From NCBI RefSeq assembly GCF_000151315.2, contig NW_011887306.1:697540-761539 (forward strand): 64,000 nucleotides of DNA, written 5' to 3'. The notes under the pieces were generated by a model. That model saw only the letters and a program-made list of their open reading frames with translations, had not been told where the DNA came from and ran no database searches. Below are positions 1 to 64,000 of this stretch, one piece after another (within the stretch, counting starts at the first letter, position 1; every line of letters starts with the position of its first letter). Position numbers and translations under genes: made by a program. The DNA is from Capsaspora owczarzaki ATCC 30864. Taxonomy: Eukaryota > Opisthokonta > Filasterea.

Positions 1-40
1 CACCCGACTGGTGAATCATTGCCACCAAAGGAGTGCCAAG

Positions 41-1130
41 TCACCCGCCCGCCAGTGTGGCTGCACCAAAGAGAATCAGCCACAAGAAACACAGATGAAG
101 AAACAGCGAGAGAGAGAGAGAGAAAGAGAGAGAAAGAAAGCAAGAAAATGCGACTCACTCTCAGAGAACGCTTCAAAGCAACACAACGGCTGAAATGCAT
201 TAAAACCCACCGATGGGAATTGAAAATACGAGTTTTTTTAAAAAAAAATAAATAATAAAAGTTAAAAAACATGAATAATAAAGAATTCATTGAAAAAATT
301 CAAATCGAACGAAAAAGTCATATTTGGAAGTGTGGATCTTAGAAAAAGAAAAAAAAAGACGAAAATAGACCACAAAAACAAAAGCCACTCCAAGGCAGCC
401 ACTCGTCGCTCCCAAGCAGAGCGAAGCAAGCAGACCGAAAGACAGGGAGACGAGAGAAAGAAAGAGAGAGAGGGAGAGAGGGAGCGACGAGGGAGGAAAA
501 GGAGAGAGAGAAAGGGAGCAAGACGGTCAAAGATCAAATGCGAAACAAACAGTTTACACGTCACAACCGAATCCCTCACACTTGCTCATCGACACACCAT
601 CACGACACATTCACCAGAACAACAACTTAAAAAACAAAGCGAGAAGAAAGCGACTCACCGTCGCCACCAGGGCCGCCGTTGCCGCCGCTCGAGTACTGGG
701 TCGCGTCTGTGCCGCGGTATCCCATGGAACCGTCGCCGCCTCGACCACCGTCGCCGCCACGGCCGCCGTTGCCACCGATGGCGCTCATGAAGATGGACGT
801 AGAGGGATCGCCGAGCGTGCAGCGGTCTTCCGAGGTGCTGCCGCCGCCGCCAAGGACGGTCTGGTTTGAGGTTTCGTCTGCGAAAATCGTGCGAGTAATG
901 TTCCCTGCGTCCTGACCACGCAGACCGGGCGTGCCGTCGCCGCCACGGAAACCATTCGCACCGGTGCCCATGCCGTGCGAGCCAGCGTGGCCAGTGCTGC
1001 CGTCGTCACCGCGCATGCCGTTCGCATTGTAGGCGTACGTGTGCGACCACGACCACGAGCCGACCGGCGCCTGCGACGCGACGACAAACGACGGGCCCGG
1101 CGGCAGCGGAACTGGCTTCGTAAACTGCAT
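41..1130 (-). CDS. Glycine-rich, collagen-like protein (3' end uncertain)
   Basis: Exon 1 runs 1130 to 659 from an ATG followed by MQFTKPVPLPPGP. It encodes a short ordered N-terminus (to about residue 35) and then glycine-rich stretches, partly in Gly-X-Y register (GMRGDDGSTGHAG, GTPGLRGQDAG), plus GGDGGRGGDG-type blocks. The exon ends in a good donor (GTGAGTCG at 658). A pyrimidine-rich intron of about 600 bp leads to a CAG acceptor at 61. Joining there in phase 1 gives a short last exon, 60-41, ending ATLAGG and a TGA, about 163 residues in all. No signal peptide is visible. Function is unknown; a cytoplasmic or matrix glycine-rich protein is possible. The alternative is an undetected small exon inside the intron, with the gene continuing past the left edge, because another frame of 1-60 is also open. 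Confidence 0.5.
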
Positions 1131-2034
1131 GTTTTGTTTTGTTTTTCGTTGTTGATGTTGGTTCCGGGTTGCTGGCCTGACGCGAGACAAGTCAAGTTGG
1201 TTGAAGAGGGTTGAGATCAACTAATTCAAAAGAACCAAGACTGAGCGGTTTGAATTTTGCTTGAATCGCGCTTTTAAACAAACACAACAAAGCCAAATAT
1301 GGTGGGCGTTAGATCTTGAGCAAGCAGATCCAATTTTCGAGAACACCTTCTTCAGCGCAAACCAAGACCGTGGTGGGTGGGGAAGCACACCAAGACGCCA
1401 ACACAGCAGGTTGGAGAGAGAGAGAGGGCGAGGGGGGGGGTTCAGCGGAAGGGAGCAACCCGGGTGCGAGCGGGGTGGAGCAAAATGGACGATTACCAGA
1501 AATGTGACTGTTTGTTGACGTGCAGTGTTTACGTCGTTCTTACTTCATCGACACCCGTTTATGGTAGTGGGAAGGCAATGTGCAAAGATCTCACGCGGAA
1601 TGCAAGTCCGTGTCATCCAAAGCCAAATGATAACAGCTGAACAAGTTGAGCAATTGGAGGAGCGGGGAGGGTGAACTAAACCCGGCGTTGAAAGACAACA
1701 ACACTGGGGTTGTCTCTGTTACAAAGCAAGAGGTGCGCGTAGTAGCAGCGATGAGAATCAAGGCGTCAATGAGACCGAAGCCGTCCAGCAGGTTTTTTGC
1801 ATTTGTTTTTTGATCCTGCGTTTGCTGGGCAACGACGTTTCATGTTGCAAGTGCTGGCACTTCGCAATAGATCTAACAGGGTTGATTTCGTTCCGGCTGT
1901 GGAGAAACCAAACTTTTCAGTGCGCTTGGAGGATGGTGCTTGTTCTCATAAAGGTTGCAGGTTTGGAACGTTCCATTTATTGGTTACCGGAGGGCGTTTA
2001 CCCCCCCCCCCAAAAAAAAAAAAAAAATGTGGCA
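1131..2034. other. Intergenic, upstream of the glycine-rich gene
   Basis: About 900 bp between the start of the glycine-rich gene and the 3' end of the left LRR gene, both on the minus strand. It holds a GA-rich tract (about 1412-1440) and a C-run followed by an A-run (about 2001-2027) just past the LRR stop codon. I see no coding exon with flanking splice signals. Confidence 0.6.
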
Positions 2035-4053
2035 TTAGATACAAGTATATCCGACATAAAGTCTTTCCAATAGCACATAGAGGGCAAACGTGCTGGGTCG
2101 AAGTTGAACTTCCCAGCCCTCACGCATTTGCTGGATGATGGGATGACTCGCCTGCCTGATTGTCGCAAGCGCAAGGTTTGAACTGACAAAAGTCGGGTGC
2201 ACAGCACACTCGTACTGAACAGTACCTTGTTCATCTCGGACAGTCAAATTCAAAACACAGTCACCGATGTTATTGGGAGGCTGCTTCCTTTCACGAAGTA
2301 CTTGAATTACTTTCACACGGATTGAATCTTCTTGAGGCACAGTAACTTTCAGAACGCAGTCGGGGGTATCGACATGAAAATTCCATCGTTTGGTTTTCTC
2401 CAAGCCTTGCCAGTAATGCGCCTTGTCCATAATGAGCTCGGCAATCTCGGTTGGTAGCGCTGGAAGAGATGCGGGCTGATTCTCCAGCTCCAACCCGCTG
2501 GTCAGCATGCCAAACACGGTGTGACTGTCTCCAGCACTCGCCAATCGTGGAAGTAAGGAGAATGCAAGAGGGTTGATCTGATCGCCAATTCTGGGAGCCA
2601 GGCATGATCAGTCAGTGGCCACTCCATCGGTGAGAGAAACATTTGTCTGAGCATCAACGGCTGTGATTGGCAAGATCAAACTTACTCAACCAGACATCCG
2701 CAGTTGCGTTTGCGTGCCTCATCGATCGCTTGAGAACCAAGATGGCCAATGCAATTGTAGGCAAGGCTGTCATAACATTGGGTGAGCAGGATGACGACGT
2801 AGCAAGGCATGACTTTACGCACAGTAACTTACGGGAACGCCTTCAACGTCGTGTTCACCATGAGTGCTGCAGCGATCCCCTGCGCTCCAACATCGCCAAT
2901 CTGATTTGCGTACAGACTGTCCGTCCTCTCCGTTCATTAGCACTCTGAATTCTTTCTGTTGCATCACTCACGGGCATGTTTCAGTCAACGTAACATGTCT
3001 TACAGAAGCCCCTTCAGCATCGTGTTCACTTTAAGTGCTTCGGCAATCGCCAGAGCTCCAGCATCGCCAATCTGATTCCCATCCAAACTGTCCATCCTCA
3101 GTGAGCATTCTGAACGTCCTCCGCTGGATGGCCCACTCGTGGATGCATCAGTCAAAGTGAGATGCTTTACCCAAGATAAGTCACCGTCGTGTTCACTTTG
3201 AGTGCCTCAGCAATCGCCTGCGCTCCAGAAGTGCCAATCTGATTCAGTTGCAGACTGTCCGTCTCCTCCATCAGTGAGCATTCTGAACGCTCTCCGCTGG
3301 ATGACCCACTCGTGGATGATTCAGTCACATTGAGATGCCTTACTCGAGCGCAGTCAACGTCTTGTTCGCTTTGAGTGCTTCGGCAATTGCCAGAGCTCCA
3401 GAATCGCCAAGCTGATTCGCACCCAGACTGACCATCTCCTTCATTAGTGAGCACGCTTCACGCCCTCTCTGGAATCACACTCACATGCAACAGTCAAAGG
3501 GAGATGCTTTACCTGAGCACAGTCAGCGTCGTGAGTGCCATTGCCTGTGCTCCAGCATAGCCAATCTGATTGCCACTCAGACTGCTCCATTCCTTGCATC
3601 AGTGAGCTACTCGTACTGTCATGTCTCACCCACTCATATGCATCAGATGCCATACCTGAGCCTAGTCAGCGTCGTGTTCACTTTGAGTGCTTCAGCAATT
3701 GCCTTCGTTCCAGCATGGCCAATCTGATTGTCACTCAACCTGTCCATCCCTTTGATCAGTGAGCATTCTGAACGTCCTCCGTTGGATGACCCACTCGTGG
3801 ATGCTTCAGTAACAGTGAGATGCCTTACTCGAGCTGGGTCAGCGTCGTGTTCACTTTGAGTGCCTCAGCAATCGCCTGCACTTCAACATTGCCAATCCGA
3901 TTCCCATCCAATCTGTCAACCCAGTCCGTTCGTCAGTATCACACTGTGATGTTCCAATCAACTCGGGCTTTTCCCTTGCTTGAGCTCTCCATCCGCGTTC
4001 TTGACTTGGTCATACAACTCGCGCTGTCTCTCCGTCATACTACGAAGCTCCAT
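2035..4053 (-). CDS. LRR protein, one repeat per exon (left paralogue)
   Basis: Ten exons: 3980-4053, 3829-3912, 3656-3739, 3513-3581, 3344-3427, 3171-3254, 3004-3087, 2833-2916, 2686-2766, 2035-2590; 427 residues. After a short charged N-terminus (MTERQRELYDQVKN), eight exons each encode one ribonuclease-inhibitor-type LRR of about 28 residues (pattern NQIGDAGAQAIAEALKVNTT). All junctions inside the array are phase 2 and most of these exons are exactly 84 nt; one (3513-3581) has lost 15 nt, removing five residues at the EALKV end. The last exon carries a C-terminal domain of about 170 residues that I do not recognise. The first intron begins GC (GCAAGG) rather than GT. It is closely similar to the gene at 39884-41755, which lies inverted 36 kb away. 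No signal peptide or membrane segment, so probably intracellular; function unknown. Confidence 0.9.
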
Positions 4054-4639
4054 GGTTGACCTATCATTCCGAGCAAGCGAAACAAAAGATGGAGTGAATG
4101 CAAGCCCTTGTTTTTGGTATCCACCCCCCGGACCGGACCCTGATCACTTCCTCAACCCAATTCCCACTCTCTTTCTTTCGCATCATCCCTTTTCAAACAG
4201 GAGTGAACAGCGTCGGACTGAGACTGATGGCGGCGGGACGAACGAAGGCAGAAGTGTCCAGCATTCCCGATGCCTTTCCTTCCAAGCAACGCTCCTCAGA
4301 CTCGCCCCCTCGACCGTCAAGCACAGCGTCCAAGCACACGGGTCTGACGAGGCCATCAACAACCGGGGGGCGGGAGCTCAACGCACAGCAACTCTCAAAC
4401 GAACCTCAAAACACAAATACTCCAAAACAATGGGATTTTAGACTGAGACAAGCGCTCAAAATGTCGTCACTCGTTCACTCAGTCACACGTTGACAATTTC
4501 GCAACTGCATGCAGTGAGCTTCTACTTTGAATCACTGCTGATATCTCAGTCACTGTGAGAACGACGGACGCTTTCATTTACAATAAAAACCCAGTCATTT
4601 TCTTTTTCTTTTTTTTTTTTCTTTTTTTTTCTTTTTCCA
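4054..4639. promoter_or_regulatory. Divergent intergenic region
   Basis: A 586-bp stretch between the starts of the left LRR gene (-) and the cysteine-repeat membrane protein (+), so it should hold both promoters. Just before the plus-strand ATG is a long T-rich tract (about 4598-4636). I cannot name a specific motif and see no exon. Confidence 0.5.
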
Positions 4640-5273
4640 ATGCGATCCCGTTCATCCGCATCCTCATCTTTGCTGGCGCTCGTGCTGGCGGCGCTGGTGG
4701 TCGCCCCTTCTGTTCTCGCTCCAGTCCTCGTCGACGCCATGGTTGCACCAAAGCCCGCCCCCTCTGACGTGGACGAGCTTCGTGCGCTGGCCGAGGTGCA
4801 AGCGCTCGGCGAAGTGTCTGCGCGGGTGCAAGTCGAGTGGGCTGCCGACCTCGCCTTGCTCAACGGCCACATTGCTGCCTCGCTCCACTCTGCCGGTGCC
4901 GAGCAGCATCAGCATCAGCAGCAGCAGGAGCAGCAGCAGCAGACTGAGCATGAGCTGGGACTGCGACGCGACGCTGCCTCCTGCCGCGGTCAAGTCCTCT
5001 CTCTTGCTTACCGCTCCGCCTGTCTCGGCCACTCGAATGGTCCGTCCACCCCGCTTCCACTCCACTCCACCCCCCCCTTCCACTCCACCTTCCATACTCG
5101 CTTCGCTTTCCTCTCTTTGATTCCTTTTCATTGCCTTCGCTTTCTCGTCTTCTTCGCTCTCTTTTCCTCAAATCCAAAAAAAAAAAAAAAAAAAAAATCA
5201 AAAAATCAATAATCAATCAAAGAGGAGGAATTTTCGAGTGTGGGTTTTTTTTTTTTTTTTTTGTTTCTTTGTG

Positions 5274-5307
<34 letters not shown>

Positions 5308-7552
5308 GACTCTATCTGACTCTATCTCATTCTATCTCATTCTATCTTGTCTTTTTTTGTGATACTGGGTGTGATTGAGAAAAAAACAGCAATGTTATAA
5401 TGTTCACCCAATCAATCTACCATTGAAAAAGCCTTTATTAAGGCTGGCTGGCTTTTTTTTTTTCTTTTTTTTTTAATGGTTTGATGCCCCTTTTTTTTTT
5501 CAATGGTGGAGATGTGCTTTCTTGTGTTTTTGTGTTGACGCAGCGCATTGCAGCAACAAAGCAGTGAAACGAGGGGGAGAAAAAAAAAAGTTTGCAGGTG
5601 GCTTTTGAAGTGACTAATCTGTGTTTTTGTTCCCCCGAACCATGACAGACCTCAATCAAGCAACAGTCTGCTTGGCAAGCTGCTTTAACGCATACACGGC
5701 GCTCGCGACAGAGCTGGCATCCCCGGGTTGCCGCGGAGTGAAACTGAGCGTCGCTGACGATGCGTCGGCGGAATCCTACCTGGCCACCATCAAGATGCAA
5801 TTCCTGCCGACAAGCCACCTGTTTTGCGAGTCGGGAAGGGCGGGCTCGTCGCCAAGCACAGGAATGACGCTGGTTGGCGCAGGAGCTGCGCGGAGTGTGT
5901 GCGGCGATCGCAAGTGCGACGCGACAGAGTCCTGCGAGTCTTGCTCGGTCGACTGTGGCACCTGCCGCGTGTGCGGGGACGGCTTTTGCTCGACCGACTA
6001 CGAAACTTGCCGCTCGTGCCCACATGACTGCGGCGTCTGCCCGTCGTGCGGCGACGGCGTGTGCAACGGAAACGAGCACTGCGATACGTGCCCGAACGAC
6101 TGCGGCGAGTGCATTTCGTGCGGCGACAAAGTGTGCAATGGTCGTGAGACGTGCCAGAACTGCTGGGCCGACTGCGGGGCGTGCCCGACGTGCGGCGACG
6201 GCAAGTGCGACCTGGTTGTTCAGGGCGCCGGTCCCACGCTCTTCCAGTACAAGGAGACGCTCGTCTCGTGCCCCCTCGACTGCGAACCGCGCAACGTTAC
6301 CATCTACGTAATTGGTCGTCCCGAGAACAACAGCACCGAGGAGCAAGCGTCCCGCGCACGTAGACGAGAGGAAGGCATGCAGGCTAGCAGGGAGCTCTAC
6401 GAGGCCACAGCTTACACCATCAAGCCCTTCGACCTCGATCCCAGCTTTTCCCCATCCGCAGAGCACCACGCCCAGCTGGAAGCCGAGTGGGTCGAGCTTG
6501 AGAATGCTCGTGTGGCCGAGCTCAAGCGTCGAGACGCCGAGCTCTTTGCGCCCAAGCCGCTCTCGGACGATGAGATTCGCGAACTCTTCCCAGCGTATGC
6601 CGACGCCATCATTGCTCAGCGCATGGACCAGGAAATTGAGAACGAGCTGGCCTTGTACAATGAAGTTCGCAGCCCTGCTCTCAAGGCCCATTTCGCGTCG
6701 CACGAAACGCGTCAGCAGGCGGCGCGGGAATCGCGAGCACAGCAATTGGCCCTGGAGGCTCGACAGGAGCGCGAGCAGCCAAAGCGCATCATTATCAAGC
6801 ATGTTGATTTGCAAGCGCTGCACAATCGTCGTCGCGAGCTTCCCCACTTGCATCAAATCTTCAACTCCATGTCGCCGCCGGAAGAGGGTTTGTCGTATCA
6901 AGTCGATGGCTTTGTGGAGGACTTTGAGATTACTGAGATTATCACCCAGGTCGGCTCGCTGGACTTGAACGAACCACGGCCCGAGCAAACGGTCGAGCGG
7001 GTCGTTGCTTCTTCTGACGACTCGAGCGTGTCGAGTCACGGCCGCCGTGGCGTTGCGCCAGAACCCGCCGCAGCAGAAGCAGCCGCAGCAGCCGCATCTC
7101 ATCCAGAGGACGCCGTCGAGCCAGACGCAACAACGACCTCGCACAAGATTGCCATCCTGACAGCCAAGCAGCTCCAGTTCTTGGGTGTTGGTGCTGGTGT
7201 GATGCTGGTGGTTGGACTCGTGTCTGCGCTTGCTTCCTACCGAAAGCACCGGAGGACGACAGACATCAAGCCGGCAAGCACTGCGTCGCCCGTCGCAGCC
7301 AAGCGCTCACAGCCATCTGCATCGTCAGTGGAGGCAGCCGCGCCCGAGGTGTTGCCCGTTGAGAAGGATGTGACTGCGAAAGACACAACGCGATCCACCG
7401 TGGAGGTTGAGAAGGGCACCTTGCGAGTGCTCCCTGGCCTGCCGCAACTGCGCGAATCTTCTGCCTGCTCCACACCCGAGGCGGAGACAGACACCAGACG
7501 GTCCATTCCGGGCAGTTCTTCGCCCCTTTCATCGCCTCTCCGTGCGCGATGA
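4640..7552 (+). CDS. Type I membrane protein with five CGDG-type cysteine repeats
   Basis: Two exons, 4640-4988 and 5649-7552, joined in phase 1; 750 residues. Residues 1-30 form a signal peptide (basic MRSRSS start, then a long Leu/Ala/Val core). A Gln/His-rich stretch lies near residues 90-105. Five tandem cysteine repeats follow (about 200-310) with the pattern CGDG-x-C-x(5)-C-x2-C-x3-DCG-x-C; the last is interrupted by an insertion. Then come an NNST glycosylation sequon, a charged Glu/Arg-rich region, a Ser/Ala-rich stretch, one membrane segment (about 628-649, rich in Gly/Val/Leu) and a basic-start cytoplasmic tail of about 100 residues. The 660-bp intron is full of homopolymers and short tandem repeats. 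It is likely a surface protein with a disulfide-rich stalk. I do not recognise an orthologue. Confidence 0.88.
5275..5350. repeat. CT microsatellite followed by a 10-bp tandem repeat
   Basis: A (TC)n run is followed by about five imperfect copies of a 10-bp unit (TCTATCTGAC / TCTATCTCAT) inside the intron of the cysteine-repeat gene. The same intron has an A-run near 5177-5197 and a T-run near 5246-5262. Confidence 0.85.
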
Positions 7553-8073
7553 GTGAACATATTACACTTAGTTTTGTTTCTTGTTTTTTCTTGTGATGGT
7601 TGAGATTGGTTCCTTCTCAGCCCTTGTGCGTTGTGCATTTGTGCTTTATTACTGCTGTTGCGATTTTTTTTTTACTCATCCTCCAAAGCACGATCTTTGG
7701 CGTGATGTTTTCTTTTGGTTTTGCTGTTTTTGATTGTTTTGGCGTGCTGCATGATTTTTTGTTTTTTTTGCGGCCGCTTTCCTGTCTGTTAAGTTTTCCT
7801 TGTATCATCTCTGAGCCCTCTTCCACGTTTTGGTTTGGCTGTGCCTGTCATGCGTGTTTGCTATCTTCTTGCAGTTTCCCCCCCCCCCGTTGATTTCCTT
7901 TTGTGCAAATACATGCTTCCTGATTTTAACCTTCCCCAGCGAGCCAATCAAAACGTCAGAGCCCAACGCAATACAAATCGCTCAATATCTGATGGCATCA
8001 TTGAACTACAGCTTTGATTTGTTGTACAGGAAGCGAAACGAATAAAATGCTTGGTGTTTCCGTGCTTTGCGGG
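7553..8073. other. Convergent intergenic region
   Basis: 520 bp between the stop codons of the membrane protein (+) and IMMP2 (-). It is T-rich on the plus strand in its left half, as expected of a 3' untranslated region. No gene seen. Confidence 0.6.
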
Positions 8074-8905
8074 TCACCGACCGGCACGGCCGTACCGCTC
8101 AATTCGATCGGGACTCACAACAGTCTCAATCTTTTGTATCCGCGCAGGTGGCCAGATAACATGAGTCGCTCGAGCATCGATAAGAGCGACAGGTATCTGT
8201 GTTGGTGAAATCATACATCTGAGCAACATTGGGACGTTTCCACGAGCACCAGCACGATAAATGAACGTGTCTCATACCGGGCCAAATGTGTTGCTGTCTC
8301 TGCTATGAATGTGGTTGTCGCCTTCCACCCAGCAGTGCCCACGGGGGATTTTAACAAACGGATCCTTGTACGAGAGCGTCTTGACCACATCGCCTTCAAG
8401 CGCAATGATTCGCTTGATCACCGCCACAGTCGGTTCATCGGGCGACCTGCGTTTGTTAAAATAAATATAAATAAAAAAGGTATCCACCAACGCAAAATCA
8501 TTGTCAGATATGCTGAGAACAGCACACAGGTCGTTTGGCTTGAAGAGTGCCAAGACGGAACGAAACAGTGATTCGAAACTGACCACAGCACGACGACTTC
8601 GCCGCGCCGGTGCCGATGGTCTCGCACCGACCACTTGTCCAAGAGGATGTGATCGACCGCAATGTCTGGATTGAGCGTTGGCTGTGCGTGCGACAGTTCA
8701 GTTCCACGGCGAGACGGGGATCAGTCCACACGAACAACCAAGAACTAGAACAACCTGCGACTCGTATTCAGCAACCCATGATCATCATCACCTGCATGGA
8801 TCGGCCTTGGACTCCTGCAACGCTTGCGACGCTGTCTGTCAGCGTGATGGCGAGCGGCAGAATGACCAGCGAGCGCACTGCAAACGCCTTCAGAAAGCTC
8901 TTCAT
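8074..8905 (-). CDS. IMMP2L: Mitochondrial inner membrane protease subunit 2
   Basis: Four exons: 8792-8905, 8584-8681, 8278-8446, 8074-8196; 167 residues, close to the usual length. This signal-peptidase-I family serine protease of the inner membrane cleaves sorting signals from intermembrane-space proteins, together with its Imp1 partner. The N-terminal hydrophobic segment (about 10-30) is the membrane anchor. The catalytic serine lies in GRSMQPTLNPD (Ser36), split from the following proline by intron 1. The catalytic lysine is in [11 protein letters not shown] (Lys82). The C-terminal box with [14 protein letters not shown] then FGP and THVIWPPAR is typical of subunit 2. It shares a 190-bp divergent upstream region with gamma-adaptin. 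Confidence 0.96.
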
Positions 8906-9096
8906 GCCAAACCTGAGCGCGATTGAGAGACTGAGCTCAGCTGGAAACCCCTTCCTCCCCCCCCCTCATCAAAAGCCGACATGGTACAGTTATCAGGAAG
9001 ATGACTTTGCTGACGGTTGGATTATGATTGGGACTGAGATTGAAGGCTCAGTCCTTCCTGTTTCTCAATAGACAAGTCCCATTTGCTCAAACACAA

Positions 9097-9727
9097 ATGC
9101 CGCCGTCCAAGCTGCGCGACTTGATCCGCCAGATCCGCGCGACCAAGACCGCCGCCGATGAACGCGCCGTCATCACCAAGGAGTGCGCGCTCATCCGCAC
9201 GGCCATCCGCGAGGAAGAGCCCGAGTACCGCTGCCGCAACGTCGCCAAGCTCCTCTACATTCACATGCTCGGCTTCCCCGCGCACTTTGGCCAGCTCGAG
9301 TGCTTGAAGCTCGTCGCATCACCGCGCTTTGTCGACAAGCGCATCGGCTACCTCGGCGTCGCACTCCTGCTCGACGAGAAGGCCGAAATCGGTCTCCTCG
9401 TCACCAACTGCTTGAAAAAGTGAGTTTTTGGTTTTTGTTTGTCGCTGGATTGGTTTGCTCTTAGGCAAAGTTCACTAGCAGGGGGTACCAAATCCTACCT
9501 CCCCCTCTCTCTCTTTTTTTTTTTTTTTTTTTTTTGAGATTTGTGCTGTGTTTCTCCTCCGCTTCTTCATCCTCGCGCGTCCGCGCGTTTTTTTTTTTTT
9601 GCAGCCTGTGAAGCACGTTTCAATGCATCGTGTTTGCTGAGCAACACAAACTCGTCGATCAAAGTTCTCCTCAAAACGAGAAACCAAAGCCTGAAATAAC
9701 AAAGCAAAAGCGAAGATCGTTCGTTTG

Positions 9728-9764
<37 letters not shown>

Positions 9765-12700
9765 TGAGTTGAGTTTGAGAAATTTTGAGGAAATCGAGAC
9801 AATTGAGAAAGTTGCGAGTTTGATGAAAATCATGCAAGGCAACCGAACATCAAACGGCAAATCCCGTTCGAGCAACATTTGATGTTGGAAACACTGCTGC
9901 AAAAAAAAAAAAAATCTGAGCAGCTTTGATGAAATTTGGAACAACGTTTTTCGGTTTGTCTGGTACTCACCTCGCAACATTTGCAATGTTGTTGTTCCTG
10001 TGTGACAGCGATATGTGCTCGTCCAATCAGTACATTGTCGGCCTCGCCTTGTCGACGTTTGGCTCGATTGCTTCGCCCGAAATGTGCCGCGATCTGGCCA
10101 GCGAGGTTGAAAAGCTCCTCAAGAGCTCGAACGCGTTTGTTCGCAAGAAGGTGACCAGACAAACGTCGACAACGAAAGCTCGTGTCTTTGAGTAGTTGTG
10201 AGCAATTTGTTTTCTGACTTTTCTGTGATTGTCTCTCGTTCTTCCTGCAATAGGCCGCCTTGGCTGCAGTGCGCATTGTTCGTAAGGTGCCCGAGCTTGT
10301 GGAAAACTTTGTCCCTGGCACTCGCGCACTTCTCGGCGAGCGCAACCACGCCGTCCTCCTTACTGGCGTGACCCTCATGAACGAGATTTGCGCCATTTCG
10401 CACGATTCTCTCGTCCACTTCCGCAAGGTAAACACTCAAAAGAGGCACACTGGTGCTTTGTTGTATTACTATTATTTCCTTGCCGTCACCGTGCTGTTTT
10501 GTCAGTTCGAGCTTCCATTTTTCTCATCTCTCGTCGCTTGCTCTATTGGCTGTAGCTCGTCCCGCACCTCATTCGCATTCTCAAGGCTTTGCAAGTTGCG
10601 GGCTCCAGCGCCGAGCACGATGTCGGCGGTATTACTGATCCATTCCTGCAGGTCAAGGTGCTGCGTCTGCTCCGTATGCTGGCCAAGGACGATTCTGAGA
10701 GCAGTGAGGCGCTGAACGATCTGCTGGCTCAGGTAAGAGAGTCGGCCCCAAAATGTTCTTGGCGCGCATCCCAACCCAATTCATCCCCGCTTCCTTGACA
10801 GATTGCAACAAACACCGATACCGTCAAAAACGTCGGCAACTCGATTCTCTACGAGACCGTTCTCTGCATCATGGATATTCGCTCCGAGACGGGATTGCGC
10901 GTCCTTGCCGTCAACATTCTCGGTCGCTTCCTCGGCAACTCTGACAAGAACATTCGCTACGTGGCTTTGAATACGCTGCTCAAGATTGTTCATGCCGATC
11001 AAACGGCAGTCCAACGCCATCGGTAAACAAGTCACTTGCCTGTCGTTCGAGAGGCTTGGACCTATTTGCTACAATTGTGACTCACCAACCATTGGACTCT
11101 CCGTTTTTGTTTTTGTTTTCTGTGCAGCAACACAATTCTCGAGTGCCTGAAAGACTCGGACGTGACCATCCGTCGTCGCGCCGTCGAGCTGCTTCTGGCC
11201 CTCGTCAATCAAGCCAACATTCGCGCTCTTGCCCAAGAGCTGCTATTGTTCCTCGAGAACTGCGAGTCCGAGTTTAAGAGCTTCCTAACCACTGAGCTCT
11301 TCCTTGTCGCCGAGCGGTATGTTTTTCGCGGAACGGCGGGATGGTTTTTTTTTTTTTGTTTGTTTGTTTGTTTGTTTGTTTTTTTGTATGCTCTCAAGAT
11401 GCTTTGCTCACTGAAACTTTCACTTTTTTTTTTGTCTGCTCTTCCCCTTTCATCGTTGCTCTCACAGCTACTCGCCTTCTCGCCGCTGGCACATTGACAC
11501 CGTGCTCAGGATTATCACCATGGCTGGTGCCTTTGTCCGCGATGACTCGGTTTCGTCGCTCATTTCGTTGATCACCCAGACACCCGAGCTCCAAGGGTAC
11601 GCCACGCTGCACCTTTACCAGGCGTTGCAGGAAGACATCATCCAGCAGCCGCTCGTCCAGGTCGCCGTCTGGTGCATTGGCGAGTATGGTGATTTGCTCG
11701 TTTCGGGCGAACCCTCGACCGAGGAGCCGCCAATCCAGATTCCCGAGTCGGACGTGCTCAGCCTAATCGAGTCGATTCTCCGGTCCCCCCACTCGTCCGT
11801 GATTACAAAGGAGTTTTCCATCAACGCGCTCATCAAACTCACGACGCGCTTGTCGGCGGGCAACATTGACCGCATTCGTAACGTGCTGCGCTTCTTTTCT
11901 CGCTCGCTCGAGGTTGAGCTGCAGCAGCGCTCGGCAGAGTACTCGAACATGTTCATTGTGGATCACCTGCGCGCGCCACTGCTCGAGCGAATGCCAGTGT
12001 TGGTGTCTCACATTGCCGAGCACAACGAGAACGAGGGCATCGTCATGAATGAGCCCGAGCAAGAGACCATCAACCCCACCGCGATTGCTGCTTCGTACCA
12101 CGCGGCTGCTCAGGCGGCCGCGGCTGCTGCGCCCGCCAGCTTCAACGGCGGCGGCAGCTCCCTGCTCGACCTCCTTGACTCTGGTTTTGGCGGCTCGGCG
12201 ACGCCAGCTGCGACATCCTTTGGTGGCGGTGCCGCCGCTGCTGGTGGCTTTGGCATGGGTGCAGCACCTTCTGCTGGCGCTGGCCATGACATGCTGGATT
12301 TGCTTGGCGGTGGCTTTGGCGCTTCTGCTCCGGGACCCACAGCCCCAGTGTCTCAGCCTGCTGCTAGCTCGTTGTTGGACATTATGGGCGACTTTTCCAG
12401 CCCGGTTGCTGCTGCTCCTGCCGCCAACCCGGCCACGACCATTGTTGCGTACGAAAAGAATGGCCTGCGCATCACTTTCGACTTGTCCCAAGACCCGGCT
12501 TCGGGCTTGCTCGCCATCCATGTTACTTCGGTCAACCAGACGGCCAACGCATTCAACAACTTTGTTTTCCAAGCAGCGGCTCCCAAGTCGGTCAAGCTCA
12601 CCATGATGCAACCCTCCGACGCCCATCTTGTGCCTGGCGGCCGTGTTGTTCAGGACATGCAAGTGGACAACCCCACCCATCGTCCTCTTCGCTTCCGTCT

Positions 12701-12779
12701 CAAGATCAACTTTACCGTCAACCAGTCCCCTGTGGAGGTTTTGGATGAAGTCAGCAACTTCCCTGCGACTTTTGTGTAG
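9097..12779 (+). CDS. AP1G1: AP-1 complex gamma-adaptin
   Basis: Seven exons: 9097-9419, 10009-10150, 10254-10427, 10556-10732, 10802-11022, 11128-11316, 11468-12779; 845 residues. It is the large gamma subunit of the clathrin adaptor at the trans-Golgi network and endosomes. The N-terminal helical trunk (to about 570) carries strongly conserved stretches such as [27 protein letters not shown]-like TDPFLQV and [19 protein letters not shown]. The Ala/Gly-rich hinge (about 610-730) holds several LLDLL/MLDLL/LLDIM clathrin-box-like motifs. The C-terminal ear (about 736-845) begins [13 protein letters not shown]. An upstream in-frame ATG at 9028 exists, but the protein family starts at the [14 protein letters not shown] methionine. 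The first intron (589 bp) contains long T-runs. Confidence 0.97.
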
Positions 12780-13778
12780 TTTTTTTTTTCCTTCTTGTTA
12801 AATTTTGTGGTTGTTGTTGTTTGTTGATGTCTTTTTGCTTTTTGGATCGTTTGAAAACATGGTGCGTGTTGGGATCATGCATTTCTGTGATTTATGGGGC
12901 TGTTTTTTGAAAAAGGTAGCATCACCATGTCTTTCACTCCCATCGCGTCGCTGAGCTCTGCAATTGGTTTCCCCTGCCCTGCAACCCCCGCCCGAGAGAG
13001 TAGACCATGTGTCCATGCCACTCGGTGCATCAGACCACACGCCGCTGTCCCGCCGGCGACTGTACGGCCGCGAGAAGGTGTGACGGTCAACGCAACCTCG
13101 TCGCAGCAAATCAGTGTCAGCGGGCTGCCACACCACATCAAATAATTCTTTAGATCGGAGATCGGGACAATGGCTGGTACGGGCAGGAGGAGCCAGAAGC
13201 TGAGAGAGTGCATAAGACAGTTCAGCACTCGGTTTGGACATGCAAGAGTTTTTTTTTTTTTTGTTTTTAATTTAACCAAGTGTGCTGGGGCTAATCGCCC
13301 TCTACTGCGGCCCGATTATTGTTTGACAAGATGAACCCGCAACAGAATGTAGCAGTGGCACAGATTGAGGGCTGGGAAAAGCTTGGCTGAGAAATCACAC
13401 CGCGACACAAACCGCTCCTTTTCTCGCTCCGCCCCGCCGTCCAACGCACTTCCGCTGCGCCCCCGACCCTCGAGTACACTGATGACATGGTGTAAACCAC
13501 ACAATCAGAGCACCAGCGGCGGAAAGCGACGTAGGACACGGTGGTGGATATGAACGACATATTTTGGGGGTTTCATGCTACCTTTTAAAACAAAAAAAAA
13601 AAAAACAGCCCCTTATATGTCAAATGCACATGTTTGAGACCGAGCTTGTTTTTTTTTTTTTTTTTTTTTTTTTGTTTTTTTTTTTTTGTTGTTGTTTTTG
13701 TTTTTTTTCGGGAGACATAGCTGTTTGTGGTAGAAACAAAAAAAATGAAAATCTATTTTGCTCGCTTCATGGCACCAT
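12780..13778. other. Convergent intergenic region
   Basis: About 1 kb between the 3' ends of gamma-adaptin (+) and WDR6 (-). It contains T- and A-runs (about 13249-13262, 13593-13605, 13650-13688). Open frames here are short and lack splice signals or recognisable domains. Confidence 0.6.
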
Positions 13779-16700
13779 TCACATCCCGTCCTGACGAATG
13801 GCATGGATGCCAATCCCAGAAATCAAAGCAAGCGAGCGCCGTTGGACCGGCAACTCGACAACATCCATTGCACCGACATCTGGAATGTGTGCAATTGCGG
13901 ACGAGTGGTGGATGAAAACTGCAGGAACAGCCGGAGGAGGCAGTGGAACCTGCCGAAGGTCGCTCAGTGGAGTTGTGAGGGGAGGAGTCGAAATGCGCTC
14001 CAGCCTGGACAAATCTCCAATCATCCAAGTGTTGATTCGCTGGTCGATCGATGCAGAACGCAAGACCAGCGCGCCTGCAGAGCTGCGCGTAAGGTGTACG
14101 CTGGTGACTGACGAGCTGTGGCCTTGACTGGTGCTTCCAGCACGCACCTGCGTCACAGAGAGCTGGTCGCCGGTGGCAGACAGCGCCAGATCGACGGTTG
14201 ACAGGACGATCGAGTTGTCATCGCCGCCAGTGGCAACGCAAAGTCTTGTGGTGCCCTCCACTCCGGTCGGCAACTCTACCAGACTCAAGCTGTTGACGCC
14301 AGATTGGTGTGCTCGAACTTGTGCGATTGGCGTCATCACTGCAGAAAGACCGGCTGCATTGGCGCGACTGACATTGGGAACACAGTGCCAGAGTATCACT
14401 CGACCGTCGGTTGCAGCGCTCGCTGCCAGCAAAATTTGAGTGCCATGCTGCTCCAAGTTGTGCAAAGCAGCAAGTTTGACCACAAGAGGACACCTCTGGT
14501 GCAAGTTGGAAGACGAAAGGTGAACAAACGCTGCACCTTGCGAGCCGGCAGCCTCGCCAATCAGTCCAAGGAGCCGAACCCACCCGTCAGAGCACGCAAC
14601 AAGAACAAAAGTGTCCTGGTGCTGCCCTGATAGCGTAATTGCGTCGATAGAAAGCAGGCGCACAGAGGTGGAAGACACATCATCCTCATTCGCATCGAAT
14701 TGGCTCAGTGATGTTAACAGAGAGGGTTGACACACTGCCAACTTGCTGAATGCGACGGGAGGCGACAGGGACTGCAGGGCTGTCGACTCCTCGGCGAGCA
14801 AATCAGGTAGCCGAGCGGGGTGAATGCATACCCGCCACGCAACCAAGGCGCAGTCGCCTCCAGCCGACAGCAACAAGGAATACACTGGTCCGACAGTCGG
14901 CTGTTGAAGAATGCCAGGTGGTTGCCACGGATCCGGCAAGCTGGCCAGCGTTCGAACAGCACCCGCATGGTCAGTGACCCTCAGCAACAAGCGCAGCGGT
15001 CGGAGCATCTCGGCCGCCGCCGCCGCCGAATGCCGAGGAACAATGCTTGCGCCAATGGTAATAGTCGTGTCTTCGCCACACGCAGCAAACAGCACCACAT
15101 CGGAGTTCCAAGCGGGTGCAAGGGGTGGAGCAGGAAGAACAACCACACTTCGGATTTCACGATGATGGAAGCCACGCAACAACAGACCTGCACTTTTCGT
15201 ATCAGCAGCAGGCATGCCAGCCGTTCCGGCCAGCCCCGATGCAGATGAAGAGGAGGAAGCAGAGGACGAGGCCACGCCTGGGCGAGCGTGCACAATGCGG
15301 CATTCAAGTTCATCGTCAATGAACATTAACAGCCAACCAAACTGGCGATCAGCAAGCACGTCCCAGCAGGTCGAGGTCAACAAGGGAATGCGCGCCAAGG
15401 TTTCGCCACTGGCAATATCGGACAGCACAAACTGATTCACAGCAAACGCCGCCACAAGTCCCGCCGCCGGCAGCGCTCGCGACAATGCCGAGCCCGCTTC
15501 CCCTTGCATGGCTGGCACAAATCGCTCGCCAGGATTCCGGGACACGAGGCGACTCGAGCAGTGTCGGATGGTCCATGGAAGATCCGCAGCGTGGAGGGCA
15601 ACGTCTACGACATGCTGGTGCAGTTTGAGCTGGGAAACCAGTTCGCTCGGTCCAGAACTTGAGCTGGAACTGAGCTGCTGTGTCGAAAGTTCCAACTCGT
15701 TCAGGAAGCCATCGGCTCCAAATGTGCAAAAGCGGGTCAGAGCGGCGTCGGGTCGACTTTCAGCGACAACGAGGTGCGACAGCCGCTTGTCTCGACCATG
15801 AAGGCTAAAGATGGTAGCCAACGGGAGATACAGGCTTGGGGTACCAGCAGGTTCGGTGGCAGTCAATTCATGCAAACAAGGCTGTTGCAGCAAGACGTTG
15901 CGTTTGCTGGGAAAATGCTGGTGAGTCTCGGTGACGGCGCCGCTGGCCCGCGTCAGATCAAAGAAATGCAACGAACCATTCGCTGCACCAACAGCTACAA
16001 TGGACGAATGTGGCAGCGAGCAAACGGTCGACGGCTTGCCAGCCAAAGCGCCTTCTCCCATGCAAAGCTCGCCACGACGCACCAGCTCAAGGAGGGTCGT
16101 GTCGCCCAGTGTCACACGAACATCCCACCAAACAAGATGCGCAAAGTTGCGCGCGTTGACCACAAACAATGGCAGCACACCACTTGACGAGTCGAAAACG
16201 ACGGGAGCGCAACGCTGGTTGTCGGGAAGGAAGGCGTGAATCGGGGTGAACCGCTCCTGCTCGTATCGAACTGTAGCAAGCAGGTTGCAGCTAGATGGCG
16301 AGGCCGAAAACGCAATCATGCCAACGGAAAGCACGCCATCGGCGGCGCCACAAACGAACATGCACAGCTCGTCGCGATCGCCTTCACGCCTTGGTGTGTG
16401 AACAATGCAGGCAGAAACGAATGCAGCAGAGAAAGACACACCATGCGGCTCAGCAGCCAGCAACAATTGGTATGTGCGGCTCTCAAGGAAGAATGCAAAC
16501 AGGTCGCCACGCGCGGAGAGAATCAGCGCCAAATTGGCCGTCACAAAGACACAATGTCGCGGCGTTTCGGGGGTTCGCGGCCGCTTGCGTTTTGTGCTTG
16601 TGTTTGATGGCTGTGGAGGAGCATTGCTTGGAATCGGCTGTTGGCCTGGGTATGGGCATGGCGCAATCCACGACGCACCCGCATCGCTGTAGACGGTGGT

Positions 16701-18291
16701 GCTCCGCTTCTCTCGCTTGCTCATGCGGTGCGCAACAACAGAGCCAGGAGTACCATCGGCCGTCGGAAGTTGATGCGAGGAAGCAGCCTGTGAGTACAAC
16801 CGATTCAGTGACCAGGAACGGATGGTGCCATTCTCCGTGCCTGTGACGGCAACACAATCGTCCAAGGTCTGCGCCTCGTGAACAGCAAGCGACCAAATGT
16901 TTTTGCCGTCCCGGCCCTCTAGTTCTAGGAGGGGCGTGCCGGTAAAGCTCCATACTCGGCACGTCGAGTCCTCGCTGGCAGACACAATTCCAAACGACGT
17001 GAATTTGGCGCTCCAGACACGCGCTCGATGCCCAAAGAACGTGGAAGTAGATTCAATGACTTGCTTTGTTGTGCTGGCTTCTTTGAGTGCAGCAGCAATC
17101 GACCACAATCGAACGGTACGGTCGTCGGAGACTGAACACAACCGCTGCCTGGTGGCGTCAAAACTCACTGAAAACAACACACCAGTGTGCCCCTTGCATT
17201 CGACTCGTGCTGGCGCAAACACTAGTTCGACTGCTTGAGGATTGGGACATTGCCGAGCAAGCCGCGGCGGGAGAACTGTCTGCGAGTGATTGACGTTCGG
17301 GTCGCGTTGCAAATTCCAGACGAGAACCGAGTTGAACACGGTGCCCGTGGCAAGCAACAGCGAATCCAGTGTATCGCCGCTAAACCTTGCGCAGTAGTTG
17401 ATGCATCGTTCTTGGCACTGGATGTGACGCAACAGCGTCTGCGATTTCCAATTCCAGACTGCCAACGTTTGAATCATTGTTTTCGTGTGAGAAGCGAGGT
17501 GTCTATGCATTCGTGTTTGTTTTCTCCGGTTGGCTTCTGTTGACATTGACCTTACCTTGAGCCATATTGTGCGCGAGTGCCAATGCGATCAGCGCGTCGT
17601 CCTGCTCGTGCAGCCATGCGGCGTCCAGAATCCAGTCGCACGCCTCGGGCAGCGTCGACACGCGATCGACGAGCAGCACTATTGACGAGCTACTACCTGC
17701 ATCAGCATCACCAGCATCATCATCAGCTCCACTGGACGATGACTGCGGTGGTGCTTGCCGGGTCGCCACTGTGATGAGCGCGCACGACTTTTGGCCAAAC
17801 AGCAGCAGCGGCTGGGCAGCGTCTTGGAACGGCGCAGGTCGCGGGCGTGCAGCATCACGATGACCGCGTCGGATGCCATGGATGCGCCACGAGCCGCGCT
17901 CCCCGAGCGGATCGAGCAGCAGCGGTCGTCGCCGAGCGTGCTCAGCCAGGCCAATGTTACTGGGATCAGCATCATCCTGCACAGCGCCGTCGCCAACGTC
18001 CCGCTCGCTCCACTCGACGACAGGCACTCGCTTGCCACCGCGCGCATCAAACGCAAGCAAATGCTGGGTGGCGCAACATTCAAAACAACGCAGCAGAGCA
18101 CGCGGAGATTGCAAAAAACACAGTCAAAACCCAAAAAAGGGAACGATTTCTCAGAGATTTGGCGCAAGAAGCAGGGGTTTTTGAATATCTTTGTTTACAG
18201 GTCCCATCGCGGCGAGTGCAAGCAGCCGATCGCCGAGCTGGATTGTCTCTAACGTGGTCACTGGTGCCGACAGACCAACAGTGGCAGACAT
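13779..18291 (-). CDS. WDR6: WD-repeat protein WDR6 (tRNA 2'-O-methylation cofactor)
   Basis: Three exons: 18199-18291, 17556-18063, 13779-17458; 1426 residues, longer than the roughly 1,100 usual in animals. Members of this family (yeast Rtt10/Trm734) partner with the FTSJ1/Trm7 methyltransferase that modifies the tRNA anticodon loop. Recognition rests on the ordered N-terminal boxes: LGDRLLALAAMGP, HLLAFDARGGKR, IHGI, FGQKSCALITV and DWILDAAWLHEQ followed by ALAHN. These precede clear WD repeats near 290-400 (GHTGVLFSVSF with DDRTVRLWS; FGHRARVWSAKF) and near 1250-1350 (GHSSSVTSVHL with ASIDQRINTW). The middle holds Ser/Ala-rich insertions that explain the length. The exon 1-2 junction is inferred from family alignment; its acceptor (CACCCAG) is the only in-phase choice that keeps the motif. 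Confidence 0.93.
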
Positions 18292-18503
18292 TTTGGGGGG
18301 AAGAAAAAAAGTGAGACTGCGCGCTTGATTTCAATTCAAAAACGAGCTCAAGCATCAACTACAAGATGGGTGCGATCTTGATTCGGTGATCAATCGCAAA
18401 CCAAAGAAGGATGGAGTCAAAGAGTCAAAGTTATCAAATGTCGCTTTTATCAAATATCAATCCGGTTTTTTGCAAAAATGTTTTCAAAAGCGCTTTCCAG
18501 CAA

Positions 18504-19425
18504 TTATCGCTCAACCTTGGCAATCAACTCGTCGCAAATGACCACCAGCTCTTGGTTTTCCTTCTCTTTGGCTTGCAATGCATTCTCCAGACTGGAAACT
18601 TGCATTTCGGCCTTCTTCAGCTTGGCGTTCGCGACGGCCAGTTCGCCGCGGTACGTGGCGTTGACCTTTTCAATCGCAGAGTTGGCACTGTTTGATGGCG
18701 ACAAAAAGAAACAAACGGGGAGCCAGTCAATACGGGTATGCTCAACAAGCAACAGGACAGAAGGGGTGCTGCTGGAGCATGAAACTTACGACTCGAGCTT
18801 CTCCTCGGCATGCGCGCGAAGCGCTATGTAACGCTGATCAGACTGGATGAGTTCTTGCTGACTTGCTGACAGAGCTTGCTTCAGCGTCTCCTCATTCTGA
18901 GCGCAGAATTGAAAAAAATCATGAAACAAAAATGAGATAAAAAGTTCGGATCAACAACAAAAAAGGGAGCTCCCGTTGCGAGTATCTCTCACCTTCCGGT
19001 AGTTCTCAAGAACTTCTTTCAACTTGTCGTAGCGGCGATGCAAGTCCGAGAAGGCAGTCTCAGCAGACTTGAGATCATCAGCCAACTGGTCGCGCTCCGC
19101 TCGGAAGCGATCGGATGCGGCATTGTTGTCTCCCCTGGTCAGCTCGGCGTCCGCTGCAACGCAACAAACGTAGGCATCGGTCAACAAAAAAGTTCGTTCA
19201 TATGCGCTTTGAAGAACTTGCCCGTGTACGCAGAAGAGCGTCTGACTTACAGAGCATCCGTTGCATGGTTTGCTCGTACTCGTCCATCACAGCCGTCAGT
19301 TGCTTGTTCTTGGTGGCCTCCGCCTGCAGCTTGCTGCGTAGCCGTGTGCACTCTGCCTGAAGCAAAGCGGTCTCTTGTGAAGACTGCGATCGCCAGGCGT
19401 TGAGTGAGTAACGAACAACAACAAG

Positions 19426-19499
<74 letters not shown>

Positions 19500-21323
19500 A
19501 AACAACAAAAACAACAACAAAAACAACAAAAACAACAACAACAACAACACAGACACATCTAACCATTTCGAATGACTTACCTGCTCGGAACTTTGGGATT
19601 TTCTCGGGCTAGCTGAAGCAACATCGGTAACAGCTTGCACTTTGGTTGTGCCGGAAAGCACAACTGATGCGGGCTGAGCGACAGCGGCTGGGAGCGCGTT
19701 GGACAGCGGTTTGGTCACTGCTGTTGATGCAGGTGCTGCTTCTGCTCCTGCTCCAAACAAATCCTTGGCAACAGCCGTCGAAGCAGGGGCATTTCGATTG
19801 AGAAGGTGCGCAATAGACGCGGGAGGTCGAAATTCAACCTCTCCATCGCCTGGTGAGCTGATGACATGCGATGGAACTGATGTTGATGTTGCTGTTGCTG
19901 CTGCCGCCGCTGACGGAAGGGCGTCGGTCATGGGCACTGGTCGTCCGGGAGTGTCATTCATAAGCTGGTCTGCAAGGGATCGCTGGCCTGGTGGTATCAC
20001 GGCCGAAGATGCGTTGCGCGACGCGTTCTCTGCAGCCGATCCAAGGCCTTGAAGTGGAGGCAGCCCGCCGCCGGGGCTGTCAGGGTCTGACAATGGGTCG
20101 AATTTAACGTACAGACTTTGGCGAAGCTTTTCACTGCGCACTTTTGCCGCAGCTGCGCCTCCGAATCGCTGCTCGAGCTCGTCAACGTTAAAATCGTTGG
20201 TGGCGCCGGTTGGGTACTTGCGCAGTGCAGTGCCCGGCGAATAGAACTGCTCCTTGCTGGGATCAAACTCGTCTTGGGCGGCATTGTCTTCGACCACTGG
20301 CGCAGCGAGGTCCCCACCATCGAGAAGACTGACCTTTGCAGTAGTCGCAGCTGGAAGTGCAGACGAGGCCACTGTACGTGAAGGACCGACTGGGGTGCCA
20401 AGCAGGTTTACAGAAATGTCAAGAAGATTGCTTGGAGCCGGTGCGCCGTTCGTGGCAGCAGGGCGACCGGTCGCAGTCACACTCGAGTCCAAGCTCGAAA
20501 CGGGGGCGGAATCAAAGGTGGGCTTGAACGATGACGTCGTCGAACTGGTGGGAGCGGAGTCGAACGACGGGTTGAAGGACGATTTCGTTGGCAGTGTCGA
20601 GTCGAACGACGGGTTGAAGGATGACTTTGTTGGCGCCGTCGAGTCGAACGTTGGCTGGAGCGAAGAGGCTGTAGACGACCCATTTGAGACTGGATCTTCA
20701 TCAAAAGTCGGCTTGAACGACGATGCAGTTGGCTTGGCAGCACCCAAATCGAAGGTTGGGTTGAACGAGGAAGGGGAGGACGACGAGAAGGGTGTCGTCG
20801 AGTCGACCGTTGGCGTGATCGTCGCCGCCTTTGCAGAATCGAACGAAATGGAAATCTCGGCAGCAGCAGCAGGAAGGGCTTTGGTTGTGCCAGTGCTAGC
20901 AGTCGAGGCACTGCTGCTGGACGGTACAGCAGCAGACTGCTCAGCAGGAGCATCGGTCTGGATGACGACTGGCGCCTCGCTGGCCCCGCCGAACGAGACG
21001 GCAAACTCGTCTGTCTCGCCGGATGCGGCTCTGGCCTTGGCGGCGGCGGCAGCGGCGGCCTTCTTCTCCTTGAGCGCAGCCATCGCAGCCTCGCGGCGTG
21101 CAGCAGCAGCAGCTGCCTTTGCAGCGCGCTCGTCGGACATTGCCGGCGCACCAGAGCCAGCAGCAGCAGCAGCAGACGACGTTGCAGGTCGACGTGCGGG
21201 TGCAGCGCGGGCGGGACTGGCGGTCGATGGGGCAGACGCAGCCAGTGCAGCCGCGGCCGTTGCATCGTCAGCGTACTCTGGGATTTCAAACTTTTGCCCG
21301 CGTGAGATTGGAAGCTCGTCCAT
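18504..21323 (-). CDS. TACC: TACC-family centrosomal coiled-coil protein
   Basis: Five exons: 19581-21323, 19251-19383, 18993-19153, 18790-18896, 18504-18687; 775 residues. TACC proteins bind XMAP215-type microtubule polymerases and act at centrosomes or spindles and at plus ends. The long first exon encodes a disordered Ala/Ser-rich region with at least six copies of a short S-F-x-P-x-FDS repeat (about 180-272). It is followed by the family hallmark LYVKFDPLSDPDSP (about 404) and a SPRKSQSSEQ stretch. The last four exons encode a continuous coiled coil of about 195 residues (VMDEYEQTMQRML, RYDKLKEVLENYRK and ENALQAKEKENQELV), matching the C-terminal TACC domain. The intron after exon 1 is almost wholly a CAA repeat. 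WDR6 starts 210 bp away on the same strand. Confidence 0.92.
19414..19550. repeat. (CAA)n microsatellite in a TACC intron
   Basis: About 135 bp of nearly pure CAA/AAC trinucleotide, with a few AAAAC interruptions near its right end, fills most of the 197-bp first intron of the TACC gene. On the coding (minus) strand it is a TTG tract and lies just upstream of the exon-2 acceptor region. Confidence 0.95.
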
Positions 21324-22806
21324 CGTGACAAAAGAAGATCAGATTGAAAATGAGTGGAGGAGTGAGGCCTGGGGGGGGGGGAATTTAGAATGTGTGCTGG
21401 TGCAAGGAACGAGATAGAAACAAAAACAAGAGCCAGGAAGGGAGGACGGGGGAAAAGTGAATCAAAAATTGGCGCGAAATTGAAAAAAAAAAAGTGAAAC
21501 AACTGTTTTGCTTTTGAAACAGCGAGAAAAAAAAAAGCAGAAGAAGAAGAAGAAGAAGAAGCAATAAAACAAGAAGGAAAGAAGGGAAGAAGGAAATTAA
21601 AGGCATTGAGGGGAGTAAGTGAAGCAAAAAGGAGAAATGCTGGAACAGGAGGGATAGTGCAATCAGTCCTTAGTGAAACTGGTTGTAAGCGAGAAAAAAA
21701 AAAAACTCAAACATACAGTGTTTCAGATGAGAGAGGAAGCTGGTTGTACCGTCGTGAACTGTTGCCGCATGAGTTGGCGATGCGCAAGCAGAGACAGAGA
21801 GGGGCAGTCTGTTGGTGGCTTGTGAAATTGCAAAATCGATCGATTTTGGGTTGGCGAACTTGAAGGTCAGAGTCCAATCGTATCGAGAAAATGTTCGAGC
21901 CCTCTATCAAACGAGCTTTGAGGGCTTGACTGAGGGAACAAGGCAATGCGGCTAATTGTGCTGGTATATTTCAGGAGCGGCGCGGTGATGTGAGTGTCCC
22001 AAGGCAATGTCCAAGCAACGGCAGTTGAGTTGAATGAATTTTTCCACAGCCGTCCGTCAGCCGCAAAGAAAGAACGCTAAGACTCACTGGGCTGTATAAG
22101 CTACATCTGTATGTCTGAAGCAGTTACCGACGCGAAGAGCGGTAGGAAGGGCAGAACAGAAAAAAAAACGAAAAATAAAAAAGGCACACAAAAAACAAAG
22201 GCGAGCCGACAAAACCAAGAGAAGGCAGGATAGCGGCTCTCCTCCCATAACGACGTTCACTTTTGACCAAACTTGGTTACTTCTCACTTTATTAATCCTT
22301 CGCATCCGTTATGCATCAAGCCCTCACAGTAGGGGTTGCCAACAACAAACTGGTACACAAGCATTTCACAAGCATTATCCTGTTCACACCTTCTCATTCG
22401 ATCGCTCGCTCACATCCCGCATAATCGGCGCGGTAGTCGCCCGCAAGTGCAAAATTCATCTCTTGCGATGCTTTTATTTTTAGTGAGATGAGGGAACCCG
22501 ATGGCAGCCCTTCCTCCTTGCTGCAAAGGGTGGGAGCGAGACAAACGAAAAAATGAAAAAGAAGGCAGACTTTTTGTAAACACACCTCCGAGGGTTGGTC
22601 TTGCCCCGTTGCTCCTCCTGCACTCACTGTGATGCTGTCGCACCGCTCGGCCATGGTAAATCTTGTCCTTTGTACTTGCGATTTTACACCCAACCGCGTA
22701 CTACCGCTTGCTTCTCTTTCACCGAGCAGGCGAACAATGCGCGATAAAGTATCAGACCAGAACAAAACAACCGCAGTCCTCATTTTTCGTTTATTTTTAT
22801 TTGTTT

Positions 22807-22837
<31 letters not shown>

Positions 22838-22993
22838 GTTTTCTGGTACTTTTCGTAAGCCCCTCATCTCACTGGAGTCCTGAATGGCAATCTGGCAGCT
22901 CATCCGTTGATGTTATTGCTGTCAATGTTGTTGTCCACCGGCGCGGCACGCTCTGACATTGGAATCCTCTGTTGTTGCTGTTGCTAGAACGAG
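21324..22993. other. Divergent intergenic region with a doubtful small gene
   Basis: 1.67 kb between the divergent TACC and receptor-kinase starts. It has A-runs, a (GAA)n stretch (about 21539-21562) and a T-run (about 22809-22836). On the minus strand, 22653 to about 22394, an ATG (MAERCDSIT) is followed by a GTGAGT donor-like site. Further on are a pyrimidine tract with TTTGCAG and an open stretch ending GDYRADYAGCERAIE. This could be a small two-exon gene, but phase and homology are unclear, so I do not call it. Confidence 0.35.
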
Positions 22994-25900
22994 ATGATTT
23001 CGCATTCTGGTGCCACAATACTGCTTGTGGTCGCTACCGCGTGGCTGGCTTTGATCCGGCCAGTCCTGGGCGCCCAACTGATTGCATGCAACATCAACAC
23101 CTGGGTTTCCATCGAATGCTCCTGCAACTCTGCCTCCAAAACCGTTGACTGCTCCAACAAGGCTGCGACACAAGTGCCAACTGGGATTCCGACGAATACG
23201 CAAGTCTTGTAAGGGCTTGCGTTTGGTTCGCCGCTCCGACCCCACTCCCTCCGCCTCTCTCTCACAGACAATGCATCTGGTATGACTACTAGAAAATTGT
23301 CCAACAACCTTCTGACCAGTATTCCGGCAGGATTCCTCGCTGGCTCTACCGCAATGACCATTGTGTACGAAGGGCTTGTTTGTATTTCGGCTATTTTGGC
23401 CTTTCGAAAAAACCAAACAAAACCAACGTTTGGTTTTTGCCTGCTGGTTGTTTTTACCGCGCGCTCACTTGCATGCTTTGGTTGGCTGCATGTGCATAAA
23501 TCATGTCTCTTCTGATAGTGATTTGAGCGACAACCCTACGCTGACAAGACTTGTAGCCACGCAGTTTTCCGGCATGCCCAGCTTGACCACTCTGTATGTT
23601 TTTGGTTTGTTTGTTTTTTGTTTTTTTGGTTGTTGATGTTGTTGGCTGTTGATCTTGTCAACAGTTTGGTGTCTCGCTCCTTTGCTCACCCGTACACCAC
23701 AGCAACCTGCAGAATACTTTCACCCCTGGCGTGACGACTGCGTGGCCGTCAAACTTGTTTAACGGCGTGCCCGTCACAACATTGTAAAAAAAAAAAAGAA
23801 CTGTCTGTGTGTTTCGACTTTGAAATTGTCGTCGTTGCCCACTCCATCGGCTTGGTACAGAACGATTTCCAACAATGGCTTTCAGATGCTACCTGACTGT
23901 TTGAACTCTCTGACCTCGGTCACGACGCTGTACGCGATTTATTGTCGCCGCTGTTGATTGTGGACTCTGCATTGGTTCTAACTTGTCCCTGCTCTCAACC
24001 ATAAACAGGAACATGGACTCTCTCTCCCTCCTGTCGATGATTCCGCCCGGTGCTATTCCTGCATTGCAGACTTTGAAAACTCTGTAGGGATGATCACATC
24101 TACCCTGAACGGCGTGATGACAACTCACTTTGTGCAATTCCAGGCGAATGAGATCGTCAGTGGTTACCTCCATTCCTGCGAGCTTTTTAAACAACATGCC
24201 AATGCTTACAACAGTGTAAGAGTTTTGATTGTACTTGTTTCCACTGCGGCGCAGGTACCTCACAGGTCTTTGTTCATTTGTTTTGTTTGGTTGGTTTGTT
24301 TTGTTTTGTTTTGTTTTGTTTGATCGTTTTTGGTATGCACAGGGACCTGAGCGGCAGTTCCCAGCTCACCCGCGTGATGCCTGGAGCCTTCTTCAACGTG
24401 CCCTCGCTTGCTGTTGTGTAAGGCATTGTTGAACTGAAAGCCGAAGCAACCACCCCCGATGCTGACTGACTATCTTTTTGATACTGCTCGCGGCGTAGGG
24501 ACTTGTCCAACACCAACTTGTCTACGATCTACAATTTGACATTCAACGGCGTGCCATCCCTTACCCAGCTGTAAGAGTCATAGCATTGTATGCTGCTAAA
24601 GTGCTTGGCCCGCGCCTCATCATCGCCGGCGTGCTTGTAGTGACTTGTCAGATTCCGGCATCACGAGTCTTGGATCCGATGCTTTTGCAGGTGCTGCCAA
24701 TCTGCAAACCCTGTAAGTCTTTCAAGCACTGCCTAGCTGAATCTATCAAAAGCTTGCTTACATTGTTGAGTCAAATAGTTTGCTGAAGAACAATCAGCTC
24801 AGTAATCTTCCAGCGGGAGTTTTTCGAATGCTGCCGAGCTTGACTACGCTGTAACATTTGGCGCTTGCGACGTTGATGGCTGAGTCGCTGCAGTCACTTG
24901 TCGCTCACATTGTCGCTCACATTGTCACTCTCGCAGGAATCTGGCGTACAATCAACTCACGACGTTTCCAACTGGCGCGTTTGATCCAATGGCCAACATC
25001 TTACCTCTCCTCTCCCTGTAAGCGATTCGCCGCTTTCTTGTTGATTTCTGGTCGCCAGGTTTGTTTCCAAAGACATGAACTCAACTTTTCTGCTGAACTT
25101 TAGGGATGTCTCATTCAACCAGATCACGGATTTGCCTCGCAACGACTTTGACCGCTTCACCAACTTGAACACGCTGTAACTTTGTGAACGAGAGCTCTTG
25201 CAGTTGAAAAGTCGTAGGCATTTGGTTTTCTCACATGTAAAGAACAATCTGAATCTGACAGTCTGCTGCAAAACAACCAGTTTACTACGATTGGGTATGG
25301 AACATTCGCTCGTCTCACTGCGCTGTCAACCTTGTAAGTGGTGCAAGATTCTCGGTTGTTGGTTGTGCTTGTGAAAAAAGTTTTTTCGTGTTCAAACGAG
25401 TGTTTTTGATGGTTTTTGGGGGAAAACAAAACAAACAACCGGTTAGCATGCTGGGATCGCCAGTTTTGCAGGTCACCCCACCTGGCCTCTTTCAGGGAAA
25501 GGCGCCATTCGGTAACAGTACCTTGATCCCGAACGCCTTTCCAGGCTCGTCTGGAGCACCTCTCAGTACCTTTGGCACCGCGACGCAGTTCACCCGTACG
25601 TGCGCACACAAATGGAATAAGCTTTGATGTTCCTGTCTGCTCATCTCGCTCGTGACAAATTTGAACAATGCCTCTCCGCGCCCCCTTCCCCTCAATTACA
25701 GCTTGCAGTCCCGGCTGTGCAACCTGTGCGTCTGCTTCCCTGTGTTGCTCGGAGTTTTGCGCGACCTGTGGGATTGTGGGCTCTACAACCGCTTGCACCA
25801 AGTGTTATGACGGATACGTCCTGAATCAAACCACTTGCTATGCGGGAGCATCGGTCGCGGCTGCTTCGGCAGCTTCTCGTAGCTCTGCGTCGGACGCATC

Positions 25901-28243
25901 ATCAATCTCGGCCATGATAACTTCGCTTGCTAGCAAGGCGTCTGCAGCATCTCTCGCAGCCCCGTCGTTGGCATCAGTGGCGTCGTCAGCTTCGGATGTC
26001 GCAGCCTCGTCCCTCGCGAACGTGGCGTCAATGACATCGTTGGCGAGCTTATCGGCTGCGTCGGCAGACCTTGCTGCATCCTTGGCCTCTGTTGCCTCTG
26101 CTTCGGCAGGCGCTGTAGCAGCTTCGAGGGCCTCTGCCGCATCTGCAGCTTCCATCGCGTCGTTGGCTTCTGATGCCACGATGGCATCTGAGGCAACAAT
26201 CGTGTCTGAAGCCACAATGGCCTCTGAAGCCACGATGGCCTATGATGCCACTAGGGCCTCGGACGCAACGATCGCGTCGGACGCAACAATGGCTTCAGCC
26301 TCGAAAGCCACCATGGCATCCTCCGCGTCGGAAGCCTATGAGCGATCTGCCTCCCTGGCTGCTACTGCAAATGCACAAAATGCGGGGACAACCGACTCCA
26401 TGGGTCTTGTCGTTGGTGCCGCTGTCGGTGGTGGTGTCGCGCTTGTGCTGCTTGCGATTTTGGCGCTGCTCCTCATCCGTCGCCGCCGTCGCAATCGTCA
26501 ACCGGGCCACGCTGCATCCCAGTCGAACGTATCCAAACAGCACCCCGATGGTTTGCCCTTGTATGAGCTTTCACGTGTGGCCGAAGAGGGCAATGCCCCT
26601 GCTTCCAAAGGCAAGATCATCCTGTACGACAACCCAACCGCAGGAGCGTCGGCCGAGGCGCACTACACGAGCCTTGACCAACCCACCAGCAACAACAGCT
26701 TGCTGTTTGCTGCTTCCTACGATAATCCCAAGTCGGCCAACTCGACTGCCTCAAGCAACGCTGCAGATTCGTCGCACTACACCGATCTTGATCAAGCCAA
26801 TGGAAATGGAAACTTGCTCTCCGCGGTCTCGTACGACAATCCCAGGTCGAGCTTCACCAAGAAGAGCTCCGACGAAGGCGCTCCCACGATGCATGCGAGC
26901 GATGCGGTGTCAAAGATTGATGGCCTTCCCAGCTCGCCAGCTCCCGTGGTACAGCTGGGTATTTACGACAACAGCAACAGTCTGCCCAGCGAGACAAATC
27001 GACCAGCAACCGCACCGTCCACGGAAGAAGTCGTGCTGCTCTCAACACCTAAGGTTGCGGAACAGCTTGAAACTCGCGTCTACGACAATCCAAACGGAGC
27101 GGTGGCTCATCAGTTGCGTGCCGGAGTGCTGCTTGGGAGTGTTCTCGGTTCGGGCGAGTTTGGCGTTGTGATGCGCGGCCTCCTCGACGCGACATTGGTC
27201 CCTACCGATGCCATGTACTTGATTCGGGACAGCTCCAAGCCTCAGCTCGAAGTGGCCATCAAGCTTCTCAAAGAGGACGCGTCCGAACAAGCGCGGAACG
27301 ATTTTATCGAAGAGTCCAAGGTGATTGTGCAATTCCGAAGTTCGTTCATTGTGCGAGCAATTGCCGCTCTGCTAGACACGACTCCCTTCATGTGCATTTT
27401 GGAGCGCGTGCCGTACGGCGATTTGCGTGATGTGCTCGTCAAATCGGAAGCAGCCAGGTTTCAGTGGACTGCTGGCGAATTCGCCCACGCGCTCGCTCAA
27501 GTTGCGTCCGGTCTGAATTACTTGGAGTCGGTGCGGTTTGTTCATCGCGATATTGCTGCGCGAAACTGTCTCGTTGGAGCGTCCCTGTCGGTCAAGATTG
27601 CCGATTTTGGGCTGTCGCGCTCGTTGGAAGCCGATCAAAACTACTATCACATGGAGAGCCGCGGACGCCTCCCAGCCAAGGCAAGCGTTGCGAGTGGGAG
27701 GGAGGAAGAGGGGGGCGCTTTGAAGGGTTGTGGTTGAAGTGATTGGATTGGGACATCGAGGTGGTGGCACTCACGGTCGTGTGAATTCTGATGTCAACAA
27801 CCGTTCAGTGGATGGCTCCAGAATGTCTCGCGTACCGCAAGTTTACTCACCAAAGCGACATTTGGGCGTTTGCTGTGCTGGCTTGTAAGCCTCAGTGGTG
27901 TACATGTTTGGTGTCTCGTGTCCTCTGGCTCACCTTTTCTTTTTGTTTTTGTTTTTTTTTTGTTTTTTGTTGTTGTTTTTTTTTTTTGCCGCGGTTTGTA
28001 GGGGAGGTGTACTCGTACGGTGCGAGCCCGTACGGATCCATTCAAGGCCGTGATGTTCTCGCATACATCGAGACTGGCCGACGTCTCGAGTGCCCGGCGG
28101 CATGCTCAGAGGCAGCATACCGCCAGCTGTTGCAGTGCTGGGCTCTCAACCCGTCGGAGCGTCCAACCAGCAGCGATTTGCGCGACCATTTTACAGGCGC
28201 AGCGGTTGGGACCTTCCGCGACATTGGAGCTCTGTTAAAGTGA
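22994..28243 (+). CDS. LRR receptor tyrosine kinase
   Basis: Eighteen exons give 1206 residues: 22994-23208, 23293-23364, 23519-23593, 23703-23783, 23861-23929, 24009-24083, 24144-24215, 24343-24417, 24499-24570, 24641-24712, 24779-24850, 24937-25017, 25104-25175, 25262-25333, 25447-25595, 25702-27680, 27809-27884, 28002-28243. A signal peptide (1-33) and a Cys-rich LRR cap are followed by 13 exons that each encode one LRR of 23-27 residues, all with phase-2 borders. Next are a Cys-rich module (about 442-490), a long Ala/Ser stalk (about 491-670), a membrane helix (about 676-700) and a juxtamembrane region with repeated YDNP and HYTxLDQ sites. The kinase domain (about 915-1200) has GSGEFG, VAIK, HRDIAARN, DFG, paired activation-loop tyrosines (NYYHM) and LPAKWMAPE. 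Intron 16 starts GC (AAG/GCAAGC). The kinase should be active; ligand unknown. Confidence 0.95.
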
Positions 28244-28437
28244 TGCTATACATCTATAAATATTGTGTGAATTGCTGCTGTATGTCCTAGGTATAGAACA
28301 AAATACAATCTTGCGTGCTCTCCGAAATGTCGCGCTCGGTGAACGAAAAATGAAAAAATCAATGCGGCGATAAACTATTGATATTTCACTTAAAAAGGAC
28401 CAACAACAAACAAGAGGCGCGAGATGTTGGAAGGCGG

Positions 28438-30597
28438 TCAGATCGCTGCTGGTGTAGATTCACTGACGACAGGGGCGTCGTTCTGGAAGACAAATTGTTT
28501 GTGTTCATCGTCGCCCCGAAGCTTGTAGCTCTGCGCGAATTGCGCCGCTTCGGTTGGATGACGGTGAAGCAGGTAGACCAGCGCAGCCGCGTGTTCAGAA
28601 ACCTTTTTGCGTTTATCAAACAAGGAAGAGCAGAACTGTGTGCCAGTCTCAGGTTCAACAAGGCGAACGCGGAACATGCGATTGGCCTCGTCCGTGGTGA
28701 ATTGAGGCCGATTTGCGAGAATATCAACGAGCGCCTTGGGATAGGGTTGAGGCCGCACAATGGTGTCTGAAAGGAAGATGAGCGGCATGTGAATGGTGTT
28801 TGTTTCGTGAAGAAGTGGGTCGACGTTTGTGGGGGTTGGATCAGCAGCATCCATCCGCATTCGCTTTGACGCGTTTTCAGTCTCGTCGGTGACCAAGCTG
28901 GTTGCATCACCGCTAGCTTCTTCGGACGAATTTGCACGTTGCAGATTGCGCTTGGCAGTGGGAGCACTCGAATGAGCGCCACCGCCAACAACAACAACGA
29001 GATCGCCGTCACGTTCGCGCTCGAGCACGGCTGCAGCGCGGCGCCGCTCTTGAATCGCCACAACTTCGGCGGGATCGATGCCCAAAAACGGGCACATGGC
29101 CGCGTGTGACTCGCACTGGGTAAAGCCATGCGGCGTGACCCATGATCCGTCGTTGGCCAGGGTGTTGATGCAAAACTTGGTGTTGCCAGATGGATTGTCC
29201 CACTCGATGCCAGTGCGCAGGAGCTGCCGGGCCATTTCCAGGCGAGGAACAAGGGGTTCGGGACGGAACACTGACGGGTTGTTTTGGGCAGCCCGCGCAA
29301 CCATGACCGAGGCGCACCCAGTCCGCTGTCGGAAGGCCTCAATGTCGTCATGCGACACAATGTCTAGCGAGCCGCCGTTGGCAATGACGGGGATGGATAA
29401 GGCATCGACAATCGGCTTGAGCATATCGGGGTGTCCAGGCTCGCGAGGGCGCTCATGCGTCAATCGGCAGTGCACCGCAAGGGCGCTCACGCCGGTGGAT
29501 TCAATCATCTTGGCCAGCGCGACAGTCTCTTCGACCGTTGCCAACACGCGAATCTTGCAGGTGACATGCACGTGCTCGCCAACGGCAGCGACGAGCGCCG
29601 TCAGGATGGCGTGAATTTTGTCGGGGTGTTTCAGCAGCGCAGCACCCATGCCTCCGTCGGTCGAGTATGACTTTGGGCAACCCATGTTAACGTCGACAGC
29701 AAGCACATCATGCATCACTAAACGGGCAACGGCGACCGCACGCGCGGGATCGGCCGTCCCCATCTGGAAGACGAGCTTGCCGCGTTCCGCAGGACAAGTG
29801 CGAAAGATGACAGTGCCGTCGGGCTGCACAAAGTCGACAGAGTGCAAGTGCGGGTTGTACGTGCGCTTTGCACGAATCATTCGGTGGTCGATAATTTCCT
29901 CAGAGTAGACGAGGTCGGCGCCATACTGCAGTGCAAGCAAGCGCGACGGCAGCGTACCAACGCGGACCATCGGCGCCAGCATTACCTTGTTTCGGTAGTC
30001 GTACGGCATCTTGCGCGGCGGCAGTAGCAGTGACGAGTGCTGCTGCTGGTGTTGTTGTTGTGTAGCGGTTGAGGATGCAGAGGAAGAGGAGGCCGCTGAC
30101 TGTGAATTGGACCCATCCGCAGATGCAGCCGAGTCAGCGTGTTCGCTTGCTGCTGCTAGTGCAGTCAATGCATCGGCGAGTGCTTGAGGGTTGGACGAGG
30201 TCGGAGCGACGGCCGAATCCGCCGCTGACGCTGAAACGAGCAGCATGGCGTCATCGCCACCGGGACTGTCGAAGGCGGGCGTCGGCGGGGACGAGCACGA
30301 AGTCATGCCAGTGGTTGCGGTGTGGATGGCAGCGGTAGCAGTGCGGCAGTGTGCGTGGAGTGACCTGCGCAAGAGGGCTGGTTGTGGAACAGCGGAAGAA
30401 GCCTCGTGGCGGCAGCAGGCAGCAGCAGCAGTGGCAGCGAAGGCAGTGCGCAGCGGGGTGGGGGTAGAAGAGGGCAACTGGTGTGTGTGGAAGCAGCGGA
30501 GGCGGTGCAGTGACCCAGCAGCAGCAGCAGCTCGGGTTGGATGCTGAAAGATGTGACGAGACGCAGAGCTGGAAAGCAGACTCCAAACCGATTGCAT
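28438..30597 (-). CDS. DUS2: tRNA-dihydrouridine synthase 2
   Basis: One uninterrupted frame of 719 residues, longer than the roughly 490 usual for the family. The enzyme uses FMN and NADPH to reduce U20 in the tRNA D-loop. The TIM-barrel domain begins MPYDYRNKVMLAPMVRVGT (about residue 196). Visible motifs are YSEEIIDHRM, the catalytic cysteine in VNMGCPKSYSTDGGMGAALL, VTCKIRVL, LAVHCRLTHERP and IPVIANGGSLDI. A dsRNA-binding domain follows near 620-690 (KALVDILANRPQF and HAAALVYLLH), as in animal DUS2. The first 195 residues are extra: an Arg/Ser/Ala-rich start (MQSVWSLLSSSASRHIFQ) that could be a mitochondrial presequence, then low complexity. The frame stays open upstream through the neighbouring tRNA gene to 30798, but the first sensible ATG is at 30597. 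Confidence 0.95.
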   Translation of the reverse strand: MQSVWSLLSSSASRHIFQHPTRAAAAAGSLHRLRCFHTHQLPSSTPTPLRTAFAATAAAACCRHEASSAVPQPALLRRSLHAHCRTATAAIHTATTGMTSCSSPPTPAFDSPGGDDAMLLVSASAADSAVAPTSSNPQALADALTALAAASEHADSAASADGSNSQSAASSSSASSTATQQQHQQQHSSLLLPPRKMPYDYRNKVMLAPMVRVGTLPSRLLALQYGADLVYSEEIIDHRMIRAKRTYNPHLHSVDFVQPDGTVIFRTCPAERGKLVFQMGTADPARAVAVARLVMHDVLAVDVNMGCPKSYSTDGGMGAALLKHPDKIHAILTALVAAVGEHVHVTCKIRVLATVEETVALAKMIESTGVSALAVHCRLTHERPREPGHPDMLKPIVDALSIPVIANGGSLDIVSHDDIEAFRQRTGCASVMVARAAQNNPSVFRPEPLVPRLEMARQLLRTGIEWDNPSGNTKFCINTLANDGSWVTPHGFTQCESHAAMCPFLGIDPAEVVAIQERRRAAAVLERERDGDLVVVVGGGAHSSAPTAKRNLQRANSSEEASGDATSLVTDETENASKRMRMDAADPTPTNVDPLLHETNTIHMPLIFLSDTIVRPQPYPKALVDILANRPQFTTDEANRMFRVRLVEPETGTQFCSSLFDKRKKVSEHAAALVYLLHRHPTEAAQFAQSYKLRGDDEHKQFVFQNDAPVVSESTPAAI

Positions 30598-30709
30598 TGA
30601 GACTGAGCGCGTTTCACCCCGTTTTGTAGAGATGATGGTGAAGAATGACGTTTGACAGGAAAAACAGGTGGGTGGAGTCAAAGTACTGCGAATCTGAGGT
30701 TGTTGGTAA

Positions 30710-30747
<38 letters not shown>

Positions 30748-30769
30748 CGAAAAGCAAAAGAAAAAACGT

Positions 30770-30839
30770 GCGAACGCCGAGAATCGGACTCGGGTCAAGT
30801 CGTTGGCAACGACCTATTCTGCCACTGAACCACGTTCGC
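30770..30839 (-). tRNA. tRNA-Gly (GCC), copy A
   Basis: The 70-nt sequence folds as a cloverleaf: acceptor GCGAACG/CGTTCGC, D-stem GTTC/GAAT with loop AGTGGCA, anticodon stem GGTCG/CGACT around loop TTGCCAA (anticodon GCC), variable loop TGAC, and T-stem CCGAG/CTCGG around TCCGATT. The 3' side runs into T-rich sequence suited to Pol III termination. T-loop position 55 is C rather than the near-universal T. No intron. Identical to copy B, 241 bp away and facing the other direction. Confidence 0.93.
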
Positions 30840-31080
30840 ATTTCTTGATGTTTGACCTGCTGGGCAATTGGCGATATGATTCAAAACGGAGCTGAACGGA
30901 AAAAGGAACAGCAAGACTTGCAGTGTCTTTCCTCGTTGTGCTATCATTTTCCAATCACAAAGTAGCATCACTAGTTTCAAGCAAAGCAGCTCGGACACTG
31001 GCAATTTCAGTTTCAATCTGCCAGCGGCGCATGCTACACTATCCTGTACTCGCTTGCCCGGCAGATAAACAACAAGAAAT

Positions 31081-31150
31081 GCGAACGTGGTTCAGTGGCA
31101 GAATAGGTCGTTGCCAACGACTTGACCCGAGTCCGATTCTCGGCGTTCGC
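31081..31150 (+). tRNA. tRNA-Gly (GCC), copy B
   Basis: Identical over all 70 nt to copy A and in head-to-head orientation with it. About 30 bp of 5' flank is also related between the copies (TTGCCC-GCAG, then CAAGAAAT just before the gene). A T9 run begins four bases after the acceptor stem, a good Pol III terminator. It shares the unusual C at T-loop position 55. Confidence 0.93.
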
Positions 31151-31594
31151 ACGTTTTTTTTTTGGCTTTTTTTACTGCTTTTTTTTTTTTTTTCTTTTGA
31201 CTTGTTTTTTGCTCCTGGCCCAAGGCTTCGCATGGTTCAATGCCTCCAGGTTTCTCATCATATCCATTCATTCGACAAGATATAATCATGCTGTACAAGA
31301 GCAAACGATCGGTGCAAACTACAGTGCAACTTTTTCACAAGTTTTCGACAAGAATCAAACCCCTGACTTTGTACAGCTCCAGCATCTCTTGGAGACCTGA
31401 TACACCGACTTTACCGTGCGGGAAGTATTGGCAATATTGTTTACATTGTTGTTCGAGCGTGCCATCGGTTGTAGGGAGCTTTTTTATGTACCTTGCATGC
31501 ACACCAAAATATCATGGTTTTGTTGGAGCTCGCTGTGCATGTATACATGCATAGTGCACTCTTTCCCGCTGATACTCGAGGATGTTGTACTCTG

Positions 31595-31779
31595 TGTGAG
31601 ACTCCGATTCCCACGGGTTGGGGCTTAGAGCTATTGGCCAGGTAACGTCGATTGATTGATACAAAATGCGCAATGACAACTATCCAAAAGCATCCAAATA
31701 CACCAGAATATGCTAAATCCTCATTAACTACCACCGGCTAACCTCGCCGGCTGGACGGACGCAAACTCGGGTCCTGACA
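31595..31779. repeat. LTR, left copy
   Basis: 185-bp long terminal repeat starting TGTGAG and ending TGACA; identical to 32445-32629. Preceded directly by the CTCTG target duplication. Confidence 0.9.
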
Positions 31780-32444
31780 CTCTACTCCATCTCCGACAGA
31801 CCTCCGCTGTGCTGGATACGGTATTGCGGCTACACCGCACAGAACCAAAAACACACTTCCTACAACTTCCCCATCGTTACACCAGCCTGACAAAACACAC
31901 ACAAATAATATGAACCAACAAGCTTGTTCCTTGACCCAAGAGGTAGAGACCGCCTAACTTGTTCATGCGAAGAGCACCTTGCGTCTCAACAGCCAAACGC
32001 ACGTATCCATGTTCACAGCCTTCTTCAATCCCAGCTCTGGCTCTCCAGCACCTTTCCGTTGGACCTTCTTGTCCCAGTGTTATGGAGACCAACCAGGCAT
32101 GGCGATTCCTTCGACCGACTTGTCCTTCCATGACCGACCGCGTTGGTGGAAAACCCACATGGCTTCTTCCAATCTTGCAACTTGACGATCGCCTCCACCC
32201 GAGGCGCGTCGACGTCTTCACGCGTCTACGCTCTTGGGCGACTTGACTACACTTGTTCATCTCGCGGCTGGCGGCGCGCGCGAGGCCTGCTACTTGGAAC
32301 ACGACTCGGACCAAGCAGCGCGAGACCGCGTGGACCTGCACTTCCTTCGACCGCCACAGCATCAGCGGCCGAGTGCCAGAGTCCACCTCACCATCACCGA
32401 TCACATCCAACCGACGTCAGGTGGCCCTCATTGATTGCGCATTA

Positions 32445-32629
32445 TGTGAGACTCCGATTCCCACGGGTTGGGGCTTAGAGCTATTGGCCAGGTAACGTCG
32501 ATTGATTGATACAAAATGCGCAATGACAACTATCCAAAAGCATCCAAATACACCAGAATATGCTAAATCCTCATTAACTACCACCGGCTAACCTCGCCGG
32601 CTGGACGGACGCAAACTCGGGTCCTGACA
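32445..32629. repeat. LTR, right copy
   Basis: 185-bp long terminal repeat identical to the left copy; followed directly by the second CTCTG target duplication at 32630-32634. Confidence 0.9.
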
Positions 32630-33044
32630 CTCTGATATCATGGGATGATGTTTACTTTGATCTGGTTGCTCTGGTTCTGGTTCAAACCTAGAAATGAAAT
32701 CGGAATTGGTACCTCGCCTGAAAACGTATGCAATTGACCCGGCACAAGCGATGATTTTGATGCCATTGACTGCAACCATTAGGTCGCACCTTACCTCACT
32801 CACAAGCATTACAGGCAGTGTTTTTCTCACAGAAGCGGGTGCGTTGAAGCTCCCAGTCACCGCATCTTGAGCTGTCCTGCATTTCTGGTTACAAAAGTGC
32901 ACCACTACCGAGCTTCCCCTCGCCATCCGCAGCACTTCCATCCTCCAGCTACCATCATATTCATGTCCAAGAATTCCACATCAAGTTCCGACCAGTCTCG
33001 TTTGATTTTTTTTTTTTTTTTTTTTCCTTTCGTACTTTCACTCG

Positions 33045-33678
33045 ATGTCCGTGGCCATTCGCTGCATTTCCGGCCGTTCAGCGGGTTTCGCCATGCAGAG
33101 CCCACTCTACGCGTCCTGCCTCGCGTCGTCGTCGTCGTCACCATCATCCTCCTCATTATCATCACAACACACATTCAACACGGGTCGCCGCGGCCTCGCG
33201 AGCGTTGCAGCTGCAGCGTCGCCAGCATCGTTGCCGTCCAAGCGTGATACGCTTCGGTTGTATCGCCACCTGCTGCAGACCGGACGCAAGTTCCAAGACT
33301 ATAACTACCGGTAAGGCGCATCTTGTCCTGCATGTTGGGTGTGGACTCGGGGCCGGACAGAGCGTCCAAAATCAAGCTAGTATGACGCCTCTTCGTCTTG
33401 GCTCAAATGCACATGTTTTTGACGCGACTTTTCTCAGACAAAGCCAACAACACACCGCAAAACCTTGCTAACATTTCATGTTTGGTTGGCAATGTCTGAA
33501 TCACGGCAGAGAATACTCCCTTCGCTTCATCCGAGATTCGTTCCACGCAAACGCCGGCGTCACCAATCCTGAACAGCAAAAGGCGCTGTTTGACAAAGGA
33601 AACGCATCGTTGGCAATGCTGCAACGCCAAACAACAATCAACGCCATGTTCCAGCACTCGCCACTGGTCATCGAGTAA
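33045..33678 (+). CDS. LYRM4: ISD11 (LYR-motif protein 4)
   Basis: Two exons, 33045-33310 and 33510-33678 (phase 2); 144 residues. ISD11 is the small LYR-motif partner that binds and stabilises the cysteine desulfurase NFS1 and acyl carrier protein in mitochondrial iron-sulfur cluster assembly. The C-terminal 80 residues match the family: LYRHLLQTGRKFQDYNYR, then RFIRDSFHANAGV and LAMLQRQTTINAMF. The first 65 residues are Ser/Ala/Arg-rich with a GRRGLASVAA stretch, consistent with a cleavable mitochondrial presequence longer than in animals. A second in-frame ATG (MQSPLYASC, 33093) is a possible start. Confidence 0.93.
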
Positions 33679-34499
33679 ACACCTCCCCAGGGACTTTTGA
33701 AAGCTGGAGTTGCACTGATCCAACTTTGTTTTGTGAAGTTACCGCTGTTTGTTTTTTTCTGGCTTTCGTTGCCAATATTCACTCAGTGGAAGTGGATTGG
33801 AAAATGGGAGCGACCTGTGCGTTTTGTGTTTTGACAGAATAATAAACACATTCAAGACCGAACAATGCGCACTGAAATGGCGATTTTTTTGTTGTTGTTT
33901 TGGAAATTGTCTGGCAAGTTCCCCGACCCTCCCGCACCCACTCATGGCGCTCCATCGAGCATCCAGTACATCCTGGATTCATCTGTGGTCCTACCGAACA
34001 ATCCCACTCTCCATTTTCTCAAAACCGTTGAGAATTGAACGTCATCCAAATCTCTTCGAATTTGTTTTTTTTTTTCGGTCCTTCCTCCAATTCTCTCAAG
34101 CACTCACTCGCACGGAGGGACCAGACTCGGAAGAGTATCATACGCAGCAACAGATACATTGGTCAATTCAGTAGTTTTGCACCCCAAGCAGTATACTCGA
34201 CCGGTTGACTTTTTTTTTTTGTTGCCAATCTTTGCCAACCAATCGGTACGCTCGAAATTTCATTGCAAAAATTCTAACCCTTTCTCACCAGCTCCAAACG
34301 ACATTGATCTATCTGGGTTGGTTTCCTGTCCTCGCACCTACAAGACTATGACTGTTTCTAATTTAGCATATGACACTGGGGCGTGCTTGCGCGTTCGCTT
34401 TTTGTTGCAGGTGCAAGGTTTTGCCCAATTGTCTGTTTGTTGCTTGTTGGAGGGCGTTTCCGCACGTTTCGCGTCCGTCACCAAAAAAACATCCCAAGC
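33679..34499. other. Intergenic, upstream of HAP2
   Basis: 820 bp between the ISD11 stop and the HAP2 start on the same strand. An AATAAT/AATAAA cluster near 33838-33845 may be the ISD11 poly(A) signal. T-runs occur near 34064-34075 and 34210-34220. No gene seen. Confidence 0.55.
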
Positions 34500-37400
34500 A
34501 TGACACACCTCCACCCTGCTATATGGCTTTGCCTGTGCTTGCCACTACTGGCGGCGCTCGTCCCGAACGCTGCCCAAGCCCAACTCATCTCGCAGAGTGC
34601 AGTCACCAATTGCGACGTCTCTGCGACAGCAAATTCCACCACGCTGAGCTGCAATAAGAAAATAGTGGTCGCCATAACAATGGCTGCAGCTCAAGATGCC
34701 ATTACCAGCGTGGATGCAATCTCAAGCGTCGTTGCTGGCGACGGGACCATTTTGAAAGTTACGCCAATCAGAGTGGTCGTTTCCAAGTCCGAGACACTCA
34801 TCATGCATCCTGTGCGCTATCTGCAATCCGTCAACAACAAGCCTACTGAATCCATCTTTCTGAAATCCAATGTGCTTGGCGTCTACGACTCTTGCAAAGC
34901 GGAAGAGGGAAACACTGATTCTACGTGCGGTGTTTACATGGATGCAAACTCAAAGCCCATTCGAGACAGCCAGGTAAGCTTGCACAGCCAACGCATGCCT
35001 GCTGAGCAAATGTGCCGCAAAGCGCTTCCTTACCACCACACCTGCACAACAGGGCTTTTGTTGCACTTGCTCCTTCAATGAAGTCGTTGGAATCGACTCG
35101 CCGTATTCTCGAGGGTCGACGTCATGCACACTCTTCTCGAGCTCATCACAGTCGGCGCATTGCATGCGGTTTGATCAGCTGTGGTACAATGTCGTGGCGC
35201 TGGATCCGCCTCAGATGGCTGTCAAGTTTACGTTTACGATCTTTACTGGCTCGGAAAACAAGACAATCACCGTTTCGCCAAGTCAGCGAACGGCCAAGAA
35301 CAGCGATGGCTCTGTAATTGTTCGTCTGATTGGGAGCTTTCAGTCATTCGTGGCGGACTACGACCTGACGACAAACTACCTGCTGATTCCGCAGCCGGCA
35401 ACGAGTCCAACGAGCCCACAGGTGGCGTTGGGCCGATCGGATTGGATGCTCGTGCCAAAGTCAACCGTGGATCTGACCGGAGCCACCTGCGACAAGATTG
35501 GCGTGGGCTTTACTCCCTTCCGCTATCAAGAGGGCCAGTGCACGCGTCCTTCGGGCTCCTGTTTGAACAACCAGCCGAAAGACTTTTGGACGGCAGACAC
35601 GACGTTACGTCGGCAAGGAAAGATGGTCAACTACTTTCTCGAGCGGTATGGCGACATTCTTGGGCTGTACGCAGGCGCCTCAGACATTGTTTCGATGTCG
35701 CCGGGGCAGCAGTATGTCCTAGCCACTCGACCAAGAGACCCGGCGTCCATCCTGTTCACGATGGAAATTGCAGCCGACTCGCTTACATTCTACAACAACC
35801 TGGGTCAAGCGAGCATCAAAGTCTTCTCTGTCACTGATTTTGAATCGCTCAGTCAGAGGGGAACCCTGCGAGTCCTTGTGGCCAGTGAGACGCCTCTTGA
35901 AGCGCTGTACGCGGTTCGGGTCGTTGACTGCGTGCCCGCCATCTTCCCGATCGCAGAGCAATCTCAGTCAATTGGCTCATACCAAGCAAAGTGGTACACT
36001 TTTACACTCCAGACAATGACACCAATTGGCGGCAATACCAACTGCACCATCTTGCTGGTCAATTCCAACAGCGACCAGCTGGACAAAAAGTTTGTGTCCT
36101 TCCGCACCAACAGCACCACCATCTACAAGGGAAACCAAGGCGGCAGCGAGCCTGGGGATGATGATGACCGCGGCAACGATCCAAGCTCTGGCCTTAGTTT
36201 GAACTTTTTGGGCGACGCCGCAAAATGGCTCGCGGATGCGATCGCCAGTGGGTACGGCGTGGTCTTGATCATGGGATTGAGTGCGATTGTCTTGGCCATC
36301 CTGAGAGGATGCGCTCGGTGCTGCTGCAAGCTTGGCGTCAGCGAAAAGCACAAAGACCGCTCTGCCTGCGTCAACTTTTTCCACGATCTCTTGCAAATAT
36401 GCCTGCTACCAATCTACCTCATCAAGTACATTATTGACATTTTCCGCAAGCCCCCGCCGCCCGATCAGGATGACATGAACACAAGACGCTTTGACGAACG
36501 TTCGGCACCACGGGCAAGCTTTGATGAAGAAGGTCGCTGGTCGCAGCGGTTGTCGACGAGTCCTCAAGACTCCCCGAGCTCGCACAGCACTACCGGCCTG
36601 ATGGGGCCTTCCCGCGGTCCCATGACGGAGAGTGCATCTCGACGCCGCCTTCAGTTTGATTCTGCCCGCAACTCGGATGCCTCAGCCACCTCATCGACTT
36701 CGCGTTCTGCAATGATTGGTCACACGGTCTTGGCGACATCGCGGAAAGTAGGCCGCACTTTGTGGAATGCCGTCAGAGCCGGCAGTTCGATGCTGCGAGC
36801 GCGACTCGCGCGAGATGCTGCAGTTGGCTCTGAGGCATCCCAGGCGCCTACATGGACTGAGATGGAGCAAACACGACGCGCGCCCCTGGAGCCCACAGGA
36901 GCGTCTGACGTCAGTAGACCGCGACAGACCATGCCCGAGCATGCCACTGCAAATCAGAATCGAGCGGTCAGTAGCCATCGGCCGCGCACCACGCTGTCGC
37001 GCGCTGAACTGCAAATACTCGCTCGTTCGAATCGGCCAGTGTACTTTAACTTTAGACGGGTGCGTCTTCAAGAGATTGGCAGTCAGATTTTTGTAAGGCT
37101 TGCTAGGATGGAAGGGTGGTGACGGTGACCAAGATGGTCTGTGAGGAGAGTGATTGATGAAGATGCGCTCAACTGTCCGTTTGCACAACAGAACCCAGGT
37201 CCCCAGTTCAGCGTCCTAGGTCGCATGAGCGTGCTGACTTACCCTGATAGTCCTGACGAGTACATTTTCCATTTAGACTCGCACACGTTCCAGGTAGGCG
37301 GGAAATAGCATTGACAAAATTCAGCGTACTTGGCCTCGAGCTTAAGGTTGCTGGATGTACTTGTGCGCATGTAGACCATGGCGTGCAACGAGCAACAACA

Positions 37401-37536
37401 GATGGAGGAACTGCATCCGGCCCGCCGCCTTGACGAAGCGTTCTTCACTCAAGGCCTCACCCTACAGCAAGCCGAACGGCTGTTATCAACGCATCCTCAA
37501 TTCCCGTGCATTAATCCTCCAGGGGATTCCGAGTAG
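34500..37536 (+). CDS. HAP2: HAP2/GCS1 gamete fusogen
   Basis: Four exons, 34500-34973, 35053-37059, 37192-37293 and 37375-37536, all phase 0; 914 residues. HAP2 is a class II fusion protein that merges gamete membranes after adhesion. A signal peptide (about 1-28, ending AAQAQ) is followed by the ectodomain: LSCNKKIVVAITM, the GFCCTCSF cysteine cluster, AHCMRFDQLWYNVV, and the diagnostic HAP2-GCS1 block near 303-330 (TCDKIGVGF, FRYQEGQC, GSCLNNQPKDFW). Several N-glycosylation sequons are present. One membrane helix lies near 557-577 and is followed directly by cysteines (GCARCCCK), as is common in HAP2. The cytoplasmic tail is about 330 residues, Ser/Arg-rich; the last two exons are inferred from good splice sites and matching phase. 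An AATAAA lies at 37603. PNO1 converges 180 bp away. Confidence 0.94.
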
Positions 37537-37716
37537 CCGGCCCAGTGTCATCGAGATGTTTTCGGGGAAAACACAACAACAACATAAACGAAACTTCTCC
37601 CAAATAAACACGCCATAAATCCATCAAGCTTGCTTTTAGTGTTAACATGAACAAAGAAGACCAACCAAAATTCACAGTCTTGTAAATGCAAAAACAACCG
37701 ACCGCCAAACAAGGCT

Positions 37717-38569
37717 TCAAAATCGCGAAGCCATGCGCCCAGCAACAGAGCGAAGCTGGCCATAGACCTTGCCAGGTGGGCTACCTGCTCGTGATGCAAA
37801 ACAGACAAGGGGGGGGGCACAAGGTGGTCAGGGGACTGGACAGGGATCGCCGTCCAAAGCCAAACAGCCGCCGCCAAATAACGCGCTTACCAAGAATCAA
37901 ACTGACGATGGCGTCGCGAGAAACCTTAATGTTTTGGAAGGAACCGAGAATATGAATTTTGCTGGTCGTTGCATCACATGGGGAGAAATACACACGAAGG
38001 GAAGATGGAACAGTAAGCGCACGGACAAACGGAAATGCCTCTCGAGAACACGAATATCCATACCTGTCTGCAACAACGATGCGGGTCTTTGTGACGTTCT
38101 CGATTGTGAATTTGGTTTTGCCACCAGAGCCTGCAATACGGCCGATGGCACGAGACATGTGTTCACCATGCAATGGCTTGACTGTCGTTTGGAATCAAGG
38201 AGAAAGTCAATGCCATTTTTTGTTTTCTCAGAGCACAATGCAGAAGTGCAGAGCCCAAACTCCATTTGTACTGACCATCAAGAACCTCGAACGTGTCAAT
38301 ATACAGGTTATCCAAGCGCAACAATGCAATCGCATCCTACGACGAGAAGAAAAAAAAGAAGAGTGAATCAGTGTTCACATCCTCTTCCCGATACGTTGAC
38401 CATAGTCAAACAACCCAAAACAGTCATCCTCCCAACTTACGGCGATATCAAAGCCCAGCATGAATGCGCGGACAAAATCAGCTCCACGCTGAAGGGCAGA
38501 AGGGTCTTCCGTTTGCGGTGACGTCTACATAAAGAGACCAAACAGGAAACACAGAGAGAAGGAAATACA

Positions 38570-38629
<60 letters not shown>

Positions 38630-39547
38630 ATGTTTTCGTCAGCATGGTTGTTCGTTCAGACAGGGAAACGGGGTTGCAATTCAAGACGTTTCTTTGAATG
38701 TCAGACCTTCAATTCCACGGCGCGTGTCTTCATGTTCATGCGGATTTGCAGCTTCATGTGCTGCACCAAGGGCGTGTAGATCTTGAGCCAGTTTTCGCGC
38801 AGCGGCGTGTATCGGTGCGCGGGCACCAGCACCTTGCGGAATCCGTCCTTGCCATTCTATCAAAGCAAAAGCGACCCCAGCAATACCAAAATCAGGAGAT
38901 GAGCAATCTCGAGCCGATAGAGCATTCATTGTTTAACACAAAGCTGGAGAATGGGCGAAATGAGGCTGCGAGCGCTATGACTAAACCGAGCGCTGAGGCT
39001 CATTCAACCCGCTGAGCTTTCCCCCTTCCTCATTTGAAATCAACCAAGAGAGAGAGACAGTATCACTTGTTCAAAAGTGCTAATGTTTGACTGAGCCTTT
39101 GGCTGGAACACATTGCCCCTTCATGTTTGACTGAGCTTGCGTTGCAAAAACCACACGTGGATTCGTCATCCATGTGAATGACTGACTTACGCCTGCGTCC
39201 TTGGCCGAGAGCGGCGCAAACTGCGGCCGTGACTCTGCAGCAGCAATCTCAGCCGAGCTCAGCGGCGCAGCGCCAGCGGCGGATGAGGAGGAGCGGGCGT
39301 AGTGGTCGGCCAGAGCCACGCGTTGGACTTCGGACGCGTCGAACGTGTCCATTGCGTCCTCGTCCGCCTCGCCAGCGTCCTCTTGGTCTTCGTCTTCGTC
39401 TTCGTCTTCATCGCCGTCGTCCATTTGCTCGGACTCGTCGAAGCCGGTCGCGGTGAGCGCCTGCTCGACCATGGCGTCGTCCTGCTCGTCGGACGTGGCT
39501 TGCTGCGCTGCTTTGGCTTGCTTTCGCTTCTGAGCAATCTTGGACAT
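37717..39547 (-). CDS. PNO1: PNO1/Dim2 ribosome assembly factor
   Basis: Seven exons: 39191-39547, 38707-38856, 38441-38524, 38276-38336, 38064-38181, 37891-37961, 37717-37784; 302 residues. This KH-domain protein of the nucleolus and pre-40S particle helps dock the NOB1 nuclease for 18S rRNA 3' processing. The N-terminal 120 residues have a basic start (MSKIAQKRKQAKAAQQ) and a Glu/Asp-rich block. The conserved core begins FRKVLVPAHRYTPLRENWLK and includes EHMSRAIGRIAGSGGKTKF, IENVTKTRIVVAD, KIHILGSFQNIKVSRDAI, and ends VYGQLRSVAGRMASRF, the expected C-terminus. The second intron holds a CA microsatellite. It shares a 336-bp divergent upstream region with the right LRR gene. Confidence 0.96.
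38573..38627. repeat. (AC)n microsatellite in a PNO1 intron
   Basis: About 27 uninterrupted AC dinucleotides inside the second intron of PNO1 (GT repeat on the coding strand). Confidence 0.97.
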
Positions 39548-39883
39548 GCTTTGTGGAGGTCAAAAAGAAAAACAAAATAGAGTGAATAGAATGAAGAAAC
39601 AAGCAAAGAGAGAGAGAGAGAGAGAAAAAAACACAACAAAATCAACATGGATGTGGATGCTTGGATTGAATCGCGGGTTTGTTATGAATTCTGAGCATTT
39701 TTGGTTTTGTTTTTGAACATTGCATGATGCAGCTAATGTTGGAACGGCAAACCCACGATAGCCAATCTGCTTGAAACGGGGAACACAATAAATCCAATGC
39801 AAGGTTCAACTCAACGACAATGAACTTTGTGTTTGAGCCAGTTTTTTTTTTGTTTTGTATTTTCTGTTTGAGCTTTTTACAAA
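39548..39883. promoter_or_regulatory. Divergent promoter region of PNO1 and the right LRR gene
   Basis: 336 bp separate the two start codons. It contains a GA-rich tract (39607-39626) and a T-run just before the LRR ATG. No named motif recognised. Confidence 0.5.
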
Positions 39884-41755
39884 ATGCTGTCGCATGAGAG
39901 TATGAATCGGAGACAGCGCGAGTTGTATGACAGAGTCAAGAATGCAACCAAATGCCTCGCGTAAGAGAAAGTCAAGTATTGGAATATCACAGTGTGATAT
40001 TGCGTGTGTACTGACGAAAATGATCAGTCTGCGCTGGACGCAGATTGGCGTTGCAGAGGCACAGGCGATTGCCGAAGCACTCAAAGAGAACACGACGCTG
40101 ACTTGGCTCGAGTATGTCACTTGTACTGATGCATTGGAAATCGGGTCATCCAGTGGAGGATATTCAGAATGCTCGCTGATGGAGGAGACGGACAGGCTGC
40201 AACTGAATCGGATTGACCTCGCTGGAGCGCGGGCGATTGCCGAAGCACTCAAAGTGAACACGACAGTCACTCGGCTCTAGTAAGGCATCTCAATGTGACT
40301 GTTGCATGTGAGTGGGTGAATCCGTCGAGGGCGTGAAGAGTTCTCACTGATGCAGAGGACGGACAGTTTGAATTCGAGTCTGACCGGCGATGCTGGAGTG
40401 CAGGCGATTGCTGAGGCGCTCAGAGTGAACAAGACGCTGTCTTGTCTCAAGTCAGTCATTTCGCATCTACTGGTGCATGAGCGTGAGTGATTCCGTAGAG
40501 TGACAAGTGCTCACTGATGGAGGAGATGAACAGTCTGGATTTCAATCAGATTGGCGACGGCGGAGCCTGGGCGATTGCTGAAGCACTCAAAGTGAACACA
40601 GCGCTGACTGCGCTCTTGTAAGACACCGCACTTTCCTGATGCATGTGAGTGGGTGATGCAACAGAGGAAATTCAGAGTGCTCGCTTATGGAGAGGATGGA
40701 CAGAATGGAGCTCAATCAGTTAGGCGATGCCGGAGCTCAGGCGATTGCTGAGGCACTCAAGGTGAACACGACGCTGACTTCCCTCAGGCACAGCATCTCC
40801 GTTTGACTGGTCCTTGAGAGTGGAATGCTCGCTGATGAAGAGGATGGACAGACTGGAGTTCAATCAGATCGGCGATGCTGGAGCGTGCGCGATTGCTGCG
40901 GCACTCAAGGCGAACAAGACGGTGACGCTACTCGAGTAAGTTACTGTGCGCGTTGCTTGTCTCGCGCATTGAGCCTGGGTCATTGCTACGTTGTCATCTT
41001 GCTCACCCAATGTTTTGACAGTCTGACGTCTAATTGCATTGGCAATCTTGGTTCTCAAGCGATCGATGCGGCACGCAAACGCAACTGCGGTTGTGAGGTT
41101 CCGTAAGTCTGTTCTTGCCAATAACAGATGTTGATGCTCAGACAATGTTCCTCCCACCGATGGAGTGGTCACTGATTGATCATGCCTCGCTTGTTCGTTT
41201 CACAGCCTCCGCGATCAGATCAACCCTCTTGCATTCTCCTTACTTCCACGATTGGCGAGTGCTGGAGACAGTCACACCGTGTTTGGCATGCTGACCAGCG
41301 GGTTGGAGCTGGAGAATCAGCCCGCATGTTTACCTTTACTACCAACCGAGATTGCCGAGCTCATTATGGACAAGGCGCATTACTGGCAAGGCGTGCAGAA
41401 TACCAATCGATTGTGGACTGACGAGAGACCCAGTTCTCTCAAAGTCAGACTGCCTCAAGGAGATTTAATCCGTGTGAAAGCAATTCAAGTTCTTCGTGAC
41501 TGGAAGCGTCCCAATAACATCGGTGACTGTGCTTTCGATTTGACTGTCCGAGATGAAAAAGGTGCTGTTCAGTACGAATGTGCTGTGCACCCGACTTTCG
41601 TCAATTGGAACCTTGCACTTGCGACAATCTGGCCAGCGAGTCATCCCATCGTCCGACAAATGCGCGAGGGTTGGCAAGTTCAAGTTCAACCCAGCACGTT
41701 TGCCCACGAGTTGCTATTTGAATCGCTTTATGTCGGATACGTCGACCGACAGTGA
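39884..41755 (+). CDS. LRR protein, one repeat per exon (right paralogue)
   Basis: Nine exons: 39884-39960, 40028-40111, 40196-40279, 40367-40450, 40534-40617, 40704-40787, 40852-40935, 41022-41102, 41206-41755; 403 residues. Same plan as the gene at 2035-4053: a short N-terminus (MNRRQRELYDRVKN), six LRR exons of exactly 84 nt with phase-2 borders, one 81-nt exon, and the shared C-terminal domain of about 170 residues that starts near ASAGDSHTVFGMLTSGLELE. It has one LRR exon fewer than its paralogue. Intron 6 starts GC (AG/GCACAG). No signal peptide or membrane segment. The paralogues are most alike in the C-terminal exon and the 81-nt exon. Function unknown; RI-type LRRs usually bind proteins. 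Confidence 0.9.
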
Positions 41756-41986
41756 TCACAAAGCGCTCATTTGACGAATACATTTAAAGTTCTGTCAGCA
41801 GTTTCCAAAGGCAATACCTTGCTGGTCGGCCACCAGTCCACCTCGGCCTTTCATTCCAAAAAGATGAAAATACACTCCTTTGTTCGGTTTCCACAGAATA
41901 CTAGGACAACTATTTTCCCCACTGTTTGATGAAACAACATTACAATCGAATTCGACGCAAACATTGCTGGGGGAGGCAGAAATTTG

Positions 41987-42647
41987 TCATCGCTCGGCCG
42001 TTTCGTTGTAATTGACCGCACCCTCGATTGGCTCGGTCATTTGCACAAACCACGCCGGAGGACTGAGAGGCACGCGCACTAGATCGAGATCGAAAAGTTC
42101 AATGAATTGCTCGTTCGTGTACCGACTCTTGGAGCCAGCATATAACCGATACTGAGCGGCCGCCGAACGATAAGCAGCCCAAATCAATCAAAACACACGC
42201 ACACAGGAGACATCAACCCGTCAGACCAAAGCGAATCAATCAGAACACGCACAACTCACCTCGTTTAAAATTGATGTCAGATTCCAGTTCTGGAGTCGTC
42301 TTAGACAGCCCACGATCGTTCCTGTCTGATGAATGCCAGAGCTGCATCCCGTCATGCCGTGGTGTTGATATTGGTGTGCATACAATGCATGGTTGACTGA
42401 GACATACAAAATTTCACCAAAAAAAAAAAAAAGTCCTCAAACGAGCCCCTTCGCCCTTTGCATTGACTATAAAGACTTCACCACAACCTCACCTGCACAT
42501 GAGCATGACTGGGTGTGTTGTGACGTCGAGCGTGATCTCGAGCGCTTCCTTGACGAGCTCGTCGCTGACTGGCTTCCACGACGACGCGTCCAGCTTCCAC
42601 GCGCTCAGTCCGAGATGGATCTGCATTATCACAAACAAAGCGAGTGT

Positions 42648-42683
<36 letters not shown>

Positions 42684-42935
42684 GGACGGATGAGCGACGA
42701 CGGACGGCACGCTGGTTGCTGGTGGGGGTCGAGTGCTCAGTGCTTTTACGACGTTGACGCTGTTGTCCTCGCAAAAGTCAGCGATCGGGCGCAGTGGCTT
42801 GTCTGGAGAGAGCACGAGGAGTGTGCGCAGACCGAGGCTCTTGAGGAAGGGGAAGTTGGACGGGTGCCAAAAGTTGCTGCGATAGACATTCGGCTCGACA
42901 ATGCCGTACACGTCTGGCGGAGAGACCTGCGCCAT
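41987..42935 (-). CDS. PFA-DSP (Oca/Siw14-type) phosphatase homologue, probably inactive
   Basis: Four exons: 42750-42935, 42493-42620, 42260-42341, 41987-42151; 186 residues. Family members are small atypical dual-specificity phosphatases of fungi, plants and protists, some cleaving inositol pyrophosphates. The fold is recognised from FGIVE-type [54 protein letters not shown] and [19 protein letters not shown]. The P-loop spans the intron 2-3 junction and reads C104-S-S-G-I-H-Q110-T-G: the nucleophilic cysteine is kept but the CX5R arginine is glutamine, and the residue before Cys is Met, not His. This predicts a pseudophosphatase, perhaps scaffolding. Intron 1 contains a CA repeat. Confidence 0.92.
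42652..42680. repeat. (CA)n microsatellite
   Basis: About 14 CA dinucleotides in the first intron of the PFA-DSP gene. Confidence 0.95.
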
Positions 42936-43391
42936 TCAGAAAGCAAGCCAGTTTGGAAGGCGCTGCTTATGAACAAAATGAACAATGGAGACTGGATGGG
43001 AAAAAAAAAAAAAAAAAAAAAAAGCGAAACCAAAGAAAAGACAAAGAAAAATAGAAACAAAAATGGCGGGAAAAAACAAAGAAGAACGAAAACTCTTGTT
43101 TTCAATGTTGAGAAAGAAGAAGAAGAAGAAAAAAAGGCGGGAAATCAAAGAAAGAACGAACGTTTCGTCAAGAAAAGGGTTGAATGATGATTGAAACACA
43201 GCTCAAAGCGAGACAAGCGAGACGCCCAAAAAGTCGAAGGATTTTGTGGCTGAGCATTGCATTGGAGCTTGTTGGTCGTTCTTGTTCTCGGCTGGTCGTT
43301 GATTTCCAAAACGCGACCAGTTGTATTCAACGCATCTATTTGTTTCTTCCATTCAAGATAAAACACACTTCATGCATGTTCAGTCCAACAA
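42936..43391. promoter_or_regulatory. Divergent intergenic region with A-rich tract
   Basis: 456 bp between the PFA-DSP (-) and SART1 (+) starts. It has an A-run (about 43001-43023) and purine-rich sequence (to about 43175). No exon seen. Confidence 0.5.
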
Positions 43392-46300
43392 ATGTCGTCC
43401 GAGTCGGTGCTTTCGATCGAAGAGACGAACGCTCAGCGCGCTGCATTGGGATTGAAGCCGCTGAAGCTCAAGGCTGCCAACAATGCCGACGACGCTTCGG
43501 CCTCCGACCAGCCTGCCGCGCCTGCCCTCTCTGAAGACGAGCGTCGCGACATTGCCGCATTCAAGTACTGCTGATCTCAAGCGAGGGTCGCGGGGGAGAG
43601 AGTGGGGAAGGACGAGATCTCACCGTTTTTTGCGCTTTCGTTTTGGTTTTGTCGTCTTTTTGCTTGACTGTGGAAAACCAGATTCCTCGAAGAACAGGCG
43701 CAGATCCAGAAGGAGAAGGACGCCAAGACGCTGGAAGAGCGACTCGCTGCGCACAGGGAAGCGCGTCGCATTGAAGACAGCCTCAAAGCGTAAGTTTCAA
43801 TGCGCAACGAACGAACGAGCGTCGTTTCAGTCAGTTCAGTTCAGTGACAGTACATTAGGATACAATCCCCCCTTAAAGTGGACGAGTACGAGTCACAAAC
43901 AACACTCGGATCATTGAACAAGAGGGGCATTGACAAGCTACAATGTTCAAACCTCTTTGCTCACACCCGCTTTGAATGATCGACACTTTGACAGAACAAA
44001 GACCCTGGGCGCTGCAGACAAGGAAGGCGACAGTGCGTCATCGTGGGTCACACAAAGCAGGAAGGCGCAAGATGCGCAGCGTAAGGCGGCGGAGGCTCGG
44101 CTGCGAGCGTTCGACGAGCTCGATGAGCAAGCATCGACGTCGATTGGCTCAAGCAAACCCAAACCCGCGCAAAAGAAAGCTGCTGCGACGGGTGCGCAAA
44201 GCTATGACAGCAGCAATCTCGCAGGTCTCAAAGTCGCCCACGACGTCGAGGACTTTGAAGAAGGCAGCACCGTTCTCGTGTTGCAGGACACGGGCGTGCT
44301 CGACGATGACAATGAGGATGTTCTTGAGAATGTCAACATGGCAGACCACGAGCGCGCAAAGCAAAACGCCATTCGTCGGGCAAACAGCAAGCGACCCGGG
44401 TACAATCCGCTTGTGGGCGAGGACGGAAACGACAGTGGCCTCGGCGCACCCACAGGCCTTCTATCACACTATGACGAGTGGGAGGAAGAGTTGAAGGGCG
44501 ATCGCAAACTCAAAAAGCTCACCGTGTTGGATGCGCAAGGCAGTGCCGATACCGCAGAGAAGAAGCTCGAGCAAGAGTTTTTTGCCAAACAGCGCGCCAA
44601 AGCAGTGTCGCTGGATTCCGACACTCGCACGAGCGTGTCAGACTTTTACACTCCAGAGGAGATGATTTCGTTCAAGAAGCCCTCGAAAGACAAGAAGCAC
44701 AAGAAGCGAAGAACGCGCGACAGGACGCAGGACGCAGATGACGACGAGGACGACTCTATTGCCACGCAACAGTCGGCTTCTGGCGTCGTTCGAAGCAAGC
44801 GCAAAGCCCCGTCTGGCGAAGACGGAGAGGACGAGGATGACGTGCAGCCCGCAGTGACTGTGCGTCATTTGCTCAACAATTCGCAGGCCATGGACACCTC
44901 TTCGAGCGCGAGCGGACCGGATCGAGGATCGCGCAAGCGAGGCCGGCACGACGACGATGAGCATTCCGAGGCGACCATCAGCCTGCCCGAGCCTGGCCAA
45001 TTCCAAGCGCTAAAACCAGTCACAGACGCAAGCTTTGACTTTGTGGCGGATGACGAAGGCGAGGTCGAGCTGGCGCGAGCCCTCGAGCGCACTCGTCGCT
45101 TGAAACAACAAGCGGAAGGGTTTCTGGCTGGTCCTGCTGTGCCAGCTGTGCGTCCTAAATCCGAAGACAGCACGGAAGACAGCGCCGCCAGTGCGGGCGA
45201 TAGCTCGTTGGTTTTCTCGGCCACGTCAGAATTTGTCAAGAATATTGGTGCACGCGATCTCAAGCCAGATCCCGTACAGACGCAGCCGGCCAAGCCTGCG
45301 TCGTTTGTCCCCGCTTTGGTTTCTCAGGCACAGCAACCAGCCGGTGTCACTGCTCCAATGGATATCGTGTCAGTCGGTGTGCCTGCGGCGAATCGCACAC
45401 GCCGGACAAAGCTCGTCGGCGACGACGAAGCAGAGGCCATGGACACTCAGCCCATCAAGAAGGAAGAGTCAAAGGTGAGAATTGACCTTCGTTTTGAAGC
45501 AATCCGTGATGTATTCGAGGTCATTGGAAAATTCGGGCTCACTTGCATGGTTTTTGGTTTGTTATGTTTTGGTTGTTGGTGCCCCCTGCTTGCTTGCAGA
45601 GCGACGATAAGAACGATTTCCAAGACTTTTTGACCGAAGAACCTTCTCTTGTCAACGGTGTTGGCGCCGCATTGGCATTCATGGCCCGCCGCGGTATGAT
45701 TGAAAACGAAAGCAAAGCTCAAGGCGTTGTCGTGGTCGAGACCGATCGTCAACGCGACAAGGGCAAGCAGCGCATGGATCAAGAGGAGGAGCGAAAGATT
45801 GAGCTTGAAATCCGACGACAGCGTGAAGCGGAACGCAACCGTGATCGCCGAGATCGTCGGGATGTGCGCGACTCGCGATCCGATCGCGACCGCAACGATC
45901 GCCCGCCCGAGCGCGATCGGGAAGCAGATCCTTTCAGTATGCCTGCGCCAGAGTTTACTCTTGATTATGTTGATGAAAATGGCCGCACGATGACCACCAA
46001 AGAGGTATGGAAATTGGTTGTTGTTGTTGTTGCTGCTGCTTTGGGCTGCTTGTCTCGGTTTGCTGAATTGTTCCTTTTTTGTTCTCTCTCTTTGCTTTTG
46101 AAATGTGCTTAGGCTTTCAACCACCTGTCGTACAAATTCCACGGCATCCAGCCAGGCAAGAACAAGCAGGAAAAGCGCCAACGCAAACTGGAGGAAGAGG
46201 TGCTCATCAAACAGATGGCTGCGGGCGACACACCACTTCATACCCGCGAAACGACATACAAGAAGATGCAAGAAGCTGGGCAAGCATTTGTTGTCATTAG

Positions 46301-46415
46301 CGGTGGCCCGGCCACCCAAAGCTCCAAGGACGCAGCTCGCGCGTCGACTTCTTCTGGCACGGCAACCTCTGGATTGCAGAGCGCGTTTTCGGGTTTTTCG
46401 ACCACACGCAAGTGA
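43392..46415 (+). CDS. SART1: SART1/Snu66 U4/U6.U5 tri-snRNP protein
   Basis: Five exons: 43392-43564, 43682-43789, 43995-45474, 45600-46004, 46113-46415; 822 residues, near the usual 800. The protein sits in the tri-snRNP and is needed for its recruitment to the spliceosome. Evidence includes the N-terminal SLSIEETN-type box (VLSIEETNAQRAALGLKPLK), LDEQ and GLKVAHD-type central boxes (LAGLKVAHDVEDFEEGSTV, VLQDTGVLDDD, NVNMADHERAKQN), a DFYTPEEMISFKKP motif, and near the C-terminus an Arg/Asp-alternating stretch. The end contains FNHLSYKFHGIQPGKNKQEK and TYKKMQEAGQAFVVISGG, as in SART1. Long acidic and lysine-rich tracts imply nuclear disorder. Confidence 0.96.
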
Positions 46416-46557
46416 CCCCCCTGGACAAGAGACAGTATCACATTGCAGGGGAGCTTGGCAATGCACTTTACAACAACAACAACAACAAAAAAAAAATACC
46501 TGTATCGAATGAGAATAACAAAATGTGCACTCGCCAACATAAACCATAAAGTCCAAC

Positions 46558-49341
46558 TCAAATAATTCGGATGCTGTGCAACAGATTGGTTTCTGTCACA
46601 TTGACTGGCAAGAAATTGCCAACAACACACAGCGGCAGTTCGTACACATCGCGTTTGACAGTGAAGGAGGCCTTGCAAAGAATCTCAGTGTTGTCAGGTC
46701 GCACAAACACTACTGAAGCAATGAATGTTCGAGCAGAGTTGGCCGACAGCAGTGGAATAGATATTTGCATAATGTAGTCGTAAAGCGTGGAGTTGGAGAG
46801 GAGCTAGAATAGACACACAAGCCAAACAAGAATGGAAATAGTGAGCCAATTCCAGCCCAGTCCATAGAACGCAGCAATTTTTCTTTTCAAAGAACCCTCC
46901 ATGCGCAACATACCTTGTAAAAGTTTGACGATACAAGCTCTTTGCCACTTCGTCCGACAAGCTCCGACATGGCTTCATTGGCCAAAGCAACATCTCCTGT
47001 GCGACGCCACAAGCACGAGGGTGTTCCAATGTCATCAAAGTACTTTTTGTAAAACTGAATGAACCAAAAAACAAAACCCCCAGTTAGACCAGTCATTCAC
47101 TCCCCCAACGAATAGCGAAACATGCGCGAAATCCGACTTGCCAGAATCTTGCGATCAAACATTTCTTCAACAAAGACCAGGTCCTTGTACTCGAGCGTGA
47201 GAAGAGTCTCGAATATTTGCATGCGAACCGGCTCGAGCAAATCCTCAATGGCTTGGAATTGCTCGGGAGTTAGCCTGCAGAGCATGCACCGCGCAGTGAG
47301 CGACAGCAACAGACCACAGAAAGCCAAATAGAGCTTGCATACCGTTCACAAATGTACTTGCGCACAGACGTCAAGCTGTTAAAGTAGTTAAACACCTTGC
47401 CAGGATTACGAGCAACAGCGCTCGCACCGGCATCGATGGGAGCTCGAACTGCGAGTTGCGAGTCCACGCTGCAGGGCGACAAAGTACGAGTGAGTGAGAA
47501 AAACGAATAGAATCAGTCACCAGAAAGCAAACAGCACGCAGAAATGTAGAATCTGCGCGAACGCGACAAACGCACCGATTGATGCTGGCAATCTGTGCTT
47601 TAATGTTGTTGTCCTGAGGAATGGCCGGGTCCAATCCAGCATCGTGCGAAGTGCCCGTTAGCACGCCGCCAAAGAATGGCGAGACACCTGGTTGAAATGG
47701 GTCGCGGAATTGCGCAGTGAACGAGCGAGTGGCGCGAACAGAGGAGCCAGACGCAATTTTGGGGCGCGCCTCGCCAGCGGCCGCAGACTGGTTTGCAGAG
47801 GCGGCAAGAACCAGGGCAGGGTCTGCACTGCCGAGCAACTCTGTCTTTGGTGTGCTGGCAAAGCCGAGATCTATACTGGCAAACAATTGATCGTGCCCAT
47901 TGGGATCCATCGGGGCCGCCCCTGCTGCCTGGGTTGGATCTGCCGCCGATGAGAACACGGATGGCGCAGCACTCTCGGATTCGAGCTGCTGTTGGTCAAC
48001 GAGATCTGCCCGTCCAATCGAGCCAACGGGGACTTCGGGGAACAAGAATTGTGCGGCTGGCGGCCCCCCCCCCCCAAAAAAAAACAAAAGCATAGGAAAC
48101 AGAGAGAACGAACAAGCAACAGCCAAGTAAGAACAAAACTGGTCGCAGCTGAAAAATGGGAGAAGGAACAACGTTTGGGTTTTTCACACGCACCTTGTTG
48201 TGCCTTGATGCTGTTGCGCTGCTCGCCTTGTTGTGAAAAGTGGTCATTGTATTGCGTGTGCTCGAGCTGGAACTCGTCGTCTCGACACAAGTGAGCGATA
48301 TTCCGTTTGATGCACCGGCTGCACGGTCGCTCTGTTTTCGCACGATCAGAAATCAGAGAGCAGAAAGAGTGAGAGAGCAGAAAACAGCGACAAAATCAAG
48401 CCAAAGATGGCTCACATCTATCAACACAGGCACATATACGATGCAATACAATGCAACACATGCATGTGCTTACCATCGTCACACATAACCTTTGACTTGT
48501 GGCAGTACATGCAGGCCCTGTTGACCCTGCGGCGCTTGCGTGGCCCCGTGGCCGCCGTCCCGTCCGCCCCGCTCCCAGCAGCGCCATCTGCGGGTCGTCC
48601 CGACACTCCCGGCGACTGCATTGACGAGCGCGCCGCGGCGTTCGCAGCAGCCAAGTCGTCGAACGGACCTGGAACAAGAAAGAAGTCAACGAGGTCAACG
48701 AGGTCAACGAGGTCAGCCATCAGAGGTCAGCCAAAGCAGCACAAAACGAACATTTGCATTGCATTTTGAAAAAACGCTCAAAAGTCAATGAAAAAGTCAA
48801 TGAAAAAGTCAATGAAAAAAACAGTCAATGAAAAAAGTCAATGGAAAAAGTCAATGAAAAAAAAAAAAAAAAAAAAAAAAAAAGCGCCAAAAAGCAAAAA
48901 GCAATAAAAAAACCTGGCTTTTTTTTTTTTTTTTTTTTTTCGTATTTTTCCGCTGTAATACAAAACAAAAAAAACAGCAGCGTTTTTCGTTCAATGAACA
49001 AACCAACAAAAAACGACTCTCTTTTGTTTGTTTGTGAATTGTTTGTTTGTTTGTTTACCTGATGACGATGATGACGAAGCAGAGTGAGAAGCGGAAGCGG
49101 CTGCGGCTGCTGCTGCGGCTGCTGCGACGGCGGAGGAAAGCACGGGCGGCGTTTGACTGCTGCTGGTGCTGGTGCTGCTGCTGGCTGCCTGCTGCTGCTG
49201 CTGCTGTTGGTGGTGGTGGAGCTGATGGAGGTGCTGGAGCTGCGGATGGAGCGCGTACGGCTGCTGCTGCTGCTGTGAAGGGTGCTGGGGAGGCGACTGG
49301 CCGTCGACAGACAGTGAAGGCGGATGGCCGAAATACGCCAT
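46558..49341 (-). CDS. Zn2Cys6-PAS transcription factor, ERT1/RDS2-like
   Basis: Eight exons: 49059-49341, 48474-48668, 48194-48331, 47576-48056, 47343-47468, 47142-47274, 46914-47054, 46558-46803; 580 residues. The N-terminus is rich in Gln, His, Ser and Ala homopolymers. After the basic stretch GPRKRRRVNR comes a binuclear zinc cluster (about 147-176) with spacing CX2CX6CX5CX2CX8C (ACMYCHKSKVMC, then ERPCSRC and AHLC), split by an intron. The C-terminal part resembles the PAS-type domain of fungal gluconeogenesis regulators (FNYFNSLTSVRKYICERLTP; IGTPSCLWRRTGDVALANEA; ELVGRSGKELV). Intron 6 begins GC (CTG/GCAAGT). Likely a nuclear DNA-binding regulator of carbon metabolism by analogy; targets unknown. 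SART1 converges 142 bp away. Confidence 0.9.
48684..48714. repeat. 9-bp tandem repeat
   Basis: Three to four copies of GTCAACGAG in intron 1 of the Zn2Cys6 gene, immediately upstream (on the coding strand) of the exon-2 acceptor region. Confidence 0.85.
48781..48860. repeat. 12-bp tandem repeat AGTCAATGAAAA
   Basis: About seven imperfect copies of a 12-bp unit (AGTCAATGAAAA), followed by A- and T-runs to 48941, all inside intron 1 of the Zn2Cys6 gene. Confidence 0.9.
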
Positions 49342-49531
49342 TCAGAACACAGAAGAGAAGAGACTGAGCGGGGAAAAAAAAAAGAAAGAATAATAACAAC
49401 TGAGAACAAAGAAGAAGGTGTGGATCACAATACTAAGAAACAAGGTGGATTAGAAACGGAGACGAGCAAATGTTCTTGTAACTAAATATCAACCACTTTG
49501 GAAACGAGGGGAACGCTGCGTGACTCGAGCA

Positions 49532-50855
49532 TCAGTCATCAAGAGCCAGCAAATCTTCTTCAATATGCTCAAGCCAGGCGGCCGCAACAAATGCAGTAGG
49601 ACCGCCACCATGCTTCAACGCGTGGAGCAGCGGCAGGGCCTCATTCAACGCATCCATTTCGAGCATTGTTCGCTCCTCTTCTGGTGTCGTATACCACTCT
49701 GAATGTACAAAGGGTTTCAGCAATAGTTAGACAAGCGCGATGGTTTGGCGATAGTTCGATTGTCACGAAGGCACTCACTTCTTAGCAGATGCAAGCCCAA
49801 TACACACCGAATCCGCTCCAACGCATCCGATCGAATCTGAAGCAACGAACAACCAAAGCAGAGGCCAAAATCATGAGAATCAACAATCTGGAGTCAGCGG
49901 AAAAACAACCCACAAAGAGGTTTTCCATAAACCTACTTTTGAAGCCTTTCGCAACATGGAGAGAGCCCGTGCTTCGTCTGGCGGTTGCGCGGATTCAGCA
50001 AGCAACTTTACAGCCACATGATACATGGCTTGCGGCAGATTCTGGCCAAAATCCAAATGAAACGGAGATGAACAAAAGCCAACACCAAAAGAATTAACCA
50101 AGGCTTGACCCATACCCTATCAGCTGCAGCCTGAATCATAGAATACCCTAACTCATAGTCTACCGGAATGTTATATCGACCCTGCACAGCAATCTCGGTG
50201 AGTCCAACGAAACAAACCTCCATGTCAGTCTCGCTCGGAATTCTTACTTCAAGATGGCTGCATCCAAGCAGATAAAGCGACAATGCATGTCCGAGATCAG
50301 CCGATGCTTTTAACAATTGATATCCACTGTTCCACAGACCAAACACAAAAACCAGCATTTCAAACATGGCAGATGAGTGAGTTTACATTACACATTGACT
50401 GAACTGAGAATGGTCTCGCAAAATCCTCACCGGAACAGCGACTCTCGCGACTCAACCTTGAACATGTCGAGTGCTAGAATGTGCAGTGCGTCTGTATGGC
50501 CATGCGCGGCGGCCGTCTCGAGCAGCGGGGCAGCCTGCACGTTGTACGTTGGCACCCAATGCAAACTCAGTCAACCGAACAACGACCGACACGAACGTTG
50601 GACATTTGTACGAGTCCAAGCTCAAAAAGCATTGACAGTTACATGAGACGCATCGAGCAGCCGTCGAGCGGTGATGTACTCGGTGAATGCAGCACGCGAG
50701 ATGGTCTGGTTGGACACTGGAGGCGTCGTGGCCGATCCCGAGGCCGCTCGTCGCGTGGATACACTCCCAGAGCTATAGAGTAGTGCAATCGGTGCACGCA
50801 CAGCCCTAGAAAGTAAAACCGGCGCGCGTAGAAGCGAAAGACCGCGAAAACTCAT
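49532..50855 (-). CDS. Sel1-repeat protein, probably mitochondrial
   Basis: Seven exons: 50643-50855, 50431-50534, 50248-50326, 50116-50181, 49937-50041, 49779-49836, 49532-49698; 263 residues. The N-terminus (MSFRGLSLLRAPVLLSRAVR) is Arg-rich and amphipathic with no acids in the first 45 residues, as in mitochondrial presequences. The body contains Sel1/TPR-like helical repeats: APLLETAAAHGHTDALHIL, QLLKASADLGHALSLYLLG, then YNIPVDYELGYSMIQAAADR and LPQAMYHVAVKLLAES. The third intron is only 66 bp and is itself open and in frame; I treat it as an intron because removing it restores the repeat (SHLE-GRYNIPVDYELGY). Sel1 proteins act as scaffolds; the specific partner is unknown. Confidence 0.83.
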
Positions 50856-50995
50856 TGTCAAAACTGTTAACAAAAAAAAGGGACTGACTTCGATTCGAAC
50901 TGAAACGAACGGTATTGTCATACAACCCACGTAACGACCATAACAACACTGCGGCAACAATAACAACACAACAACAGCACCAACAGCAACAACCC

Positions 50996-53123
50996 TCATT
51001 GCGTATCCATTGCGGTTGCGGCGGTCGGGCCATCCGCGCTTTCGTCTAATCCGTCGCCTTCCGGCGCATCGTCATCGTCGGGTGCACCGTCGGTCGTTGG
51101 ATTGGCCTCGGCCTTGGCACGATACGCAGCAATAGCCTCCTTGCTGAGCGGATGGATGTGTCGCTCGATTTCCCGCGTCATCTTGAACATTTGCACGCGC
51201 GGCTTGCCGATAATTGCTTCCAACTGAGGGTCGCACAAAATGAACTGCTTGTTTGTCGGATCCTGCAAGTTGCGTTCCTTAATGATAACCCACAACTTTT
51301 TGATGACTTGCGAGCGCGGCAGCTGGAATGCAAGTCGAAAAAGAAACGTCAGCAAAGCAAAACATTTCAAAAATGTCCATCAACAACAATAATTCCCTCC
51401 GGTGAATGTTACCTCAGACGCCCCCAGCAATGCAGCCAGCTCGGGCGAAACACCAACGGGTTTTGAAAAGCCACCACCACCGCCGCGGCTTTTGCCTTCT
51501 GCTGCCGGTTTCCGAGGCAGTGGCGCTGCAGCGCGTCGTTGACGCCCACCGTTGACTTCGGCTTGCAATTGGCGAGCTAGTTCCTCGTCTGTGAGCGGCT
51601 AGATGTGCGTACAAACAAATGAATAAACGAACAAACGAACACGTCAATAAACAACGAAACGAAAAGGGCCTCGTTTGCTCGCAACCAAAATCCCCTACCC
51701 GTGTCAGGGCAGCAACCGGTTTGGCAGGCTTGGCTGCAGGAGCACGCTTGGGAGAAGCGGACTTTGCTGCTGGGGCTTTGGGTTTGGGTTTGGGCGCCGC
51801 TGGCTTTGCTTCAGCGTCATCATCGTCTTCATCGTCCTCATCATCATTGCTCTCTTCCTCCTTCACGCGGCTTTTTGTCGAAGTGGTCTCGCCGTTCTTG
51901 AAAATATGATCGGACAGGACCTTGTTCATCGAAAACATGTGCACACGCGCCGACCCAAAGACTGCCTTCATGGCGTCGTTGCAGCGAATGTAACGCCGGT
52001 CGTCGGGGTCTTGCAAGTTCTCTGCCTTGACTATTTCCCAGATTTTTGAAACGACCTTCGGGCGTGCCATCTATCCACGGAAGCAGTAATAGCGAGTGAG
52101 TGCCACAAAAGGAGGCCCAGAGAGACAGATACGGATTCAAACGAAATCGATTATTACCTGAGGTGCTCCGACAAGGGCTGCCAGGGCTGGCGAGAGTTCC
52201 ATATCCTTGTTCGATGCAGCCCAACCTCGTGCACGTTGTGGGGAATCGGCACTGCTTGCACGGGCCTTGGTTGCCGTAGATTTGCGCTTGGCTGCCGGCT
52301 TTGACGAAGCAGAGCTCTCGTCGTCGCTGCTGTCCACCGTCTCTGCGCTCTTGTGCCTGCCCGAGCCTTTCGCCCGGCTCTTCTTTGCGGACGACGACGC
52401 TGCACGCCTCGATCCACTTCTCGTCGGCGTTCCATCGGCGTCGCTGTCGAGTCGGATTCGCTTGGCGGGCTTTGCATCATCATCATCATCGTCCTCGTTT
52501 TGATCCGCTTCGTCCTTGTCCTCGTCTTCACCGCCATCGACGTCGCTTCCGTCGGCCCGACCACGCTGCTCGGACTCTGCATGGCTGCGCTTCTTGGCTG
52601 CCTTCTTCTTGCCAGCCTTCGCCGGTGCAGCGATCTCTGAATCTTCGTCCTGGTCTTCCTGGTCTTCCTGGTCGTCCTGGTCTTGCTCGCCGTCGTCGTC
52701 ATCGTCGTCCTGCGCACCCTCGGCTGGTTCCGCGCTCATGATGATCTCCATGATAATCTGGTCGATGGCGTCCTTCTGGCTGCCGAGCTTGACGCCAAAC
52801 TGCTGCTCGAGTTGCTTGCGGATTGCGCGCGACGACACGCTGTCCAAGTCCGATGCAGCCAGGATGTCGGCAATCGCAGCACGTAGCGTTGCATCGTCCG
52901 GCAGCCCAGCGGCAGCAGCGTCAGCAGCGTCAGCAGCATCGGCGGGCTCGGATTTGGGTTGAGCATCGGCGCCCGGTTTGGTCTCAGCAGCTGCGGAGTG
53001 GCTCAACGTCTCAGATTCTGCTGGTTCTGATTTGATAGTGTTCCCAGCGTTCGTTGATGCAGATGCTGGCTGAGCGTCGGATGCGACCGTCGTCGTCGCA
53101 CTCGGATCCATTGAATCTGCCAT
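50996..53123 (-). CDS. DEK-C plus two SWIB domains, UAF30/Tri1-like chromatin protein
   Basis: Four exons, 52158-53123, 51699-52070, 51413-51598 and 50996-51322, all phase 0; 616 residues. An Ala/Ser-rich N-terminus leads to a DEK C-terminal-type helical domain (about 88-135: IADILAASDLDSVSSRAIRK, LEQQFGVKL). A long acidic and lysine-rich nuclear linker follows. Two SWIB/MDM2-like domains come next: SWIB1 (about 311-378; LAALVGAPQMARPKVVSKIW, YIRCNDAMKAVFG, VHMFSMNKVLSDHI) and SWIB2 (about 500-562; LAALLGASELPRSQVIKKLW, FILCDPQLEAIIG, VQMFKMTREIERHI). In both SWIB domains an intron falls at the same place, directly after LVGAPQ/LLGASE, pointing to internal duplication. Yeast relatives act in the RNA polymerase I upstream activating factor. 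Confidence 0.9.
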
Positions 53124-53545
53124 TGAATAGCCTTTTTTGTAACGATTTTGGAGACTGAAACGCAAAACCAAAGTGGATCAGATCAGATCAGCTCAGCTCA
53201 GATCAGCTCGGTCAGAGTATTCATCTGAGAGCTTGCAGCTGAGGGATGGGAGTTCTAAGGAAACGGGAATGCTCGACCACTGGAGCAAATCGCCAATCTC
53301 CACCTGCTGACAGAGATCAGTCGATCACAGCGTGTCGCGTTAGACTGCTTGTTGACAATAAGGCCACCACTGTCTTTACTTGTCGGATCTCTCCCCCTTT
53401 GACTGAGACACAGGAGCTCACACACAAACGCCGTTTCAATTTCAAGCTTGATCCATTCAATCTCAATCTCAATCTTGATCCATTCATTCAGTCTTTCCTT
53501 TTTATTTTCTTATCTCTCTTTTTCTTTCTCTCTCTTTTGTATTTG
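53124..53545. promoter_or_regulatory. Divergent intergenic region
   Basis: 422 bp between the SWIB gene (-) and the M6P-receptor-like gene (+). It has a run of GATCA/GCTCA pentamers at 53175-53212 and a C/T-rich stretch (about 53495-53540) just before the receptor ATG. Confidence 0.5.
53175..53212. repeat. GATCA/GCTCA pentamer repeat
   Basis: Seven to eight consecutive 5-bp units alternating GATCA and GCTCA, about 50 bp upstream of the SWIB-protein start codon. Confidence 0.85.
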
Positions 53546-55994
53546 ATGACGATGACGAGGATGCTGCTCGCTCTCGTTGCGCTCGCTGCCGTTGCCATTG
53601 TCGCAGCACCCTCCTCCGTCAACGCCCTTCCCCAGCAGCTCTCCGCCGCCGCCGCCGCCGCCACTCCGTCCGTCAATGTCTGCAAGTTTGCTGACTGGGA
53701 GACGGGCCTCCAGGTCGATCTCTCTGCGCTGCGTGCGGCCGTCGCGTTCAACAACGCAAAGTCAGTTGTGTTTTTTTTCCCCTTCTCGCCTCTCTCTCTC
53801 TTTCTCCCCCCTTTTTTCACCGCCTTCCGCCGTCGCCACGCTCGCCGCGTCTTCGCCATTCGCTTCCTCGCATCGCATTCGACAACTTTCGTTTTCACTG
53901 CAATTTTGACTCGATTCTTGCATTATTTTTTTGTTTTTTATTATTTTTTTTTTATTTTTTTTGCGAGTCATGTGCGTTAATGGGGAAAAAATTTGGCTGA
54001 CTTGATTCACTGGAGAGTAGCCAGCCATGCCTACCCTTTTCTAATGCCACTTGGTGAACATTTCGTATCGCTTGGTTTCGGTTTCATTCTCTTTTCCCCT
54101 TCAGCGCTCATGGTGGCTCACCTGTCTTTCTCTCCCCCATCAAATTCTGTCTCTTTTGTTTTTGGTTTCGTTGTCAGGAACTGGAAGTACTCGACCAAGG
54201 ACGCGTCCGGCACAACCTCGTACTACCTCAACGTCTGCGACCAGCTCGTCACTGCAGACCCCGAGCTCCCCGTCGAGTGCGCAAACAGCTATGCCTGCCA
54301 GAGTGCAAGCAACCACAAGAACTTTTCTGCTGGCACGCAGATCTACAACAGCGGCATCTACGTTGGTGAGTTTCATTCTGCCACAGTTGCACATACACAC
54401 ACCCACACACGCGCACTGTGGAAAAAGCAACGACAAACAACGGGCCGAAAAGTGCGCACAAGGGTCCACACACTCGTATTCACTACGACGAGTATCAGTG
54501 TGGATGTGGCGGGGGGTGAGCACGGCCACGTGAGGGTTTCGCTTTGAAGCGGCAATGCTGTCAGCACTTTTTGGATTGTCACTCAGCACGACCGACGAGG
54601 ATGGTGAGCGTGGCCATGCGTGATTGTTTCCTATTGCTCTAAGTGGAGCGAAAAATTGTGGGCAGTCTGGTGGGTTTGATACGCTGTCGTTGAGAGTCAT
54701 TGCAACCACTGGCTGGGAAGTTGTCGGTTTTGATCTTTTTTTTTTTTTTTTTTTTTGTTTGTTTGTCTGTTTTGTGTCTTCCTCAAAAAAAAAAGAAAAA
54801 AAAAGAAAAAAAAGAACTTGCTCTCAACCTCCCCCCCTTTGCCTGCTTTGCTTCACTTGTTCCTGACACCGCACAACAGAAAACATTGACTCGGGCATCA
54901 TCATGATGAAGACGATTGGCGGCACGGCGTGCAGCTCTGGTGCTCGCAGCACCATCATCTCCTTCATTTGCGACCCCCGCGCGCACTCCCTCGATGGCCC
55001 CGAGGACGTTGACGAAGACGACCACTGCGTGTACGAGGTCGACTGGCCCACCAAGCATGCCTGCACACAGCTCCCTTCGCCCGCCACCAGCACCGGGTAC
55101 CACCTCTCGATCGACAGCACCAACGGCGAAACGTTTGACTTTTCCAAGCTTCGCAAGCTGGTCGGCAACTGGGTGGTCAACATGCCCAACGGCACGTTCG
55201 TGCTGAACGTTGGCCAGCCCATCAACGGCCTTGACTTCCAGCCCTCCATCTCCCAGTGCTCCCCAACCTCCGGCGCCTGCCACCTGTGGTCGGACACGGA
55301 CCCCAACCTTGGCGTTCTTGATGTCAACTCGCGCTCGCTCGGTATCTCGTCGACCGGCCGCATCTACTTTGATGCCAACGGCAAGCTGAACTACAACATG
55401 ACCGGTGGATCCGTGTACTCGTCCGACCCCAAGTGCAAGGGCATTGCTCGCTCGATCAACATTCGCTTTGAGTGCTCGTCGCAAATCAACCGCCCTCAGT
55501 TCCTCGACGAATCCAACTGCGGTTACCACTTCCTCTGGGCTTCGATTGTTGCTTGCCCCGTTGTGGAAGGCGAGGGCTCGGATTCGAGCTTGAGCGGCTT
55601 TGCGATCTTTGTCATCATGTAAGTGTTGATGATGAAGTGGCTGCTGCACACACTCTGTGAATCTGTTGTTTGCACTGTGGCTCTCACTTTTCATGTTTTT
55701 TTATTTATTTATTTTTTTCCCGTTCTGCCATTGCCAGTTTCCTTGTGCTTGTGTTTACTTACTGCTTTGGTGGCTGCTGCTACAAGCGCCACAAGCTGGA
55801 TGCCAAGGGCTGGGAGCAAATTCCCAACTACGATTTGTGGTCAAAGTGCTGCGTAAGAAATCCATTTCCATTTCAACGCTGAACGTTCGTTCTATTTGTC
55901 ACTCACCGCACTTCTTCCTGTTCTTGTTGTTTCACTACAGTCCATCTGCGACACTCGCCGCAATGTTATGGAGCGCACCCGCACTGGTCGATAA
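53546..55994 (+). CDS. Mannose-6-phosphate receptor-like protein with two MRH domains
   Basis: Five exons: 53546-53760, 54178-54365, 54880-55618, 55738-55852, 55941-55994; 436 residues. A signal peptide (1-27) is followed by two lectin-type MRH domains, one membrane segment (about 374-395) and a 40-residue tail. Domain 1 (about 45-196) shows YYLNVCDQL, ACQS, GARSTIISFICD and CVYEVDWPTKHAC. Domain 2 (about 215-360) shows GACHLWS, ARSINIRFECSS and DESNCGYHFLWASIVAC. The tail contains AKGWEQIPNYDLW and ends RRNVMERTRTGR, closely like the cation-dependent M6P receptor tail that carries sorting signals. Its likely role is sorting lysosomal hydrolases at the trans-Golgi, where AP-1 (encoded at 9097-12779) works. 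Receptors of this family have either one MRH domain with this tail or many, so two is an intermediate design. Confidence 0.88.
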
Positions 55995-56237
55995 ATCCGA
56001 GTGCTTTTGTGGTCTCAGATTTGATGCTCGGTTTTTTTATTTTGTGTGTTTTTATTTTTTCACTTCCCCTCTCAACTTGTCAAAACATCTAACTGTTGAG
56101 TAGCACCAATTCTCTTTCATTCTACCACAACAACGGAAGCAACATTCATCAGCATCCACAACCGTCACAAAACCATGTACATTCCAACTTTGATTAGCAT
56201 TAACATTTGTCCACTTGCGCTAGCTCCCCTCTTTTGT

Positions 56238-59200
56238 TTAGCGCGCCACCATCAGGTCAGCCATGTCCAGCTGCGAGTCGATGGCCAGATTCTTCTCGTT
56301 GGCCAGGTGCAATAGGCAAACAAAACAGATTGCCACAGAGAGACCGCTGCTGCTGTTTGCTTGCTGTTGCAACGTCTGCGTCTTGAGCTGCTGTTGGTAC
56401 GGAGCCGCGAGCTCACCAAATAGGCTTGAGAAGGACTGCACAGGCTATTAGCGGTGGGAATCAGGGTGTCAGCGATTCAAAAAAAAAAAAAAAAAAAAAA
56501 CAACAACAAAAAAAAAAAAAAAAAAAAAACACAAGTCAGCGTCAATTTTCCGCAAACACAACCCGCAAACGAACAATCTCCGCAGAACTTTACCATTTCG
56601 TCAGACTCCTGGGTTTTGGTGGGCTTGTCAACAACATGTGCCTCTTTCTCGAGGCGTGACCACATGGTCTCTTTCAGGCGTCTTACGTCCACGCGCTTGG
56701 CTGCCTTGGCGTAGCTGATGGAAATCTTCTCGACGCGGCGGGGCTGATCAATCAAACCTTCTCCTGCAATAAATGTCTCGTCTGCGGTCATGGATGTGTT
56801 GAACAGGCCAAACGTCGTGTTGTTGGTCACATTGCCTGCGCTGCTGTTGAGCATGTGCCCGTCGTCTTTGGCGTCGTCATACGATGGACCATCATCACCG
56901 TAGTAGTCATCGTCGTCGTCGTTGTCGTGATGCTGGTCGTAGTCATTCTCATGGACCTGATCGTCATTTGTCGGCACATTGCTTGCTGCAGACTTTGCGG
57001 CAGCGTTCCACTTGACCTACACATTCAATCAGTGAGCCACCACACACATTCACCAGGCCTCGTTGCTGCATGTTTCATTTTGCTTACGAGCACAGTGGGC
57101 TTCAGGAACAGCCGTGACAACTTGTCCACGGTGTAGTGGACGTCGTCGGGCAGCGTGGTGGCAGCCGTGGTCAACTTGTCCACAGTCGGCTTGGACAGAG
57201 TGGTTGCAGCGCGGCTCTTCCCAAGTGCAACTGCCCAATCGACCTTTTTGGTGCTCGAAAAATCAATCAAGAATGCTTCCTTGCGCGACTTTTTCTTTTT
57301 GCTCGAGTCCGAAGCAATCGAAGCAGCGTCGTCTGTACAGGACATTTGCCAGCGTGAGAGTCAGTTCCCAATTGTCGAATGTAAATGGAGGGATGCATCA
57401 TTGTAGTTTGGTTTGCATCGACATAGAGAACTTACCTTTGGGAGTGGTCTTGAGCTTCCAGTGGTTGTTGCCCGTCCAGGATTTGAGCGCAGAAGCATCA
57501 AAGTACGAATACTCGTTGTCATTGCCAATGGTCAGCGCAAGCGTTGCGCGAGTATTGGGGCGGCCGGACACACCTGCGCTGGAGACGGACAGTGAATCGC
57601 CGTCCGTGCTGTCGGCGCTGACCATGATTGAGCCTGCAGTGCTCGCCGCGTCTGTGCCGTTCATGAACTGATGTGCGGCAAATATCTGGCCGACCTCGCT
57701 ATAGACATCTTCAGCGTCGCTGAAATTGGTAAAGTCGTCCTCGTCGTTGTCGTAGCCGTCGGCGTATCCGTCATTCCGGTCGTCGTCCGGCATCGGTCGC
57801 GTTGGCAAGTCCTCGGCAAGGAAATCCGTGTCACCAGCTCGGTCGGCACCCTGCAACGCATCCAATCCACCAACTGCATCGCCTGGCACCCATCCTCGGA
57901 ACTCGAATTTGGTGAAGGCCGAGCAAATCTCGCGGCTATCAAAGTCCTTGTCCGCCGCGATGTAGGCTGTGACGAAACGTACAGAGACAAGTACGTAGTT
58001 AATCACAAGTGAGTGAGCTTGAATGAAATGAGCGATCTTGCTAAACCAGAGCGCAACAACAAAATGAACAGTTCACCTTTGAGATCGCTAATGTCAATGG
58101 TGCTGTTGGGAGAGCGGTTTTCCGTTTCGGTTTCGGCCTCGTCGCCGCGACCATCGACGCAGTCCGAAGAGTCGAAAATCAGCTCGCAGGCATTGCGGAC
58201 GGAGAGATGGTTGAGCAACAGGCCCTTGGCACCACCTTCGTCAAACGAAGCGGACGTTTTGGTGAACAGCGGATCAACGTCAAACTCCATATCGAAGGTT
58301 TTAACATTGAGGGCTGCAGCATTCGTCTCCAGCGTGTTGACACTTCGATGCGCCTGTTGCAGTTCAGTATGGAGTGAGGAAAACAAGTTCCAACGCCAGC
58401 TCGCTCAATTTTTTGTTCAAATTTCATACCTTGCGTGCTTTGGTGCCGTCTCCCTCCTCAGTTTCCTCTGTTTTGCAAGCAACAAGCACACAAGGGCAAT
58501 GAACATTGTGTTTGTGTGGTTTTTTCATTCAAAGGTATGCTTGTAGAGTGATGCAACAAAGACCCGGCCCTTGCAAAAACCACTCACCAGCTGTGGCACT
58601 GCTGCGTGTCAGTCCTCCAAGCACCTTGTATGTCTCAGTGTGAATGGAATCCACACGGTACGAGTAAATCTTGATACTTGCATCGAGTGTGCAGCTGGCG
58701 GCTTGGAAGTTGGTCATTTCGCCGTCATTCTGAGACTCGAGCACCGCAGTAATGTAGTCGATCAACGGCAATTCCCAACTGTTCTTTTGGGTGATTTTCT
58801 GTCAACGAATGAATAGCAAACCAAAAAGACGATCAAAGATGAGTGAGTTTTGCAATTCTGATTTTGCATTGAAAAGCAACAAGCAAAAAAAAAAAAAAAA
58901 AAAAAAGTTTCAAATTGAAAAAAAAAAAAAACTGTTTCAAAAAAAAAAAAAACCGTTGTGTTTCAAATAAACCGCCAAAAACCGAGACCGAGTTTTGGGT
59001 TTTCTGATTCTTATTCACAAGCGTGCTGACTTTGTTCTTTAGCATGCACTGGTTGCTGCCTTTAATGTCATGGCGGAAGTTATCCGATTGAGCCGCGGAG
59101 AGAGGAGAAACGGGCAGAAGCGAAAAGAGACGAAATATCGGCTTGTTGTTCGCTTTACATTTTCAGAGCTCAACTTGATGCAGTTCGAGTAGAGGTCTGC

Positions 59201-59293
59201 AACCCGGTGCGAGGACATGGACGCGGGCTGCTGAGCCTCTGTTTGCTGCTGCAGTTGCTGCGACTGTTGTGCAGCTGCAACGCGCGAAGCCAT
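56238..59293 (-). CDS. NCAPH: Condensin subunit 2, kleisin NCAPH/Barren/Brn1
   Basis: Eight exons: 59159-59293, 58588-58798, 58430-58467, 58077-58353, 57436-57966, 57088-57332, 56594-57016, 56238-56444; 688 residues, near the usual 700-750. This gamma-kleisin bridges the SMC2 and SMC4 heads and recruits the HEAT subunits to condense chromosomes. Conserved boxes in order: VADLYSNCIKLSSENKI; ASCTLDASIKIYSYRVDSIH then KVLGGL; FDMEFDVDPLFTKTSASFDE; EYSYFDASALKSW then WKLK; FLIDFSSTKKVDW; TLPDDVHYTVDKLSRLFLKP; VEKISISYAKAAKRVDVRRL; and the winged-helix end AICFVCLLHLANEKNLAI then MADLMVAR. Acidic Asp/Asn/Tyr-rich linkers lie between. The intron after exon 7 contains long A-runs. Confidence 0.96.
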
Positions 59294-61929
59294 TTGTTTT
59301 TGCTGGCGAAAGAGTGAACGAAAACGAAAAAAAAAAAAAAAACCGAATGGAAAGGAAAATAAAAGTGAAACGAGAATATAAAAAGACCAAAAGGAGTTAG
59401 TTCCACTGCTTCATCATCTCAATTCTCCAGTGTCCACCCAGGTATCTGGTTTCATGAGGTCTGACTGCGGTTGCTTTTCCATAGATCTTCGCGCTTCAAT
59501 GCCCAAAGGGGTTGACTGGATTGTTTTTTTTTTTGTTTTTTTTTTTGCCAGACCCTGAAAATTTTCGAGGGGCTTCATTCACTGTCGCTCCCCTCTTGAC
59601 CATACACCTTTTGATACCTGTAGATTGGAAGAAACAAGAAGCGGAAGCGTATGGTTGCGAGGATATCGCAGGGGACACGATCAATTGAATACGTCCGGGT
59701 CGGCAACAAGTTCGCCTCCTCTCGACCTGTCCGATGGTCATGCCGTAATTTTGCCATGTATTATTGATAGCCAGAGTATACGATCATGCATTGGTGGAAT
59801 CTGGGGAGGATTGGCCCCACAGGGATTTGGACCGAGAAGCGACTTGAGGTTTCAATGACCAAATCCAAGGCCACTGTCAAGCTTGTAGTTGCGCCCCACC
59901 CCCCTCACCCGGCTTTGGACACGGAAGCCCCTTTTGATAGGTACTAGTACATCTTTGAATTGTCTGAGATATCGAGTTCACCAGGAAACTTGCGGGTATA
60001 CATTTTGCAATGGGAATTTTTCCCCAGTTCACTGAGGCCACTGTGCACCACCGCCCGCCGCCCTGACCCCATCAGGTTTGTACATGACCTGACAGCACCC
60101 CGTGGCTGCATTGGCGAGGACGGGGGACACCTGCATCGTCGTGTACGGATACCCCCTTTTTGCGTGTCGCAGCTGGTGACGAGGTCCCTCAAAACGGCAC
60201 TGCAGCCCCTTCTACTGTACACCATTGGAATGAGCCGATTTTTTAGATATAGAATCATGTGCGAGACGGCCAGGAGCGAAGCGCTGGAGGCCGCACCAGG
60301 TTTCGGGTCCGTCGCGGCCAAGCCGACCGCTCGATCTCGGCCTAGACCGCACCCACCGCCGATATTATGGTCTCTAAAAATCTAGTAGATGGGTCTGGTA
60401 CCTCCATTGAACGGGCGGGCCTGGGGCAGTGTCCGACTGCTGGATATGGACAGCCGTCCACGAGCCCTCAGGGCGCCGACTAGGACAGCCCGTTAGCGCC
60501 ACCTCTAGTATAGAAAGTTAGCGCTTGGCATGGTGTATATGAATCCGGGATCGGTCGGGCGGTAGCGCTCGATAGCACGAAGACTGAATCGGCCTTTCGA
60601 ATTTCGTCCAAAACCTGCTAGCCCCGAGATCGATGCCTTTCACCAGCTCTGTCCGTGTAATCCATACATATTCCGATTGTTCAATGTCTGATGAGTTGAA
60701 AACCGTTATGGCGAGTGAGGTGCCGCACGATGCGTCCGACTTGGCTTCGCACTCGTATCCAGCCATGTAGACACCTAGGAGCTTGACCAGCCATATATCA
60801 ATGTACTCTATACACTCTATAGTATCCGCTCTATATCGCGCGTGGACAGTGATCGTTGGTTTCTAGTTGATGCACCCGACCAAACATTCGACGGGCTTTA
60901 ACTTGCGATTTCCGAGTCGCATCCATGAAATATTTTACCAGACAACAGTAAATTAGTACTAGAGTCTAAATCATTGATGCGGAATTGCGGTGATATCTGG
61001 AGGGTGGATCACGAAGGGTCGGAAATGACCCATTTGGCGGGTGCTCGATCTTTGTCCAGCATCGTCCGATCTCTGATATTGTAACTTTTTCTTGCTTCTC
61101 ACGTGCATTAGACATCACATCTGCGGAGGGGCGGATGTGGTACTAAATCATGCGGAGTGGGAGGAGGCCAAAGTTTCGGCCAACTCGCAAAACCATGGAT
61201 CGAGTGTCCGGTCGTTTTACCGGCCGTCCATGCTGCCACCGGTACGTGATAATACTTACCAATAGTGTTAGAGTTGCTTTGCTTTTGTTCCGACCGATTC
61301 CACTTGATAGAAGCCGACTTAGCGAATCGTGCAAATGGTCTTCTTGACGCTCCTCGTGTGACCACCACTGCCGTGATACAACAAGTTTCGAGGTTTTAAA
61401 AGTGTTGTCAGATAATTTACATTTGAATCATAGCCGTTAGTGGCCATTGGTACTTGCGCTTCTTGTCGTGGGATGAGACTTGCTTTTCGTGACTCGACCG
61501 CGGCTTTGGGGTGCATGAACGCCTCAAGATCCCATCCCCATCCATGTTTATCAGTATTTTATCGTTTTCTGTGATTAGTGGGCCTAGTCCATAGCACTGG
61601 CTGGTGGCAGAAACTTGACTGCGCTGAATTCCTCTTCGCGCTTGAGTCTGTCTCTTCAAGCTGATCTACCTCAAACAGATCGTGCTTCAGACCAGGTCTA
61701 TGACATGTAACCGATAGTATCATCAATTCTAGTTACGTGGCTATCCAGGATGAGGCATGAAACCAATGTTGTACCCCTAGAATCATGTTCCTTCGGCGAG
61801 CTAGTTTTGCTGAACCAACTCCGTCTGTCTACGCTAGCTAAATCGTCTAAAACCGTACCCATATGGAATAGATAAAATTAAATACATAAATTAAACAATA
61901 AAACACAAGAGCAGCGGACTAAACACCCT
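59294..61929. other. 2.6-kb gene-free region
   Basis: No exon, RNA gene or repeat that I can recognise. 59294-59560 still looks like the rest of the window (A- and T-runs). From about 59600 to 61860 the homopolymer runs disappear and the sequence looks evenly mixed, with short open frames in all six frames and none above about 140 codons. An AT-rich stretch (61861-61920) precedes the 3' end of the Ulp1-like gene. Confidence 0.6.
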
Positions 61930-64000
61930 TCAAGCCTTCGTTACGTGCGGTGTCCAGCAGCGGGCGGCATCAGCGAGCCACTTGAACCGCACATGCTCGG
62001 CAATCAGGAGCGACAAGGGAGGTACGGCTTGAGATCTAGAAGGTTGACCAACGTTGGGCGGAGGTGGATCGGTAGGGACCCACGGCCACGGGTTAGACGT
62101 GGATGCCTGCAAGTCTTCTGCTGACACGCCGAGCCGTGCAATCCTCTCGGCCATCCACAAGGCGAGCCAACCACAAGTCCAAGGAGGTTCCTCCGTCTGG
62201 CCAGGCCCTTGGTGCCCGTAGATAGAACCCGGCTCGGGAACAAAGCTCCATTCAGTCGAGTCCGGCAAGAACGATTTAACAATTTCGACAAGGTCGAGAG
62301 CCAGTTTCTTCAGTCCCTCAAAAATGCGGATGGTGAAGGTTTTCCGATGCAGCACAACGAGGAACCAGTGCTGCTCTCGATTCGCTGGAAAGATGACAAG
62401 GCCATCTTCCGATGCAGCGACTGTGTCAGACAATGAATCTTTGCACTCCGAGAACCTGATTTCTCGGTTGGAGTGACCTCGCAGTGATCTGTCCATGTCA
62501 GCAGTCCCGTTGGCGTTGAAGGTCTGCTGCTTAGGCAATCGATTACCTCATGCTGTGAGTCACCGCTCTCCGCAATCAAGCAACCGCGGTCCAACCTTAA
62601 CACACACACACACACATCATACCCAAAAGGTGACTTTGACCCCATTTTGCGAGGTAATGTTTGCTTGTTGCAGGCGCCCGAAGCAAAAGTCAAGCGCTTC
62701 AGCGGACATCCACTCAGAGCCCTTGTCGACGAATGGCTTCAAGACTTGACTCGCTGGTAGATGTTCGGACGCATCTATCCCAGGCGAATTGAGCTTGATC
62801 GGGATCCTCCTGTCATAGAGCTGAAGGAACTCCTGCACAGTTTGCAAGGCCTTCGGGGACAGTTTGGCGGCCGGTTGGGCAGCTGCTGAGATTGAAGCCG
62901 TCGACTCTACAGACGAGTTGGGCAGTGGCGGGGATCGAAGCCATCGGCTCGGCGGACAGTTCGGTCGGCGCTTGGGTCGACTCTGCGGACACGTTGTCGG
63001 GCGGTTGAGTAGCGGCTGGGATTGTGCGTGAGACCCGCAGGGGTGTGAACTGCAAGGGCTGGCAGGCTCTCATGAGCCAACGGTACGCGAGAATTCTAGG
63101 CCTGGGGTGCCATGCGAGCTCAGCTTTGATTGCCTCGGGGGGATCTGTCCACATGCTTGCCCACAGACGCTTCATCAGGATCGGCCTCGGTCGTTGAACA
63201 AGTTCGGTTAGGCCTGCGGAGGCTGCTTGTTGAGCAGAGGGGCGGCCAGGAGGAGTCTGCGGCGCTCGTGCAGACCTAGTAGCGCAGTCACGCCTGACTG
63301 TATGCGGAGGTTGCACGTGCCCTGCATGCGAAACAGAAGAAGAAGGGCGGTCACAAAGAGCAGAGAGAGGCGTGCGTTCTGCTTGGTCGACCTGCATCGG
63401 TTCAGCGGACCCAGAATCGTGGCTGCGACTGCCTGCATGCGGAGCTGGAGCATGTGCCGTATGCGCAGCATGGGGAAACCGATGCATGTGAAGCATGAGC
63501 AGGAGCACCAGCAGGACTATGTTGAGCAGGAGCACCAGCAGCAGGGGCTTGAGCAGGTGCTGTCCACTGGACTTTCATTGCAGCAATATTGCGTCGTGTG
63601 ACGGGGTCCAGGGGCGAGAAAAGCAACGAGAGCTCGGCAGCAGACACGCTCTTGCCGCTGGGGTGCCCAGGCATCTGAAAGCCAAAGTCGCTCTCCACGT
63701 CGTCTTCAAGCCTGGCATCAAGCTCCAGTTCTGGGCGCAACACGTTGCGTGCAGTGGGCATCAGCACGACACGGTCATCGTGGTTGTGCTTGACAAGGGA
63801 CAACTTGATTTGCTTCTTGTCGTCCTGGGGGAGGTTGCACATGTGATGGAAACACGCGTGCGTGGTGCTGAGCGGGGCGACGAGGATCGTGGCCGGCACG
63901 AGAAATTTGGCACGACAGGCGTACTCGGACACGGCCTTCCCCCCAAGAAACAATGAAGCGCTGTCAACGCGGTGCAGCAGCTCGACGCACGCCCAGTCCG
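61930..64000 (-). CDS. Ulp1-like C48 cysteine peptidase gene, partial, possibly transposon-derived and frame-disrupted
   Basis: The 3' exon 61930-62526 encodes a Ulp1-type core: GLVIFPANREQHWFLVVLHR gives the catalytic His; the usual Asp of the YDS motif is Glu (RIFEGL); an oxyanion Gln (HQGPGQ) and the nucleophile in TCGW follow. The exon upstream ends at 62623 (TGG/GTATGA, 96-bp intron with a CA repeat) and carries LKPFVDKGSEWMSAEALDFC, the usual substrate-binding lead-in. Farther upstream, protein-like sequence continues to the right edge, but in different frames: 63402 to beyond 64000 in one (CNLPQDDKKQIKLSLVKHN), about 62930-63480 in a second (Pro/Ala-rich; AELAWHPRPRILAYRWLMRA), and 62623-62930 in a third. 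No adequate introns explain the shifts. C48 domains of this sort are common in DNA transposons; no transposase is seen inside the window. Confidence 0.6.

Follow-up and report, generated by a model that had tools for sequence, protein, structure and literature searches.

An intact HAP2 gene in the amoeba Capsaspora owczarzaki, a single-celled organism closely related to animals

The window analysed here, a 64,000-nucleotide stretch (C15:697540-761539) of the 27.46-Mb, 29-contig assembly of Capsaspora owczarzaki ATCC 30864, carries a real, intact HAP2 gene, a member of a known family whose proteins bring about gamete fusion in many eukaryotes. Its full-length product is likely, at a probability of roughly three in four, to be a class II fusogen that joins two cells at their plasma membranes as part of a sexual cycle. 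Capsaspora serves as a model for studying how animals arose, and no sexual cycle is known to have been observed in it. The intact HAP2, a second HAP2 gene and relatives of meiosis genes together make a sexual or cell-fusing stage likely; that these relatives sit in the same genome strengthens the case for a sexual cycle. The earlier note on this DNA, made from the letters alone, had placed it in a probable unicellular relative of animals, and rightly so: the ATCC 30864 proteins P0010 and CAOG_08340 match the second HAP2 gene and the window gene, respectively, at 100% over the part covered. For Capsaspora, PMC10232365 presents a chromosome-scale assembly with n = 16.

The coding sequence lies on the forward strand, as do all features of this gene given below, and runs from an ATG at 34500 to a stop codon at 37534-37536, exactly the interval 34500..37536 proposed before. 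It comprises 2778 bases in four exons. Exon 1 (34500..34973, residues 1-158) encodes an N-terminal signal-like hydrophobic segment (residues 3-26 by hydropathy) and the start of the ectodomain, and its frame alone gives a partial match to the HAP2 family profile PF10699 (4.5e-11). Exon 2 (35053..37092, residues 159-838), whose frame alone matches the same profile at 2.5e-84, contributes the remaining ectodomain and the membrane helix, then another hydrophobic segment and the greater part of the tail, followed by exon 3 (37192..37293, residues 839-872) and exon 4 (37375..37536 including the stop codon, residues 873-925). All three introns are of the GT...AG type and, from the exon lengths, in phase 0. 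Intron 1 (34974..35052, 79 bases, GTAAGC...CAACAG), which is predicted only and is backed by no outside record, splits residues 158 and 159 inside the ectodomain, and its retention would shift the frame. Retention of either tail intron, intron 2 (37093..37191, 99 bases) or intron 3 (37294..37374, 81 bases), would introduce a stop. Third-position GC is 0.62, against 0.54 and 0.49 at the other codon positions. With a sole, terminal stop and consensus splice sites the frame is intact, as had been supposed. The earlier description of a tail of about 330 residues with three introns holds in part: introns 2 and 3 do lie in the tail, but intron 1 does not, and the tail measures about 345 residues after the membrane helix.

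Several other features of the window may be recorded. A kinase frame (PF07714, 7.4e-41) occupies 25665-27737 on the forward strand with a sub-threshold TMEM154 match upstream, and perhaps represents a receptor kinase. Two tRNA-Gly (gcc) genes, at 30768-30839 on the reverse and 31081-31152 on the forward strand, point in opposite directions with about 240 bases between them, and a (CA)n simple repeat at about 38572-38627 follows the HAP2 gene at a distance of some 1 kb.

How well does the product fit the HAP2 family? It matches PF10699 with 343.9 bits (E 2e-102; curated cut-off 27.4) over residues 49-586, corresponding to profile positions 2-505 of 515, and HAP2 identity is further backed by sequence matches to solved homologues and by the predicted fold. 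Both motifs on which the initial identification relied are present: the diagnostic cysteine block TCDKIGVGF...GSCLNNQPKDFW, of which CDKIGVGF...GSCLNNQ covers 35488..35574 (residues 304-332), and the GFCCTC cluster at 35053..35070 (residues 159-164). In an alignment of eight HAP2s that includes the window gene, 13 cysteines, E117 and R178 are invariant in all eight rows, C161, C162 and C164 of the GFCCTC cluster likewise; R178 drops from the invariant list with a second alignment method. P0006, a near-copy of P0004, was excluded from alignments and trees. Conserved cysteines and a Glu-Arg pair at the tip of domain II mark HAP2, according to excerpts of PMC6089408. The invariant cysteines, E117 and R178 of the window protein probably correspond to these, being equated by their position in the block and not by that paper's figure.

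Structure prediction of the full-length protein returned a three-domain class II fold, which is what had been anticipated, at modest confidence (mean pLDDT 58.2, pTM 0.42); between residues 31 and 510, 38 of 48 ten-residue blocks reach a pLDDT >= 60. The training of AlphaFold included solved HAP2 structures. Among the structural matches of the model is EFF-1, a worm fusogen. Neither the 8-row nor the 9-row HAP2 tree gives the window protein a supported position, and therefore we make no claim on its descent. A search of viral contigs gave 26 pattern matches, none of them a relative.

The predicted membrane helix spans 36244..36315 (approximately residues 556-579; hydropathy up to 2.37; helix 544-584 in the model), and the cysteine-rich juxtamembrane stretch expected next to it is found directly after it as CARCCC. 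Is this the only membrane segment, as the earlier note had it? The predicted helix stands, but it may not be the only one, because a second hydrophobic segment follows at 36367..36444 (residues 597-622; hydropathy up to 1.91; model helix 594-622). This segment has a counterpart in P0003 and is absent from P0002, P0004, P0005, P0008 and P0009. A basic stretch precedes it, and in P0003 another one comes after it as well. Judged from the basic stretch, it seems more likely that the tail stays in the cytosol, with this segment lying on the membrane or re-entering it as a helix, than that the chain crosses a second time.

Within the tail, a long Ser-, Arg- and Thr-rich linker leads to a conserved terminal region of about 108 residues (37030..37533, residues 818-925, spanning introns 2 and 3), which recurs in P0002, in P0003 and in P0007 of a coral, three of the eight other HAP2s returned (P0002-P0009). 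The likeness was first noticed by eye and then tested by leave-one-out profiles against 5000 shuffles. To align the tail ends with one another they were cut out by hand, a whole-protein five-row alignment having failed to line up the coral end. Against the profile built from the other three, the last 300 residues of the window protein score 43.0 bits (best of 5000 shuffles, 7.2); the corresponding values are 19.2 (5.7) for P0002, 41.2 (8.3) for P0003 and 31.9 (10.3) for P0007. The tail-region profile finds no match in P0005, P0008, P0009, P0010 or the modelled second HAP2, and scores below 1 bit in P0004, P0006 and P0011. In Pfam the Capsaspora row has no match; a hit of one of the four rows to AMPK1_CBM (0.018) was treated as chance. 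Against solved structures, the profile retrieved nothing below E 0.2. Residues 801-910 reach a pLDDT of about 50-69 in the full-length model, and the tail end folded alone has a mean pLDDT of 41.7; given this low confidence in isolation we claim no fold for the region. P0003 groups with coral P0007 in the tree (100/99), so that the age of the region rests mainly on the coral-type group plus Capsaspora. A review (PMC8777248) notes that the tails of HAP2 proteins differ widely in size and that what they do is still being examined. The shared region bears on this question; it suggests that some of these tails carry an ancient functional domain and are not just filler.

The window gene is easy to miss: among the public records found, it is represented only by the incomplete model CAOG_08340 (P0012). 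This entry, named hypothetical and without a precomputed Pfam domain, has 446 residues, starts at an internal methionine and lies on an 8157-base contig of another record of the same strain; we infer that this contig ended inside the HAP2 gene. CAOG_08340 is identical letter for letter to residues 480-925, and the splicing of introns 2 and 3 in the tail thus agrees with an outside record. The protein search applies a length rule that could conceal an entry of its own for the N-terminal half, and the searches scored the best 7995, 7997 and 7996 candidates, so that many HAP2s lie outside their reach. A full-text literature search, whose scope leaves out most subscription journals as well as supplements, listed no match with a title or abstract opening on Capsaspora HAP2, and no paper with either CAOG number (CAOG_08340 or CAOG_05453); Capsaspora is likewise absent among the matches listed for the GCS1 and gamete-fusion literature.

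Among the best candidates scored, the genome holds a single other HAP2 locus, CAOG_05453, on the reverse strand of contig C9 at about 205900-209813. Its product matches PF10699 above the curated cut-off (262.6 bits, E 8.4e-78, residues 39-849), and UniRef already tags it as generative-cell-specific. We modelled it at 1091 residues, or 1130 with one extra splice, in which case the end agrees with P0011. P0010 (C. owczarzaki ATCC 30864, 'variant 4') shows 100% identity over 97% of the query and follows our model to residue 1057, where it enters an intron. P0011 (CAOG_05453, same strain) reaches just 80% identity over 88%, because it skips stretches; the one holding the diagnostic HAP2 block is missing from it. 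Against the 8-row canonical profile the second HAP2 aligns over residues 500-702 only (57.9 bits). It has 5 of the 13 invariant cysteines aligned as cysteine and keeps 18 of 40 invariant columns, counts to be read with the N-terminal half of the alignment looking unreliable. Its cytoplasmic tail is tyrosine-rich, with the motifs YMDVG, YANVD and YADVG, and the gene adjoins a KN-type homeodomain gene and a kinase gene of PF07714, a family of tyrosine and serine/threonine kinases.

Does the genome also keep genes for meiosis? The toolkit that we tested consisted of DMC1, MND1, HOP2, SPO11 and HOP1/HORMAD, leaving out MSH4, MSH5, REC8 and ZIP4, and family matches for all five occur, with incomplete gene models. 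Joined pieces of DMC1 score 459.3 over a curated cut-off of 447.7, distinct from RAD51 (587.3 over 478.05), and the MND1 and HOP2 families are matched over cut-off on single exons. Two TP6A_N (Spo11/Topo VI A family) genes are present, on C4 near 826200 and on C9 near 886000. For the C9 gene, the joined pieces have Topo VI A as their best match (4.6e-17), with SPO11 (8urq) at 1.5e-8; for the C4 gene, they match Topo VI A only. The family is also matched in four of the 14 control genomes, each of them archaeal. The joined pieces of a HORMA gene on C5 hit HORMA domain-containing protein 1 (8j69; 1.9e-13), and a gene on C1 likewise has a HORMA domain. The karyogamy family PF04163 has no match in the genome, in a search run without a positive control. 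The HOP2 (TBPIP) locus is found twice on C10, near 1131600 and near 703400, in opposite orientation and 97-99% identical over about 1.5 kb, which reflects either an artefact of the assembly or an inverted duplication that arose recently. The meiosis-gene relatives support sex but do not show it, since genes of this kind may be retained for other functions.

How might the window protein act? By homology, the signal peptide would send the ectodomain to the cell surface, where loops at the tip of domain II would insert into the partner membrane, and three copies would then zip together, fold back and pull the two membranes into one. On the cytosolic side, the cysteine-rich stretch, the second hydrophobic segment and the conserved end may anchor the fusogen or gate it through an intracellular partner, a suggestion that builds on reports, in the part of PMC8777248 available, that the tail affects localization or function in other HAP2s. 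The divergent second HAP2 may take part in this fusion step too, in the way that HgrB works alongside HgrA in Dictyostelium.

Could an active fusogen serve something other than sex? Fusion or membrane remodelling of non-sexual kind, for example in cell aggregation and without meiosis, is the strongest rival, although we regard it as unlikely. The Capsaspora life cycle includes an aggregative stage, and EFF-1, which appeared among the structural matches, works in somatic cell fusion of worms; both would suit such a role. Against it stand the retained relatives of DMC1, MND1, HOP2, SPO11 and HORMAD1, and the fact that those HAP2s whose role has been tested work in gametes, as far as the available portions of PMC2766252 and PMC4910948 report.

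It is more improbable still that the gene is a relic, intact-looking and unused in a lineage turned asexual. The incompleteness of the public model CAOG_08340 might be cited here, but does not speak for a relic directly, and the 2778-base open frame with its consensus splice sites, the raised third-position GC and the kept invariant HAP2 residues argue against decay. We set aside, as hardly credible, a foreign HAP2 placed in the contig by contamination or chimeric assembly: the gene end does sit on a separate 8157-base contig in another record of the strain, yet the window belongs to a 930,114-base contig on which the gene has neighbours of eukaryotic type, namely SART-1, PNO1 and adaptin, and CAOG_08340 bears the name of the same strain.

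A fusogen acting in a sexual cycle thus remains our preferred reading, and the complete HAP2, the second HAP2 and the meiosis-gene relatives offer direct handles to look for sex in Capsaspora. Novelty lies more in the tail region shared with other HAP2s and in the presence of two HAP2 genes. One may tentatively picture, as a possibility well short of even odds, a two-fusogen mating system in which the canonical HAP2 would have an intracellular end domain, retained from before the origin of animals, that docks the fusogen on a conserved cytoplasmic partner, while CAOG_05453 would couple gamete contact to tyrosine-kinase signalling through the repeated YMDVG/YANVD/YADVG motifs of its tail.

How does this pair compare with known systems? 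Like the HAP2/GCS1 proteins of Chlamydomonas, Arabidopsis and Trypanosoma cruzi (5mf1, 5ow3, 5ow4), the window protein has a signal-like segment, a class II ectodomain (here a predicted fold) and a membrane helix followed by a cysteine-rich basic stretch, and invariant cysteines are common to all eight aligned HAP2s. It adds a conserved C-terminal region, a long linker and a second hydrophobic segment, the tails of those three proteins being outside the comparison. The hapless 2-like protein of the coral Dendronephthya gigantea (P0007), 30% identical over half of the query, likewise has the C-terminal tail region; unlike the window protein, it has no more than a weakly hydrophobic segment (1.71) at the expected membrane helix, perhaps through a fault of the gene model. 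In Dictyostelium, as described in the accessible part of PMC4910948, HgrA is canonical and HgrB similar to HAP2 in the motif region only, and with either gene removed, type I cells lost sexual fusion, whereas mating in the type III congenic strain was not abolished. Capsaspora would share this arrangement of two HAP2 genes per genome, one canonical and one divergent, and its second HAP2, aligning to the 8-row profile over 500-702 only, recalls the motif-limited likeness of HgrB. Unlike HgrB, which we compared by that description only, the second Capsaspora HAP2 is covered by PF10699 over residues 39-849; the likeness between the two pairs is one of architecture.
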